The notes under the pieces: model-generated
Told to the model about the DNA's origin: nothing
Database searches by the model: none
Seen by the model: the letters and a program-made list of their open reading frames with translations, nothing else
Assembly: GCA_029556545.1 (NCBI GenBank)
Contig: JAKQEQ010000086.1
Coordinates: 1-64,000, forward strand
DNA length: 64,000 nt
From: Candidatus Hydrogenedentota bacterium
GTDB lineage: Bacteria > Hydrogenedentota > Hydrogenedentia > Hydrogenedentales > JAGMZX01
Reading direction: 5' to 3'
Position numbers and translations under genes: made by a program
Shown here: positions 1 to 64,000 of the stretch, piece after piece
Numbering within the stretch: position 1 is the first letter of the stretch
Layout: each line of letters begins with the position of its first letter

Positions 1-353
1 CCCGGAAACCGAGGCAACAGCACGTCGTCCAGGTACTCCCGGATCATCCGGAGGCCGTGTATCTTCTCGGGGGTGACCCCTGGGCCGAATCGCGACCAAT
101 TATCGCGCAACGAATAGAGGACCGCGCCGTTCTCGGCGATAATCGGCAGGCGCACGTCCAAGAGCTTCGCCAACACCTCGACATACGGCTGGGGCCGCCC
201 CGTGCACAGCGTCATCGGCGGAATTGGACCGTCGCCGTTCGCCGCCGCCCGGCACAGCCGCGCCAAGTCTCCAAAAAGGTCCAAGTCCCAAGGCTCCGAC
301 TCCTCGGGACTCAGGCAACCGTCGATATCCGTGATAATCCATTCGACGCGCAT
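1..353 (-). CDS. HAD-superfamily hydrolase, C-terminal part cut by window edge
   Basis: Reading the minus strand from an ATG at 353 gives 117 uninterrupted codons that run off the left edge. The N-terminus holds the HAD nucleophile motif TDIDGCL (Asp9 and Asp11) and, near residue 55, the motif CTGRP, typical of Cof/sucrose-phosphatase/phosphomannomutase-like HAD enzymes that act on sugar phosphates or similar small phosphoesters. The later region around IIAENGAVLY is the 'NGA' segment of the same subgroup. A GGGGAG ribosome site lies about 8 bases before the ATG. The substrate cannot be told from the visible half. The cap type and the downstream Lys and Asp motifs lie outside the window. Confidence 0.85.
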   Translation of the reverse strand, partial: MRVEWIITDIDGCLSPEESEPWDLDLFGDLARLCRAAANGDGPIPPMTLCTGRPQPYVEVLAKLLDVRLPIIAENGAVLYSLRDNWSRFGPGVTPEKIHGLRMIREYLDDVLLPRFP

Positions 354-377
354 GCGAAAACTCCCCAGTAACGGCTT

Positions 378-407
378 ATTCTTCTTGTAGGCTGTATCGA
401 CTGTCAA
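378..407 (-). promoter_or_regulatory. possible sigma70 promoter for the HAD gene
   Basis: On the minus strand TTGACA (402-407) is followed 18 bases later by AAGAAT (378-383), about 25 bases upstream of the HAD start codon. The -35 is perfect, the -10 is poor, so this is only suggestive. Confidence 0.35.
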
Positions 408-791
408 GGACTGTTCTTGTACACGGGATGCTGTTGACAGCCGACGGCAAATGCCGCACCTCGTCACAGGCGGTGATGAACACAGGCCCTCGTCGAGAGA
501 ACACGCATTCTCCGCGAAGTAATTGTCCGCGCGGCGACCAAGTGATGCAAGGGGCATCCGGCTGAAGCACCGCGATCAAGGACGAAGATAACGGAAGGGA
601 CTCAAAGGAGGGATCGGAGGGGCGCGGCCAGTTGGGCGAACGGGGTGAATGAGAACGAAGGCGCGAGTGAGACAACGCGATTGCGTGAAGTCGGGCAACG
701 GCCTTGCTATGGAAATTACTCCGCGATTAGGGTATTCTCTACTTGCGACGGCCGGTGTGGCCGGGCACGAGGCGGAAAAAGGGACGATCGG
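408..791. other. gene-free stretch
   Basis: Open frames exist here on both strands, but none has a ribosome site, a recognisable domain or a natural protein composition. It separates the divergent HAD and PilZ genes and probably holds their control regions. I see no clear repeat or RNA gene. Confidence 0.5.
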
Positions 792-1307
792 ATGGCCGAT
801 AAGCCGAAGCCTGTTTATATCAACGGGCGCATGACGCCCGGCGAGGAGATGATCTGGTCGCCCGAGCTCAAGTCGTTGCGGCGCGGCCGGCGCGCGGCCC
901 CGCGCACGGAGGTCTGCCGGCCGTGTCTCCTGTGGCGGAAGGACGAGCCGGAAACGAAATTGGAGGGGGTTGTACTGGACCTGAACCCTCACGGTATGCG
1001 GGTCCGGCTGTTGGAATCGCTCGACATCGGCGATGTCGTGATCATCCAGATGATGCGCGACGAAGAGTTCAACGTGCCGTTGTCGCAGCCGATTCAGACG
1101 CGCGTGGTCCGGGCACAGCCGGGATTCGGCGACCTCGTGGACCACGGGGTGCAAGTCATTCTCCGTCCGATACATCGGGCCGCGTCGCGGCCCGTCGTGA
1201 TAACGCCCCGCCCGCGGCCGCGGCGGACGCCGCGCACGCGCATGCATACGGTGGATATCACCGTGGGCGACCGCATCATTAACCGACTGGGGAAACGCCG
1301 TGGCTAA
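792..1307 (+). CDS. PilZ-like domain protein
   Basis: A 171-residue soluble protein. Residues about 35-130 read as a PilZ-type beta-barrel: an Arg-rich start (RRAAPRTEVCRPC) is followed by GVVLDLNPHGMRVRL, the place of the (D/N)xSxxG c-di-GMP motif, and by DIGDVVIIQM. The Ser of the motif is Asn here and the Arg pair is spaced irregularly, so nucleotide binding is uncertain. The start at 792 (MADKPK) is chosen over an upstream in-frame ATG at 645 because the extra 49 residues look non-protein and AGGGA precedes 792. The stop overlaps the next gene's GTG by 8 bases, so the two are probably co-translated. A role in c-di-GMP-linked surface or motility control is inference. Confidence 0.7.
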   Translation: MADKPKPVYINGRMTPGEEMIWSPELKSLRRGRRAAPRTEVCRPCLLWRKDEPETKLEGVVLDLNPHGMRVRLLESLDIGDVVIIQMMRDEEFNVPLSQPIQTRVVRAQPGFGDLVDHGVQVILRPIHRAASRPVVITPRPRPRRTPRTRMHTVDITVGDRIINRLGKRRG

Positions 1308-1677
1308 CCCGAAGATACTTGTCGTTGACGATGAGCCGGATGTGGTGACGCTGATCGAGCGCACGCTGAAGGCGGAAGGGTTTGACGTGAGCAAGGCCTA
1401 CGACGGCCTCGAGGCGCTCGATTTGGCCTTGCGCGAGAAACCCGATTTGATCGTGTTGGACATCATGATGCCGACGATGAGCGGCTACGAGGTCTGCGAG
1501 CAGATCAAGGCGAACCCGGAGACGCAGCAGATACCCGTGCTCTGCCTGTCGTCGGCGCATACGCCCGACGCGCGCGCCCACAGCCTCCACGTGGGCGCGC
1601 TGACCTTCATCACCAAGCCCTTTCTTCCGGCGGAGCTGGTGGCGCAAGTCAAACGGCATCTGCGCCCGCAAGAGTAG
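1300..1677 (+). CDS. single-domain response regulator (REC, CheY/DivK-like)
   Basis: A 125-residue protein that is only a receiver domain. The acidic pocket Asp10-Asp11, the phospho-acceptor Asp54 in IVLDIMMP, the Ser84/Ser85 switch position and Lys106 in TKPF are all present, so it should be phosphorylated by a histidine kinase or phosphorelay. There is no output domain. It starts with GTG at 1300, inside the end of the PilZ gene, which suggests a two-gene signalling module. No kinase gene is adjacent, so its partner is encoded elsewhere. Confidence 0.93.
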   Translation: MANPKILVVDDEPDVVTLIERTLKAEGFDVSKAYDGLEALDLALREKPDLIVLDIMMPTMSGYEVCEQIKANPETQQIPVLCLSSAHTPDARAHSLHVGALTFITKPFLPAELVAQVKRHLRPQE

Positions 1678-1781
1678 CGTCGCGCGGTCGCGGGGGCGCG
1701 GCAAAGACCCGGCGCGCGACGGGCATACACCATAATAGCGGTCGGAGAGTCGGCGGACATGAAAAGAGGGAAGGCGACACG

Positions 1782-2342
1782 GTGACACTCGCAAATCGGA
1801 TCACGCTCGTTCGCGTATTCTCGATTCCCGTGTTTTGCGGGCTGGTGTACGCTTACACGCCCGAGCGCGAATGGCTGCGCTGGGCCGCATTCGGGTTATA
1901 CACGGCGGCGGCCCTCTCCGACATGCTCGACGGCTACATCGCCCGCCGCTACCACCAGCACTCACAACTCGGGAGGCGCCTGGACCCGCTCGCGGACAAA
2001 CTTATCGTGAACCTCGGCTTCGTCTTCATCGCCGCAAACGAGAGCTTCTACGACGTACTACCGTCGTGGTTCATGGCTTTCCCGGTCATCGTCCTCGCAC
2101 GCGACATCTTTATCGTCCTGGGCGCGCTTCTCGTAATACGGCGGTTTGGCCCGATCCGGTTCGAGCCGCGCAGGCTGGGCAAGATCACCACCTTCGCGCA
2201 CATGAGCGCCATCGTCGCGATCCTGCTCAAGGTTCCATTCACCTACTACCTGATTCTACCGGCGCTTCTGTTCACCCTCGCGTCGTTCGCGGACTACCTG
2301 CACGCCGGCGTGCGATTCGCGGTGACCCGAAAGGCCGCCTGA
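1782..2342 (+). CDS. pgsA: CDP-diacylglycerol--glycerol-3-phosphate 3-phosphatidyltransferase
   Basis: Integral membrane enzyme of 186 residues that makes phosphatidylglycerol phosphate from CDP-diacylglycerol and glycerol 3-phosphate. The CDP-alcohol phosphotransferase signature is complete: D47-x2-D50-G51-x2-A54-R55-x8-G64-x3-D68-x3-D72, which binds the metal ions and CDP. Several hydrophobic segments follow, as expected. Start is GTG at 1782, and the length fits the PgsA family. Its TGA overlaps the ATG of der by one base (TGATG), so it opens an operon with der, plsY and a DUF2723 gene. Other CDP-alcohol transferases share the signature, but the sequence around SDMLDGYIAR and the pairing with plsY favour PgsA. 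Confidence 0.9.
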   Translation: MTLANRITLVRVFSIPVFCGLVYAYTPEREWLRWAAFGLYTAAALSDMLDGYIARRYHQHSQLGRRLDPLADKLIVNLGFVFIAANESFYDVLPSWFMAFPVIVLARDIFIVLGALLVIRRFGPIRFEPRRLGKITTFAHMSAIVAILLKVPFTYYLILPALLFTLASFADYLHAGVRFAVTRKAA

Positions 2343-3691
2343 TGCCCAGGAAACGCAAATTGCCCCTGGTGGCGATTATCGGGCGTCCCAACGTGGGCAA
2401 ATCCACCCTGTTCAACCGCATCCTCGGCAAGCAGCGCGCGATCGTGCACGGGATCGAAGGCATTACGCGGGACCGCTTCGTAAGCGAGGCACAGTGGGAG
2501 GACCGCCGCTTCCGGCTTGTGGATACGGGCGGCATCATGGAGAACCCCGTCGATCCCGTCTCGCGCAAGATGCAGGAGCAACTCCGCGTCGCCATCGACG
2601 AAGCGCGCGTGCTGATCTTTCTGGTCGACGGCCAGACCGAGTTGACCCGCATCGATCGCCAAATCCGCGACGACCTTCTGCGCACGGGCAAGCCGGTGGT
2701 GCTGGCGGTGAACAAGCTCGACAACCCCGACCTCGAAATGCGCCGCTACGACTTCTTCAGCCTGGGGCTTGGCGAACCTTACGCCGTGTCCTCCGGCCAC
2801 GGCCACGGCATCGGGGCGCTGATGGACGCGGTCATAGCGCATCTACCCGAGACCGCCGCGCCGGAAGCGCCGGAGCCCGCGGCCGCGTCGCGGGCCGTCA
2901 AAGTCGCGGTCATCGGCAAGCCGAACGTGGGCAAGTCGTCGTTTATCAACGCCATCCTGAACGAGGAACGGACTATCGTCCACGAAGCGCCGGGCACCAC
3001 CCGGGACGCCATCGACATCGAGTTCGCCTGGCGCGGCAAGGAATACGTGCTCATCGACACGGCGGGACTGCGCAAGAAGGCGGGCATCCGCGCGCCGGTC
3101 GAACACTTCAGCGTGAGCCGGTCGCTGCGCGCGATTCGCCGGGCCGACGTGTGCCTGGTCATGATTGACGCCGTCGAAGGCATGACGGAACAGGACAAGC
3201 GCATCCTGGGCTACGTCATCGAGCAGGGAACCGGCATGGCCCTCGTATGGACGAAATGGGACCTCATCGAGGACCGTGCGGCGCGCTTCAAGCAGATCAA
3301 CGACGAGATCGACCTCAAGATGCCGCACCTCAAGCACGTCCCCTACGTCACTATCTCGAACGTGTCGCGGCAGCGCATCTTCACGACCCTCGAATACGTG
3401 GACCGCGTCGCGGCGGAGACGGAAAAGCGGATCAGCACAGCGGAGTTGAACAAGTTCATGGAGGACGTCCGCGCGAAGCATCCGGCGTCGAGCGTGAAGG
3501 GGAAAGCGGCCAAGGTGCGCTATATCACGCAGGCGGGGGTCAAGCCGACGACGTTTGTGCTCTTCGTGAACAAGAAGGACCTGTTCCATTTCAGCTATCT
3601 GCGCTTTATCGAGAATCAGTTGCGGGATCGTTACGGATTCGCGGGCGTACCCATCAAACTCGAACTGCGCCAAGGAAGCCCTCCCCCATGA
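2342..3691 (+). CDS. der: ribosome-associated GTPase Der (EngA)
   Basis: A 449-residue tandem GTPase needed for 50S ribosomal subunit assembly. The first G domain shows GRPNVGKST (residues 14-22), DTGG near 61 and NKLD; the second shows GKPNVGKSS near 195, DTAGLRKK and the TKWD motif. A KH-like C-terminal domain (TQAGVKPTTFVLFVN) ends the protein. Both domains look intact and the length is normal for the family. The ATG at 2342 is coupled to the pgsA stop, and the gene overlaps plsY by ATGA at 3688-3691. The open frame extends upstream but that part lies inside pgsA in another frame. Confidence 0.97.
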   Translation: MPRKRKLPLVAIIGRPNVGKSTLFNRILGKQRAIVHGIEGITRDRFVSEAQWEDRRFRLVDTGGIMENPVDPVSRKMQEQLRVAIDEARVLIFLVDGQTELTRIDRQIRDDLLRTGKPVVLAVNKLDNPDLEMRRYDFFSLGLGEPYAVSSGHGHGIGALMDAVIAHLPETAAPEAPEPAAASRAVKVAVIGKPNVGKSSFINAILNEERTIVHEAPGTTRDAIDIEFAWRGKEYVLIDTAGLRKKAGIRAPVEHFSVSRSLRAIRRADVCLVMIDAVEGMTEQDKRILGYVIEQGTGMALVWTKWDLIEDRAARFKQINDEIDLKMPHLKHVPYVTISNVSRQRIFTTLEYVDRVAAETEKRISTAELNKFMEDVRAKHPASSVKGKAAKVRYITQAGVKPTTFVLFVNKKDLFHFSYLRFIENQLRDRYGFAGVPIKLELRQGSPPP

Positions 3692-4308
3692 GCATTCTCT
3701 GGTGCGGATTGGCGATAATCCTCTCGTATCTCCTCGGGTCCGTGCCCACGGGCCTCTGGCTCGGACTCCGCCTGCGCGGCATCGACATTCGCGAGCACGG
3801 CAGCCGGAACATCGGCGCGACAAACACCCTGCGCGTCCTAGGAAGGCCGCTCGGCGCGTTCGCGCTCGCCGGCGACATGATCAAGGGCGTCGTTCCCGTG
3901 CTGCTCGTTTCGCGGCTGGACGCCTGGCCGCACTTGCCGCTCGCATGCGGCGTCGCGGCGATTCTCGGGCACACCTTCAGCGTCTTTCTGCGCTTCCGGG
4001 GCGGCAAGGGCGTGGCGACGGGCGCGGGCGTCTTCCTGGCGCTGGCATGGCTGCCGACGCTCGTCGCGGCGGTTGTGTTCGCCGGAGTCGTTACGGCCAC
4101 GCGCATGGTGAGCGCCGGGTCGATCTGCGCCGCCATCACGCTTGCGGCGGCAACCTTCCTCACGCCGCACGGAGCACCTGTACGTATCGCCACGCTGCTC
4201 ATCGCGCTACTGGTGGTCTGGAAACATCGCTCCAACATCCGCCGCATCCTCGACGGCGAGGAGAACCGCATCTCCTTCTCGACGAAGCGAGACGCCGGTG
4301 CACCGTGA
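3688..4308 (+). CDS. plsY: acyl-phosphate glycerol-3-phosphate acyltransferase
   Basis: Membrane enzyme of 206 residues that transfers an acyl group from acyl phosphate to glycerol 3-phosphate, the first step of phospholipid synthesis. The three PlsY motifs are present: YLLGSVPTGLWLG near the start, HGSRNIGATNTLR around residue 35, and GHTFSVFLRFRGGKGVATGAG near 95-115. About five membrane spans are expected. The ATG overlaps the der stop (ATGA). Together with pgsA two genes upstream, this places phospholipid head-group and glycerol-backbone acylation in the same operon. Confidence 0.95.
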   Translation: MSILWCGLAIILSYLLGSVPTGLWLGLRLRGIDIREHGSRNIGATNTLRVLGRPLGAFALAGDMIKGVVPVLLVSRLDAWPHLPLACGVAAILGHTFSVFLRFRGGKGVATGAGVFLALAWLPTLVAAVVFAGVVTATRMVSAGSICAAITLAAATFLTPHGAPVRIATLLIALLVVWKHRSNIRRILDGEENRISFSTKRDAGAP

Positions 4309-4309
4309 C

Positions 4310-6193
4310 ATGACGGCGGCTCGCAATCCCGATAACGTCGCCCGCGTCTCCTTCATGGGGCCGGATTACGCGGTCGCGGCGGCGGCGGCCTGCGCGGCGT
4401 TCCTGGTGTACATGCGCACGCTCGCCCCCACGGTCACCGGCGAAGACAGCGGCGAACTGATCACCGCCGCCTACGCCCTTGGCGTCCCGCACCCGCCGGG
4501 GTATCCGTTGTGGTGCCTCGCGGCGCACGTGTTCACGTGGCTGCCGTGGGGATCCGTGGCTTGGCGTGTAAACCTTTCGTCCGCGTTCTTCTCCGCCGCG
4601 ACAGTCTTCTTTGTCGCGCTGCTCATCGTCCATCTCACGCGAAACCGCTTCGCCGCGCTGGCGGGCGCGTTGGCGCTGGCGTTCTCGAAGACGTTCTGGG
4701 CGCACGCGGTGGTCGCGGAGGTCTACGCGCTCAACGCTCTTCTCATCGCCTTATGCACGTTGCTGATCTGGCGTTGGCGGGGGCATCGTCGCGACAGCCG
4801 GTTGTACGCCTTTGCCCTCGTCTACGGACTCGGGCTCGCCAATCACAACACGATGGTCCTGCTCGGTCCCGTCTTCGCCGCGTACATTCTGTGGGCCGAC
4901 GGCCTCGACCCCGCCCGATGGCGCGCATATGCGCGCGCGGCACTCTTGGTGCTGCTGGGCCTCTGCGTGTATCTCTACCTGCCGTTGGCGTCCCGCGCGA
5001 ACCCGCCCATGGACTGGGGAAACCCCGAGTCGCTCCGGGGGCTCTGGGACCACGCGACGCGCAAGCAGTTCAGCTTCATGTACTCGCAATACCCTCGCGG
5101 CCTCGGGCGCTATCTCCGCCAACTGGGAGTGTGCGCGGGATTCTGGTCGCGCGAGTTCACGCCGCCCCTCTTCCTCGTCGGCGTCGCCGGGTGGTGGCTG
5201 CTGTGGCGCGGGAAGCGCGCTTACGCGGTGTTCACCCTCGCCGTGAGCGTCGTCGTCATCGCGGGGTTCGCGTTCATCCAGAACTTCAACTTCGACAAAG
5301 AATGGCGCGCCGTAATGGTCGTATTCGGCATCCCCGCCGCCATGATGACCGCGATCTGGATCGGCGTCGCGCTCGCGTGGCTGCGGGAGCATGTGACATG
5401 GTGGGCTGTCGCCGCGGCGGCGGCGGTGTGCGTGTTCGCGCCGCTCGTCGTGCATTGGCGCGACAACGACAAGTCCGCGTACTTCTGGGCCGAGGACTAC
5501 GCGCGCAACGTGCTCGAATCCATGGCGCTGGACGCCGTCTATGTCTCCGAGGCCGATCACGCGAGTTTCCCCGCGGTCTTTATGCAGGCTGTCGAAGGCG
5601 TGCGCCCCGACGTGATCATCGGACGCAAATACGGCTATCTTTCCCCGGAAGTCATCGCGGAGATTCCCGCCGAGGCCCGCGCGCCGGAATGGGGCGACAA
5701 GCCGCGACGCCGTTACGAACCGGCCATCGTCGAGGCGCTGCTGCGCCACACGCGCCGGCCTGTGTACTTCACGAACCCGCGGCGCCTGCCACTGCCTTGG
5801 CGCACGGCGCAGGCGGGCCTGCTATTCCGCGCGGTCCGGCGGGGCGACTCGACGCCCGCGCGCGATTACTGGTCGGAATACCGATGGCGCAACGGCCTCG
5901 ATGCGGCGGCCACGCGGGGCGACGAAACCGCGGAGTTGATCTTCTACGAGTACCGCTTGGCGCGCGCGCGGGAAGCCTTCTCGGAGGAGCGTCATGACGA
6001 CGCCTTGCGGCATATCGAGACCGGGCTCGGCGTCTATGGCCGCGAGGTGCAGACCCTGAACAACGCGGGCGCGCTCTGCGCCGAGTTCCGCGAGCGGGAC
6101 GCGGCGCGGCGGTACTTTCTTGAGGCGCTCGCGCGCGAGCCGGGCCGTGCGGAGGTCGTGGCAAACCTCGAACGGCTCCACTGCTTGCCTTAA
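4310..6193 (+). CDS. DUF2723 family polytopic membrane protein
   Basis: A 627-residue protein with about ten hydrophobic segments in the first 430 residues and a soluble tail. The DUF2723 signature is clear near residues 41-68: TVTGEDSGEL followed by ITAAYALGVPHPPGYPLW. The family resembles GT-C/protein O-mannosyltransferase-like glycosyltransferases, in which acidic residues such as Asp46 and Glu50 would sit at the active site, but function is not proven. The last 80 residues read like TPR-type helices. Start ATG at 4310 lies one base after the plsY stop; a GTG at 4298 in frame is an alternative. The operon position suggests use of a lipid-linked substrate (inference). Confidence 0.85.
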   Translation: MTAARNPDNVARVSFMGPDYAVAAAAACAAFLVYMRTLAPTVTGEDSGELITAAYALGVPHPPGYPLWCLAAHVFTWLPWGSVAWRVNLSSAFFSAATVFFVALLIVHLTRNRFAALAGALALAFSKTFWAHAVVAEVYALNALLIALCTLLIWRWRGHRRDSRLYAFALVYGLGLANHNTMVLLGPVFAAYILWADGLDPARWRAYARAALLVLLGLCVYLYLPLASRANPPMDWGNPESLRGLWDHATRKQFSFMYSQYPRGLGRYLRQLGVCAGFWSREFTPPLFLVGVAGWWLLWRGKRAYAVFTLAVSVVVIAGFAFIQNFNFDKEWRAVMVVFGIPAAMMTAIWIGVALAWLREHVTWWAVAAAAAVCVFAPLVVHWRDNDKSAYFWAEDYARNVLESMALDAVYVSEADHASFPAVFMQAVEGVRPDVIIGRKYGYLSPEVIAEIPAEARAPEWGDKPRRRYEPAIVEALLRHTRRPVYFTNPRRLPLPWRTAQAGLLFRAVRRGDSTPARDYWSEYRWRNGLDAAATRGDETAELIFYEYRLARAREAFSEERHDDALRHIETGLGVYGREVQTLNNAGALCAEFRERDAARRYFLEALAREPGRAEVVANLERLHCLP

Positions 6194-6212
6194 TCGCGCT
6201 ATACGCCGGCGA

Positions 6213-7223
6213 TCAGCTCTCGAAAAGCGCCATGATGTTCGCCATGGGCCGGTTCACGGGTTGGTCCGTCGGATACCGGATAAAGTTCACGTGCCCGTCG
6301 AGGTACAGCACGTTGCAGCCACCGGGCACGTGATTGAACAACTCGATAGTGCCCGCGGTGCCCAGTTGGTCAATCATGATGAAGACCACACTCTGCGCCT
6401 GCGCCGTGGCCGCCGGGTTATTGATGTCTGTGATAAGGAACCGCTCGATTCCCTCGCGGAGGCGATACACCGTGTCGCCGCCGCCGTTGCCGTGGCCGAC
6501 AAGATTCGGGCCGCTGACGTCGCTGTCGGCGATTCTGTCCACGAAAGCCTCGTTCGCCGGCGACGGGTTCGCAACGGCCGCGATGACGTCTGGATAGTTC
6601 GAGATACCCTGGATCAGGAGCATAGGAAGCTGAATCGGCACAAGCGCGCTCGTCGGAATGTTCACGTCAGGAAGGACTTGCAGGAGCAGCGACAACAACG
6701 TAATGGACCCCGCCGGGGCCACCTGCCCGGGCACGTCGTTCAACCGGTCCAGCACCCAGCCGAAATAGGCGTAACTCTTGTCGATGTCGTTGACCCCGTT
6801 CCCTCCGCCAAGGTAGTACCCGAGATGCCAGTCGCCCTCTTGAATGCCCAACGCCGGGATGTTCTCGTCGCGCAGGCTGTCGATGGTGTCCGTCGCGTCG
6901 GACGGGCAAATGATGATTGCCGGGTCCGTCAGGTACTCGGGATAAATCGCCTTCACCTTCGGCCCAGCGGCGATGTAGAGTTCGTATTGCCCCGTCACTT
7001 GATGCGGCTTCGACTCGAACTCGAGCGGCGGGAACCGCTCGCCGGGATCCTCGCCCGCGTACATCTTGAAGACGAGCCCCCACTCCTTGAGGTTGTTCTG
7101 GCAACTGGAACGCCGCGCCGCCTCCCGCGCACGCGCCAGCGCGGGCAAAAGAATCGCCGCGAGAATGCCGATGATTGCGATGACGACCAACAACTCGATC
7201 AATGTGAATCCTCGATGACGCAT
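6213..7223 (-). CDS. pseudopilin-like protein with prepilin cleavage/methylation N-terminus
   Basis: A 336-residue protein starting [12 protein letters not shown], the type IV/II prepilin motif: cleavage after Gly5, Phe methylated, Glu five residues on. A 20-residue hydrophobic stem and an Ala/Arg-rich helix ([18 protein letters not shown]) follow. Near the C-terminus [17 protein letters not shown] matches the 'H-X9-DG' tail of pseudopilins abundant in Planctomycetes and Lentisphaerae. The start is fixed by AGGAGG 8 bases before the ATG. Its target and assembly machinery are unknown; such genes are often present in dozens of copies and may form extracellular pseudopilus-like structures. A strong promoter sits about 230 bases upstream. 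Confidence 0.88.
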
Positions 7224-7889
7224 GACCAGCCCTCCTCTTGGGAACGCGGCGCAGGATACGCGGCGTCCCGGGTCCCAGATGATGCCAACGTCCGCCGGTC
7301 GCGGCCCCAATGCCGTGACTGCGGGATGCCCCAAAGGCCCGCGCACGGTTCCATGAGGCCATCGGGGCATGCTTGTCGCATTTCGGGAGACTGACAACGA
7401 GTCCGGGGAAAGCCTGCACCCGTACTGAACTCTCGCCACCCTATATGCGCATTCTACTATAAACGGTTGCCCGCCTGTTGTCAATAACAAAATTTGGCCA
7501 TCAGCGCGGCTGCGGCCACGCCTGAATATCTTAGCAGACACGCAAGTCATTGCGTCGCCATCGGTTAACGGCGCTTGCCAAATCCTGATAATTATGATAA
7601 AGTTACCGCAGGCGCATTGACGTGCGGTTCAAGGAAGGGCGAGGGGGGTCGAGGACGCTGTTTGGGTATCAAGACAGTTGGAAAAGCGGTTCGTTCTCTC
7701 TCCACTCGTGTTCAATCGGACTACGTCGGTGTGGAACCCTGCTTGGGGCCGGCGGGGTTGTCGATTATCGAGAGCAGCGACCCGGTGTCGTCGCCGGCGC
7801 TGATGGTGGGCGAACCGGCTTACTTTGCGGCATAATCGGCGGGGGCGGGGCGCGCCTCGCCTCCCTGCATTCGAGAAGCGCGATCGCGG
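7224..7889. other. intergenic region between divergent pseudopilin and transglutaminase genes
   Basis: It holds the minus-strand promoter at 7456-7484 and its long transcribed leader. The rest, 7490-7889, has no gene I can support: the open frames there lack ribosome sites and sensible composition. No clear plus-strand promoter was found for the transglutaminase gene. Confidence 0.5.
7456..7484 (-). promoter_or_regulatory. sigma70-type promoter of the pseudopilin gene
   Basis: Minus strand TTGACA (7479-7484), a 17-base spacer, then TATAGT (7456-7461). The only minus-strand gene downstream is the pseudopilin at 7223, which would give a leader of about 225 nucleotides. Confidence 0.6.
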
Positions 7890-8795
7890 ATGCTTACGGG
7901 GTACGTTTCGCGCGCAACCGGGAGCGACGGCACGCATTCAGAGGCCACATATTACCTGGACCACAGTCCGGTGACCGATCCCAGGATGCTGGGATCGGCG
8001 TACAGCGTCCTCCCGGAGACGCCGGAAGCGCTCTGCCAGGTCGCGCAAGGGCTCATTATCCACGTGCTGCGCGGCGAGCGATACGGGGTGACCCTCCCTT
8101 CAGAGCAAACGACGCAGGTTTACACGGTTCGCGTCGAAGACATGCTCGCCGCCATGATCGAGGCCGATCCCCGCCCGCTGACGACGCCGCGCGAACCCGC
8201 CGCCCGCTTCATCGGCACCTGTCGCCATTACGCGGTGCTGCTCTGCTCGATGTTCCGCGCACGGGGCATCCCGGCGCGGGCGCGCAACGGATTCAGCGCC
8301 TACCTCAAGCGGGGGCGGTTCAGCGATCATTGGGTGTGCGAATACTGGAACGGCGAGAAGGGGCGCTGGCGGATCGCGGACGCGCAAATGGACGCCGTAC
8401 ATCGGCGCGTACTCGGTATCGACTTCGATCCGTTGGACGTACCCCGGGACGAGCAGATTGCGGCAGGGGAAGTCTGGCGGCGCTGTCGTCGCGGAGAGAT
8501 GGACCCGGCGCAGTGTGGGTCTCTCGATATCTGGGGACTGGACTATGTCAAGGACAACCTGCTACGCGACGTCGCCGCGCTCAACAAGGAGGAAATGCTC
8601 CCTTGGGACGGCTGCGCCCTGAGCGAGAAGTCCTGCGACGCCATGCACGACCGAGAACGGGCGTTGCTCGATACGCTGGCCGAACTCACCGCGCACACGA
8701 TTCAGTTTCCCGCGATTCGCGGTATCTACGCCGCGCACCCCGAACTCCAGGCAAAGTCGTTGCCGAACCCGCACGCCACCGCAATTGGCCCGTGA
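7890..8795 (+). CDS. transglutaminase-like domain protein
   Basis: A 301-residue protein with no signal peptide. The transglutaminase-core triad can be read: Cys in GTCRHYAVLLCSMFRARG, His in SDHWVCEYWN, Asp in RIADAQMD. Members act as cysteine proteases, peptide deamidases or amidases; the substrate here is unknown. The C-terminal half (IWGLDYVKDNLLRDVAALN) is a helical extension also seen in stand-alone bacterial members. The ATG at 7890 has only a weak GAGAAG upstream, so the start could be wrong. It has no obvious operon partner: the next gene is convergent. Confidence 0.75.
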   Translation: MLTGYVSRATGSDGTHSEATYYLDHSPVTDPRMLGSAYSVLPETPEALCQVAQGLIIHVLRGERYGVTLPSEQTTQVYTVRVEDMLAAMIEADPRPLTTPREPAARFIGTCRHYAVLLCSMFRARGIPARARNGFSAYLKRGRFSDHWVCEYWNGEKGRWRIADAQMDAVHRRVLGIDFDPLDVPRDEQIAAGEVWRRCRRGEMDPAQCGSLDIWGLDYVKDNLLRDVAALNKEEMLPWDGCALSEKSCDAMHDRERALLDTLAELTAHTIQFPAIRGIYAAHPELQAKSLPNPHATAIGP

Positions 8796-8823
8796 GTCTG
8801 TGTCCGGAAGGGGCAGGGTTCTT

Positions 8824-8859
8824 GGACGGATCGGACGGATCGGACGGATCGGGCGGATC
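8824..8859 (+). repeat. 9-bp tandem repeat (GGACGGATC)x4, right of the transglutaminase gene
   Basis: Three perfect copies of GGACGGATC plus a fourth with one change lie between the two convergent stop codons. The same unit in the same orientation recurs at 11626-11661 on the other side of the helicase gene. Confidence 0.9.
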
Positions 8860-8906
8860 GGGTGGCCGCCAAGCGTACTCCCAATTCTGGGGCGCCGGCC
8901 CGCGCC

Positions 8907-11522
8907 TCAGGCCGCGCTCGACACCGCCCCCGCTTTCACCAGCACCTGCTCGGGCGCGAGATTGAGTTTGAAGCCGCGTTTGGGCGTTGTCACGATGAGG
9001 TCCTGGTACTGCGGGCACGCTTCGAGGACCCGCTTGATCAAGTTGCGCTTCTGGAAGTGCATCTGGTTGGACTCGACGATGACGTCGCCCCAGACGGCCT
9101 CGTATATGGCGTCGTAGGGCACACACGCGCCGGGATGCGCCGCCAGTGCCCGGATGAGCCGATACTGCTTGTCCTGGAGCGGAATGCGCACGCCGTCGAG
9201 CTGGATTTCGCCCGGCTGGTCGTCGTCGACGATGAGGACGGGCCACGCGGTCGCGGTCGGCTGCGGCATTTCCGCCGCAGCCAAGGCCGGCTGCGCGCCC
9301 CGCTTGCGCGCCCAGGCATGCAGTCGGCGGGCCTGGGCAGCGGTGAGCCAGCGGGTGAGCGCCTTTTCGGGGACGGCCACAATCGCGGCGGGCGTATCGA
9401 GTCGTTGCGCGGCCAGGGCGAGGATATCGTTGCGGGCGAGCCCCGCGCCGCACCGCGCCAACGGCAGCGCCTCCTCGCGCAGGCCGTACTGCACGCGCTC
9501 GGACAAGGTTCGGACGCGCTCGATGAACGCGGGATCCGCACCGGCGGCGGCCGCGATGGCCGCGGTGGCGTCCACGAGCCAGCTTATCTGCTCCGCGGCG
9601 GCCAGCACCTGGCCGGCGGTAGTGTGATAGTGCTCTTCGAGGTCGTGGATCGCCGCGTGTTCAGTCCATTCATGCAGGAACAAGGCGGCCTTCATGGCCC
9701 GTACTTCCTCGAAGAAGGGTTGCGCGTTGCCGTTGCGAACGCGGTTCATGGGCGTGTCCGCCGCGAACGGTTCGTCGCGGGTGAGCCGCTTGAGCACACT
9801 CGGGTAATTCGCGTGGTCGTATTCACGCGCCGTTAGCGAGACCTGGAGCATCCGCCCGTCCACGGTCGACGCCGCCGCGAACAGCAGGTCGATGGCCGGC
9901 CAAGGCAGCGTCTCGCATTGGCCGATCCAGTGTTCGAGGGCGCGCGCCGTCTCGATGGCGATTCCCTTCGCGGCGACGGCGTGCCCGAACGGCGTGGCCT
10001 CGATGCGGCCATCGGGGTGCGACACGGCGACACCCGCGTCGACACAGCGGTTCACGGCGGCGCGCAGGCGGAATTCAACCTCGTCCAGCGTGAGTGTTTC
10101 GGCCCAGACCCAGCGCCCGCTCAAGGTACGCTCCATGAACGCCAGCACCTCGTTCAGCGTGCGGCAGGACCGCGACGCAATAAGCCGCAGCACGTGGTCC
10201 TCGAGCGGGGTTTGCGCGAGGCGCGGGTCGATGCGTTCCCGTTCGCCCTCGACGTAGCGCCGCCAGAGCGTTTCCTGGTCGAAGGGCGTGGTCGCAATCA
10301 GGATCGACCGGCCAAACACGTGGCCCGATCCGTAGCGCCCGGCGCGTCCCCCCATGTTTTCGTATTCGGTGTGGAGAATGGGCGATTTCCACGGCATGCC
10401 GAGGCGGTTGTCGTAGCGCCACTTGTCCGCCGCGATGAACACGTTGCGCGCGGGCAGGTTGAGCCCCATAGCAAGCGTGCTCGTCGATACCAGCGCCAGG
10501 ATTTCGCCGCGGCGGAAGCCCTCTTCGACCGCGCGGCGTTCCGCGGGCGAGAGGTCCGTGTTGTGGAAGGCCGCGCCGCCGGACAGCGTTTCGAGCAGCG
10601 CGGTCCGCGATCGCGTCGCTTCGAGCTTGCGCAGCGCCTCGATGGTTCGCTTCGCGGGCGGCAGGTCGAGCCGGCCCGCCAGCGATTCCGCGCCCCGCCG
10701 CGACTCGTGCCGCGCCTTCACGAATATCAAACACGCCTCGCCCGCCGACGCGAAGGCGCGGACGTTCTGCGTCAATTGCTCCCACGCCGACCCGTCGCCG
10801 GCGTCGATGAGCCGCTCCTCGCCCTCGGTGAACTCGTTGTGCGTGCGGTACCGGAATACGCCCTCGTAAAGGACGCCGTGCCGCAACTCGACGGGCCGCC
10901 GCTCGTACTGCACCAGCCGCGCGCCCATCCATTCCGCCAACCGATCCGCCCCGCCGATGACCGCCGACAACCCGATCAGCCGCCGCGCCGCGCCGCCGTA
11001 GTGCAGGATACGCGTCAACAGCAATTCCGCCATCGGCCCCCGCTCCGGGTCCGAGAGCAACTCGAGTTCGTCCGCGAGCACCAGGTCGATTTCCTCGAGA
11101 CGCTCCGGGCGGCGCACGAGCAACTGCGCCAGTTTCTCGTAGACCACCACCGCCACCGAGAAATCGCCCTCCTCGAAGTCCCGGTCGAACTCGCGCCGGT
11201 CCCGCGTCGACACAATCACTTTCAGGCCGTATGCGGCGTACTTCTCGCGGAAATCCGCGTACTTCTCCTCCGCCAGCGCCTTCAGCGGTACGAGATACAC
11301 CACCTTCTTCCGCCGCAACGCCGTCTGGACAGCCGCCATCTCCGCGATGAATGTCTTCCCCGAACTCGTCGGCGCCTGGATTAGCAAGTTCTTGTCGCCG
11401 AAAAGGTTATGCCGCGTTACCGCCAGCTCTTGTAACGGCAGCAACACTTCGCTCTCCTGCTTCCGCCACAGCTCGATAATCTCCAGGGGCACGTTGTACC
11501 GGTACAGTTCCATCATTTTCAT
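8907..11522 (-). CDS. Ski2/Hel308-like superfamily 2 helicase fused to an OmpR/PhoB-type winged-helix domain
   Basis: An 871-residue protein. Helicase motifs: Walker A PTSSGKT at 51-57, DExH-box variant DELE at 151-154, motif III SAV at 186-188, motif V STLAMGLNLPARN near 348-360, motif VI ENMGGRAGR at 388-396. The middle region resembles the helical domains of Ski2/Hel308 enzymes, which unwind nucleic acid 3'-5'. Residues about 771-855 (GEIQLDGVRIPL to TPKRGFKLNL) form a PhoB-type winged helix: QYRLIRALAAHPG, a YDAIYEAVWG segment, a recognition-helix region rich in Asn/Gln/Lys, then a beta wing. This fusion is unusual. Start MKMM at 11522 fits GAGGAG and a promoter 22 bases upstream; the longer open frame would begin before the transcription start. 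A role in repair or defence is inference. Confidence 0.9.
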   Translation of the reverse strand: MKMMELYRYNVPLEIIELWRKQESEVLLPLQELAVTRHNLFGDKNLLIQAPTSSGKTFIAEMAAVQTALRRKKVVYLVPLKALAEEKYADFREKYAAYGLKVIVSTRDRREFDRDFEEGDFSVAVVVYEKLAQLLVRRPERLEEIDLVLADELELLSDPERGPMAELLLTRILHYGGAARRLIGLSAVIGGADRLAEWMGARLVQYERRPVELRHGVLYEGVFRYRTHNEFTEGEERLIDAGDGSAWEQLTQNVRAFASAGEACLIFVKARHESRRGAESLAGRLDLPPAKRTIEALRKLEATRSRTALLETLSGGAAFHNTDLSPAERRAVEEGFRRGEILALVSTSTLAMGLNLPARNVFIAADKWRYDNRLGMPWKSPILHTEYENMGGRAGRYGSGHVFGRSILIATTPFDQETLWRRYVEGERERIDPRLAQTPLEDHVLRLIASRSCRTLNEVLAFMERTLSGRWVWAETLTLDEVEFRLRAAVNRCVDAGVAVSHPDGRIEATPFGHAVAAKGIAIETARALEHWIGQCETLPWPAIDLLFAAASTVDGRMLQVSLTAREYDHANYPSVLKRLTRDEPFAADTPMNRVRNGNAQPFFEEVRAMKAALFLHEWTEHAAIHDLEEHYHTTAGQVLAAAEQISWLVDATAAIAAAAGADPAFIERVRTLSERVQYGLREEALPLARCGAGLARNDILALAAQRLDTPAAIVAVPEKALTRWLTAAQARRLHAWARKRGAQPALAAAEMPQPTATAWPVLIVDDDQPGEIQLDGVRIPLQDKQYRLIRALAAHPGACVPYDAIYEAVWGDVIVESNQMHFQKRNLIKRVLEACPQYQDLIVTTPKRGFKLNLAPEQVLVKAGAVSSAA

Positions 11523-11550
11523 GGCGCGCGCTCCTCTGTTGGCACCCTTC

Positions 11551-11579
11551 ATTATACTGAATAAATTTTCAGTAGTCAA
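11551..11579 (-). promoter_or_regulatory. sigma70 promoter of the helicase gene
   Basis: Minus strand TTGACT (11574-11579), 17-base spacer, TATAAT (11551-11556). The predicted start of transcription near 11544 gives a leader of about 22 bases with GAGGAG before the ATG at 11522. It also rules out the longer upstream start codons. Confidence 0.78.
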
Positions 11580-11625
11580 GAGGCCGAAAGGGGAAACGCC
11601 AAGCCATGCGCGGCGGGACCAGACG

Positions 11626-11661
11626 GGACGGATCGGACGGATCAGACGGATCGGACGGATC
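11626..11661 (+). repeat. 9-bp tandem repeat (GGACGGATC)x4, upstream of the helicase gene
   Basis: Four copies of GGACGGATC, the third with one change (AGACGGATC). It is the same unit, orientation and copy number as at 8824-8859, so the pair brackets the helicase gene and its promoter. Confidence 0.9.
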
Positions 11662-11801
11662 GGACCAACGAAGATCGGGGCGGTGGCGCAGTCGGGAGAC
11701 CGGCCACACCAAGTGGCGCGGTCCCAGCCTTCGTCACGCGCGGCGCGTGACTTCGGCGGGCAAGCCAGGAGACCGGCCACAACCGGCCTCGCCCCGGGCC
11801 G

Positions 11802-11906
11802 TCAGAAGGCCCAATAGGGCAGGTTGTAGAGGAACCAGAGCACGAGATCGAGCAGGTCCGCGATGAAGTAATAGATCGCGTCGAAGACGCCTTCGAGAGA
11901 GTACAT
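11802..11906 (-). CDS. 34-residue single-span membrane peptide
   Basis: A short reading frame from ATG at 11906 to TGA at 11802. The peptide begins MYSLEGVFDAIYYF and continues with a strongly hydrophobic, aromatic stretch ending YNLPYWAF, enough for one membrane span. A GGAGGG ribosome site stands 7 bases before the ATG, which together with the composition makes it a likely real gene. I do not recognise the family. It sits alone between the helicase promoter region and the divergent GH127 gene. Possible roles, all guesses, include a small membrane regulator or a toxin-like peptide. Confidence 0.6.
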   Translation of the reverse strand: MYSLEGVFDAIYYFIADLLDLVLWFLYNLPYWAF

Positions 11907-12077
11907 GGTTGCGCCCTCCTGCGTTGAAGTTGTCACGTCCGGTATGCGCCGCATCGATTCAGACGTCTCTGGCCGCGGATCTATTCACGCGCCCACCGCG
12001 ATGCTTCGGCGGCATTTCCGCCGTGTGCTATAGTGCATCACGTGCGCGCGCCGGACGCGCGCCATCGAGGGTGCGCC

Positions 12078-14375
12078 ATGAATCTGCTGCTTGCCGTGGA
12101 GATGTTTTCGCTGTTGGCCGCACCGGAGGCGGCGTTGCACCTGGAAGCGTTCGCCCTGCGCGACGTGCGGCTCCTCGACGGTCCGTTCAAGGCGGCCATG
12201 GACCGCAACGCCGCATGGCTGCTCGCACTCGAGCCGGACCGCTTGCTGGCAGGCGTGCGTGAGGACGCGGGGCTGGCGCCGAAGGCGCCGCGCTACGGCG
12301 GCTGGGAAGAGCAAGGCGTTGCGAGTCACACCCTCGGGCACTATCTGTCGGCGTGCGCGCTGCAATTCGCCGCGTCGGACGACGCGCGCTTCGAGGACCG
12401 CGTGCGCTACATCGTGTCCGAACTCGCCGCGTGTCAGGAGGCCAACGGCGACGGCTATGCCGCAGCGATTCCCGACGGCAAGCGCGTCTTCGCGGAGATC
12501 GCCCGGGGCGACATCCGTCCCGAGAGTTTTCAACTGAACGGGGTTTGGGTGCCCTGGTACACGATGCACAAATTGCTCGCCGGGTTGCGCGACGCCTATG
12601 TCCACGCGGGCTGCGAGGAGGCGTTGGCGGCGTACACGCGGCTGGCCGATTGGGCGTATGCGGTCACGGACGGCCTGAGCGACGCGCAGTTGCAGGACAT
12701 GCTGCGCTGCGAGCACGGGGGGATGAATGAAGTCGCGGCGGACCTGTACGCGATCACCGGCGACGAGAAATACCTCGCGTTGGCGCGGCGCTTCAATCAC
12801 GCGGCGGTCATGGCGCCGGCGGCGCGCGGCGAAGACCGGCTGAAGGGCCTGCACGCGAACACGCAATTCCCGAAGTTCATCGGGTTTGCGCGCCAATACG
12901 AGTTGACGGGCGACAGTCGTTTCCGCGACGCGGCGCGGTCCTTCTGGACCACCGTCGTCCTGCATCACAGTTACGTGACCGGCGGCAACAGCGACCACGA
13001 GCATTTCGGGCCGCCGGATGCGCTGAACGACCGACTCAGCACGGAAACGACGGAAAGCTGCAACACGTACAACATGCTCAAGTTGACCCGGCGTCTCTTC
13101 ACGTGGGACGCCTCGCCCGCGTGCGCGGAGTTCTACGAGCGCGCCCTGTACAACCACATTCTCGGTTCGCAGGACCCGGAGACGGGGCGCGTGACGTACT
13201 ACGTGCCCCTCGAATCCGGGCGGATGAAGACCTATCAGACCCTCTTCGATACCTTCAGTTGCTGCGTCGGCACGGGCATGGAAAACCACACGCGCTACGG
13301 CGAAGCGATCTACTTCCACGATGCGGCGGGCCTGTACGTCAACTTGTTCATTCCGTCCGAATTGACGTGGCGGGAAAAGGGGTTCGTACTGCGCCAAGAA
13401 ACCCGTTTCCCGGACGAAGACGCGACGGAATTGCGCATCCGGTGCGGCGACCCTGTCGAATTGACGCTCCACCTGCGTTATCCCGCATGGGCGCGGGACG
13501 GCGTGGAATTGCGCGTAAACGGCGAGGCCGTCGCGGGCACGGCGGCCCCGGGCAGCTACATTCCGCTGCGACGCACCTGGCGCGACGGCGACACCATCGC
13601 GGCCCGTTACCCGATGCGGGTACATACCGAAGCCATGCCGGACAACCCGCGCCGCGTTGCGCTGCTGTACGGGCCCATCGTACTGGCGGGCGCGTTGGGC
13701 GAGACGGAACGCGCGCCGAACCGAATGCCGGTGCTGATTACGGACGACCAGCCGGTCGCGGCGTGGCTGAAGCCCGTCGCGGGCGAACCGCTTACGTTCG
13801 TGACCGACGGCGTCGGCCATCCCGAAGACCTGCGGCTAATACCCTTCTTCCGGATGCACCACCAGCGCCACGTCGTGTACTGGGACTTGTTCACGCCCGA
13901 GCAATGGGAGGCGCGGCAGACGGCGTATCGCGAGGAGCAGGCGCGCCGGCAGGCGCTTGACGCGCGCACGCTGGACTACGTGCAGCCCGGCGAAATGCAG
14001 CCGGAACGGGACCACGCCTTCGAGGGGGAAAACTCGCGTCACGGCATGCACCTGGACCGCGCGTGGCGCGACGCCGCAGACGGCGGCTGGTTCGCCTTCA
14101 CGATGAAGGTGTCGCCCGACCGGCCCGTCGAACTTATCTGCACCTACTGGGGCAGCGACGCGGGCGGCCGCGTCTTCGACATACTGGTGGACGGCGAGCG
14201 GATCGCCACCCAATCGTTAGAAACGCCTCAGGACCCCGGCACGTTCTTCGACGTGGCATACCCCATCCCGCCGGAACATACCCGGGGCAAGGACCGCGTG
14301 CGCGTGACCTTCCAGGCCCGTCCGGGCATGATGGCGGGCGGCGTTTTCGGCTGCCGCACGGCGCTGCCGCGGTGA
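12078..14375 (+). CDS. GH127/DUF1680 beta-L-arabinofuranosidase-like glycoside hydrolase
   Basis: A 765-residue enzyme. The alpha/alpha-barrel includes GGWEEQGVASHTLGHYLSA and YTMHKLLAGLRDAY. The zinc-thiolate active site of GH127 is present: TESCNTYNML (Glu326, Cys328) and FSCCVGTGMENHTRYGEA (Cys395, Cys396), where one Cys of the pair is the nucleophile in characterised family members. Beta-sandwich domains follow. Family enzymes release beta-L-arabinofuranose from plant glycans; the exact substrate here is unknown. A short N-terminal hydrophobic stretch (NLLLAVEMFSLLA) might be a weak signal peptide. The start is the ATG at 12078; an upstream in-frame ATG at 12033 adds an Arg/Ala-rich stretch with no ribosome site. 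Confidence 0.9.
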   Translation: MNLLLAVEMFSLLAAPEAALHLEAFALRDVRLLDGPFKAAMDRNAAWLLALEPDRLLAGVREDAGLAPKAPRYGGWEEQGVASHTLGHYLSACALQFAASDDARFEDRVRYIVSELAACQEANGDGYAAAIPDGKRVFAEIARGDIRPESFQLNGVWVPWYTMHKLLAGLRDAYVHAGCEEALAAYTRLADWAYAVTDGLSDAQLQDMLRCEHGGMNEVAADLYAITGDEKYLALARRFNHAAVMAPAARGEDRLKGLHANTQFPKFIGFARQYELTGDSRFRDAARSFWTTVVLHHSYVTGGNSDHEHFGPPDALNDRLSTETTESCNTYNMLKLTRRLFTWDASPACAEFYERALYNHILGSQDPETGRVTYYVPLESGRMKTYQTLFDTFSCCVGTGMENHTRYGEAIYFHDAAGLYVNLFIPSELTWREKGFVLRQETRFPDEDATELRIRCGDPVELTLHLRYPAWARDGVELRVNGEAVAGTAAPGSYIPLRRTWRDGDTIAARYPMRVHTEAMPDNPRRVALLYGPIVLAGALGETERAPNRMPVLITDDQPVAAWLKPVAGEPLTFVTDGVGHPEDLRLIPFFRMHHQRHVVYWDLFTPEQWEARQTAYREEQARRQALDARTLDYVQPGEMQPERDHAFEGENSRHGMHLDRAWRDAADGGWFAFTMKVSPDRPVELICTYWGSDAGGRVFDILVDGERIATQSLETPQDPGTFFDVAYPIPPEHTRGKDRVRVTFQARPGMMAGGVFGCRTALPR

Positions 14376-14381
14376 CATTCC

Positions 14382-14415
14382 GGGCGCGCGATCAGGTCCC
14401 GGTGATTGCGCGCCC
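14382..14415 (+). terminator. hairpin after the GH127 gene, possible terminator
   Basis: GGGCGCGCGAT pairs with ATTGCGCGCCC (one mismatch) around a 12-base loop, starting 7 bases after the stop codon. There is no T-run, so it may stabilise the 3' end rather than end transcription by itself. Confidence 0.4.
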
Positions 14416-14487
14416 AAGAATCGGGCTGATACACTGCCTTCTCGGTACACGCAAAGCGCATCCCTCGAACCTGGAATTTCCGCCTAT

Positions 14488-14707
14488 TGGGCCGAAGGCC
14501 CATAACATGATAGGCCAGGGCAACGTGCTGGGAGGACGAAGAAACCCCGAAACAAGCCCTGAAAGGGCGTAACATGGCCCCGATATCCACACAGTACATC
14601 GACGGAATCCGCGTCGCGTTGTTTCGCCCTTTCAGGGCTTGGCGTTCCTGTGCGTCTCTTCTCCCAGGGCGTTGCCCTGGGCTATCCTATCGTCGCCCCT
14701 TCGGGGC
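14488..14707. repeat. cluster of short palindromes (REP-like, non-coding)
   Basis: Five perfect hairpins lie in 220 bases: TGGGCCGAAGGCCCA (14488-14502), GCCCTGAAAGGGC (14556-14568), its inverted partner GCCCTTTCAGGGC (14626-14638), CCCAGGGC-GTT-GCCCTGGG (14663-14681) and GCCCCTTCGGGGC (14695-14707). The second and third extend to a 16-base inverted repeat. They fill most of the 412-base gap (14376-14787) between GH127 and mnmG. No protein gene is credible here. It looks like a dispersed palindromic element. Confidence 0.75.
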
Positions 14708-14787
14708 TCAACCGCGTTCGCGGCAAACCTCGCATACAACGGTTGGGCATGCCGTGTCTCAACGCGGCATGAACCGAGTACCCCGTG

Positions 14788-16683
14788 ATGACACGCGACT
14801 ATGAGGTTATCGTAATCGGCGCGGGACACGCCGGCATCGAGGCGGCGCTCGCCTGCGCGCGCATGGGCCGCCGCACGCTCATGGCCACGATGTCGCTCGA
14901 CACCATCGGGCGCATGTCGTGCAATCCGGCCATCGGCGGCGTGGCGAAGGGCCAGGTCGTGCGCGAGATAGACGCGCTCGGCGGCGAGATGGGCCGGTGC
15001 ATCGACCGCACGGGCATCCAGTTCAAGATGCTGAATCGGTCGAAAGGGCCGGCGGTCCATTCGCCGCGCGCCCAGGCGGACCGCGTCGCGTACCAGTACG
15101 ACATGAAGCGGGTCTGCGAGGAGACGGCGAACCTCCACCTCAAGCAGATGGTCGTCGACGACCTCATCGTCCGCGACGGCGAAATCGCGGGCGTGGTCTC
15201 GACGCTCGGCGAGGAGGTAACGGCCCGGGCCGTCATCGTATGTACCGGCACGTTCCTGGGCGGACGCCTCCACTACGGCATGACCGCCGTCGAGGGCGGG
15301 CGCGGCGGCGAACCGCCATCGAAGGGGCTGACGAAGACGTACAAGCGGCTCGGGTTCCACGTCGAGCGCCTCAAGACGGGCACTTGCGCCCGAATACACC
15401 GCCGTAGCATCGACACGTCGGTCATGGAGGAACAGCCAGGCGACACCGATCCGCGCCCGTTCTCGTTCACGACGCCGATCGAGGGCTTCCAGCCGAACAA
15501 GGTCTCCTGCTGGCTCACCTACACGAACGAACGGACCCACGAGGCCATCTTGCGCAATCTCGACCGATCGCCCCTGTATTCGGGGCGCATCGACGGCATC
15601 GGCACGCGGTACTGCCCGAGCATCGAGGACAAGGTGGTCCGCTTTCGGGATAAGACGCGGCATCACATCTTTCTCGAACCCGAGGGACTGCGCACGGCGG
15701 AGGTCTACGTCAACGGTCTGTCCACGAGCCTGCCCGAGGACGTGCAACTCGCCATGCTCCGCACCATCCCCGGCCTCGAAAACGCGGAAATCCTCCGCCC
15801 TGGGTATGCGGTCGAGTACGATTTCGTCGAGCCGACGCAGCTCAAACCGAACCTCGAAACCAAGGCCGTCCGAGGACTCTTCCACGCGGGGCAAATCAAC
15901 GGGACTTCCGGCTACGAGGAGGCGGCGGGCCAGGGCCTTTACGCGGCGTTGAACGTCGTGCGTTTCCTCGACGGCGAACCGCCGCTGACCATCGGCCGCC
16001 ATGAGGCGTATATCGGCGTCATGGTCGACGACCTCGTCACGCGCGGCGTCCTCGAACCGTATCGGCTCTTCACGTCGCGCGCCGAGTATCGCCTGCACCT
16101 GCGCCACGACAACGCCGACGCCCGCCTCGCCCGCTACGGGTTCGGCAACGATGACGTGCTGCAACGGCTACGCGAAAAGGAAGACGCCGCCACGCGCGAA
16201 ACGGCCCGGCTGCAATCCACAACCGTCCGCCCCGCGGAAGAGGTCAACCGCCTGCTAGTCGATCGCGGTGGCGCGCCCATCGCCGCGCCCCAGACCGCCG
16301 AGCAGTTGCTGCGCCGACCCAACGTGACGATACGGGACGTCTGGCGCATGACGCCGCCCCCCGCGCCGGTCGACGCGCTCGCCGCCGAACAGGTCGAGAT
16401 TCGCATCAAGTACCAGGGCTATTTCGAGCGGCAGAACCGCGATGTCGCGCGTTTCCGCAAGGCGGAGGACCGCCGCATCCCGGACAACCTCGACTACGAC
16501 GCCGTGCCCGGCCTGCCCCACGAAAGCCGCCAGCGGCTCAAGCAGATACGGCCCGCCAACTTCGGCCAAGCCGCCCGCGTCCCCGGCGTCCGCGCGTCCG
16601 ACCTTGCCATCCTGCACATCCACGTGGATCGTTTACTAAGAAGCGGCAGCGAGGACGAAATCGAGTCCGCCATCGAAGAGTAG
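14788..16683 (+). CDS. mnmG: tRNA uridine-5-carboxymethylaminomethyl modification enzyme MnmG (GidA)
   Basis: A 631-residue FAD protein that with MnmE modifies U34 of certain tRNAs. The Rossmann motif [14 protein letters not shown] is at the N-terminus. The family signatures [17 protein letters not shown] and [19 protein letters not shown] are intact, as is the C-terminal helical region used for MnmE and tRNA contact ([19 protein letters not shown]). GTG at 14785 directly precedes ATG at 14788; the ATG is taken. No mnmE or rsmG gene is adjacent, unlike in many genomes. Length is normal. Confidence 0.96.
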
Positions 16684-17100
16684 GCCGCAGGCCGATTCCA
16701 CACCAAGGGGACATCGAGCGGCGAGCACGACAATAGGACGAAGAAGTCGAACGGGCGGGATGGGACGGAAGGCACCATGTAGTGTTTTTGGGCTTGACAT
16801 ACCACAAGATGTTGATTACACTATGCCCATGGTTGGTCGCGTGGGCGGCGGTCTTGGCGGCGGCGGCGAAGGTGATCGCCCGCGCGGGACCAGGCAAACG
16901 GCGGCGGGTGTAAGACCGGCGGCAAGGTCGCGCGCGGCGGAGACGCGGCGCGGGCGGGCCGTGAAAAGGTCTGGACGGCGAAGGGGAGTTCCTGTTATCC
17001 TGATCGGGATAACGCCGAGGGACGAAGGGAAACGAGACCGGCGACGCTCTGTAACGGATTTCACGCGCGCCAAAGTCAAGCACAGGAGCGTATACGTCTC
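16684..17100. other. intergenic region with long leader and a 7-bp palindrome
   Basis: After the promoter at 16794-16822 the transcript would run to 17101 without a credible gene: the 114-codon frame at 16760-17104 begins before the transcription start and is Arg/Gly-rich noise. GTTATCC-TGATCG-GGATAAC at 16994-17013 is a perfect hairpin or operator-like palindrome within this leader. Confidence 0.5.
16794..16822 (+). promoter_or_regulatory. sigma70 promoter upstream of the LysM transglycosylase gene
   Basis: TTGACA (16794-16799), 17-base spacer, TACACT (16817-16822). The next supported plus-strand gene starts at 17101, so the leader would be about 270 bases. Confidence 0.6.
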
Positions 17101-19371
17101 ATGAGGAAGCCAACCCGTTTTTTGTGTCTTGGGGGGGCCTTGCTGGTAGCGCTGGCGGGGGGGTGCGCAAAGGACGTTCACCAATTCGAGCCGCTGCCGC
17201 GCGTCAGCGTCGGCGCGGAGGACCTAGCGCCGGTCGAGCCGAGATCGGTGACCGAACTGCTTCGGGACGCGGAGAAGGCGTTCAAGGAAGCGAACGCGGC
17301 GCAGGAACGGGGCGATCATGAAGCGGCGCTCCGTCACTACACTTTGATGCTCGAATTGCTCATCGAGGCGGACCTCGACCCGGGCATCTTCTACTCGCTG
17401 CGCGGCGAATTCGAGGCGGTCCTGAACACAACGACGCGCCATGCGAGCGCGTTCGAGCACCGGCGCCGCCGCACGTTTACGGCGGAGGATTTCGACGCGC
17501 TCCGGGGCTACAGCGCCATCCAGGTTCCGTTCCCGCTGCCGGAGCGCGTGCTGGCGGAGATCGACGAAATCCAGACGGGCTACCCGAAGAATTTCCAGGC
17601 GGGGCTCGACCGAAGCCAGAAGTATCTGCCCTATATCCGGGAGGAGTTGCGCAAGGCCGGGCTGCCCGAGGAGATCGCGTGGCTGGCCATGGTCGAGAGT
17701 CTGTTCACGCCGAAGATCGTGTCGCGCGCGGGCGCGGGCGGCATGTGGCAATTCATGAAGAGCACCGGCAAACGATACAACCTGCGCATGGACAGCCACG
17801 TGGACGAGCGCTACAACTGGCAGAGTGCTACCCGCGCGGCCATCGGCTATCTGAGCGACCTGCACAACATGTTCAACGGCGACTGGGCCCTGGCGATTTC
17901 GGCGTACAACATGGGCGAAGGCGGCATCGAGCGGGCCATCGCCGACAATGGCGGCGACCGCAATCTCTGGACGCTCCTTGAGACGCCCCCCGCCGCCAAC
18001 CGCATCCCCCTCGAAACAAAGAAGTTCTATCCCCGCTTTCTCGCCACCATGATCGTAGCGAGCGCCCCCGAGAGATACGGCTTCCGCACCAACCCGCAGC
18101 CGCCCGAGAACACGGTGCGCATGGCGGTGCGCGGCACGTACGCCCTGAGTGACTTGGACAAGGCGATGGGACTGCCCACAGGCACGCTCGAATCCCTGAA
18201 CCCCGACCTTGTCCAGCGGGTTACGCCGCCAACGGGCGAGTACGCCGTGGCCGTGCCGGTCGAGTATCGCCAGCAATTCCTCGCCGCGGTCCAGAAGGTC
18301 AAGACAGTCCAGTACGCAGGCGGCAGCAGCACGCACACCGTGCGCCGCGGCGAAACGGTCGCCGGCATCGCCGCGCGCTACGGCGTAAGCGGAGACGAAC
18401 TCATGCGCCTCAACGGCATCCGCTCGGCCCGTCACCTTCAGACGGGCGCGCGGCTCAAATTGCCGTCGGGCGCGCAAGTCGCCTCCGCCGCGCCTGCAAA
18501 GGGAGGCGCGCCCTCCGTGACGGAAGCGCCCGCGACGCCCAAGACGTACCGCGTCAAGGCGGGCGATACGCTCTTCGACATCGCGCGCGCGCATCGGGTG
18601 AGCGTGAGCGATATCCAGGGGTGGAACGGCCTCGGGCGCAGCGCCCGCATTCAGGTGGGCCGCACGCTCTACGTGAGCGACCCGTCATTGAAGACAGCGG
18701 CGGCATCCGCGGCGCGTGAGGCCGCGCCGGAACCTGCGCCAACCGCGACGGCGAAGGCAGAGGGGTCGGCGGCGGAGTCGGTCCACGTGGTGCAGGCGGG
18801 CGAGTACCCGGCCATGATAGCCGCGAAGTACGGCATGGGGGTGGACGACTTTCTTGCGCTGAACAACTTGTCGAAGTCTGGAACCATCCAGATTGGCCAG
18901 AGGTTGCGGGTCCGTCAAGGCGGCGCGTCTGCCGCGCCCTCGACCCCGAATAGCGCGCCCGCCGCCGCGAGTGCGCCCGCCCCGGAAACAGAAACCAAGA
19001 TCATTCACAAGGTGGCGGCGGGCGAGACGGCCGGCGGTATCGCGCAGAAGTACGGGGTGCGCACGAAGGATCTCCTCGCGTGGAACAAACTGACCGATAA
19101 GTCGACGTTGCGCATCGGCGATGAACTGGTCGTATACCGGAAGGGCGCGTCCGTCGCATCGGCGCAGGTCCCCGAGCGGGTGATGACCGCCGCCAACACG
19201 GCGCCTGCTCGCGAATCGGGAAAGATCGTGCATGTCGTCGCCCGGGGCCACAATCCGACGACCATCGCGCGTCGATACGGCGTCAAGGTAGGCGACTTAT
19301 TCCGCTGGAACGAATGGCCGAGCAACCACGTGCTGCGCGTCGGCGATCAGGTCGTCGTCTACAAGCCGTGA
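17101..19371 (+). CDS. membrane-bound lytic transglycosylase with five LysM domains (MltD-like lipoprotein)
   Basis: A 756-residue envelope protein. The signal peptide ends in a lipobox LAGGC with Cys22, so it is lipid-anchored. The SLT domain (roughly 175-300) has the catalytic Glu199 in AMVES, then GAGGMWQFMKSTGKRY and ISAYNMGEGG. Five LysM repeats begin near residues 411, 481, 561, 634 and 709, separated by Ala/Pro-rich linkers, and should bind peptidoglycan. Lytic transglycosylases cleave the glycan strand to a 1,6-anhydro product. MltD of E. coli has two LysM repeats, so five is a large number. A helical segment with a TPR-like look precedes the catalytic domain (60-110). Confidence 0.92.
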   Translation: MRKPTRFLCLGGALLVALAGGCAKDVHQFEPLPRVSVGAEDLAPVEPRSVTELLRDAEKAFKEANAAQERGDHEAALRHYTLMLELLIEADLDPGIFYSLRGEFEAVLNTTTRHASAFEHRRRRTFTAEDFDALRGYSAIQVPFPLPERVLAEIDEIQTGYPKNFQAGLDRSQKYLPYIREELRKAGLPEEIAWLAMVESLFTPKIVSRAGAGGMWQFMKSTGKRYNLRMDSHVDERYNWQSATRAAIGYLSDLHNMFNGDWALAISAYNMGEGGIERAIADNGGDRNLWTLLETPPAANRIPLETKKFYPRFLATMIVASAPERYGFRTNPQPPENTVRMAVRGTYALSDLDKAMGLPTGTLESLNPDLVQRVTPPTGEYAVAVPVEYRQQFLAAVQKVKTVQYAGGSSTHTVRRGETVAGIAARYGVSGDELMRLNGIRSARHLQTGARLKLPSGAQVASAAPAKGGAPSVTEAPATPKTYRVKAGDTLFDIARAHRVSVSDIQGWNGLGRSARIQVGRTLYVSDPSLKTAAASAAREAAPEPAPTATAKAEGSAAESVHVVQAGEYPAMIAAKYGMGVDDFLALNNLSKSGTIQIGQRLRVRQGGASAAPSTPNSAPAAASAPAPETETKIIHKVAAGETAGGIAQKYGVRTKDLLAWNKLTDKSTLRIGDELVVYRKGASVASAQVPERVMTAANTAPARESGKIVHVVARGHNPTTIARRYGVKVGDLFRWNEWPSNHVLRVGDQVVVYKP

Positions 19372-19378
19372 CGCGCGG

Positions 19379-19750
19379 CTACTCCTTCCGATTAGGCTTC
19401 GCGAAGTCCCATTTCACTTTGTACTTGAGTGTCGCCTCAGGGCCGTCATCGTAGTCCAGATCCGCGCTAAGTCCCGTCTGTTGGCCGACATTCAGACGGG
19501 GCCGGCCCTTTTCGTCCATGTAGACCGCTGCGCGCGCCTTACCCTCTTCGCCCGCAAGTACTACTTCGTCGTCGCCGCGCAGCCGTTCGAGACGTTTCTG
19601 GAACGCCCGGTCGCCCTGCACGTCCTCGTGCCAGTCGCGCGTGAATGGGGTCGGCGTCGCGGGGTTGGTGGCGCATGCGGCCAGCCACACCGCCGCAAAC
19701 GTCAGTTCCATGCCGACGAAGCCGGTTCTCAGCGTCATCCTTTTTCGCAT
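19379..19750 (-). CDS. small lipoprotein of unknown function
   Basis: A 123-residue product. It begins MRKRMTLRTGF and continues with a hydrophobic run ending in the lipobox LAAC followed by ATNPATPT, so it is a lipid-anchored envelope protein. The mature part is charged and contains no motif I recognise; it ends with a beta-rich stretch (ADLDYDDGPEATLKYKVKWDF) that might form part of a barrel or sheet. The ATG at 19750 is preferred because it gives a normal signal peptide; an in-frame ATG at 19738 is possible. It is convergent with the lytic transglycosylase gene, with only 7 bases between the stops. Confidence 0.72.
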   Translation of the reverse strand: MRKRMTLRTGFVGMELTFAAVWLAACATNPATPTPFTRDWHEDVQGDRAFQKRLERLRGDDEVVLAGEEGKARAAVYMDEKGRPRLNVGQQTGLSADLDYDDGPEATLKYKVKWDFAKPNRKE

Positions 19751-19869
19751 CCTTACCACCGGGTGTCGAATACCGTCTCGGGGCCACCCCAACCAGGCGC
19801 CCGATCAATTCTACCGTATTCGCTCGTGCCGCAATCGTACAACTCCCGTTTCGCGAGGCAGCCGGCCAC

Positions 19870-22353
19870 TTACTGTGGAATCCGCTCATACACAAAGAAC
19901 GCCGTACCCGGGCGATCCGGTATCGTCACGGGCAGGCCGTGTTCTTGGAGTTCGGCCCCCGTGTATTCCACGAAGGCTTCCGGCGCGTCGACGTTCGTGA
20001 CACGATACCGGTCAACGGTCCGCATCGCGTTCAAGGGCAGACGCGCCGACTCGTAAACGCTTTCCTCACGGCGAAACACCTGCACCATGCCGCCGCCTTC
20101 CTCGGGGCGGTCGAATTGCCACGCGATCCACTGGTCGTTCGCGAGGGTGTACGGGGTGAGGGGGTAATAGTCGCCGAAGTAGTTCGGCCCGAAGGCGCGC
20201 CACTGCGCGATGATGCGGGCCAGCGTGGGATAATCAAGGTTCGGGTCGCGTTGGTCCCAACAGGCGATGAAGTTGGGACACAAGACGCTGCGCACGAGGT
20301 AGGGGTTCGTCTTCGACGTGCCGGTGCCATAGAACGGGAACCAGAACGACAGCGCCCACGTGTGGCACTGGTTTCCGGTCGGTTCCATGATGTAGTCGCT
20401 GCGCAGCAGCGGCACGGCGCGCCGCAATGTTTCGAGGTCATTGCGCCGTCCGCCCGAGGCGCACGAATCGATCAGCATGTCCGGGTGCCGCCGCCGAAGT
20501 TCGTCCCAGTACGCGAAGTAGCCCTCGACGTGGCGAATTTCGGTGATGCCCTGCCGATCGGGCCTGTCGGCCCGCCGCCAGTAGTCCAGCGGGTCCACGT
20601 TGAAGTCTTGACGATAGAGGTCGATGCCCTCGCGCGTGAGCAGGCCGTCCACGTGGTCCGTGAGCCACTGGCGCGCCGCCGGGTTGCCCAGGTCGAGCAG
20701 GCCGCCGCTCTTTCCCCCGTGAATCCATTCGGGATGATTCTCGGCCAGCCACGTGCCCGCGGTGACGCGCTCCGGCTCGAACCAGACGATGATATTGACG
20801 CCTTTCGCGTGGGCATGGTCGGTAATCGGGCGGAAACCGCCGGGGAACCGATCCTGGTCGATCTCCCATGTGCCCGTATTGGGCCAGCCGGTCTTGTTGT
20901 AGTACCAGCCGGCGTCCATCCACCAATAATCGATTCGGATATCGCGTTCGAGATACTTGTCCAGAAAGAAGATTTGGCTCTTCGTATCCGCGTGGATCAT
21001 CTCGCCGTACTGGTGCGAACTGCACGCCGCGAGCAGCGGCAGCACCGGCGGGCGGCCACCCGGGCGCGGCAGGTTGTGCGCTATCATCCACGCGCGCCAC
21101 ACGTTCTGAGCGTGGAGGCGGCCCCCCTTCCAGAATTGCAGGACAATCATGGGGCCGCGCACCTCCTCGCCGGGACGCAGCGCAAAGTGGGTAAGCGCCT
21201 GACCCGCGCGCAAGCGAACGCCATAGGCCGCGTCGCGCGTGAATTGCGACATCCACTGCCCCGCCCAACTCACCACAAAGATAAGTCCCTCCGCGCCGGG
21301 ACCTTCTTCGTCGCCGAAGGCAAGGTTGTAGTAGGGAAACGCTATCTGGGTGGGCCGCCCGCCCGTGTTCGCGATGCGCAGGTCCTTTTCCGGCGGCAGC
21401 GTCTCGCGAATGGGCTCGTAGCTGTCGGCGGTGCAGTTGTCACCTTTATGGCGGTTGAGGACGAATTCGCCCGCCGCCGCGCGTTCGAAGCGGGTGTCGA
21501 CGGCCAGAATATCGCTGAGGACGGGCGTATCCTTCGCGCCGTCGTTCCGGAAGTACAGCGTCCATTCGACGGTCGGGGAATCGCGGTACGCAACGCCGAC
21601 GCATCGCACCGTCAGGCCAGTGTCGGGATCCCGGTACGTGAGCGTGTGCCCGGTTCGCCGGGTATCGAGAGCTTCCGATGTTCTCTCGCTAGGCCACTTA
21701 GAGAGGAACTCGCCGGAATGACGTCCGCCATAAGTGAACGAGAAGAACGGTTCGAGGTCGTAGGAGGCCTTTGTGTGAGCGTCGATGGGCAAATCGCCAA
21801 CCCACACCACGCGTCCATCTTCGAGCGTAACGCGGGCTTCGGCCCAATCCGCCTGATCGCAGGAGATGCCGTCGCCGCCGTCCTCGACGCGCAACTCGAA
21901 GCAGCGGGCGCCCTCGAGATCGACATTGACAGACACTGCGGGCATTCCCTCGCGGAGCAGTTCGGAACGCCACGTCTCGCGTTCGGCCACGCGCACCGCG
22001 AAGACGACGCTGCCGCGCCCGCCGCTGGTCTGTTCGTTCGAGTCCACCCCGACAGCGGCCTCGAAATGCTTTCCGGGGCCGGGCAAGTGAACCACCACGT
22101 GACTCTCCGCGTGGCAGTAGAGACCGCGGGTGTATTCGCGGTCCCCGAGGCGCAGGGGCTTGCCGCGACGCGCGTTCGCCTGCACGGGATCGTGGTTCGC
22201 AATGACCTCGATGTGCGGGCGCGCTTCTTTCGCGGGCGCGACGCCTTCGAACTTCGCGGCGACCCATTGTTGGGCCTCGGCCAGTTCCGCGTCCGTCGGC
22301 GCGGCGCCAGTGAAGGATTGGACTAAGCAGGCAAGGACGGTAACAGCGGCCAT
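19870..22353 (-). CDS. GH36-type alpha-galactosidase with N-terminal NPCBM domain
   Basis: An 827-residue enzyme with a short signal peptide. Residues about 25-190 fit an NPCBM carbohydrate-binding domain (GDREYTRGLYCHAESHVVVHLPGPG and VFAVRVAERETWRSELL). The GH36 part has the N-terminal beta-supersandwich, then the barrel with DYWWMDAGWYYN, NIIVWFEPERV, YRQDFN with the likely nucleophile Asp583, SCASGGRRNDLE and RSDYIMEP with the likely acid/base Asp653. Such enzymes remove terminal alpha-galactose. Its neighbours are unrelated envelope genes, so no full polysaccharide-utilisation locus is visible. Residue roles are assigned from the family pattern. Confidence 0.9.
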   Translation of the reverse strand: MAAVTVLACLVQSFTGAAPTDAELAEAQQWVAAKFEGVAPAKEARPHIEVIANHDPVQANARRGKPLRLGDREYTRGLYCHAESHVVVHLPGPGKHFEAAVGVDSNEQTSGGRGSVVFAVRVAERETWRSELLREGMPAVSVNVDLEGARCFELRVEDGGDGISCDQADWAEARVTLEDGRVVWVGDLPIDAHTKASYDLEPFFSFTYGGRHSGEFLSKWPSERTSEALDTRRTGHTLTYRDPDTGLTVRCVGVAYRDSPTVEWTLYFRNDGAKDTPVLSDILAVDTRFERAAAGEFVLNRHKGDNCTADSYEPIRETLPPEKDLRIANTGGRPTQIAFPYYNLAFGDEEGPGAEGLIFVVSWAGQWMSQFTRDAAYGVRLRAGQALTHFALRPGEEVRGPMIVLQFWKGGRLHAQNVWRAWMIAHNLPRPGGRPPVLPLLAACSSHQYGEMIHADTKSQIFFLDKYLERDIRIDYWWMDAGWYYNKTGWPNTGTWEIDQDRFPGGFRPITDHAHAKGVNIIVWFEPERVTAGTWLAENHPEWIHGGKSGGLLDLGNPAARQWLTDHVDGLLTREGIDLYRQDFNVDPLDYWRRADRPDRQGITEIRHVEGYFAYWDELRRRHPDMLIDSCASGGRRNDLETLRRAVPLLRSDYIMEPTGNQCHTWALSFWFPFYGTGTSKTNPYLVRSVLCPNFIACWDQRDPNLDYPTLARIIAQWRAFGPNYFGDYYPLTPYTLANDQWIAWQFDRPEEGGGMVQVFRREESVYESARLPLNAMRTVDRYRVTNVDAPEAFVEYTGAELQEHGLPVTIPDRPGTAFFVYERIPQ

Positions 22354-22476
22354 GGCTAATGACTCCCCGCGCGGACGCGCATGTTTCGCGGGGTCCCCGA
22401 AATGGACGCGACATACTGGACCGAGGGGCGCAGCCCGCGACTACGCCCAAGAATAGACCAGGAGAAACCGCGGATG

Positions 22477-22839
22477 CTAGCCGTCCGAGACCGACTGTTC
22501 GCCCGGGCGGGTGGATGGTCTGCGGCAGTGGACGTGTACGCGTTTGGTGCAGGCCTCCTCGCGCAAGTGGGCCACCTCCCGGTAACCGGGATCGCGTACA
22601 AACCGGTAGAAATGATCGATGCTCGGCCACTCCGTCACATACACGTAATCCGGCTTGAAGTCTCCCTGGATGACGTCGACGGGTATCAGCGCCTCGACGC
22701 GGCGCGCGCCGTATTTCTCGGCGATGACCGACGCGCCCTCGAGATATTCGGCATACCGCTGGGCGCCGCGAGGTTTCACGAACCACACCGCGTGGAGTAT
22801 GTACGCCCGTTCCTCGCCGCCGTTCTCCGAATTAGGCAT
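22477..22839 (-). CDS. DUF1330-like small protein
   Basis: A 120-residue protein of the dimeric alpha/beta-barrel fold. YILHAVWFVKPRGAQRYAEYL, then AEKYGARRVEALIPVDVIQGDFKPDYVYVTEWPS and FYRFVRDPGYREVAHLREEA match the DUF1330 pattern of a 'YGA' turn and a later 'FYxxPxY' motif. Function in the family is unknown. The start ATG at 22839 (MPNSENGG) is chosen over an upstream ATG at 22929. The gene lies 123 bases upstream of the GH36 gene on the same strand and might be transcribed with it. Confidence 0.75.
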   Translation of the reverse strand: MPNSENGGEERAYILHAVWFVKPRGAQRYAEYLEGASVIAEKYGARRVEALIPVDVIQGDFKPDYVYVTEWPSIDHFYRFVRDPGYREVAHLREEACTKRVHVHCRRPSTRPGEQSVSDG

Positions 22840-23285
22840 GGCGCTACCCTTTCCCGTGCCCCGATGTCGTGTCTGCACCACCCAAGGTTCGAGCGCCGCG
22901 CGAGTCCGCGCTATTAAATAGTAAACCACAAGGCATCAAAGTGTCAAACGCGGGAAGGCGTGAACCGACGGGCAGGACGCGCACCGGCCATCGCCGCGAA
23001 ATGCTAACTTATTTCATCGCAATGACTTGCAAAGCACTTTCGAGAATTCTTCAAGTAACTGCCCACGCGATCCCAGGTCAGGACAAGGTCAGGATGCGAC
23101 TGAGACGCCATTGCGGCTATAATCACCGGGAAGACACCGGCTCTTTGGATTCGATGCCATCCATGATCAAACACGAGGCAGACTGCTACCCGAGCGCGGC
23201 CGTATCCCGTAAGCTGTTACGCATGAACGGTTTCCGGATGGCGCCGCGGCGGCACGCGCACGTTGCCGCGAACAAGAACTCCTGA
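22840..23285. other. gene-free region between DUF1330 and protoporphyrinogen oxidase genes
   Basis: It is less GC-rich than its surroundings and no frame here looks coding. A lone TATAAT at 23118-23123 on the plus strand lacks a matching -35. It probably carries the control region of the heme gene. Confidence 0.4.
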
Positions 23286-24686
23286 ATGCGTGACGAAACG
23301 GACATCCTGATCCTTGGGGCGGGCATGACGGGCCTGTGCGCGGCGCATTACGCGGTCGAGCTGTTTGGCCGCGACCGGATACTGGTCGTCGATGCGGCGG
23401 ATGCGCCGGGCGGTACGGCCCGCACGGACCGTGTGGACGGCTTCACCATCGAGTGGGGACCGAACGGATTCCTGGACAAGGAACCGAAGACGTTGGAATG
23501 GATGGCGGACCTCGGCCTGGAAAACGAGCTTGTGCGCGTGAACGAAGCGGCGGCGCACCGGTTCATTCTCCGGGGCGGGCGGTTGCACGAGGTCAAGCCG
23601 CCACCCGGGTTCCTGGTCTCGCCGCTGCTCTCGGTGCGTGGGCGGGCGCGTCTGCTGTGCGAACCGCTGATTCCGGGTAGACGGGACGACGCGCCGGAGT
23701 CCATTTGGGATTTCGCGGCGCGGCGCATCGGCCGCGAGGCGGCGGACATTCTGGTCAGCCCGATGGTCACGGGCATCTTCGGGGGCGATGCGAAGCAATT
23801 GAGCCTCGAACACTGCTTTCCGCGCATGGCGGAGTTGGAGCGGACCTACGGCGGGCTGTTCAAGGCGATGCGCGCGCTGCGCAAGAGCGGTGCGTCGGCC
23901 ATGGGGCCTTCCGGCACGCTTACCAGCCTGCGGGACGGCATCGGCGGCGTGGCGGAGGCGGTGCAGGCACGGCTCGGGGACCGCATGCGGTTCGGCGTAC
24001 AAGTCACGGGCATTGCGCCGCTGCCGGACGGCGGATTTCGGGTCGATACGGCGGGGTCGAGAATGAGCCCTCACCCTCACCCGCTCCCGCGGGAAGAGGG
24101 AATCACGGCGCGTAACGTGATCGTGGCGCTGCCCGCGTATGGGGCGGCGGGGTGCTGCGCCGCGTTCGGCAGTCAACTCACCGCGGCGCTTGAAGGCATC
24201 CGCTACGCGGGCATCACGGTTGTATCGGCGGGGTACCGGCGGGATCAGGTGGGCCACGACTTGAACGGTTTCGGTTTTCTCGTGCCGCGCACGGAGGGCA
24301 AGCGACTGCTCGGGTGCCTCTGGGACTCGACGCTGTTTCCGGGGCGCGCGCCGGAGGAACATGTCCTGCTACGGGCGATGTACGGGGGCTACTCGGACCC
24401 GGAGGCCGTCGGGCTGAGCGACGGCGAACTGCTCGAATACCTGCGGCGCGAGGTGCATCCTCTCCTGCGCATCTCCGGCGATCCCGAACTACTCCGCATC
24501 TACCGGCATCCGCGCGGCATCCCGCAATACCTCCTCGGGCACGAGGCGCGCCTGCGCGCCGTCGAGGCCGCGGAAACGCGTTTTCCGGGCCTCATTTTCG
24601 CCGGAAACGCCTACCGAGGCATCGGCTTGAACGACTGCGTGCTGTCCGCGCTGCGCGCCGTTGCGCGATTGGAACCGCCGGGTTGA
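23286..24686 (+). CDS. hemY: protoporphyrinogen/coproporphyrinogen oxidase (HemY type)
   Basis: A 466-residue FAD enzyme of heme synthesis that oxidises the porphyrinogen ring. It has the dinucleotide motif GAGMTG at 11-16, the second glycine-rich stretch PGGTARTDRVDGFTIEWGPNGFLD, and the C-terminal FAD motif GLIFAGNAYRGIGLNDCV. Residues 261-272 (SPHPHPLPREEG) are encoded by a palindromic repeat inserted in frame at 24069-24101 inside a surface loop between two strands, so the enzyme may still work. Some relatives accept coproporphyrinogen III instead; the sequence alone does not decide. No other heme genes are near. The lolC/E and lolD genes follow on the same strand. Confidence 0.88.
   Translation: MRDETDILILGAGMTGLCAAHYAVELFGRDRILVVDAADAPGGTARTDRVDGFTIEWGPNGFLDKEPKTLEWMADLGLENELVRVNEAAAHRFILRGGRLHEVKPPPGFLVSPLLSVRGRARLLCEPLIPGRRDDAPESIWDFAARRIGREAADILVSPMVTGIFGGDAKQLSLEHCFPRMAELERTYGGLFKAMRALRKSGASAMGPSGTLTSLRDGIGGVAEAVQARLGDRMRFGVQVTGIAPLPDGGFRVDTAGSRMSPHPHPLPREEGITARNVIVALPAYGAAGCCAAFGSQLTAALEGIRYAGITVVSAGYRRDQVGHDLNGFGFLVPRTEGKRLLGCLWDSTLFPGRAPEEHVLLRAMYGGYSDPEAVGLSDGELLEYLRREVHPLLRISGDPELLRIYRHPRGIPQYLLGHEARLRAVEAAETRFPGLIFAGNAYRGIGLNDCVLSALRAVARLEPPG
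24069..24101 (+). repeat. palindromic repeat insertion inside the heme gene
   Basis: A 33-base run starts CCCTC and ends GAGGG, with a central TCCCGCGGGA palindrome. It translates as PHPHPLPREEG, the well-known protein trace of 'NPLPxGEG'-type intergenic repeats. It preserves the frame. Confidence 0.75.
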
Positions 24687-24806
24687 GCGGCGTCCTTTCT
24701 TGTTTCGGCGGCCATGCCGCGCGGCGTTCAACGCGGTTGCCCGTTGGGGTGCGGGGGCACTATACTCCGTTCTCGACCGGAGCCTCCGGCGCAATTCCCG
24801 GGGAGT

Positions 24807-26099
24807 ATGCACCTCGTGCGATTTGAGTTGTTTGTCGCGGCGCGCTACCTGCGCAGCAAACGCCGCAATCGCTTCGTCAGCCTGATCGCGATCATTTCGG
24901 TGGCGGGCGTGTGCGTGGGCGTTATGGCGCTTATCGTGGTCATGAGCGTCATGACCGGATTCGACATCGCGCTGCGCGACGCCATCATCGGGAACCGCGC
25001 CCATCTTACCGTGCTGCCCAGTTTCGGCGGCCGCCTCGAAGACCCCGACCAGGCCATCGCGCGCCTGCGCGCCGTCGCGCCCGAGATCGTGGCGGCGGGC
25101 CCGCTGGCGCAGGTCGAGGCGCTGATCACCCACGACCAGAACTCGACCGGTGCGTACATCCTCGGCGTGGACCCGGTCCGGGAGCAGGAAATCACGATGC
25201 TCTCGGAGAACCTGACCACCCAGGGCGGGCGCAAGTATGGCGCGGGCGCGTTGCCGGGCGAGAAGGAGATCGTGCTGGGGTACCGGCTAGCGCAGCGCCT
25301 TCTCGGCGCGCACTACGCGGACCCGAACCTGATGATCGGCCGGCGGGTGACCGTCACGACGGCGCGGCAAACCCTGACCCCGCTCGGGCCGCGCAGGGGC
25401 AGCCAGATTTGGCTGCGTGTCAGCGGCATCTCGCAGGCGAAGATGTCCGAGTTCGACACGTTGTATGCGTTCGTGGACATTCCGACCGCGCAGATGCTCA
25501 CCGGCGAAAGCGGCGTGGACGGCATCCACATGAAGCTGCGCGACCCGTTCCTCGCCGAGACGGTGAAGCGCCGCATCAACGAGGATACGGACCTGCCCTA
25601 TCAAGCCATCACGTGGTACGACAGTCAGGCCGAGTTTTTCGAGGCGCTCTACCAGGAAAAGCTGGCCATGTTCATCATCCTCGCGTTCATCATTCTGGTC
25701 GCGGCATTCAACATCACCAGCACGCTGATCATGGTCGTGATGGAGAAGCGGCGCGACATCGGCATCCTGCGCACGATCGGCACGAGCACGCGATCCATAT
25801 TTCAATTGTTCATCTTCGAGGGACTGATGATCGGCCTGACGGGCACCGTCGCCGGGCTGATTCTCGGCACGCTGTTCGCCCACAACATCAACCCGATCAT
25901 GGTGTTCATCGCGAAAGCGATCGGCTGGGACATCTTCAACAGCACGATCTATTACTTCGACGGCGTCCCGGTGGCGGTCATGCCGGGGGACATTTTCTGG
26001 GTGTGCGTGTCGGCGGTCATCCTGACGTTGATCTCGACCCTGTATCCGGCGTGGAGCGCGGTGCGCGTCGACCCGGTGGATGCCTTGCGCTATGAATAA
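24807..26099 (+). CDS. lipoprotein-releasing ABC transporter permease (LolC/LolE family)
   Basis: A 430-residue membrane protein. The N-terminus FVAARYLRSKRRNRFVSLIAIISVAGVCVGVMALIVVMSVMTGF is the classic LolC/E start with the first membrane span. A long periplasmic domain follows, and three spans lie near the C-terminus (from about residue 285), including GTLFAHNINPIM. The LolCDE complex extracts lipoproteins from the inner membrane and hands them to LolA, which agrees with the several lipoproteins in this window and suggests a diderm envelope. A single gene serves both LolC and LolE roles in many bacteria. Overlaps lolD by 8 bases. Start: ATG 24807 after GGGGAG with short spacing. Confidence 0.9.
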   Translation: MHLVRFELFVAARYLRSKRRNRFVSLIAIISVAGVCVGVMALIVVMSVMTGFDIALRDAIIGNRAHLTVLPSFGGRLEDPDQAIARLRAVAPEIVAAGPLAQVEALITHDQNSTGAYILGVDPVREQEITMLSENLTTQGGRKYGAGALPGEKEIVLGYRLAQRLLGAHYADPNLMIGRRVTVTTARQTLTPLGPRRGSQIWLRVSGISQAKMSEFDTLYAFVDIPTAQMLTGESGVDGIHMKLRDPFLAETVKRRINEDTDLPYQAITWYDSQAEFFEALYQEKLAMFIILAFIILVAAFNITSTLIMVVMEKRRDIGILRTIGTSTRSIFQLFIFEGLMIGLTGTVAGLILGTLFAHNINPIMVFIAKAIGWDIFNSTIYYFDGVPVAVMPGDIFWVCVSAVILTLISTLYPAWSAVRVDPVDALRYE

Positions 26100-26805
26100 C
26101 GTGCTTGCATGCAAAGACGTGGTAAAGACGTTCCGCGACGGCGCGCGCGAGTTGCGCATCCTGTGCGGCGTGGACCTCGAGGTGCGCGAGGGCGAGTCGC
26201 TGGCGATCAGCGGGCCCTCGGGCGTGGGCAAGAGCACGCTCCTGCACATCCTGGGCACGCTCGATCGCCCTACAAGCGGCGACGTGTTCTTCCGCGGCGC
26301 GTCTCTGGCAAGAATGAGCCGCAGCGCCGTCAACCGCATCCGCAACGAGGACATCGGCTTCGTATTCCAGTTCTACCACTTGCTGCCCGAGTTCACGGCG
26401 CTCGAAAACGTCATGATGCCCGCGCTCTGCAAGGGCGCCGCGCGCGGGGTGTGCCACGACCGCGCCGCGGAGCTTCTCGGGAAGGTCGGGCTCGCGGACC
26501 GCGTGTCGCATAAGCCGGGCAAGCTCAGCGGCGGCGAGCAACAGCGCGTCGCCATCGCCCGGGCTCTTTACAACCGGCCGAGCGTCGTACTCGGCGATGA
26601 GCCGACCGGCAACCTCGACGAGCATACGGGCGCGGGGATAATCGAACTGCTGCTGGACCTGAACCGTTCCGAAGGCGTAACGCTGGTCTTCGTCACCCAC
26701 GACGAGGCGCTGGCGCGACGCGCCCACCGCTGGGTGCACCTGCACGAAGGAAGAGCGTACCCGCGCGGCGAAACGCCGGACCTCGGGAACGCGGGCGTCG
26801 ATTAG
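26092..26805 (+). CDS. lolD: lipoprotein-releasing ABC transporter ATPase
   Basis: A 237-residue ATP-binding subunit. Walker A is GPSGVGKST, the Q-loop lies in FVFQFYHLLPEF, the signature is LSGGEQQRVAIARAL, Walker B is VVLGDEPTGNLD, and the switch His is in FVTHDEALA. It energises the partner permease encoded just upstream, with which it overlaps by 8 bases. The PSGVGKST/EPTGNLD pattern fits the LolD/MacB subfamily. Its stop codon overlaps the stop of the convergent sulfatase gene by three bases. Confidence 0.93.
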   Translation: MNNVLACKDVVKTFRDGARELRILCGVDLEVREGESLAISGPSGVGKSTLLHILGTLDRPTSGDVFFRGASLARMSRSAVNRIRNEDIGFVFQFYHLLPEFTALENVMMPALCKGAARGVCHDRAAELLGKVGLADRVSHKPGKLSGGEQQRVAIARALYNRPSVVLGDEPTGNLDEHTGAGIIELLLDLNRSEGVTLVFVTHDEALARRAHRWVHLHEGRAYPRGETPDLGNAGVD

Positions 26806-28253
26806 CCGAGGCGCTTGCCTTCCCGGTCCGTGGACCAATAGGCGTCGAATTCGGTGTCGCCGTGGTCGCGCATCCAGCCATCGAGCATGTCGGCGAGCAT
26901 GCGTTTGGTCTCGCGATGGGCCGGGTCGCTCGCGAGATTCACCATTTCATCCGGATCATTCTCGATATCGTACAACTCCTCGCCGTGCCGGATGTAACGC
27001 GTGTATTTGAACGCGCTCGTGCGGACCATGCGAATCGGATTCACCCACCGCTGCTTGTTGTAGTACTGCCCAACGACGAACGCGCGCTCGGGCATCGCGC
27101 CCGCGCCGGTCAGGAACGGACGCAGCGATTGCCCGTCCGCGGCGCCGGGGTCCGCCCCGGCGAAATCGCACACCGTCGGCAACACGTCCGTTAACGGGGC
27201 GAAGGCGTCCGTGGCGCGCGGCGCGACACCGCCGCACGCGTCGGGCACGCGGATGATAAGCGGCACGCGGACCAGGTGCTCGTACATGAATGGGCCCTTG
27301 AAGATGAGGCCGTGGTTCGCGTCCATGTCGCCGTGGTCCGAAAGGAGAACGACGATCGTGGACTCGGCGAGTCCAAGTGCATCGAGTCGTTTCAGCACCG
27401 CGCCGATCTCGGCGTCGACCATGCGGCATTTCTCGCGGTAGAGCGCGCGATAGCGCTCCCAGAAGACGCGCGGCTTGTTGTAAAGCAGGTCGCCTTGGTC
27501 CTCGCGCATGAACCGCAGTTGTGGCGCGGGTTTCTTCGTCAAGTCGTCCCGCCAGGACGGCGGCAGCGGGACCGGGACCTCGGGCGTCTCGATATCGCCT
27601 GTCAGACCCTTTCGTGTGAATTCGTAAATGTCGTGGGGGTTAATGTAATTGACGAACAGGGCGAAGGGTGTCTCCGGCAAATGGCGGCGATGTTCGAGAT
27701 AGAACAGCGCCTTCTCCGTTGCGCCGGCCTGCGCGTCGCCGTCCAGTTCCGAAACGTCGAAGTGCGTCTTGAAATGATCGCGATTGCCCAAATGCCATTT
27801 GCCGAAATACGCGGTGTGGTAACCCGCACGGCGCAGCTTCGCGCCGAGCGTATCGGTCCCCTCCGCCAGCGGCGGCACGGGCGCGCCGTCGTGCCGCACG
27901 GACTCGATGTTCCCGATGACGCGCGTCTTGTGCGGGTACAGGCCCGTGTAGATGGACGATCGGCTCGCGGAACACTGGGGCGTCGTGCAGAAGGCGTGTG
28001 TGAACACCGTGCCGCCGCGCGCGAGCCCGTCGATGTGGGGCGTGTCGAAAAACGGGTCCACCGCGCCATAGGCCCGCCAGTGCTGCTGGTCCGTCGTGAT
28101 GAAGACTATGTTCGGCCGGGGCCGGGGATCGACGGCGCGAATGGTTCCGGGAGCCCCGAGCAGGATCGCGCCCGCCGCCGCCGTTTGCAGAAAGCGCCTG
28201 CGCGGGAGCCGCCCCGCAAGTGAGTGTATTGTTTGCTCGCACATGGTGGTCAA
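26802..28253 (-). CDS. secreted sulfatase, Tat-exported, FGly motif CSASR
   Basis: A 483-residue arylsulfatase-family enzyme that removes sulfate esters, probably from polysaccharides. A twin-arginine-type signal (RLPRRRFLQTAAAGAILLG) precedes the fold. NIVFITTDQQHWRAYG carries the metal-binding Asp. Cys94 in CSASRSSIYTG is the residue turned to formylglycine; the usual CxPSR has Ala at the third position here, which the CxAxR variant allows. YFGKWHLG and LLSDHGDMDANHG supply further active-site residues. A sulfatase-maturating enzyme must be encoded elsewhere, as none is present here. The start is ATG 28253; ATG at 28244 (MCEQT) is an alternative. Confidence 0.93.
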   Translation of the reverse strand: MTTMCEQTIHSLAGRLPRRRFLQTAAAGAILLGAPGTIRAVDPRPRPNIVFITTDQQHWRAYGAVDPFFDTPHIDGLARGGTVFTHAFCTTPQCSASRSSIYTGLYPHKTRVIGNIESVRHDGAPVPPLAEGTDTLGAKLRRAGYHTAYFGKWHLGNRDHFKTHFDVSELDGDAQAGATEKALFYLEHRRHLPETPFALFVNYINPHDIYEFTRKGLTGDIETPEVPVPLPPSWRDDLTKKPAPQLRFMREDQGDLLYNKPRVFWERYRALYREKCRMVDAEIGAVLKRLDALGLAESTIVVLLSDHGDMDANHGLIFKGPFMYEHLVRVPLIIRVPDACGGVAPRATDAFAPLTDVLPTVCDFAGADPGAADGQSLRPFLTGAGAMPERAFVVGQYYNKQRWVNPIRMVRTSAFKYTRYIRHGEELYDIENDPDEMVNLASDPAHRETKRMLADMLDGWMRDHGDTEFDAYWSTDREGKRLG

Positions 28254-28572
28254 AATTTTCCCGCTATTCGGACACTTGTCGCGCTATTATGCAGAAGTTC
28301 TCGACGGAATGGTATCGCAACTTGAGGCGGAAACTTCCGTAAGACTTGCCGCACAGCCCGCACACGGAGCCTCGCCTGTGAGTCACCTCCGCACACGATG
28401 CGGCGGCAGCGGCTAAGCAAACGGCTGATTGTCGGCCTTTCAAAGTGTGCGAACGATGGGATCTCTTCAACGTGGGACCAGCCGGGATGTAATCAGCATC
28501 TGCTGCATCAGACCTTGCGATCGCGTTCGAAGACGGGAACGCCGATTCTCCGGGAACTAACGGGAATCCATG
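28254..28572. other. gene-free region upstream of the sulfatase
   Basis: No convincing reading frame, RNA or repeat. It is noticeably less GC-rich than the genes to the left. It is presumably the sulfatase promoter region plus the 3' end of the membrane-protein gene, but I could not find a good promoter. Confidence 0.4.
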
Positions 28573-31317
28573 TCATTTCGCCTGGACGTTTATCCAAAGG
28601 TTGAAGTCCCACGATTCCCGCTGCCCCGGCCACTTGTGGACGCGCCATTCATCCCAGAACACCACGGCGGGATAGGCGGGCGCCCAGCGCTCGATGCAAA
28701 GGTAGACTATCGGATCGGGCGTTGGGGCCGTCGTAAACGTACCCCAATACGTTGAGAATTCATCACAGGGCACAACGCGAAGGACCGGCTGGCGCAATCG
28801 CGTGGGAGGACGCGAGAAATCGATGCTGCCTGATTCGGTCGTGGGAAGGTCCCAAGCTGACAGCAAGATGTTACTAGCGGACGGGTTTCGCGCGGAAACG
28901 ATTACCTCGTAGATCGTCGCAGGCTCAAGGCCGCGCACAAAGCACCCGAAAGGAGTCGATGCGCTCCCGCCGCTGCCATCTATCAGCCATTCCTGACGCA
29001 CGGCGGCGTGTCCCGCCAAGACGTGTTCCGCCTCCGGCTGAATGGTGAACGACGGTCCGCCGTGGGTAAATCCCATCGGAGCGCCGTCCGCCCAATCCTC
29101 GAAGCCGCCATTGGCAAGTAGATTGTGCTTTGTTGCCTTCATCGCGCGAAAATGCAGGGGACGCATTTCATTCCGCAGTACCTTGTATCGCCGGCGGCTT
29201 GTCCAATCGTCCGCCATCGTCATCATGAACCATAAGGGAATCGATTCCGCGCCAGTTACTTCGTAGAGCCCTTTCCATTGGTGTTCCTGGCTCTTCCAGA
29301 GTTCAAAACCGTTGAACTCGGAATACCGGTACCGCTGCCATGTTTTCGACTCATAGACGGGTAGAAAGTAGCGGAGACTGTCCCCGGGGTCCCGCGGCCC
29401 GTCACCCCGCACCAGGCAACGATAGGACAAGGTGGGAAGCCCGGTTTTTGCCTCCTTCGTATAGAGACCGATCGGCACGTCTTGGCCCCTCCCGAACTCG
29501 GCCACAAGCAATCGCTGCCTCATGAGCCACTTCGGTCTTTCGCTCGCTGGCTGCGCCTCTTCCGGGGTCTCCGCGATACCGATTCGCATAACCCGCGGGT
29601 CCGCGCCGGTTGTCGTTTCAGTCTCGAGGCGGCGCAGGGGACTCGCGGCGTATCGGGAAAAAAGGTCGGCGTAAGCGTGATGCTGGTAGGCGCGCGCGGC
29701 GACCAGCGGAACCGTGAGAGCGACGCCCAGCACAACGGCGGACAGTGCCATCCTGAGCGCCTCGGGCCTTCGGAGGGTTCCGAGGATGCGCATGCCGCGG
29801 CCCGCCGTGCTCGATGAGCGGCGAACGCCGGCAAGGGCCGGGGCGACTCGCACCATCGCGTGGCAAGTGAAGAGCAGCGGCAGCCACCACAGGAATTCGA
29901 GGTGAAAGTGATGTCGCAAATCGTACTGTAGCGAGGTGTAGCCACAGTAGTAGATCACAACCAGCGCGAACGCCAGGCCGTAACGGACCGCTATGCCGGA
30001 GAGCGTCAGAAAACAGAACAGCAGCAGGGGGACTTGCAGGCGGGACATTCCGTGGAGCCAGTCAAAACGAAGCGCGAACAGATGCTCGATCATGGGCACG
30101 CGCACGGGACCGTAACGGGACTCATGAGACGCCACAAATACTCCGTAACGCATCTTGCTCAGTACGGCGGCGTACCACCGCATGATGATATCCGCCGGGA
30201 ATGTGGATACGTATTGACGGAGAAAGGCGTTGCAGGCTTCGTCGTATCGCGGGGTATAGATGCGGAGCGGGTCGTTGTCCAAGTCCGCGGCGTTGCGTTC
30301 GGCGTAGCCGCCCGCAATATCGGACGTGATCGCGTCATTGGACGCCGGAGCAAGTTCGTAATCGACACCGCCGACGCCCAGGAAGTCATCAAAGGGCGGA
30401 AGCAGGCCGTAGATTAGCACGTGTCCGGACGAACTGCCCTGCTCTTCCATGCCTGCCCACAGCGGCCATGAGGTTGCGAAAAAGGTCGCGAGAAGGAGCA
30501 ATGCAGCCAGGGCCTTTTCCCAGAGCCGTCGCCGCAGCCCCCCAGGAAGAAACAGGAACAGGACGGCAATTGTCGGCCAGACACAGATTAAGACGTCCTT
30601 GCGAAACCCCATCATCAGACCGAGGAAGCTTCCCAGGGCGAGGCAGGTACCGATGGTCTTGGTGCGAGACGTGCCGTGTTTCACCAGATAGCCGGCGGCG
30701 CACACCGCGGCGATGATTGGCGGCGCCTTCGAGTAGTCTCGCAAGTGCGGCAGGAAATACAAATTGGTTGGCGAAAAGATGATCAGCAACGTTCCAACCA
30801 ATGCCAAAGGCCAGCCAACCAACAATCGGAAGGCCAGATACGAGAACACGGCGACCAAGCCGTAAAGGGCCGCGTACAAAGGCGTGATCGCGTCCCAAGA
30901 GATGACGCCGGCGTACCGCCAAATCCAGCCCACGACGTGGAGACAGTAACGCCATCGCAAATGGGTTTGTTCGAGAGGCCGCGTCTGGAGAGTATCGGGC
31001 AAGTCGGCCGCGGTGATAGCCAACGTTCGTGTTTCCAGATTGAGGAATTCCGTCAGGCCCGGCACACTCCGCCATTCCGGGTTCACAAACCCGCGCCCCA
31101 ACGCGATCATGACCGCCGGCGCATAGTTGCCCTGCTCGAAACGAGCATAACCGCCGAACAGGCTCGAATAGCGGCCGCCCACCATGATCGCGAGCACGAA
31201 TAGCGCAGCAACGGCCAAGCCCTCCAGGAAGGTTCCTCTGGAGCGGGAAGCCGACGCACAGACTCGCTTGAGAGGAGTGAGACGTTTCCTTTGGCTTCGG
31301 AGTTCTATCGCTGACAC
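28573..31317 (-). CDS. polytopic membrane protein with C-terminal extracellular beta-sandwich domain
   Basis: A 914-residue protein. A cytoplasmic basic N-terminus is followed by about ten to twelve hydrophobic segments up to residue about 560, in an arrangement like GT-C glycosyltransferases (large loop after the first span, DAITPLYAALYGLVAVFSYLAFRLL, and FSPTNLYFLPHLRDYSK). The soluble C-terminal part contains LLANGGFEDWADGAPMGF, which is the start pattern of CBM4/9-like or galactose-binding-like modules, ending in YPAVVFWDEWRVHKW. It probably adds or moves sugars at the outer face of the membrane, but no catalytic motif can be named. The gene is less GC-rich than most neighbours. The ATG at 31317 has no strong ribosome site. 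Confidence 0.7.
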   Translation of the reverse strand: MSAIELRSQRKRLTPLKRVCASASRSRGTFLEGLAVAALFVLAIMVGGRYSSLFGGYARFEQGNYAPAVMIALGRGFVNPEWRSVPGLTEFLNLETRTLAITAADLPDTLQTRPLEQTHLRWRYCLHVVGWIWRYAGVISWDAITPLYAALYGLVAVFSYLAFRLLVGWPLALVGTLLIIFSPTNLYFLPHLRDYSKAPPIIAAVCAAGYLVKHGTSRTKTIGTCLALGSFLGLMMGFRKDVLICVWPTIAVLFLFLPGGLRRRLWEKALAALLLLATFFATSWPLWAGMEEQGSSSGHVLIYGLLPPFDDFLGVGGVDYELAPASNDAITSDIAGGYAERNAADLDNDPLRIYTPRYDEACNAFLRQYVSTFPADIIMRWYAAVLSKMRYGVFVASHESRYGPVRVPMIEHLFALRFDWLHGMSRLQVPLLLFCFLTLSGIAVRYGLAFALVVIYYCGYTSLQYDLRHHFHLEFLWWLPLLFTCHAMVRVAPALAGVRRSSSTAGRGMRILGTLRRPEALRMALSAVVLGVALTVPLVAARAYQHHAYADLFSRYAASPLRRLETETTTGADPRVMRIGIAETPEEAQPASERPKWLMRQRLLVAEFGRGQDVPIGLYTKEAKTGLPTLSYRCLVRGDGPRDPGDSLRYFLPVYESKTWQRYRYSEFNGFELWKSQEHQWKGLYEVTGAESIPLWFMMTMADDWTSRRRYKVLRNEMRPLHFRAMKATKHNLLANGGFEDWADGAPMGFTHGGPSFTIQPEAEHVLAGHAAVRQEWLIDGSGGSASTPFGCFVRGLEPATIYEVIVSARNPSASNILLSAWDLPTTESGSIDFSRPPTRLRQPVLRVVPCDEFSTYWGTFTTAPTPDPIVYLCIERWAPAYPAVVFWDEWRVHKWPGQRESWDFNLWINVQAK

Positions 31318-31541
31318 GTATCAACACCCTTTGATCTGTGGCCCCTCTGTTCCACGCCTCTCGGGCAGTCTTGCACGTCCCTCACGGCCCCCTCCCGAAA
31401 GGCGCAGCGGAGTCTAGTCGAAGAATGCGGCAGCCTTCAACACGAATCTCGCTGTTTGTGGCAATACAGCGGTGATCCTATGAGTCGATATGCGCGTGAC
31501 CTTTTTCGGTGTGACGAAACCGTATCCCGCCGGTACGATGC

Positions 31542-31547
31542 TATACT
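31542..31547 (+). promoter_or_regulatory. possible -10 element before the TIM-barrel lipoprotein gene
   Basis: TATACT, about 35-55 bases before the candidate start codons. The -35 position is poor. Confidence 0.3.
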
Positions 31548-31580
31548 GAAGGTGGATCCCGACTTGCCGGAGCGTAAACC

Positions 31581-33188
31581 GTGGACCATGGAACTTCGGG
31601 AATGCGATGCTTAGCGAGACCCGCCGCGCTCGGTGTGCTGTTGCTGTCGCTGGGACTGGGCGCATGCCCGCCGCCCCCACCCGCGCCGCCCACGCGGGCC
31701 GCGTTGCCGCTCATCGTGGGCATGGAATACGCGCAGCCGGGACTGGGCAACGGATTGACCGGCACGCGCATGCAGGGGGTGAAGTTCTTCCCCTCCCTTT
31801 TCAACTGGGGCGAGATGCAGGCGGGTCCGGACAGCGCCATTGATTTTCAGGTGCTGGACCGGCTTGTGAAGGAGTACCAGGACGCGGGGTTCACGGAGTG
31901 CATGATCGCGCTGCACTCGAAATGCCCGTGGGGCTCGATCGACGCGGGACTGCTCGCGCAGAACCCGAACTATGCGCCCAAACCCGAGTACCTGGACGAG
32001 TACGCCGCCTGGGTTCGGGCCGTGGTGGAACGCTACGATTATGACGGGCAGGCGGACATGCCCGGTCTGCGCCGCGCCGTTCGTTACTATGAAATCGGCG
32101 TCGAGTTCTCCTCTTACGAGCCGGAACCCGTCGCCGACTATCTCGGCATGCTGGCCGTCGCGTATTCGGCGGCCCACGCGGCGTTCCCGGAAGCCATCGT
32201 GATGCACGCCGCCTTCCTGGCGACCACGGCGTTTGTGGACGATCCGGGTCCGGACGACTACGAGGCGGCGTTCGCAAGCGTCAGCCCGCGTATCATGCAC
32301 CACGGCCTCGATGATATCCGGGCGGTGCTGGACCGGCCCGATCTGTTCGACGCGGTGAATTTCCACGCGCTGGCGTCGCCCCTCGAAATCGAGGCGACCG
32401 TGGAATGGCTTCGGTTCGAAATGGGCCGACGCGGTTACGACAAGCCCCTGGTCGTCTCCGACACGTCGCCGAACCCCTTCATCGGTTGGGGTCCGGCGAC
32501 CATCTGCGACGCATTGCCGCAGTTCATGGGTCTGGTCTTGCCGCCCGCGACGGAAGCGGACCGCTGTCGTCTGGCGGACTTCTTCTCGCTGCTCGTCGAG
32601 AAAGACCAGGCGACGCTTGAATGGGCCTATGGGCAGGTCGCGCGGGATATGGCGAAAATGGTGGTCATCGCGGCCAATCAGGGGATTGCCTTCATCAATA
32701 CGTCGTTCATGGAGGACCTGATCCAGTTGCAGGCGCCGGTCTTTCAGGCGGGGGCGGGTCTGAGCGCATGGGCCGGTATGGCGACCACGACCTACAATGT
32801 CGTCACCCGCGCGCACGAAATCCAGGAACTGCGCCCCCTCTATTTTGCGATCCGGCAGACGATCGGGAAACTGGACCACGCGGACCAGGTGGAACGAATC
32901 GCCACGGACGATCCCGCCGTGTACCTCTATCAAATACGGCTGGCTGACAGCATCGCCGGAACGACGTACTGGATTGCCTGGCATGAACCGGGCACGCTGC
33001 TGCTTCCCGGCGACCCCGAGCCGGGGGTCAACCTCCTCCTCGACACGACCGCCGCCTCCGTGACTATCGAGTACCTGATCACGGAGGCCAACCCCGCAGC
33101 GGAGCCCTATACGCTTCCGGTATCGGGCGGCGTGGCAAGTATCCCCGTCACCTCGACCCCTCTGTTCATTGTCGCGGGCGCCGGCTGA
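31581..33188 (+). CDS. lipoprotein with TIM-barrel glycoside-hydrolase-like domain
   Basis: A 535-residue protein. The signal peptide reads RPAALGVLLLSLGLGAC with a lipobox Cys followed by a Pro-rich tether, so the enzyme is anchored at the membrane surface. The body suggests a clan GH-A (beta/alpha)8 barrel: RVKFFPSL-like strand, DRLVKEYQDAGF, VRYYEIGVEFSSYEP (where clan A has the W-x-I-x-N-E acid/base) and KPLVVSDTSP (where the second Glu is expected but Asp is present). Because the usual catalytic pair is not clean, activity is uncertain. A small beta domain ends the protein. ATG 31602 is an equally plausible start. It is followed by another secreted enzyme on the same strand. Confidence 0.72.
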   Translation: MDHGTSGMRCLARPAALGVLLLSLGLGACPPPPPAPPTRAALPLIVGMEYAQPGLGNGLTGTRMQGVKFFPSLFNWGEMQAGPDSAIDFQVLDRLVKEYQDAGFTECMIALHSKCPWGSIDAGLLAQNPNYAPKPEYLDEYAAWVRAVVERYDYDGQADMPGLRRAVRYYEIGVEFSSYEPEPVADYLGMLAVAYSAAHAAFPEAIVMHAAFLATTAFVDDPGPDDYEAAFASVSPRIMHHGLDDIRAVLDRPDLFDAVNFHALASPLEIEATVEWLRFEMGRRGYDKPLVVSDTSPNPFIGWGPATICDALPQFMGLVLPPATEADRCRLADFFSLLVEKDQATLEWAYGQVARDMAKMVVIAANQGIAFINTSFMEDLIQLQAPVFQAGAGLSAWAGMATTTYNVVTRAHEIQELRPLYFAIRQTIGKLDHADQVERIATDDPAVYLYQIRLADSIAGTTYWIAWHEPGTLLLPGDPEPGVNLLLDTTAASVTIEYLITEANPAAEPYTLPVSGGVASIPVTSTPLFIVAGAG

Positions 33189-33243
33189 GGAACCCGGGCA
33201 TCTTTGCAGGTAATTTGTAATCCCCTTGCCTTTTTGTGCGCTC

Positions 33244-33273
33244 TTGGTATTTGATCGCGGAGTGTGGTATAAG
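33244..33273 (+). promoter_or_regulatory. promoter of the SGNH esterase gene
   Basis: TTGGTA (33244-33249), 18-base spacer, TATAAG (33268-33273). Transcription would start near 33280, before the ATG at 33371, and would exclude the longer start at 33281. Confidence 0.45.
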
Positions 33274-33370
33274 GTAGTCAGTGTTGCTCCTGGTGGGATG
33301 CCAGCGCAGTCGTTGTGGATATGCACCAAGAAAGCAACGGGCGATAGCGAAAATAGCCGGGGTATGCCAA

Positions 33371-35389
<2,019 letters not shown>

Positions 35390-35439
35390 CGGGGATCGGG
35401 GACGTCTCCCCCGCAAAGCGTGGGGTCGCTTGGGGGATC

Positions 35440-35480
35440 GGGGACAGGCACGTCTCAAAGACTCGCTTGTGCCAGTCCCC
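35440..35480. repeat. imperfect hairpin repeat after the esterase gene (REP-like)
   Basis: GGGGAC-A-GGCAC pairs with GTGCC-A-GTCCCC with a single A-A mismatch around a 17-base loop. It resembles REP sequences mobilised by Y1-type (RAYT) transposases. It lies in the 194-base gap before the MFS gene and may also end transcription. Confidence 0.6.
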
Positions 35481-35583
35481 GTTGTGGGCGGGGGCGGCCG
35501 CGCACGTGAAAGGCCCGCGGTCGAATCCGCCGAATCACGTCCGTCTTGATCCGCATAGGGAAAAGCCCTAGACTCCCGCCGCT

Positions 35584-36855
35584 ATGTTCACCCCGCTGCG
35601 CCGCATGTATCTGGTCGGCTTCCTCTTTGATTCCGCCATCATGGTCGGGATCACGGCGACACCGTTCTTTCTGTTCGACGTCTTGCACGGCGACGAGCGG
35701 ATGTCGGGCTATATCGGCGGGGTGCAGATGGCGGCGTACTCGATGGCGTGCATCGTGGCGTCGCGGTTCGTGGCGCGTGTCCACAACGGACTCGTGTTCG
35801 CCATGGCCGGCATCGGCCTTTTCTCGTTGACCTATGCGACGCTGCCCTTGCACGGGAGCGCGGTGATGTGCGGCGCGATCAGCGTGGTCGCGTTCGGCGC
35901 GTTGGCGCTGGCGTGGCCCGCGCTGCATTCGTGGGTCGGCGCGGAGCCGGACCCGGCGAAGCGCGCGCGGGCGCTGGGCTGGTTCAACGTGTCCTGGAGC
36001 TTCGGGTTCGCGTTAAGCCCGCTGCTGGCCGGGCCGCTCTACGACGTGGACTACCGCCTGCCGTATGTCGCGCTGCTGGTGCTGGGCGCGGGCAGCCTCG
36101 CGCTGGTGTGGTCGCTGCCGCACGAACGGGATCACTTCGGCGCGGCGATCGAGGATGTTTCCGAGGAGCGCGTGGCGCACGATCGCGCGAGCGAGGTCCA
36201 TCTCCACGCCGCGTGGTTCGCCACCTTCGTGGCCAACGCGCTGGTCGGCGTCACGCGCACGGTCTACCCGAAGCGCATCCAGGACCTCGTGCAGTCGGGC
36301 GAATTGCGCCTCCTCGAGGGTTGGCCCTTGCCAGGTTTCCTCGAAGCCGCGCCCGCGACCACGTTCGCGCTGCTGGCGTCCACGCTGAGCTTCCTGACGG
36401 CGATCGCCTTTGTCGTTCTTGGCGGCACGCACTTCTGGCGGCACAGCTTCCGGCTGCTCTTCTGGCTGCAAGCCGGCTGCGCCCTCGCGTTCTGGTGCCT
36501 GGGCCGCACGACCAGCCTGCTGCTCATGGCGCTGTGTTTCGCCGTCGTGGGCGCGAACCTCGGCGTCGCCTTCTTCTCGGGCGTCTACTACAGCATGACG
36601 AACACCGCGCTAAAACATGGCCGGGCCGCCATCAACGAAGGGGCGGTGGGGCTCGGCGGATTCACGGGCTGCGTGGTCTTCGGCTATGTCATCGGACGCT
36701 TTCACGATCTCGCTTTGCCGTTCACCTGGACGCCGCTCTTTATTCTCGCGGCCGTGATCGCGCAGCGCGCCCTCCTCGCCCACGGCGAACGCCGCGTCGG
36801 CCCGCCCAACGGCGCGGCCAGGACCGCCGAGGCCGCGGCCCGGCGCGTTGCTTGA
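35584..36855 (+). CDS. MFS transporter
   Basis: A 423-residue integral membrane protein with about twelve hydrophobic segments, of the major facilitator superfamily. The half-molecule break is the acidic loop around HERDHFGAAIEDVSEERVAHDR. WFNVSWSFGFALSPLLAGPLYD matches the motif region of helix 5 seen in sugar or drug carriers. The substrate cannot be told. Neighbours are a secreted esterase and an alpha/beta hydrolase, so uptake of a degradation product is possible but speculative. The start is ATG 35584 (MFTPLRRMY). Confidence 0.85.
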   Translation: MFTPLRRMYLVGFLFDSAIMVGITATPFFLFDVLHGDERMSGYIGGVQMAAYSMACIVASRFVARVHNGLVFAMAGIGLFSLTYATLPLHGSAVMCGAISVVAFGALALAWPALHSWVGAEPDPAKRARALGWFNVSWSFGFALSPLLAGPLYDVDYRLPYVALLVLGAGSLALVWSLPHERDHFGAAIEDVSEERVAHDRASEVHLHAAWFATFVANALVGVTRTVYPKRIQDLVQSGELRLLEGWPLPGFLEAAPATTFALLASTLSFLTAIAFVVLGGTHFWRHSFRLLFWLQAGCALAFWCLGRTTSLLLMALCFAVVGANLGVAFFSGVYYSMTNTALKHGRAAINEGAVGLGGFTGCVVFGYVIGRFHDLALPFTWTPLFILAAVIAQRALLAHGERRVGPPNGAARTAEAAARRVA

Positions 36856-36953
36856 TCTCGTCTCCCCGTGTGGGGTCAACTCATGCGACGGGTTACGGAA
36901 ATACTTGCAGCGTGGGCGGCTTCGGCTGCATACAAGAAACGGGAGGAAACCCC

Positions 36954-37934
36954 ATGTTGCGTCGCGCTCTCATCGTTGTTGCACTGGCACTCATTCTCGC
37001 GGTGGCGGCGTTGCTCGCCGTCAAGACCTATGCGGACCGGCATTTCTACAATGGATACGACCCCGGCCAGCCGTTGAACGCCGAAGCCACGCCGCCCGAG
37101 CCTGTCGAGGGCACGGTCGAGGCGTTCGGGCAACAATTGCCGGCACGCTACCGGCGCGTGCGCGTCGAATTCGACGCCCGGCCCGGCGAGCGCGTGCCCG
37201 CCATCCTCACGCTGCCGATGGACGCCGCCGCGCCCGCGCCGGTCGCGGTGCTGCTGCACGGCAGCCATCAGGAAAAGGAATTCGTCGAGGAGATTTGCAC
37301 GCCGTTCAACGAGGCCGGTTTCGCGATGGTCTGTTTCGATCAGTACATGCGCGGGGAGCGCCGGGTGAGGGGCAACTTCCTCGAAATGGCGCGCGCCTTT
37401 CGCGAGCGGTCCTGGAAGACGATTCACGATGCGCGCCGGTTGATCGACTACCTGCAAACGCGGTCCGACATCGACGGGGACCGCGTCTACCTCGTGGGCG
37501 CGAGCTACGGCGCGATCACGGGAACGGCCCTGCTGGCGCAGGAGGACCGGATCAAGGCGGCGGTGCTCGTTGTGGGCGGCGGCAACCTGCGCCTGCTCGC
37601 AAAGGCGCCCGAGGTGCGCCGCGAACTGCCGTCCTGGCTGTTGCCCTTTGCCGGGCCGCTGCTCGCCTTTATCGTCGGCCCCGCTGAACCGCTGCGCCAC
37701 GCGCCCAAGGTTTCGGGCATCCCAATCCTGATGCAGAACGGCGCGAACGACGGCGTCGTCATCCCGGAATCCGGCGAGGCGCTCTACGCGGCCCTCGGCG
37801 AACCCAAGGAAATCCGGTGGTACCCGATCAACCATCCCGACCGCGAAGACAAGGGCGAGGAAGTGGTCAAGATGCTCCAGGACGGCCTTGAATGGCTCAT
37901 CGCGCGGGACGCGATGCTACGCGGACAGCCTTAA
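36954..37934 (+). CDS. alpha/beta hydrolase (dienelactone-hydrolase/acetyl-xylan-esterase-like), membrane-anchored or exported
   Basis: A 326-residue protein. Residues 4-25 form a hydrophobic segment (signal anchor or signal peptide). The fold is shown by VAVLLHGSHQEKEF (oxyanion loop), DGDRVYLVGASYGAITG with the nucleophile Ser in G-x-S-x-G, then an Asp in NGANDGVVIPESG and a His in YPINHPDRED, a complete catalytic triad. It probably hydrolyses an ester or amide outside the cytoplasm. ATG 36954 has a good GGGAGG site 8 bases upstream. The gene follows the MFS gene by 98 bases and may share its transcript. Confidence 0.85.
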   Translation: MLRRALIVVALALILAVAALLAVKTYADRHFYNGYDPGQPLNAEATPPEPVEGTVEAFGQQLPARYRRVRVEFDARPGERVPAILTLPMDAAAPAPVAVLLHGSHQEKEFVEEICTPFNEAGFAMVCFDQYMRGERRVRGNFLEMARAFRERSWKTIHDARRLIDYLQTRSDIDGDRVYLVGASYGAITGTALLAQEDRIKAAVLVVGGGNLRLLAKAPEVRRELPSWLLPFAGPLLAFIVGPAEPLRHAPKVSGIPILMQNGANDGVVIPESGEALYAALGEPKEIRWYPINHPDREDKGEEVVKMLQDGLEWLIARDAMLRGQP

Positions 37935-37967
37935 GCCAATCGAAACGGCTCGGAAAAGCGCTGTCCA

Positions 37968-38005
37968 CACCGTCCACACCGTCCACACCGTCCACTCCGT
38001 CCATG
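37968..38005 (+). repeat. 9-bp tandem repeat (CCGTCCACA)n before the pseudopilin stop
   Basis: Four to five copies of CCGTCCACA/T follow each other in the gap between the alpha/beta hydrolase gene and the 3' end of the minus-strand pseudopilin. Related copies (CCGTCCAT, TCGTCCAT, TGTCCAT) lie at 38715-38740, at the other end of the pseudopilin gene. Confidence 0.8.
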
Positions 38006-38032
38006 ATGCGATTTCCTCGCGCCGCGCTCGCA

Positions 38033-38740
38033 TCACCGCCGCCTGAGCCAGCGGGATTCAGGCGCCGACGTCAATGCCTGGGGCGGATCGTCGTAGGCGA
38101 CGCCGTCGGGCCGGTACGGGAGGTTCGCCTGCGCCATGCCGGGCCACTTCATGAAACGGACGGAGCCGTCGAGTGAGAGCACGTTGCTTCCGCCGGGGAT
38201 GTGATTGAAATCTTGAACACTGGTGAGCGCAAGGTCCCACATGACCGGTATCCGCGGGATGGGCAGGGGCAACGGCGGCAGTTCGATGGGCGCGTGCGTG
38301 TACGCGCCGAAGTACTCGTAGCTGCACCGCAACGACGCGGGGGTGTCGTAGCCGGTCGTGTATGCTTGACCTTCGGGGCGTTCGACGAACCAGGCCGTGC
38401 TTGCAGTGGGATCCGACGGACAGAGGAAGACTTCGAATGTCGAGACGTACTGCGTCTCAAGTTCGAGCAAGGCGTCCGCGTTGCCGCCGCCGCCGCTCCA
38501 GGGCAGCAGGCGCTCGTGTTCACTGGCGTACAGCGCGAAGGCGATGCCGATCTGCATGAGGTTGTTGGCGCAACTGACCCGGCGCGCCCCCTCCCGCGCC
38601 CGCGCCAGCGCCGGCAGGAGTATGGCCGCCAGGATACCGATGACGGCGATGACGACAAGCAGCTCGATCAGGATGAACCCGCGCCGAGCCGCATCCGTCG
38701 CCCTCGTGTCGATTCCGTCCATATCGTCCATCGTGTCCAT
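38033..38740 (-). CDS. pseudopilin-like protein, last gene of the pseudopilus operon
   Basis: A 235-residue protein. The prepilin motif [36 protein letters not shown] is complete, with the cleavage Gly about 21 residues from the start. The C-terminal [16 protein letters not shown] matches the DG tail of the gene at 6213-7223. The leader peptide ([13 protein letters not shown]) is unusually long and acidic because it is encoded by a 9-bp repeat; a shorter true start is possible but no other ATG or ribosome site stands nearer. It begins 3 bases after the stop of the upstream gene, so it belongs to the operon running from 42912 to 38033. Confidence 0.85.
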
Positions 38741-38743
38741 GTC

Positions 38744-39211
38744 TCATTCTTCCAGCGTGAACCGCCGCACCGCGCCCGACGCCGCGAGTTCTAGTTGCGC
38801 CTCCCGCGACACCGCGCGCAACACCCGGCCCTCGTGGACCACCTCGCCGGTCGCGGCGAGGCGGTAGCCCCGGCCCTGGCGCGTCACGGCGACGGAGAAG
38901 CGTCCGCCGCCGAGGGGCGTGTTGTCTTCGCCGCTATAATTGGGGTCGATGCGTAAGCACGCAACCGCATTCTCGATGCCGGCCTCGGCGAGTTGCCGCG
39001 CCACCTCGGTCTTGACGGCGCGGGTCGATTCGCGAAACGTGATGTGATAGAGGCGCAGGGCCGCCGCCGCGCCGATGGACACCACAGCCAGCAGCACCAC
39101 GGCCATCAGCAGCACGGAACCCGCCTCAGTTCGTAGCGCAGCCTTCAGGTTGTTCTTAGGACACGCTGAAGCGTGGACTACGAACACGCTTCTTTGTTCT
39201 CCGTCGTTCAT
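38744..39211 (-). CDS. pilin-associated membrane protein (PilX/GspK-like)
   Basis: A 155-residue protein. A soluble N-terminus of about 27 residues leads into TEAGSVLLMAVVLLAVVSIGAAAALRLYH, the start pattern of PilX/GspK-like minor pilins, which often lack a canonical G-F-T-L-I-E site ('GSVLL' here). A conserved helix (FRESTRAVKTEVARQLAEAGIENAVACL) follows. The family call rests on this pattern and on position. The ATG overlaps the stop of the gene upstream by four bases (ATGA). Confidence 0.72.
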   Translation of the reverse strand: MNDGEQRSVFVVHASACPKNNLKAALRTEAGSVLLMAVVLLAVVSIGAAAALRLYHITFRESTRAVKTEVARQLAEAGIENAVACLRIDPNYSGEDNTPLGGGRFSVAVTRQGRGYRLAATGEVVHEGRVLRAVSREAQLELAASGAVRRFTLEE

Positions 39212-39759
39212 GGCGCGACTCCCCGGGGCGCGGCGAGCACCCGATGCGTTGTCCTCACGCGGCCCGACGGACTCGATACTTCGAGGTCCAGCGCGAACAG
39301 TGCGTCCTCTCCCCCACTCGCGCCCCCGCTTGTGCTCGACATCGTAGCGGCGGCCACCGGCAGCAAGAACGTCTTTGCGGCGGTCAGCGCAGCCTCCCCG
39401 CCACGGGATTCGAAGCGTAAGCGCATTAAGCGTTGTTGTTCGGGCAAGAAGTGAAACACCACGTAGCGGTCGCCATCGGCGGTCGGCGGCATGCACAGGA
39501 CGAGGGTCTCCGGACCGGTGCGATATATGCCAATTCCGTCCGTCGCGCCGCAGGAGGTGCGCACGGCATCCACGAACGCGCGTTCGAGTTCCCCGAGCTG
39601 CGCGGTCCCGTCGAGCGCGCGCGTCGTGGCGGCGGAGAGGCGCGTGCTCTTGGTGACGACGGTCCCGGCGAGATTGAGCGCCATCATCATGACCGCAAAC
39701 ACGGCCAGCATTTCGAGCAGCGTGTAGCCCGCGTTGTTTTTTCCGCGCGCGCGCATCAT
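39208..39759 (-). CDS. minor pseudopilin (GspJ-like)
   Basis: A 183-residue protein with the prepilin motif NAGYTLLEMLAVFAVMMMALNLAG; Gly at the cleavage site is followed by Tyr and the Glu is at +5. The body ends in a beta-rich region (VVFHFLPEQQRLMRLRFES), as in GspJ/PilW-type minor pilins, which cap the pseudopilus tip. It overlaps the genes on both sides by four bases, so translation of the operon is coupled. Confidence 0.78.
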   Translation of the reverse strand: MMRARGKNNAGYTLLEMLAVFAVMMMALNLAGTVVTKSTRLSAATTRALDGTAQLGELERAFVDAVRTSCGATDGIGIYRTGPETLVLCMPPTADGDRYVVFHFLPEQQRLMRLRFESRGGEAALTAAKTFLLPVAAATMSSTSGGASGGEDALFALDLEVSSPSGRVRTTHRVLAAPRGVAP

Positions 39760-40160
39760 GGCGCATTCCCCTTATCCGCGATGAGCGTCACCAACTCGTA
39801 CCTTATGGTGCGGCCCTTTTCGCCGGTCCAGGCAAGACGCGCCCGCACTTCCTTAAGTCCGGGCGCGGTTTCCGCGCGGTCCAGGATCGTGAGCGTGGGC
39901 GTCGCGTTGACGAGTCGTTCGAGGCCGGGCGTTTGGCTTCGGAACGGCGCGGCCTCCGCCGCTTCAAGCGCGGCGAACGGCAACGCGCGGAGAAACTCGA
40001 TCTCGTTGCGGACTATCCGCTCGGCCAGCGCGTACTCGTTGAGCGCGCGCGTCTTGTCCATGACCAGTTGATAGGTGCCGAGCACGCCGAAGATGCCCGC
40101 CGTAACTACGAACAGCGCGCAATTCAGCTCGATGAGCGAGAAGCCCCGATTCTTGCGCAT
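39756..40160 (-). CDS. minor pseudopilin (GspI/PilV-like)
   Basis: A 134-residue protein starting MRKNRGFSLIELNCALFVVTAGIFGVLGTYQL, a type IV pilin-like N-terminus with the cleavage Gly at 6 and Glu at 11. The ALAERIVRNEIEFLRALPF helix is typical of GspI and PilV. Its stop overlaps the next start (ATGA). With GspJ-like and PilX-like partners it would form the tip complex. Confidence 0.8.
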   Translation of the reverse strand: MRKNRGFSLIELNCALFVVTAGIFGVLGTYQLVMDKTRALNEYALAERIVRNEIEFLRALPFAALEAAEAAPFRSQTPGLERLVNATPTLTILDRAETAPGLKEVRARLAWTGEKGRTIRYELVTLIADKGNAP

Positions 40161-40170
40161 GGTCTTTTCC

Positions 40171-41688
40171 TCAGGGAACTAACACGTCCACCAGGGACGC
40201 CAATGTGGTGAATATGGCCGCTTCGAACGCAAGGGTCAGACCGCCGAGGGCCACGACGCCCACCGGCGTGATCATATCGACGAGGAACCGCGCCCACCGC
40301 TCGGTGCACTCCCGGTATTGCGCCGCAAGCGTGCCGAGGGCGTCGGGCAGCATGTCGGACCGCTCGCCTACGGCGACCAGCGTGCGAAACGACGCCGGAA
40401 GCAGCCACGCCTCGGGTACGCACGCGGCGGCCAGGCCCTCGCCTTGGGATACGCGCCCGCGGATTCGTTCGAGCATGCGCCGGTACGCGGGGCGTATATC
40501 GGCGCGCGCGGCGCTATCGAGGGCCGCCGGCAGCGGCGCGCCCGCGCGCAGGAGTTTCTCGAGCATTAGCGACACGACGGCGGCGTTCTGCCGCACGATA
40601 AACGTACGGAGTCCCGGCACGAGCATCAGCAGTCCGGCCGCCGGTTTGGCGGCGAACGCGCGGCGCGGGCGCACGAGGCACTTGATGCAGTAAACGACGA
40701 GCAGGGCGAAGATCAGCGGGACACCGTACCAGTGGTAGTAGATGAAATCGGCTGCGAATATAACCCACTGCATTAAGCCGGTCGGTTCCGTGCCGAAGTC
40801 GCGGAAAATCTCATCGAATACAGGAACGATTTTCAGAAACATAAAGGTCATTATTAGCGACTGAATGGCAAGAACCGTGCATAGGTATCCCAGTTGTTGC
40901 CGGACCTTTCCCCGGAAGGTCACGGCGTCGAGCGTGTCCTCGCCCAGTTGTTCCAGACATTCTAGGAGACGGCCCGATTCCTCGCCCGCCCGGACCATGT
41001 CCGCGTAGAAGGCGGGAAAGAAGCGGGGCCGCCGCGACAACGCCTCGGATAGCTGTATCCCCGCGAGCAAGTCGTCGCGCAAGGATAAGAGAACGGCTTC
41101 GCGCGCGCCCGAGCGGAAGAACAAGCGAAGGACGAGGAAAGCGATCAGCGCGGTGAGCGCGCCAAGGAGGCTGAGCGCCAGCAGTTCCGCGTTGTAGAGC
41201 CGATATATGCCGAATACAGAGCCCATACCCTCCGCCAACGCTTTGACCGCCGGCCCCGAGGCCAACCAGAGGAAACCGCCGGTGATGAGCGCCACCCAGA
41301 GCACGATCGTCGCCGTTGCCGCGATGCGCCTGTGTCCCCAGCGGGTATCCAGCCGGTGCTCTTCGCGCGCGGCGGCCTCAAGCCCCTGAGGCAGGCTGGC
41401 GTTCACGCGTACAATCGCCGTGAGTTCACTGACGACGCCAAGCAGGTCTTGTTGCCACCGCCGCGGGCGCAAGTAAAGGGGACCGCGCCAGGGCCGCCGC
41501 CGCGGGCGGCTAACCCGGCAGTAATAGCGCCCGGGTAGGTAGCACGTCTCGTGGCGGGGCTCCCGCCGCCGGGCGAAGAGCCACACGAACCACAGGTCGC
41601 GCCAATGGCGCCCCGGCGGTTCCGGCGCGCTCTTGCGCGACGGCAGGAGCCGCCCGAGGTCAAAAAGCAGTATCTTGCGCAGACCCAT
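40171..41688 (-). CDS. type II secretion system F-like inner-membrane protein, second copy
   Basis: A 505-residue protein of the GspF/PilC family. Residues 1-90 are very basic and unlike the family. The two T2SF helical bundles follow: around LLSLRDDLLAGIQLSEALSRRPRFFPAFYADMVRAGEESGRLLECLEQL and around MLEKLLRAGAPLPAALDSAARADIR to VAVGERSDMLPDAL, each with the G-E-x-S/G-x-L motif. Three or four membrane spans separate them. GspF connects the assembly ATPase to the pseudopilus. Two GspF-type genes in tandem is odd; one may work with a different ATPase. It starts 3 bases after the upstream stop. Confidence 0.85.
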   Translation of the reverse strand: MGLRKILLFDLGRLLPSRKSAPEPPGRHWRDLWFVWLFARRREPRHETCYLPGRYYCRVSRPRRRPWRGPLYLRPRRWQQDLLGVVSELTAIVRVNASLPQGLEAAAREEHRLDTRWGHRRIAATATIVLWVALITGGFLWLASGPAVKALAEGMGSVFGIYRLYNAELLALSLLGALTALIAFLVLRLFFRSGAREAVLLSLRDDLLAGIQLSEALSRRPRFFPAFYADMVRAGEESGRLLECLEQLGEDTLDAVTFRGKVRQQLGYLCTVLAIQSLIMTFMFLKIVPVFDEIFRDFGTEPTGLMQWVIFAADFIYYHWYGVPLIFALLVVYCIKCLVRPRRAFAAKPAAGLLMLVPGLRTFIVRQNAAVVSLMLEKLLRAGAPLPAALDSAARADIRPAYRRMLERIRGRVSQGEGLAAACVPEAWLLPASFRTLVAVGERSDMLPDALGTLAAQYRECTERWARFLVDMITPVGVVALGGLTLAFEAAIFTTLASLVDVLVP

Positions 41689-41691
41689 CGG

Positions 41692-42912
41692 TTACACCCC
41701 GGAAATGGCGCTGCCCAACGAAAAGATGGGCAGATAGAGCGAGACGACCAGGAAACCGATAATGCCGCCGATAATGAATATGAAGGCCGGCGTGACGAGA
41801 GCGACCGCCAGGCGGTCGCGCAGCGCTACCTCGCGTTCGTAGGACTCGGCCAGGGATTCGAGGGCGGTCTCGACCTCGCCGCGGTTCTCGCCGGTGCCGA
41901 TCATCCAGCAGAAGTTGTGGCCGAAGAACTTCGTGCTTTCGAGGGCGTCCACGAGGCGTTCACCGCCGGCCACCAGGAGGTTCGCCTCGCCGACCGCACG
42001 TTCGAGGATGGCGCTGCCTGTCGAGGCCGCGGCCAGTTCGAGGCTGTCGAGGACGGGCACGCCCGATCGCAGCAACAGAGCGAGGGTCCGGCAGAAGCGG
42101 GCCAGCGCCACAAGATAGTTCAATGTCCCGACGATGGGCGCGTGCATGCGCAGCCAGTCGCCCAGGATGCGCCCGCGGTCCGCGCGCCGCGCGATGCGCC
42201 AGAGCAACACTACGCCAAACACGCACAGCGGGACCGCGAGGACCAGCGTCCGCGAGTGATGGAGCAAGCCGTCGGAGAGGGCGAGCCAGAACCGAGTCGG
42301 CCCAGGCATACGCGCGCCGAAATCCTCGAATATGTCGGCGTATACCGGCACCACCGTCACAAGGAGAAAGCCGATGATCAGGACGGCCGCGACAAGCACC
42401 GTGACCGGATAGGTCAACGCCAGCCGCACGCTGCCGCGCAGTTGCAGGACGCGCCCCGTGTACCGCGCCAACGCCTGGAGCACGCCCGCCATGTTGCCGC
42501 TGGCCTCGCCCGCGCGCAGCGCGCTCGTAAACAGGTGCGGAAACACGTGCGGCTGCCGCGCCATGGCTTCGTCCAGCGACGCGCCCCGCTCGATGTCGAT
42601 GCGCAGGCGGTCGACCGCCCCTTTTAGACGGGACCGCCCCAAGTCCGCCGCGAGGGATTGCAGGGAGGGCGCGAGCGGCAGCCCGCTGCGCACAATCGAC
42701 CCGAGCTGCTCGATAAAGAAGTGCAGTTCCTGCCACGCGAGTTGGCGGGACACCCGGCGCAGCCCCGGCGCTGGATTCGCCTCCTCGACGGCGGCCACGT
42801 GCAGCCCGCGTTCCTGCAACACGGCGACCACCCGGTGCGCCGATGGGGCGTCCATCGTTCCCTCCACCGGATTCCCCTCATGGTCCGCGGCCCGATAACG
42901 GTAGAGCGTCAT
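41692..42912 (-). CDS. type II secretion system F-like inner-membrane protein, first copy
   Basis: A 406-residue protein, the usual GspF/PilC length. It has the N-terminal YRYRAADHEGNPVEGTMDA segment, then the first T2SF bundle (LRAGEASGNMAGVLQAL), spans at LTYPVTVLVAAVLIIGFLLVTVVPVYADIFEDFG and the second bundle (MIGTGENRGEVETALESLA) with a final membrane pair. It should anchor pseudopilus assembly in the inner membrane. Start ATG 42912 (MTLYRYRA) follows CCGGAG with 9-base spacing. It is the first gene of the operon in view, so the ATPase (GspE), the secretin and the prepilin peptidase must be elsewhere. Confidence 0.9.
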   Translation of the reverse strand: MTLYRYRAADHEGNPVEGTMDAPSAHRVVAVLQERGLHVAAVEEANPAPGLRRVSRQLAWQELHFFIEQLGSIVRSGLPLAPSLQSLAADLGRSRLKGAVDRLRIDIERGASLDEAMARQPHVFPHLFTSALRAGEASGNMAGVLQALARYTGRVLQLRGSVRLALTYPVTVLVAAVLIIGFLLVTVVPVYADIFEDFGARMPGPTRFWLALSDGLLHHSRTLVLAVPLCVFGVVLLWRIARRADRGRILGDWLRMHAPIVGTLNYLVALARFCRTLALLLRSGVPVLDSLELAAASTGSAILERAVGEANLLVAGGERLVDALESTKFFGHNFCWMIGTGENRGEVETALESLAESYEREVALRDRLAVALVTPAFIFIIGGIIGFLVVSLYLPIFSLGSAISGV

Positions 42913-43000
42913 GGCGTCAATCTCCGGAAAGGCTCGGCCTCCGCAATACATATGACCGGATTCGCGGGAATCGATCACCAAACGTTTCGCGCGGTAATGT

Positions 43001-43030
43001 TTGCATTATTTCCGGGGTATTCCTTATGCT
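43001..43030 (+). promoter_or_regulatory. promoter of the GHMP kinase gene
   Basis: TTGCAT (43001-43006), 18-base spacer, TATGCT (43025-43030). The start of transcription near 43037 precedes the ATG at 43064 and its GGAAAGG site. Confidence 0.5.
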
Positions 43031-43063
43031 CGCTTCCTCTGCGAAGCGTTGGAAAGGCGATCT

Positions 43064-44062
43064 ATGGCGTGTGAAGCGGTGGCGTATGCGCGGGCGGGAT
43101 TGATCGGGAACCCGTCGGACGGCTATTTCGGCAAGACGATCAGCTTTGTGATCCGCGATTTTTCGGCAAAGGTCAGTCTCTACGAGCACCCGGAAATCGA
43201 GATTGTTCCGAGTTTTCAGGACCGGTTCCGGTACGAGTCCATCCGCGAACTGGCCCGCGATGTGAAGGCAAATGGCTACTACGGGGGCATTCGGCTGATG
43301 AAAGCGACCATCCGCAGGTTCGTCGAATACTGCGATCAGCATAAGAAGCCTCTCGCCGAAAAGCATTTCTCGATTCGCTATCGATCGACGATCCCGCGGC
43401 GGCTCGGTTTGGCGGGTTCGAGCGCCCTGGTCACGGCCACGCTCCGCTGCCTCATGGAATATTACGAAGTCGATATCCCGAAGGCCGTCCAACCGAATCT
43501 CATTCTCAGCGTCGAGACGGAGGAACTGGGTATCTCGGCGGGCTTGCAGGACCGGGTGATCCAGGTCTACGAGGGGTGCGTGTTCATGGATTTTGATCGC
43601 GGACTCATGGAATCGCGCGGCCACGGGACCTATGAAGAAATCGATCCGTGCCTGCTGCCGCCGCTGTTTATCGCGTACCGCCGCGACTTGGGCGAAGGAT
43701 CCGAGACCTTCCACAACAATATCCGCGAGCGCTGGCGGCAGGGCGACCCGGAGGTCGTTCAGGCCATGAAAGACTTCGCGAGCTACGCCGCGGCCGCACG
43801 GGAACTCCTGCTCGAACGCCGGGGACGGGAAATCGGGCCGCTCCTCGACGCCAATTTCGAGCGCCGGCGTTCCATCTACACATTGGACCCGCGCAACATC
43901 GACATGGTCGAACGGGCCCGGAGCGTGGGCGCGCACGCGAAGTTCGCGGGCTCGGGCGGGGCCATCGTGGGAACTTATGAGGACGACGCCATGTTTGAGC
44001 GACTCGTGAAGGTGTTTCAGGAGGCAGACATCGCGGTATTCAAGCCGCGGATCGAACCGTAG
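43064..44062 (+). CDS. GHMP-family sugar kinase, glucuronokinase-like
   Basis: A 332-residue kinase. Motif 1, ARAGLIGNPSDGYFGKTIS (9-27), matches the 'GLLGNPSD.Y.GRT' start of eukaryotic glucuronokinases better than galactokinases. Motif 2, the ATP loop PRRLGLAGSSALVTA, is at 111-124; motif 3, KFAGSGGAIVG, is near the C-terminus. It should phosphorylate a sugar at C1, perhaps D-glucuronate, but the substrate is inferred from motif 1 only. Heptose-phosphate kinases and other GHMP members remain possible. The start is fixed by GGAAAGG six bases before ATG 43064; a longer frame from 43001 overlaps the promoter. It is transcribed divergently from the pseudopilus operon. Confidence 0.82.
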   Translation: MACEAVAYARAGLIGNPSDGYFGKTISFVIRDFSAKVSLYEHPEIEIVPSFQDRFRYESIRELARDVKANGYYGGIRLMKATIRRFVEYCDQHKKPLAEKHFSIRYRSTIPRRLGLAGSSALVTATLRCLMEYYEVDIPKAVQPNLILSVETEELGISAGLQDRVIQVYEGCVFMDFDRGLMESRGHGTYEEIDPCLLPPLFIAYRRDLGEGSETFHNNIRERWRQGDPEVVQAMKDFASYAAAARELLLERRGREIGPLLDANFERRRSIYTLDPRNIDMVERARSVGAHAKFAGSGGAIVGTYEDDAMFERLVKVFQEADIAVFKPRIEP

Positions 44063-44121
44063 GTTCCGGTTCTTGCCCGGGGCGGCGCAGGCGCGGCGCC
44101 GGTCCGCAAGGGAGTAAGCGC

Positions 44122-44850
44122 GTGGGCACGCTATACGTCATTGCGACACCGATAGGCAACCTCGAGGACCTTACCCATCGCGCGGCACGCGTACTGGGCG
44201 AGGCCGGCGCGGTGGCCTGCGAGGATACGCGCGTGACGCCGCGCCTATTCGAGCGGTATGGCATCGCGCGGCCCAAGACACTGTTCTCATGTCACGAACA
44301 CAACGAGGATCACGCAGCAAAACGCATTGTCGGTCTCCTCGCCGATGGCGTCTCCGTGGCGCTATGCAGCGAAGGAGGTTTTCCCGGCGTCAGCGACCCG
44401 GGATACCGTGTGATCACCGCCTGCATCGAGGCGGGACACGATATCGTCGTAGTGCCTGGCCCGAGCGCGGTTCACGCGGCCTTGCTCGCGTCCGGCCTGC
44501 CGACTTCGAGTTATATCTTCAAGGGCTTCCCGCCGCGCAAGCCTGGACCGCGCGCCCGTTTTCTCGAGATGGATCGCGACGCCCCGCATACCCTGATATT
44601 CTTCGAGTCGCCCTTTCGCCTGACCGCCCTGCTCGAGGCGGCACACGAGGCGTTCGGAGACCGCCAAGCTGCCGTCTGCGTCGAATTGACAAAAAAATTC
44701 GAGCGCGTGCGCCGTGGGTTCCTTTCCGAACTGGCGGAATGGTATAATGCAAACCCGGTAAAGGGCGAGATCACGGTTGTCGTCGCGGGCCGGCATCCGA
44801 AGTTCACGCGAGCAACGAGGAACCTGGGAGAACCGGGCGATGCAACGTGA
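44122..44850 (+). CDS. rsmI: 16S rRNA (cytidine(1402)-2'-O)-methyltransferase
   Basis: A 242-residue methyltransferase that acts on 16S rRNA C1402 in the decoding centre, using SAM. The N-terminus LYVIATPIGNLEDLTHRA and the AVACEDTRVTPRLFERYGI segment are strongly conserved, as are VPGPSAVHAALLASGLP and the FFESPFRL loop. The usual 'ALVSDAGTPLISDPGY' appears as ALCSEGGFPGVSDPGY, changing the Asp-Ala-Gly-Thr tetrapeptide. Start is GTG at 44122 with GGGAG upstream. The gene follows the GHMP kinase by 59 bases and may be in the same transcript. Confidence 0.93.
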   Translation: MGTLYVIATPIGNLEDLTHRAARVLGEAGAVACEDTRVTPRLFERYGIARPKTLFSCHEHNEDHAAKRIVGLLADGVSVALCSEGGFPGVSDPGYRVITACIEAGHDIVVVPGPSAVHAALLASGLPTSSYIFKGFPPRKPGPRARFLEMDRDAPHTLIFFESPFRLTALLEAAHEAFGDRQAAVCVELTKKFERVRRGFLSELAEWYNANPVKGEITVVVAGRHPKFTRATRNLGEPGDAT

Positions 44851-45007
44851 AGGGTTTAACGGTTCGCCGTGCGGGATTGCATGCGGCCGTTCGTAACCAG
44901 GATTCGGAAGCGCCGAATCGCCATGTGGTACGCTGCGGGCGGGTTGAGGTTTGGCATTTGATGTCTTTGTGTCGTCACGGTAACAAACGCGGAAAGGAAT
45001 TCGCACC

Positions 45008-45424
45008 ATGGCCAACAGACCGGAACAGACCTATTACGTCAACTTTGACAGCGCCGTCGCGGTGTACGTGCAAATCGAGAACCAAGTCCAATTCGCCGTG
45101 GCTTCGGGCAAGCTCAAGCCGGGAGAAGCGCTGCCCACGATACACAATATGGCCGCCATGCTCGGGCTGAACGCCAACACCATCGTGAAGGCCTATCGTG
45201 ATCTCGAGGTGCTCGGCGTGGTGCAAACACGCCGTGGCGCGGGCGTGCTGATCGCCGACAAGGCGCCAGCCGCCTGCCGCGACCGTATCCGCGCGGCGAT
45301 GCGCGCTCACCTGAAGGAAGCCGTGGCCGAATGCATCGCGTGCGGCGTGGCCGAGGCCGAAATCCGGAAGATCGTGGGGAAAACCGTCCAGACCGCCCCG
45401 AATCCTTATGAGGCCAAGGCCTGA
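45008..45424 (+). CDS. GntR-family transcriptional regulator (YtrA-like, short form)
   Basis: A 138-residue protein. Residues about 10-85 form the GntR winged helix: VQIENQVQFAVASGKLKPGEALPTIHNMAAMLGLNANTIVKAYRDLEVLGVVQTRRGAGVLI. Only a short helical tail follows (to 138), as in the YtrA subfamily, where the tail dimerises and no large ligand domain exists. YtrA-type regulators usually control adjacent ABC transporters; none is adjacent here. Its closest neighbour is acsA downstream, which it could regulate (inference). ATG 45008 has an AAAGGAA site upstream. Confidence 0.88.
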   Translation: MANRPEQTYYVNFDSAVAVYVQIENQVQFAVASGKLKPGEALPTIHNMAAMLGLNANTIVKAYRDLEVLGVVQTRRGAGVLIADKAPAACRDRIRAAMRAHLKEAVAECIACGVAEAEIRKIVGKTVQTAPNPYEAKA

Positions 45425-45457
45425 GACAAGGCCCATCCCGGGGCGCCGTTCGTAAGG

Positions 45458-45486
45458 TTGCAAAGGGGTACGGAATAGAGTACAAT
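45458..45486 (+). promoter_or_regulatory. promoter of acsA
   Basis: TTGCAA (45458-45463), exactly 17 bases, TACAAT (45481-45486). Transcription would start near 45493, giving a leader of about 150 bases before the ATG at 45642. Confidence 0.65.
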
Positions 45487-45502
45487 CGGGGAACCCTATC
45501 GA

Positions 45503-45560
45503 CCGGTAGGTATATACCGGACGGGCTGCGCCCGGGAGCCCCTGTGGGGGGGCGGATAGG
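45503..45560 (+). promoter_or_regulatory. structured 5' leader of acsA
   Basis: Within the leader, CCGGTA pairs with TACCGG (45503-45520), followed by CGGGC-TGC-GCCCG and a CCCC/GGGG hairpin. Three hairpins in a row suggest a cis-acting RNA or attenuator. No known riboswitch class can be recognised by eye. Confidence 0.35.
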
Positions 45561-45641
45561 GCCGTGCGCGCCGCCGGCGCTCGCGAAAAGAGATTCCCGC
45601 ACTATGGAACCGCAGTACAAGCGTTATGGAGGTCCTGTTAC

Positions 45642-47639
<1,998 letters not shown>

Positions 47640-47673
47640 CAGCGGGCGCGGGGGAACAACATGGCGGGAATGC

Positions 47674-47709
47674 CGGGGCCGAGCGCCTGACCGCGTTCGG
47701 CCCCGTTTT
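47674..47709 (+). terminator. rho-independent terminator after acsA
   Basis: Stem CGGGGCCGA/TCGGCCCCG (9 bp), 14-base loop, then TTTT at 47706-47709. It lies between acsA and the MFS gene. Confidence 0.6.
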
Positions 47710-47739
47710 GCCAAGGTCTGAACCGGGGAGACACGAAAT

Positions 47740-49038
47740 ATGTCATCCGAAACCAAAGTCATGAATCGTTGGATTGTCGTAGTGGGCGCCATTCTGGTCC
47801 AACTATGCCTCGGGGCCATTTATGCCTGGTCCGCCTTCACCGGCAAGCTCAACGCGGAACCGTTCTCGTTCACAAAGACCGAAACGCAGGTGATATTCTC
47901 GGTCGGGTTGTTCGCGTTCGCCGTCGTCATGGCCCTCGTCGCGGGCAATTGGCAGAAAAAGGCCGGGCCGCGCGTCGTGGCGCTGGCCGGCGGCCTTGTG
48001 CTGGGGATCGGCTACGTCATCGCCGGATTCGCGGGCACGAGCTTCTGGGGCATCTTGATTGGCGTCGGCGTGCTCGGCGGCGCGGGCATCGGCCTCGGCT
48101 ATGTGTGCCCGATCGCGGCGCTGGTCAAGTGGTTCCCGGACAAGAAGGGACTGATTACCGGCTTGGCGGTAGCCGGCTTTGGGTTTGGCGCGCTCATCTG
48201 GATCAAGCTGACCAGCGGATTCGTGTTCGGCCCGGTGAACCTGACTCCCGGCTGGACCGGCCTCTACGGCATGGGGTGGACGGTCAACAATGTGTTCCTG
48301 TTGTACGGCGGCTTGTTCGCGGCCCTCGTGGTGCTGGGTTCGCTGGTGCTGATCAATCCGCCCGACGGCTGGCTGCCCGCGGGCTGGACGCCGCCGAGCG
48401 GCGCGGCGGCCGCGGCGAGCGGGGGCGACGACTATACGACCGGCGAAATGGTCAAGACCCCGCAGTTCTGGGGGCTGTTCTTCATTTTCATGGTGGGCGC
48501 GACAGCGGGCCTCATGGTCATCGGCGTTATCGCCCTTTTCGGCAATGACGCCTTGACGGCAAAGGGCATTGCTCTGGACAACGCGAAGGTAATCACGGGG
48601 ACCGCGATGGGCCTCTTCTTCGCACTCATGAACGGCTTCGGCCGCATCGCCTGGGGCAGTATCTCCGATAAACTGGGGCGGAGAAACTCGATAGCACTGA
48701 TGAGCCTCCTGCAGGGCGGCATGATGATCGCCTTCTTCTTCATTGGCGGCAACGAGATTGGCCTGTACATCGGCGCCGCAGTGATCGGCTTCAACTTCGG
48801 CGGCAACTTCGCCCTGTTCCCCGCCGCCACGGCGGACTTCTTCGGAAACAAGAACGTCGGCACGAATTACCCGTGGGTGTTCATGTCCTATGGCGTCGGC
48901 GGCATCGTCGGTCCGATTCTCGGCGGCATCATGGGCGACGCGCAAGCCTGGATGTGGGCCTTCCTGCCCGCGGGCGTCGCGTGCATCATCGCGGGCTTCG
49001 TCGGGACAACGCTCCGTCCGCCAAAACGCGCCGCGTAA
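47740..49038 (+). CDS. OFA-family MFS transporter (oxalate/formate antiporter-like)
   Basis: A 432-residue membrane protein with about twelve spans. WIVVVGAILVQLCLGAIYAWSAFTGKL at the N-terminus is the OFA family signature, and the cytoplasmic loop motif is GNWQKKAGPR. The second half includes FGRIAWGSISDKLGRRNSI, the conserved MFS 2-3 loop. Members exchange small monocarboxylates or oxalate/formate; with acsA upstream, acetate or another short acid is a plausible substrate. ATG 47740 follows GGGGAGA. The acsA terminator sits between them, so it may need its own promoter. Confidence 0.88.
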   Translation: MSSETKVMNRWIVVVGAILVQLCLGAIYAWSAFTGKLNAEPFSFTKTETQVIFSVGLFAFAVVMALVAGNWQKKAGPRVVALAGGLVLGIGYVIAGFAGTSFWGILIGVGVLGGAGIGLGYVCPIAALVKWFPDKKGLITGLAVAGFGFGALIWIKLTSGFVFGPVNLTPGWTGLYGMGWTVNNVFLLYGGLFAALVVLGSLVLINPPDGWLPAGWTPPSGAAAAASGGDDYTTGEMVKTPQFWGLFFIFMVGATAGLMVIGVIALFGNDALTAKGIALDNAKVITGTAMGLFFALMNGFGRIAWGSISDKLGRRNSIALMSLLQGGMMIAFFFIGGNEIGLYIGAAVIGFNFGGNFALFPAATADFFGNKNVGTNYPWVFMSYGVGGIVGPILGGIMGDAQAWMWAFLPAGVACIIAGFVGTTLRPPKRAA

Positions 49039-49044
49039 GGATAC

Positions 49045-49165
49045 GACGTGGCACGGGCGTCTCGTCCGTGAACCCAGACCGTGGGCAAGGCGTCCGTGCC
49101 GCGTGGCACGGACGTTTCGCCCGTAACCCCAAGACATGGGCAGGATGCCCATGCCACGACATTGT
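49045..49165. repeat. palindromic repeat unit between convergent genes
   Basis: Two perfect hairpins: CGTCCGTGCC-GCGT-GGCACGGACG (49091-49114) and CATGGGCA-GGA-TGCCCATG (49135-49153), plus related partial copies (GGCACGGGCG, CCGTGGGCAAGG). Translations in one frame give the HGRDARAT-like peptide often seen in dispersed repeats of Planctomycetes-type genomes. It may also serve as a two-way terminator. Confidence 0.7.
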
Positions 49166-49168
49166 CCA

Positions 49169-50311
49169 TCAGCGGCCCTTGGCGACCTCACGGGCAATGA
49201 CCAGCCGCTGAATTTCCTGCGTGCCCTCGTAAATCTGCATGAGCTTCGCGTCGCGCATGAGCTTCTCGACGGGGTACTCGCGCGAATAGCCCCGTCCGCC
49301 CAGAATCTGCACCGCCTCCGTTGTGACTTCCATGGCGACGTCGCCTGCGTAACATTTCGCCATGGCCGCCTCCTTCGTCTGGCGTACCCCGTGGTCCGCC
49401 ATCCACGCGGCTTGCCACGCGAGCAGGCGCGCGGCCTCGACCTTCATCGCCATGTCCGCGAGTTTGAATTGTATGGCCTGGTTCTTCACGATGGGCGCGC
49501 CGAACTGGACGCGCTCGTTCGCGTACTTGACGGCCTCCTCGAGGGCGCGCCGCGCGATGCCGACCGCGCCGGCCGCCGTGCCCGCGCGGGTGCGGTCCAG
49601 CGTGCCCATCGCCACCTGGAAACCGCGTCCCTCCTTGAGCAGCAGGTTCTCCGTGGGCACGCGCACGTCGCGGAAATGCAGTTCCACCTGATTCGAGGCC
49701 CGCTGGCCCATCTTGTCCTCCGCCTTCCCCACCTCGACCCCCATGTCGCGCTCGACGATGAAGGCGCTCATGCCGAGGGGGCCGCGGTCCGGGTTCGTGG
49801 ATGCGAACACGACGTAGAAGTCCGCGAAGCCGCCGTTGGTGCAGAAGCATTTGTCGCCGTTGATGACGTAGTGGTCGCCGTCGCGGACGGCGGTGGTCTT
49901 CGCGGCGCCCGCGTCGGATCCCGCCTCCCGCTCCGTCAGGGCGAAGGCCGCGATGCGAAACGCGCGGGCGTGGGGGCGCAGGTACCGTTCCTTCTGAGCG
50001 GCGCCGCCGAAGAGGATGATCGGCGCCAGCGCCAGCGAGTTCGCCATGATGCATGTGCCGATGCCCATGCACGCCGCGCCGAGTTCCTCCGTCATGAGGG
50101 CTGCGTCAAGATTCGATAGGCCGGGTCCGTCGTATTCCTTCGGTATCCCCTCGCTCATCAGTTTCGCGTCAAAGGCCTTCTGCATAATCTCGATGGGAAA
50201 CTCGCCCGTGCGGTCGTGGTGCGCCGCCGCCGGCTTGATTTCCGTCTCGGCGAACGCGCGCGCCCGCGCGCGCAACTGTTCCTGATCCTCCGACAGACTG
50301 AATCCAATCAT
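49169..50311 (-). CDS. acyl-CoA dehydrogenase (short/medium-chain type)
   Basis: A 380-residue flavoprotein that introduces a trans-2 double bond into an acyl-CoA. ALTEREAGSDAGAAKTTA and the FAD-binding ADMAMKVEAARLLAWQAAW helix are typical, and YEGTQEIQR near the C-terminus supplies the catalytic base Glu362. Length matches butyryl/isovaleryl/medium-chain members. The gene lies in the acyl-CoA catabolic cluster together with an AtuA-like protein and a biotin-dependent carboxyltransferase, so a branched acyl-CoA such as isovaleryl- or citronellyl-CoA is a fair guess. The start ATG 50311 (MIGFSLSEDQ) has GGATGAGGT upstream. Confidence 0.94.
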   Translation of the reverse strand: MIGFSLSEDQEQLRARARAFAETEIKPAAAHHDRTGEFPIEIMQKAFDAKLMSEGIPKEYDGPGLSNLDAALMTEELGAACMGIGTCIMANSLALAPIILFGGAAQKERYLRPHARAFRIAAFALTEREAGSDAGAAKTTAVRDGDHYVINGDKCFCTNGGFADFYVVFASTNPDRGPLGMSAFIVERDMGVEVGKAEDKMGQRASNQVELHFRDVRVPTENLLLKEGRGFQVAMGTLDRTRAGTAAGAVGIARRALEEAVKYANERVQFGAPIVKNQAIQFKLADMAMKVEAARLLAWQAAWMADHGVRQTKEAAMAKCYAGDVAMEVTTEAVQILGGRGYSREYPVEKLMRDAKLMQIYEGTQEIQRLVIAREVAKGR

Positions 50312-50426
50312 GGTTCACCTCATCCTCCGATATGGTCGGTTGCGTTTCGGCCTGGGCGCGCGCCGCCTCCCGCATCGGCACGCATTACGGGGGGCGTCCT
50401 ACGAGTGTCCGGACTGTGCCGGCCAG

Positions 50427-51779
50427 TCATGCATCGAGGATGCGCGTCTCAACGTGGACGCGGTCGCGCTCGATTAGGCACGACCAGTAGCTGAACATCG
50501 GACGGGGACTGGGCCGTCCGGCGGCATAGCCGGTGACGCCCTGCGGGCCGCTCGTGACCAGGGGCGCTATCTCTTTCGCGAAGCGCTCAACGGCTTCTTT
50601 GCGCGGATCCGCCACGCTGATGCGCAAGACGGTCTCGAGCAATGGCGGCGCGTCGAGCACACCGGGGACACAGGCGTTCGCACCGATGCACTCGATGTTC
50701 GATCGCGCGTACTCGAAGCCCGCGCGGCGCAGCCGTTCGAGCACGATCTCGCCGCCGCGGCGGGCCTTCTCCACGGCGTCGCGCCCGAATACCGTGAGCA
50801 GGCCGTGCGCCCAATAGCCATCGCGATAGGTCGCGCTGACCTTGTACGTGTTCGTGGGCCGCGCGCCGCGCGCGCCGGTGACGCGCACGCGGTCCAGGCC
50901 GACTTCCTCGACCGAAAGCGTCGTGAAATCGACGCGACAATCCGGGCTGAGATAGTGGGCCGGGTCGCCGATCTCGTAGACAAGTTGCTCCTTGACCGTT
51001 TCGAGATTTACCCGTCCGCCGGTCCCTTCCGGCTTTGTGACGATGAAGTCGCCCGTCTCGTCGATTTCGACGATGGGGAATCCGATGCCGGCGGGGTCCT
51101 GCAGTTCGAGCCAGTTCGTCGCGATGCCGCCGCAGCACTGGGTCCCGCACTCGATGACGTGTCCGGCGACCGTCGCGGCGGCAAGCCTCGGGTAATCATC
51201 AAGGGCCCATCCGAACTCGTGTACACAAATACCCACCGTGAGGCTCGGGTCGGCGACGCGCCCCGTAATCACCAAGTCCGCGCCCGCCGCCAACGCACGC
51301 GCCACCCCTTCCGCGCCGATGTAGGCATTTGCCGTGACAAGCCGGTCCGCCACTTCCGCGAGCGCGCGATAATCCTCGCCGTTTGCGAAGAGCGGGTTTG
51401 CCGGTTCCGCCCGCAGCGCCGGCAACACGTCGTCGCCCGAGACCACCCCGATCTTCAGGTGGGCCAGGCCGGCGCCCCGCAACACCGCGGCGCACGCCTC
51501 GGCGCAGCCCGCCGGGTTCAAGCCGCCCGCGTTGCAGACCACCTTCACCTTGCGGCCCAGTCTCCAGTGCGGCACGAGATTGTGGAGCACCTCGACGAAA
51601 TCCCGGGCGTAACCCGCCTGCGGGTCGCGGTCCCGTTGCAGCGCCATGATGCTCAACGACACCTCGGCCAAGTAATCCAGCGTCAGATAGTCCACCTCGG
51701 GACACTGCGCGACCAAACGCGCCGCCGCGTCGGTGCTGTCGCCCCAGAATCCCTGAGTGTTGGCTATGCGGATTCGCAT
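50427..51779 (-). CDS. AtuA-family (DUF1446) protein
   Basis: A 450-residue soluble protein. RIANTQGFWGDSTDAAARLV at the start, KVVCNAGGLNPAGCAEA, the GADLVITGRVADPSLTVG motif and HVIECGTQCCGGIATNW are hallmarks of the AtuA/DUF1446 family, named after a gene needed for acyclic terpene use in Pseudomonas. Its catalytic role is not firmly known. It sits in a minus-strand cluster with acyl-CoA dehydrogenases and a carboxyltransferase, in keeping with the family's usual company. The ATG at 51779 lies 22 bases after the HicB-like gene's stop. Confidence 0.88.
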   Translation of the reverse strand: MRIRIANTQGFWGDSTDAAARLVAQCPEVDYLTLDYLAEVSLSIMALQRDRDPQAGYARDFVEVLHNLVPHWRLGRKVKVVCNAGGLNPAGCAEACAAVLRGAGLAHLKIGVVSGDDVLPALRAEPANPLFANGEDYRALAEVADRLVTANAYIGAEGVARALAAGADLVITGRVADPSLTVGICVHEFGWALDDYPRLAAATVAGHVIECGTQCCGGIATNWLELQDPAGIGFPIVEIDETGDFIVTKPEGTGGRVNLETVKEQLVYEIGDPAHYLSPDCRVDFTTLSVEEVGLDRVRVTGARGARPTNTYKVSATYRDGYWAHGLLTVFGRDAVEKARRGGEIVLERLRRAGFEYARSNIECIGANACVPGVLDAPPLLETVLRISVADPRKEAVERFAKEIAPLVTSGPQGVTGYAAGRPSPRPMFSYWSCLIERDRVHVETRILDA

Positions 51780-51801
51780 AATGTGCCGCCTTCGTTTTCC
51801 G

Positions 51802-51981
51802 TTACCGCGCCAAATGAATGTAAATCGCTTCGTGACCGACGTAGAGCATGGCCGCTTCCCGAATGTTGCTCAGCGCATCCTCGAACGTGTCGCCCTGGCT
51901 GTGGCGCCCCGGCAAATCGGGACAATAGGCAAGAAGCCTATCTTCGTCGTGCTCAATAATCGCGGTAAGCTTCGCGGACAT
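51802..51981 (-). CDS. HicB-like antitoxin-type protein, orphan
   Basis: A 59-residue protein reading SAKLTAIIEHDEDRLLAYCPDLPGRHSQGDTFEDALSNIREAAMLYVGH. This is the HicB RNase-H-like half: a beta start, Cys-Pro-Asp-Leu-Pro-Gly turn and a helix. It lacks the C-terminal DNA-binding domain and no HicA toxin gene is next to it, so it is an orphan or acts as a stand-alone protein. ATG 51981 follows GGGAG by 8 bases and is preferred over ATG 52032. It sits between AtuA and the VapC gene on the same strand. Confidence 0.8.
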   Translation of the reverse strand: MSAKLTAIIEHDEDRLLAYCPDLPGRHSQGDTFEDALSNIREAAMLYVGHEAIYIHLAR

Positions 51982-52188
51982 ACGGCTGACTCCCTTCATC
52001 ATTGCTTCAATGCCTAAGGAAGATCCTGGCACTTATTATAGCCTGTTCGAACTCCGCGAAGTCCTGTTCCCGCGCGAAGTGACCGCACCTCCAAGGCTCC
52101 CGCTCCACCTTGGCCCCACGTACCAGAGGGGAGAATCCGAGATTACCGGCGTGGCGCGTCATGGCAAGGCCGACGCGGAAGTGAGCGG

Positions 52189-52581
52189 TTACGCCCAGTC
52201 CTCGCACGTGACATCAGGTACTTCGTGGAAGTGCTTGTCGCGTGTGACCAAGACCAAGCCGTGCTGCAAGGAAAGCGTCGCGATCCAGAGATCATTCTCG
52301 GGAATTGGACAACCTTTCCGCTTGAGATTTGCGCGGATCAGACCATAGCAGCGCGCCGTATCGATGTCGCAAGGCAATATATGAAAGGCCGCAACCAAGT
52401 TATCCAGCCGTCGCCGATTCTCTTCCCTCCTAAGCGAGTTCTCTACTCCGTAGTACAGTTCCCCTAACGCGGTACTTGAGAGGAATACGTGTTGAGCCGC
52501 GGACAAGCGTTCCAACACTACGGGGTCCTCGTCAAGCAGGGCAATCACGATATTCGTATCGAGTAGATATTCACCAGGCAT
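52189..52581 (-). CDS. VapC-type PIN-domain toxin
   Basis: A 130-residue ribonuclease toxin. The four acidic PIN residues are present: Asp8 in LLDTNIVIALL, Glu41 in LGELYYG, Asp97 in ENDLWIAT and Asp115 in TRDKHF. Such enzymes usually cleave tRNA or rRNA until an antitoxin binds them. The ATG at 52581 lies 11 bases inside the end of the antitoxin-like gene, a common arrangement for VapBC pairs. Nothing in the sequence suggests inactivation. Confidence 0.9.
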   Translation of the reverse strand: MPGEYLLDTNIVIALLDEDPVVLERLSAAQHVFLSSTALGELYYGVENSLRREENRRRLDNLVAAFHILPCDIDTARCYGLIRANLKRKGCPIPENDLWIATLSLQHGLVLVTRDKHFHEVPDVTCEDWA

Positions 52582-52795
52582 CGTAATCGATTCGCTCGCA
52601 GTCTTCTTCGATCACGGCGCGCATGCGCTCGATATCGTCCTTCGGGATACAGCCCACGAATCGCAGCAAGTCCTTGCCCGGGCTCCCCTCGGGCTTCGGG
52701 ACTTTTATCCGAATTGCGAACGCGAGAACGCGCTGCTGTTGGTCCTCGTTCAATTCGGACACCACCCGAAGAATCTCATCCGTCGTCTTCACCAT
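52571..52795 (-). CDS. VapB-type antitoxin candidate
   Basis: A 74-residue protein, MVKTTDEILRVVSELNEDQQQRVLAFAIRIKV..., directly upstream of and overlapping vapC by 11 bases. The N-terminal helical region and acidic tail (EEDCERIDYDAW, which could thread into the PIN active site) fit an antitoxin, but I do not recognise a standard VapB DNA-binding fold (AbrB, RHH or Phd). The start is fixed by GGAGG just before ATG 52795. Identification rests mainly on position. Confidence 0.75.
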   Translation of the reverse strand: MVKTTDEILRVVSELNEDQQQRVLAFAIRIKVPKPEGSPGKDLLRFVGCIPKDDIERMRAVIEEDCERIDYDAW

Positions 52796-52816
52796 GTTGC
52801 CTCCAGAGTCAACGGA

Positions 52817-52825
52817 ATTATAGCA
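52817..52825 (-). promoter_or_regulatory. extended -10 promoter of the toxin-antitoxin pair
   Basis: Minus strand TG-C-TATAAT, predicted start near 52810, 15 bases before the antitoxin ATG. The -35 is weak, but an extended -10 does not need a strong one. Confidence 0.5.
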
Positions 52826-52864
52826 CGGCTGGGAGTACACAAACATGGCCGCGTCAGGAGAGCG

Positions 52865-54529
52865 TCAGGTCTGGATCACGCCGGTGTGGAAGGGGGCGCG
52901 GGGCATGGGGCGCTTGACGAGGCCAAGTGCGGTGATGAGGACTTCGCGGGTCTTGTCGGGCGTGATGATGGCGTCGACCCAGCCGCGGGCGGCGGCGTAT
53001 CGCACGTCCGTCTGTTCGTCATAGTCGCGGTATACCTGGGCGCGCAACGCTTCGAGTTCTTCTTTGTCCACTTCGTGGCCGTGCTTGCGCGCTTCCGCTT
53101 CGAGCACTTTCTGCCGGATCGAGAAGATGACCCCGCTGGCCTGGGCCGCGCCCATGACGGCGTACTTCGCGTTCGGCCACGCGAAGATGAACCGGGGATC
53201 GTACGCCTTGCCGCACAACGCGTAATTGCCCGCGCCGAAGCTGCCGCCGACCACGACGGTAATCTTCGGGACCGTGCTGTTGCTCATGGCGTTCACCAAC
53301 TTCGCCCCGCTTCGGATGATCCCCGACTGCTCCGCCTGCTTGCCGACCATGAAGCCGACCACGTCCTGGAGGAAGACGAGCGGCAGGCCGGTTTGGTTGC
53401 AGTCGAGCACGAAACGCGCGGCCTTGTCCGCGCTGTCAGCGTAGATGACGCCGCCTATCTGCACGCCCTGTTGCGGGGCCTGACATTGCAGGCGCTGGTT
53501 CGCCACGATGCCTACGGCGTGGCCGCCGATGCGCGCGAAGGCCGTCACGAGCGTCTTGCCGTAATCGGCCTTGTATTCGGTCATCGAGTCGCGGTCGATG
53601 ACGCACTCGATAAGCCGCCGCGCGTCGTAGGGCTTCTTTCCCTCGACCTCGACGAGGGCGTAGACCTCCTCTGGGTCGCGATGCGGCGGGATATCGAACG
53701 TGTCGGCGTGCGGCCAGCCCCACTGCCGCTCGGGGAGCAGCGCGATGAGTTCGCGAATCCGTTCGAGACACGCGGGGTCGTCCGGCTCGCGAAAATCGAC
53801 GGTGCCGCTGATTTCGGCGTGCATCTTCGCGCCGCCGAGTTCCTCGGGGTCCACGTCCTGGCCGATGGCCGCCTTCACGAGCGCCGGCCCGGCGAGGTAG
53901 AGCCCGCTGCCGTCCGTCATGAGCGTCTTGTCGCACAACACGGGAAGATACGCGCCGCCAGCGATGCAGTTGCCCATGATCGCCGCGTATTGCGGGATGC
54001 CCGCCGCCGAAAACACGGCGTTGTTGCGGAAGATGCGCCCGAAATCGTCCTCGTCCGGGAATATCTCGTCCTGCATCGGGAGATAGACGCCCGCCGAATC
54101 CACGAGATAGACGACGGGCAGCGCGTTCTCGAAAGCGATCCGCTGGGCGCGCAGCAGCTTCTTGCACGTCATGGGAAAAAACGCGCCCGCCTTCACCGTG
54201 GCGTCGTTCGCGATGATCATGCAGGGTCGATGATGGATGAGCCCGATCCCCGCCACACAGCCCGCCGCGGGCGTCTCCCCCACTTCGGGATACAGCCCAA
54301 ATCCGGCCCACAGACCCAGTTCGAAGAAGAATTCGTCGTCGTCGAGCAGACGCGCAAGCCGCTCGCGCACGAACAGGCGGCCGAGCTTGTGCTGGCGTTC
54401 GAGTCCTTTCGCGCCGCCCCCCTGTTGCAGCGCCTGCTCCTGTTCGAGGACCGCCTCGGTCAGCGAGCGCAGATCGTGCCGTCGCGTCCGTGGCGCCTCG
54501 TTCGCACTCGCCATGCTTCGCACCGCCAT
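52865..54529 (-). CDS. acyl-CoA carboxylase carboxyltransferase (beta) subunit
   Basis: A 554-residue biotin-dependent carboxyltransferase of the MccB/LiuB/AtuC type. GGGAKGLERQHKLGRLFVRERLARLLD is the N-terminal acyl-CoA part; GNCIAGGAYLPVLCD and the second-half VVGGSFGAGNYALCGKAYDPRF supply the oxyanion and CoA/biotin sites. It carries carboxyl from biotin to an alpha,beta-unsaturated acyl-CoA such as methylcrotonyl- or geranyl-CoA. The alpha subunit (biotin carboxylase plus biotin carrier) is not in the window. The gene starts two bases after the stop of the dehydrogenase upstream, so translation is coupled. Confidence 0.93.
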   Translation of the reverse strand: MAVRSMASANEAPRTRRHDLRSLTEAVLEQEQALQQGGGAKGLERQHKLGRLFVRERLARLLDDDEFFFELGLWAGFGLYPEVGETPAAGCVAGIGLIHHRPCMIIANDATVKAGAFFPMTCKKLLRAQRIAFENALPVVYLVDSAGVYLPMQDEIFPDEDDFGRIFRNNAVFSAAGIPQYAAIMGNCIAGGAYLPVLCDKTLMTDGSGLYLAGPALVKAAIGQDVDPEELGGAKMHAEISGTVDFREPDDPACLERIRELIALLPERQWGWPHADTFDIPPHRDPEEVYALVEVEGKKPYDARRLIECVIDRDSMTEYKADYGKTLVTAFARIGGHAVGIVANQRLQCQAPQQGVQIGGVIYADSADKAARFVLDCNQTGLPLVFLQDVVGFMVGKQAEQSGIIRSGAKLVNAMSNSTVPKITVVVGGSFGAGNYALCGKAYDPRFIFAWPNAKYAVMGAAQASGVIFSIRQKVLEAEARKHGHEVDKEELEALRAQVYRDYDEQTDVRYAAARGWVDAIITPDKTREVLITALGLVKRPMPRAPFHTGVIQT

Positions 54530-54531
54530 GC

Positions 54532-56283
54532 TCAGAACCCTGTAAGGCGCCGCGCCACGTCGCGAACGGCGTCGTCGTGGTTGCGCATCAGGCCGCCCAG
54601 CGCCCGGTCAATCGTATCGAGCGCGAGCGCGCAGTACAACTTGCCCACGGCGAGGTCCGCCGTCTCGCGTCCGTTATGCGCGAGTTCGCTGTCGAGACGC
54701 CCGAGCACGGCCGTCATGCCGTACAGGGCCATCGCCGCATCGGCGACGCGGTTCAACTCCATCTGCGCGTCGAGAATCGCCTCTTTGTAGTGAACGATCA
54801 GCCGCTGGACCGCAAGCCCGAACTTGCGGATACGGTCCCCGAGTTGCCGCGCTTCCTCTTGCAGTTCCGGCGCGCGCACGGGGACGGTCGGCGTCACGAG
54901 CAGCTTGCGCATGCTGTCCTTGCCCAGCCCGAAGACCTTGCCGAAGAACATACCCGGCCTCGTGAGGGTGTCCGCTACCTCCTTGAACTGCATGCCCACG
55001 TCACGCATACCCACGAGCCCGATGAATACGCGCAGCACGTCGTTCGAGCCTTCGCCTATCGGATTCAGGCGCGCGTCGCGCATCATGCGCTCGAACGGTT
55101 CGTCCGTGAAGAATGACCGGCCTCCGAAGAGTTGCATGGTGTCGTAGAGGATGTCCCACTGCTGCTCGCTCGCGAAGACCTTGAGCATCGCCGTTTCAAG
55201 CATGTAATCCTCTTCGCCGCGGTCGACCAGTCCGGCCGTAAGCTGGGTCATGGCTTCCATCGCGTAGGCGTAGGCGGTCATGCGCGCAATCTTGTCCTTC
55301 ACCAGGTCGAAATTGGCGATGGGCTGCTTGAACTGCACGCGATTCCGCACGTGCTCGATGGCGCGCTCGACGCAGTACTTGGCCGCGCCCGTACAGGTCG
55401 CGCCGAAAGTCGTGCGCCCGAAGTCAAGCACGTGGAGCGCGACGTGAAGGCCGCGCCCGAGTTCGCCCAGAATGTTCGCCGCTGGCACTTCCATGTCCTT
55501 GAACGCCAGCTTCGCCGTGCGCGTGCCGCGCATGCCCACTTTTTCGAGGGCGGGCACGGTCACCTTGAATCCCGGCATGTCCGGCGTGACGAGGAAGGCG
55601 GTGATCCTGTCCTCGCCGTCGACCTCCGTGCGCGCCATGACCGTGAGCACGTCGGCAATGGCTCCATTCGTGATCCATTGCTTCGTGCCGTTGATGACCC
55701 AGACGTTCCGGGCAGCGTCGAACACGGCGCGGGTCTGCACGTTCGCGGCGTCGGACCCGGCGTGCATTTCGGTGAGCGCGAACGCGGCGATGGCCTCGCC
55801 GCGCGCCAGCCTCGGGAGCCACGTGTTCTTCTGATCCTCCGAGCCGTAGAGCAGCAGCGCCTTCATGCCGATGCTCTGTTGCACGTTGACGAAGAGGGCG
55901 GTCGACCCGCAGCGCCGCGCCACCTGCTCGACCGCCTTGCAGTACTGGATTTGCGAGAAGCCCTGGCCGCCGTACTGGGGATCGATGGTGCAACTGAGCA
56001 GCCCGATGTCGAATAGGCCCTTGATCACCTCGCCCGGGATGTCCGCGTTTCGGTCGATGGCGTCCGGGTCGAGGTGTGCGTCCATGAACGCGTTGAGCCG
56101 ATCGTTGAACTCCGCAATCACGCGGGCCTCTTCCGGGCCGGGCTGCGGGAAGGGGAACACGCGGGCCGCGTCGAACAGGCCGGCGTACAGGCCCTTGGCG
56201 AAACTCGGCAGGCGCGCCCCCGAAAAGAGCAGTTCCTCGGCGAGTCTGATTTGTTCTTCCTTGACGGCCTGGTCTACCGGCAT
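54532..56283 (-). CDS. acyl-CoA dehydrogenase, long form (VLCAD/ACAD9-like)
   Basis: A 583-residue flavoprotein. The catalytic domain has AAFALTEMHAGSDAANVQTRAV and KDKIARMTAYAYAMEAMTQLT; the active-site Glu is in NPIGEGSNDVLRVF, the VLCAD position. A C-terminal helical extension (about 440-583) distinguishes it from the 380-residue form and in relatives links to membrane association or dimer contacts. It is the first gene of the minus-strand acyl-CoA cluster. ATG 56283 has a strong GGGAGGAA site. The much longer open frame upstream is not coding. Confidence 0.92.
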   Translation of the reverse strand: MPVDQAVKEEQIRLAEELLFSGARLPSFAKGLYAGLFDAARVFPFPQPGPEEARVIAEFNDRLNAFMDAHLDPDAIDRNADIPGEVIKGLFDIGLLSCTIDPQYGGQGFSQIQYCKAVEQVARRCGSTALFVNVQQSIGMKALLLYGSEDQKNTWLPRLARGEAIAAFALTEMHAGSDAANVQTRAVFDAARNVWVINGTKQWITNGAIADVLTVMARTEVDGEDRITAFLVTPDMPGFKVTVPALEKVGMRGTRTAKLAFKDMEVPAANILGELGRGLHVALHVLDFGRTTFGATCTGAAKYCVERAIEHVRNRVQFKQPIANFDLVKDKIARMTAYAYAMEAMTQLTAGLVDRGEEDYMLETAMLKVFASEQQWDILYDTMQLFGGRSFFTDEPFERMMRDARLNPIGEGSNDVLRVFIGLVGMRDVGMQFKEVADTLTRPGMFFGKVFGLGKDSMRKLLVTPTVPVRAPELQEEARQLGDRIRKFGLAVQRLIVHYKEAILDAQMELNRVADAAMALYGMTAVLGRLDSELAHNGRETADLAVGKLYCALALDTIDRALGGLMRNHDDAVRDVARRLTGF

Positions 56284-56330
56284 GGCGTTTCCTCCCGGTG
56301 AATGCGGGTGTTGTTTAGTCACAAGCGAGG

Positions 56331-56336
56331 TATAAT
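56331..56336 (+). promoter_or_regulatory. -10 element upstream of the macrodomain gene
   Basis: TATAAT, about 95 bases before ATG 56431. No good -35 at the standard distance (TTGTTT is 14 bases away), so it is tentative. Confidence 0.35.
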
Positions 56337-56430
56337 GGAAACCCGCACGGTTGGCGGCGTTATTCCTGTCGCGGTGTGCGCGCGGGCGAAGAAGGGCGAG
56401 AACGAACATGAAGGCGAGAAGGAGCATGTC

Positions 56431-56961
56431 ATGCGGGTGACTCTGGGCGAGGCGGTTGTCGAGGTGGTGCAGGGCGACATCACGAAGGAGGCGGTGGACG
56501 CGATCGTCAACGCGGCAAACTCGACGCTGCTGGGTGGCGGCGGGGTCGATGGCGCGATTCACCGCGCCGGAGGACCGGCTATTCTCGAAGAATGCCGCAA
56601 ACTGGGCGGGTGCGCCACGGGCGACGCCAAGATCACGACTGCCGGGCGCATGCCCGCGAAGTACGTGATACATACCGTCGGCCCGGTCTATCGCGACGGG
56701 CAACACAAGGAACCGGAGTTACTGGCAAGCTGCCACCGGCGCAGCCTCGAAGTCGCCCTCGAAAACGGGGTCAAGAGCGTAGCGTTTCCCGCGATCAGTT
56801 GCGGCGTGTATGGCTACCCCGTCCGCGAGGCGGCGCGCATCGCCGTGGACACGGTCAAGGCGTTCCTCGAAGCACGCGCGGGGATCGAGCTGGTCCGCTT
56901 TGTCACGTTCGGGCAGGATATCTTCAATGTGTTCAGCCAATCCCTCGCGCGTCACAAGTAA
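56431..56961 (+). CDS. macrodomain protein, O-acetyl-ADP-ribose deacetylase-like
   Basis: A 176-residue single macro domain. VVQGDITKEAVDAIVNAANSTLLGGGGVDGAIHRAGG carries the ADP-ribose-binding Asp and the catalytic-loop residues of the YmdB/MacroD class, and FPAISCGVYGYPVREAA is the diphosphate loop. Such enzymes remove ADP-ribose or the acetyl group of O-acetyl-ADP-ribose. The start is taken as ATG 56431, preceded by AAGGAG with 6-base spacing; the upstream frame from 56302 reads into a repeat-like leader. No sirtuin or ADP-ribosyltransferase gene is adjacent. Confidence 0.92.
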   Translation: MRVTLGEAVVEVVQGDITKEAVDAIVNAANSTLLGGGGVDGAIHRAGGPAILEECRKLGGCATGDAKITTAGRMPAKYVIHTVGPVYRDGQHKEPELLASCHRRSLEVALENGVKSVAFPAISCGVYGYPVREAARIAVDTVKAFLEARAGIELVRFVTFGQDIFNVFSQSLARHK

Positions 56962-57031
56962 GGGTGCTTGACGCGCCGATTCGTGTAGTATGCGGGAAGG
57001 CCGAGGACGCCCAACAAGGGGAGGACGCAAG

Positions 57032-58459
57032 ATGAAACGTCGAACATTTCTTGCCGCCGCGGCGGCGGGGGCGTGGAGCGCGACACACGCCGGACAAGTG
57101 GAACAGGTGCCGTCCCGGAGACGCCGCCCGAACCTGGTGTTCGTATTCGCGGACCAGTGGCGGGCCCAAGCCACCGGCTACGCGGGAGACCCGAACGTAC
57201 GGTCGCCCCGCGTGGACGCGCTCGCCGCGGAGAGCGTCAACTTCGTAAACGCGGTGTCGGGGTGCCCGGTCTGTTCGCCGTACCGGGCGAGTCTGATGAC
57301 GGGGCGCTACCCCCTGACGCATGGGGTGTTCCTAAACGACGTGTGCCTGAACAACGAGGCGGTCTCGTTCGCGCAGGCGCTGAACGAGGCGGGCTACCGG
57401 ACAGCGTACATCGGCAAGTGGCACCTGGACGGGCATGGCCGCTCGAATTTCATCCCACCCGAACGGCGGCAGGGGTTCCGCTTCTGGCGCGCGCAGGAAT
57501 GCACGCACGACTACAATAAGTCGGCGTACTTCGCGCAGACGGACGCGCCGTTCATGTGGGACGGCTACGACGCCATCGCGCAGACGCGGGAAGCGCAGCG
57601 CTATCTCCGGGAGGATGTGGAGGAACGGCCCTTCGCCCTGTTCCTGTCCTGGGGCCCGCCGCACAATCCCTACGAGACCGCGCCGGAGGAGTACCGCGCG
57701 TTGTACGACCCGGAGCGCTTGGAATTGCGCCCCAACGTGCCCGAAGCGGCGCAAGCAGCGGCCCGGCGCGACCTCGCCGGGTATTACGCCCATTGCACGG
57801 CCCTCGACGCCTGTGTCGGGAATTTGCTCGATACCTTGCGCGATCTCGGCTTGGACGACAACACCGTGTTCGTGTTCACCTCGGACCACGGCGACATGCT
57901 CGGATCACAGGGAGAACAGCGCAAGCAGCGGCCTTGGGACGAGTCCATTCGCGTGCCGTTGCTCGTGCGATATCCGGCGCGTCTCGGGCGCGCGGGACGG
58001 GTTATCGAACATCCGATCAGCACACCGGACCTCATGCCGACGCTGCTCGCACTATGCGGCGTCGATCCGCCGGCCACAGTCGAGGGGCGGGATTTCTCCG
58101 GGCATCTCAACGGCGGGCCGCCGCCGGACACGGCCGGGGCGCTCATCGCGTGTTACTCCCCGTTTGGCGAATGGACGCGCGAAAAGGGCGGGCGCGAGTA
58201 TCGCGGACTACGCACGGCGCGCCACACTTACGTGCGCAGCCTTGACGGACCGTGGCTGTTTTTCGACAACGCGCGCGACCCGTATCAGCAGCGCAACCTG
58301 TGCGGTGTTCCCGAGCACGAGGCACTCCGGCAAGAACTCGATGCCGCGCTCAGCCGCGTCCTCGAGGAGCGCGGCGATGCCTTCCTCCCCGGCGATGACT
58401 ACGTCGCGCGGTGGAGCTATCGGGTCGACGCATCGGGCACCGTGCCATACGCGCCGTAG
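57032..58459 (+). CDS. secreted sulfatase, FGly motif CSPYR
   Basis: A 475-residue sulfatase. It has a basic signal sequence (MKRRTFLAAAAAGAWSATHA), possibly Tat-dependent. NLVFVFADQWRAQ starts the alkaline-phosphatase-like fold, Cys81 in CSPYRASLMTG is the formylglycine precursor with the CxPxR pattern, YIGKWHLDGHG and FTSDHGDMLGS give metal and sulfate ligands. It belongs to a different subgroup than the sulfatase at 26802-28253. ATG 57032 follows GGGAGG. It follows the macrodomain gene by 70 bases and is convergent with gyrA. Confidence 0.94.
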   Translation: MKRRTFLAAAAAGAWSATHAGQVEQVPSRRRRPNLVFVFADQWRAQATGYAGDPNVRSPRVDALAAESVNFVNAVSGCPVCSPYRASLMTGRYPLTHGVFLNDVCLNNEAVSFAQALNEAGYRTAYIGKWHLDGHGRSNFIPPERRQGFRFWRAQECTHDYNKSAYFAQTDAPFMWDGYDAIAQTREAQRYLREDVEERPFALFLSWGPPHNPYETAPEEYRALYDPERLELRPNVPEAAQAAARRDLAGYYAHCTALDACVGNLLDTLRDLGLDDNTVFVFTSDHGDMLGSQGEQRKQRPWDESIRVPLLVRYPARLGRAGRVIEHPISTPDLMPTLLALCGVDPPATVEGRDFSGHLNGGPPPDTAGALIACYSPFGEWTREKGGREYRGLRTARHTYVRSLDGPWLFFDNARDPYQQRNLCGVPEHEALRQELDAALSRVLEERGDAFLPGDDYVARWSYRVDASGTVPYAP

Positions 58460-58487
58460 CGCGCGGCCGGGTCCGTGAACGGCGCTC

Positions 58488-61034
58488 TCACTCCTCCTCG
58501 TCGCCGGCGGCCTCCTCGGGCACGCCGTCTTCCGAATCGATCGAGGTAGGGGCAATAGGATCGGCCATCGTCGGCGCGGCTTCGGTGACGGCTTCTTCCT
58601 GTTCCTCGGCGACGGCGCGGGCCACGGCGCTGACTTTCGCGCCTTCGTCAAGGCGCATGATCCGCACTCCCTGGGTGTTGCGGCCAATCGTGCGGATGTC
58701 GCGCACGGGCGTTCGGATGACGACGCCGTCCGTGGCGACGATCACAATGTCGTCTTCGTCATCGACGGTGAGCATCTCGACCACGTGGCCGTTGCGCTCG
58801 GTGGTCTTCATGTTGATGATGCCTTGGCCGCCGCGGTGCTGCATACGGTATTCGCCGATGGTCGTGCGCTTGCCGTAGCCGTTCTCGGAGATGCTGAGCA
58901 CGGTGCGGTCGTCGTGGGCGAGCGACATGCCAATGACGTAGTCGTCTTCGCGGGCCAGTTTGATGCCGATGACGCCGCGGGTGTTGCGGCCCATGGCCCG
59001 CACGTCCTTCTCCGGGAAGCGAATCGCCATGCCCTCGTGCGTCGCTATGAGGATGTTGTCCTTGCCGGACGTGATCCGCACGTCGATCAACTGGTCGTCG
59101 GCGTCGAGCAGGAGGGCGATGATGCCGATGGACCGCACGTTGCTGAAGAGTTTCAGCGCCGTCTTCTTCACGATGCCCTTGCGCGTGACCATGAAAATGT
59201 ACTTGCCTTCCTCGGTCAGATCGCGCACGGCAAGATACGCCGTGACTTTTTCGTCGGCCGCGAGTTCAAGGAGGTTGACGATGGCCCGCCCCCGCGCGGT
59301 GCGGCTCGCCTTCGGCAACTCATGCACCTTGCGCCAGTAGACCCGGCCCTTGTTCGTAAAGAACAGAATGTATTCGTGGGCGCTGGCGATGAAGAGGTCC
59401 TTGACGAAGTCCTCGTCCTTCGTCTCCATGCCCGTGACGCCGCGGCCGCCGCGCCGTTGCTTGCGGTAGGTGTCCACGGGCAGCCGCTTGATGTAGCCCT
59501 GATTTGACACGGTGACCACCATGTTTTCGTCGGCGATGAGGTCCTCGACCGAAAGGTATTCGGCCTCGCCTTCGATGATGGAGCGCCGCGGGTTCCCGTA
59601 CTTCTTCTTGACCTCTTCGATTTCCTTGCGCACTTCGGCGAGAATCGTTGCGCGCCCGGAGAGAATATGGCGCAAGCGCTCGATCTCTTTGAGCAGTTCG
59701 CGATACTCCTTGAGCAATTCGTCCCGTTCGAGGCCGGTCAACTGGCGCAGGCGCATGGCGAGGATCGCGTTGGCCTGGACCTCGGTGAATTCGAAGCGTT
59801 GGATCAGCCGCGTGCGCGCCTCGTCCACGTCGGCCGATCCGCGGATAATCTGGATAACCTCGTCGATGAAGTCGATGGCCCTGAGCAGCCCCTCGAGGAT
59901 GTGCGCCCGGTCCTCGGCCTTGCGCAGGAGGAAGCGCGTCCGCCGTTCGATGATTTCCGCGCGATGCTCGACGTAATGAAAGATGAGTTCGCGGAGGGAT
60001 AGGACGCGCGGCGTGTTGTTGACCAACGCGAGCATGATGATGCTCTGGTTCGCCTGCAACTGCGTGTGCTTGAACAATTGATTCAGGATGACCTGCGGCT
60101 CTTCGCCCTTGCGCAGCTCGATGACGAGGCGCATGCCGTCCTTGTCGGACTCGTCGCGCAAATCCGTGATCCCCTCGATGACCTTGTTATGCACCAGGAG
60201 CGCGATCTTTTCGATGAGCGCCGTCTTGTTGACCTGGTACGGGATTTGCGTGACGACGAGGCTGTCCTTCCCGCTTTTCTGGTCCGATTCGGTCTCGACG
60301 CGCGCCCGGACGGTGCAGCGGCCCCGGCCCGTGCGGTACGCCTCGACGATGCCCTCGACGCCGCAGATGATGCCGCCGGTCGGGAAATCGGGCCCGCGCA
60401 CGAAACGCATCAACGCATCGGAGGTCGCGTCGGGATTCTCGATGAAATACACGACGGCGTCGCACACCTCGGTAAGGTTGTGCGGCGGCAGGCTCGTCGC
60501 CATGCCGACGGCGATGCCATACGAGCCGTTGACCAGCAGGTTCGGGATCGCCGAAGGCAGCACTGTGGGCTCCTGCTGGCTACCGTCGAAGTTGTCCTGC
60601 GTATTGACGGTTTCTTTGTCGATATCCGCCAGCATCTCGGCGGCAATGGGCGCCATGCGCGCCTCGGTGTACCGGTAGGCCGCGGGGTTGTCGCCGTCGA
60701 TCGAGCCGAAGTTGCCTTGCCCGTCCACGAGCGGGTAGCGCATGTTCCAGTCCTGCGCCATGCGGACCAGCGCGTCGTACACCGATTGGTCGCCGTGCGG
60801 GTGAAACTTGCCGAGCGCCTCGCCCACGATGGCCGCGCACTTGCGGTAGGGCCGGTTATGCTGCAGGCCGATCTGTTGCATCACGTAGAGGATGCGCCGG
60901 TGCACCGGCTTCAGCCCGTCCCGCACGTCCGGCAGCGCGCGGCTGACGATTACGCTCATCGAGTAGTCCAGAAACGCCGTCTTCAGTTCCTGCTCGATGG
61001 CGACCGCTTTCACCCGATCCTGAGAAGTAGGCAT
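58488..61034 (-). CDS. gyrA: DNA gyrase subunit A
   Basis: An 848-residue type II topoisomerase subunit. The catalytic tyrosine is Tyr122 in YRYTEAR, with the same numbering as E. coli. The C-terminal domain contains the GyrA box QRRGGRGV, which distinguishes gyrase from topoisomerase IV, and six beta-propeller blades. Position 83, which is Ser in E. coli and a quinolone contact, is Gln here (HPHGDQSVYD). The protein ends in an acidic tail (DSEDGVPEEAAGDEEE). It lies 115 bases downstream of gyrB on the same strand. Confidence 0.97.
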   Translation of the reverse strand: MPTSQDRVKAVAIEQELKTAFLDYSMSVIVSRALPDVRDGLKPVHRRILYVMQQIGLQHNRPYRKCAAIVGEALGKFHPHGDQSVYDALVRMAQDWNMRYPLVDGQGNFGSIDGDNPAAYRYTEARMAPIAAEMLADIDKETVNTQDNFDGSQQEPTVLPSAIPNLLVNGSYGIAVGMATSLPPHNLTEVCDAVVYFIENPDATSDALMRFVRGPDFPTGGIICGVEGIVEAYRTGRGRCTVRARVETESDQKSGKDSLVVTQIPYQVNKTALIEKIALLVHNKVIEGITDLRDESDKDGMRLVIELRKGEEPQVILNQLFKHTQLQANQSIIMLALVNNTPRVLSLRELIFHYVEHRAEIIERRTRFLLRKAEDRAHILEGLLRAIDFIDEVIQIIRGSADVDEARTRLIQRFEFTEVQANAILAMRLRQLTGLERDELLKEYRELLKEIERLRHILSGRATILAEVRKEIEEVKKKYGNPRRSIIEGEAEYLSVEDLIADENMVVTVSNQGYIKRLPVDTYRKQRRGGRGVTGMETKDEDFVKDLFIASAHEYILFFTNKGRVYWRKVHELPKASRTARGRAIVNLLELAADEKVTAYLAVRDLTEEGKYIFMVTRKGIVKKTALKLFSNVRSIGIIALLLDADDQLIDVRITSGKDNILIATHEGMAIRFPEKDVRAMGRNTRGVIGIKLAREDDYVIGMSLAHDDRTVLSISENGYGKRTTIGEYRMQHRGGQGIINMKTTERNGHVVEMLTVDDEDDIVIVATDGVVIRTPVRDIRTIGRNTQGVRIMRLDEGAKVSAVARAVAEEQEEAVTEAAPTMADPIAPTSIDSEDGVPEEAAGDEEE

Positions 61035-61149
61035 GTCAAAAACGTCCTTATCCGTGCTTTCCTGTCGGCAGCATTATCTTGACGCGGTCATTGCAGAACC
61101 ACCCGCCCTCCGCGTCCGTCCGCGCACGGCCCCGTAGACGCCGCGGTGT

Positions 61150-63639
<2,490 letters not shown>

Positions 63640-63641
63640 TT

Positions 63642-63670
63642 ATTATAGCAAAACGGGCAGGGGAAGACAA
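63642..63670 (-). promoter_or_regulatory. sigma70 promoter of gyrB
   Basis: Minus strand TTGTCT (63665-63670), 17-base spacer, TATAAT (63642-63647) with an extended TG-C just before it. Predicted start near 63635, giving a leader of about 50 bases. Confidence 0.75.
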
Positions 63671-63949
63671 GGGAAAACGCAAGATTTTGCGCTTTGTAAG
63701 TCGTTGCGCCACTTCATCTTGTGGATTTACGAGAAAAAGACCACTTTTTGACACGGGAATGACTGGGATTTTCCATCCAATGAACACTCAATTTTCAGTA
63801 TTTCTTCTCGAATACGGCTTGCGACTTTACGTAGTAATCCATTACGATAGACAGACTTACAGCGTCTATATCGCGACCGCATATTTTCAGTAGATTCGCC
63901 GCCCGGCCGCCGTTGGAGGCCGCCTCGCGAAACGCCGCCGCGCGCGCGC
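63671..63949. other. AT-richer gene-free stretch upstream of gyrB
   Basis: This is the most AT-rich part of the window after the SDR gene end. A single TGTGGAT near 63720 resembles half of a DnaA box, but there is no cluster, so an origin is not supported. The open frames here have no ribosome sites. Confidence 0.4.
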
Positions 63950-64000
63950 TCACTTCGGCTGCATGCGCAGCGCGCCATCCAGACGAATCGTCTCGCCGTT
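63950..64000 (-). CDS. short-chain dehydrogenase/reductase, C-terminal end only
   Basis: The last 16 residues before a TGA at 63950 read NGETIRLDGALRMQPK. This is the final strand and tail of SDR enzymes (the 'G-x-x-I-x-x-D-G-A/G' end motif). The rest lies beyond the right edge, so neither start nor substrate can be stated. Confidence 0.75.
   Translation of the reverse strand, partial: NGETIRLDGALRMQPK

Follow-up and report, generated by a model that had tools for sequence, protein, structure and literature searches.

A Hel308/HELQ-like helicase of Hydrogenedentota with an added OmpR/PhoB-type winged helix and a putative LexA-controlled promoter

Hel308/HELQ has been described as a repair helicase of archaea and metazoans (PMC10484726), and Hjm has been stated to lack bacterial sequence similarity (PMC2636818). 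Two features of these proteins, the ratchet and motif IVa, are defined in the same papers (PMC2636818 and PMC10484726), motif IVa as F/YHHAGL (PMC10484726). The gene analyzed here lies in a 64,000-nucleotide stretch of DNA from a Candidatus Hydrogenedentota bacterium (contig JAKQEQ010000086.1, hereafter the window) and probably encodes a bacterial Hel308/HELQ-like DNA helicase of 3'-5' polarity, a member of the SOS regulon that uses an additional winged helix as a tethered grip on duplex DNA.

The gene occupies positions 8907..11522 of the minus strand, where translation from 11522 to 8907 gives a stop-free ORF of 871 amino acids with Pfam matches and orthologues in the phylum. A longer, GTG-initiated ORF of 957 amino acids is also listed for the same gene; the start at 11522 is favored because a TTGACT-17-TATAAT promoter is found at 11579-11551. 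The gene is flanked on both sides by 9-bp direct tandem repeats, GGACGGATC (8824-8859 and 11626-11661), with six matches in the window versus 0.01 expected. Similar GTCC-rich repeats also occur upstream of some orthologues, e.g., at locus L049.

An earlier reading made from the sequence alone (the sequence-only reading) had placed the helicase in residues 1-420. The SF2 motifs do lie there, but this extent is too short, as homology to Hel308 continues to residue ~731. In an alignment of the family profile with archaeal Hel308/Hjm, residues 1-731 are matched across all five domains (E values of 1e-119 for 2zj2 and 4e-113 for 2p6r). In order (all on the minus strand), these are domain 1, RecA-like 1 (residues 1-209, 10896..11522; Pfam DEAD, Hel308 profile alignment and AlphaFold2 [AF2]); domain 2, RecA-like 2 (residues 210-420, 10263..10895; Pfam Helicase_C, Hel308 alignment and family comparison); domain 3, the internal winged helix of Hel308 (residues ~421-510, 9993..10262; 2zj2/2p6r alignment and AF2 secondary structure); domain 4, the ratchet helix bundle (residues ~511-690, 9453..9992; Pfam Helicase_dom4_arc and alignment); and the HhH-like domain 5 (residues ~691-742, 9297..9452; Hel308 profile alignment to residue ~731). 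The profile search that the sequence-only reading had proposed returned DEAD (residues 40-189, 74.7 bits), Helicase_C (residues 314-398, 41.0 bits), Helicase_dom4_arc (PF21280; residues 590-680, 43.9 bits against a cut-off of 27) and, beyond the helicase body, Trans_reg_C.

The predicted structure (AF2 with a 45-sequence alignment; pLDDT 92, pTM 0.81) is consistent with these assignments, the top nine Foldseek matches being all Hel308/Hjm (TMt 0.83-0.90), followed by Pol theta and Brr2. The scores against the curated Hel308 equivalogs NF040935, PRK02362 and PRK00254 (261, 360 and 293 bits) fall below all of the respective cut-offs (1200, 887 and 1216 bits), and we therefore refer to a Hel308-like branch and do not call the protein an orthologue. 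Since the Ski2-like class includes Brr2 and Mtr4, which appear lower in the match lists, the protein might be thought to act as a Ski2-type helicase on RNA rather than DNA. This we regard as highly improbable, because the DNA helicases Hel308/Hjm are the best matches in both sequence and structure, Pol theta comes next in structure, and the predicted regulation is that of DNA-damage genes (see below).

The protein shares with archaeal Hel308/Hjm and metazoan HELQ the order of the five domains, the motif I/Ia/V core, the motif IVa region, the HhH-like domain 5 and the ratchet tryptophan (Trp599 in Archaeoglobus fulgidus, Trp648 here), the latter being kept across the family. It differs in motif II, which is DE.H there and DELE or DELQ here; in motif III (SAT versus SAV); in motif VI, where Q is replaced by N; in motif IVa (FHHAGL versus FHNADL); and in the ratchet arginine, a position at which Hydrogenedentota show no conserved Arg. 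Further points of difference are the extra C-terminal OmpR-type winged helix, the bacterial host and the putative control by LexA. In this protein, motif II is DELE (residues 151-154, 11061..11072, minus strand) and motif III is SAV (residues 186-188, 10959..10967, minus strand), both exactly as first read, while domain 2 contains FHNTDL as motif IVa and ENMGGRAGR as motif VI. That DELE and SAV are off the norm is correct, but they belong to a family signature (DELQ/E, SAV, ENxxGRAGR). In the family comparison, motif II reads DELQ in the majority of phyla, with DELE/DELD in Hydrogenedentota, and SAV in motif III, FHNADL in motif IVa and EN..GRAGR in motif VI are seen across the relatives; F/YHHAGL and DExH were absent family-wide in the motif comparison, FHNTDL/FHNADL and DELE standing in their place. 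Being consistent across relatives, DELE and SAV are hence a signature of the family and not a sign of decay. The changes in motifs II, III and VI are possibly coupled, and the substitutions (H to E/Q in motif II, SAT to SAV in motif III, Q to N in motif VI) plus the loss of the ratchet arginine could result in altered or weak unwinding.

Domain 5 is followed by a flexible linker (residues ~743-760, 9243..9296, minus strand; pLDDT <50 at residues 746-758, 29% column identity) and then by an OmpR/PhoB-type winged helix (residues ~763-863, 8934..9236, minus strand; Trans_reg_C, CadC and response-regulator matches, AF2 pLDDT of 85 to 95). The fusion of a Ski2-type helicase to such a domain, the central claim of the sequence-only reading, was borne out with the right coordinates, Trans_reg_C being matched at residues 779-853 with 32.4 bits, above the gathering threshold of 26.2, and with 36.4 bits when the C-terminal 117 amino acids were scanned alone. 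Against the PDB, the same 117 residues gave the CadC DNA-binding domain as best match, then SaeR, PrrA, ToxR and VicR. The structure prediction that had been suggested as a check likewise gave a well-folded C-terminal domain beyond the disordered linker, its order of strands and helices fitting the OmpR fold. The possibility that the C terminus is merely domain 5 of Hel308 was ruled out by the Hel308 profile alignment, in which domain 5 is present before the winged helix; with Trans_reg_C above its threshold, the domain is also not unrelated to the PhoB type. The winged helix extends the five-domain Hel308 architecture by a sixth.

The fold and secondary structure of this domain are those of the OmpR/PhoB and CadC/ToxR-type output domains, and its PKRGF wing resembles that of CadC. 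Unlike in those systems, the domain is joined to a helicase and not to a receiver or membrane sensor, and Pfam detected no receiver domain in the protein, in contrast to an OmpR-family response regulator. Among 22 members from the phylum, mean column identity was 65% in the winged helix compared to 55, 56 and 46% in domains 3, 4 and 5 and 29% in the linker. The PKRGF wing is strongly conserved across Hydrogenedentota and, within the predicted recognition helix (AF2 helix at residues 820-835, QMHFQKRNLIKRVLEA, 9018..9065, minus strand), Q820, K825 and L828 are invariant in the 22 members.

Beyond chance-level SF2 matches, the gene was found, whole or as a fragment, in 59 of 68 Hydrogenedentota genomes and in 36 of the 38 good ones. 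It is nearly universal and single-copy in the phylum, where whole copies carry the tail. In the helicase tree the phylum forms one clade (support 0.999) in which several families are coherent and f4, f9 and f10 are not, suggesting a largely vertical inheritance. No broadly conserved neighbor gene was found in 38 Hydrogenedentota loci; larger apparent neighbor clusters were rejected as they were antisense ORFs of the helicase gene itself. The survey of the architecture and its neighbors that had been proposed thus showed helicase plus tail recurring across the phylum and in other phyla, without conserved neighbors in Hydrogenedentota. These data argue against a role in phage defence, one of the functions initially put forward. 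PADLOC does return HamB of the Hachiman system as best match (E = 7e-36), and the SF2 Ski2-like core is alike in both proteins. However, the HamB matches are confined to that shared core, and the protein obtains far better scores with Hel308 profiles (360 bits). The gene here has no defence-type distribution, being present once per genome almost throughout two phyla and largely vertical in its inheritance, and no conserved partner gene emerged from the comparison of neighbor families in the 38 loci. With the putative SOS control added, a defence role based on the HamB matches was rejected, distribution and regulation indicating a housekeeping gene, and a Hachiman-like or similar defence helicase is extremely improbable.

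The evidence on regulation comes from the promoter. A -35 element, TTGACT (11574..11579, minus strand; promoter scan, conserved in orthologues), and a -10 element, TATAAT (11551..11556, minus strand; promoter scan and orthologue comparison), form a sigma70 promoter with 17-bp spacing that matches 11 of 12 consensus positions. Its spacer is filled by a palindrome, ACTGAAAATTTATTCAGT (11556..11573, minus strand), which is an exact ACTGAA-N6-TTCAGT. Allowing for one mismatch, CTGAA-N6-TTCAG precedes the helicase gene in 35 of 40 phylum members (23 of them perfect) versus 0.3% of shuffled sequences, nearly always within the 17-bp -35/-10 spacer. In the 6.1-Mb genome of the organism itself there are three exact ACTGAAN6TTCAGT sites, at the helicase gene, at an imuA-imuB-dnaE2 operon (DnaE2, 1350 bits) and near htpG. 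The latter site (L180 5595; G000:C36:45595) lies ~240 bp upstream of htpG; a divergent gene, which by eye is metalloprotease-like, is 130 bp away.

LexA is encoded in 37 of the 38 good genomes of the phylum. Of 30 Hydrogenedentota lexA loci, 21 have the exact box before lexA, and another four, that of the organism's own genome among them, have it with one mismatch; the remaining five are loci whose start was not placed by the script. In relatives it also precedes imuA, umuDC and dnaE-like polymerase genes. In genus g6 the helicase box is GTGAA-N6-TTCAC, and its lexA box likewise has GTGAA half-sites. The Hydrogenedentota box also agrees with the SOS box of Myxococcus xanthus, CTRHAMRYBYGTTCAGS (PMC9705874). 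Owing to its recurrence before helicase, lexA, imuA-imuB-dnaE2 and umuDC genes, and its covariation with the lexA box in one lineage, we conclude that ACTGAA-N6-TTCAGT is almost certainly the LexA box of Hydrogenedentota, to which LexA would bind. At the sequence level, then, the helicase promoter carries the palindromic LexA-type box common to lexA, as expected of a regulon member, and SOS control of the helicase is well supported computationally. At locus L231 (G033:C24:106708), a LexA-type box was seen in a sigma70 spacer before a DinB/YfiT-like gene (by eye), a possible further SOS gene.

A link with the SOS response was also found outside Hydrogenedentota, where group names follow database labels and some may be mislabelled. 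In Planctomycetota, a LexA ORF (TIGR00498, above cut-off) ends 26 to 145 bp before the helicase, and in a Myxococcota group a RecA ORF (TIGR02012, above cut-off) ends ~10 bp before it. Several Zixibacteria have a palindrome, CTGCAC-N4-GTGCAG or CTGAACATCCGTTCAG, in the spacer of the helicase promoter, and this palindrome recurs, slightly varied, before their own lexA. Taken together, the shared operators and the lexA and recA gene orders indicate that the SOS link recurs in four phyla. The role in repair or recombination proposed by the sequence-only reading is hence strongly supported, by the LexA-box control and by the lexA- and recA-linked gene order. In many Zixibacteria (loci L150, L153, L157, L160, L161, L167, L170-L172, L174 and L175) the helicase gene is also immediately preceded by a short ORF whose product has a CPDCG...CPxCG zinc ribbon at its C terminus. 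An NrdJ tail was considered as its identity; the one tested (L160) gave no Pfam or NCBIfam match. In a Myxococcales assembly (G071; loci L107, L111 and L112) at least three helicase copies were found, with recA directly upstream in at least two; either mobile copies or a mixed bin may account for this.

Of the genomes from the zixibacterial phylum, 91 of 98 contained the gene, as did 4 of 4 from a Coatesbacteria group and, at the same threshold, at least 8 of 292 from Planctomycetota and at least 3 of 189 from Myxococcota. The latter two counts are lower bounds because few candidates per genome were scored, and some of these matches are more distant Hel308-type proteins that do not have this tail. 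By profile comparison, the tails of the Coatesbacteria and the Myxococcota group are related to the Hydrogenedentota domain (97 and 68% probability, respectively). A second group comprises the zixibacterial and planctomycete tails, which have no sequence link to the Hydrogenedentota domain in profile-profile comparison and no credible Pfam match; common descent of all the tails is therefore not established. An AF2 model of one zixibacterial tail (pLDDT 87) nevertheless matched OmpR/PhoB-type regulators, ArlR, CadC, PhoP and PhoB among them, throughout or nearly throughout the 50 PDB matches listed (best E = 0.0095, prob 1.00), which is fold-level evidence only. OmpR-like tails are thus widespread in the helicase family. 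At locus L123, a Hatepunaea relative has a different C-terminal extension of ~200 amino acids with no OmpR-like match, so that what is found at the tail position differs within the family. Binatia copies end at about residue 740, without the winged helix, which is therefore not needed for the basic function of the family; the gene upstream of them is not an SOS gene. Both points weigh against the interpretation favored below.

What the winged helix does in Hydrogenedentota may be considered in this light. The canonical OmpR/CadC-like fold, the invariant Q820, K825 and L828 and the conserved wing would all suit a domain with sequence-specific recognition that guides the repair helicase to certain places on the chromosome. 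This is the repair form of the targeting idea of the sequence-only reading. We consider it rather unlikely, as no candidate target sequence was found and the recognition helices of different phyla are very dissimilar; moreover, Binatia copies do without the domain, and sequence-neutral binding to duplex DNA would also predict a conserved positive surface. In a related form, the winged helix would be a true sequence reader that brings an SOS-induced motor to defined positions on the chromosome or to the operators of its own regulon, which is unlikely; if true, one protein would combine damage transcription control and fork processing.

OmpR-type domains are transcription factor domains, and with an ACTGAA-N6-TTCAGT box in the helicase's own promoter it is conceivable that the winged helix binds these boxes itself, making the helicase autoregulatory and a regulator of the translesion operon. 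The GTGAA-box lineage does also differ in the recognition helix (H822A, R826C), but two other loci, L020 (H822S) and L041 (H822Q, R826G), alter the same residues and yet keep CTGAA. LexA is moreover present, and lexA itself has the box. OmpR-type domains commonly bind direct repeats, whereas the box is an inverted repeat that matches a known LexA box. Because the box varies with lexA and not with the substitutions in the recognition helix, we consider it very improbable that the tail itself reads the LexA box.

The interpretation we favor, that of a Hel308-like motor under SOS control with a duplex-gripping tail, would operate as follows. LexA would repress the helicase through the operator that fills the -35/-10 spacer. 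Upon DNA damage, RecA-dependent cleavage of LexA would free the helicase, the translesion genes and lexA itself from repression. At a stalled or broken fork, the Hel308 body with its five domains would then load on the single-stranded gap and strip or remodel strands, while the OmpR-type winged helix, on its flexible linker, would grip nearby duplex DNA and so anchor or position the motor. Damaged forks or recombination intermediates as the motor's substrate, as well as helicase activity and polarity, are expected by analogy with the Hel308 family; the duplex grip is our proposal for the winged helix. Known SOS-induced helicases include UvrD, DinG and RuvAB of Escherichia coli, in which the same LexA-type control is applied to a DNA-processing motor, although these belong to different helicase families.

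No relevant paper linking LexA with Hel308 was found in a literature search whose coverage excluded most subscription journals and preprints. The data reveal a bacterial Hel308-like branch that belongs to the core genes in at least two phyla, both largely uncultured, and for Hydrogenedentota they yield a proposal for the LexA box and the SOS regulon. The helicase would share LexA control with translesion polymerases while carrying a DNA-binding domain of the transcription factor type. For proteins that profile searches place merely near Hel308, this offers a testable function and, for the role of Hel308/HELQ at damaged forks, an independent system in which to ask the question.
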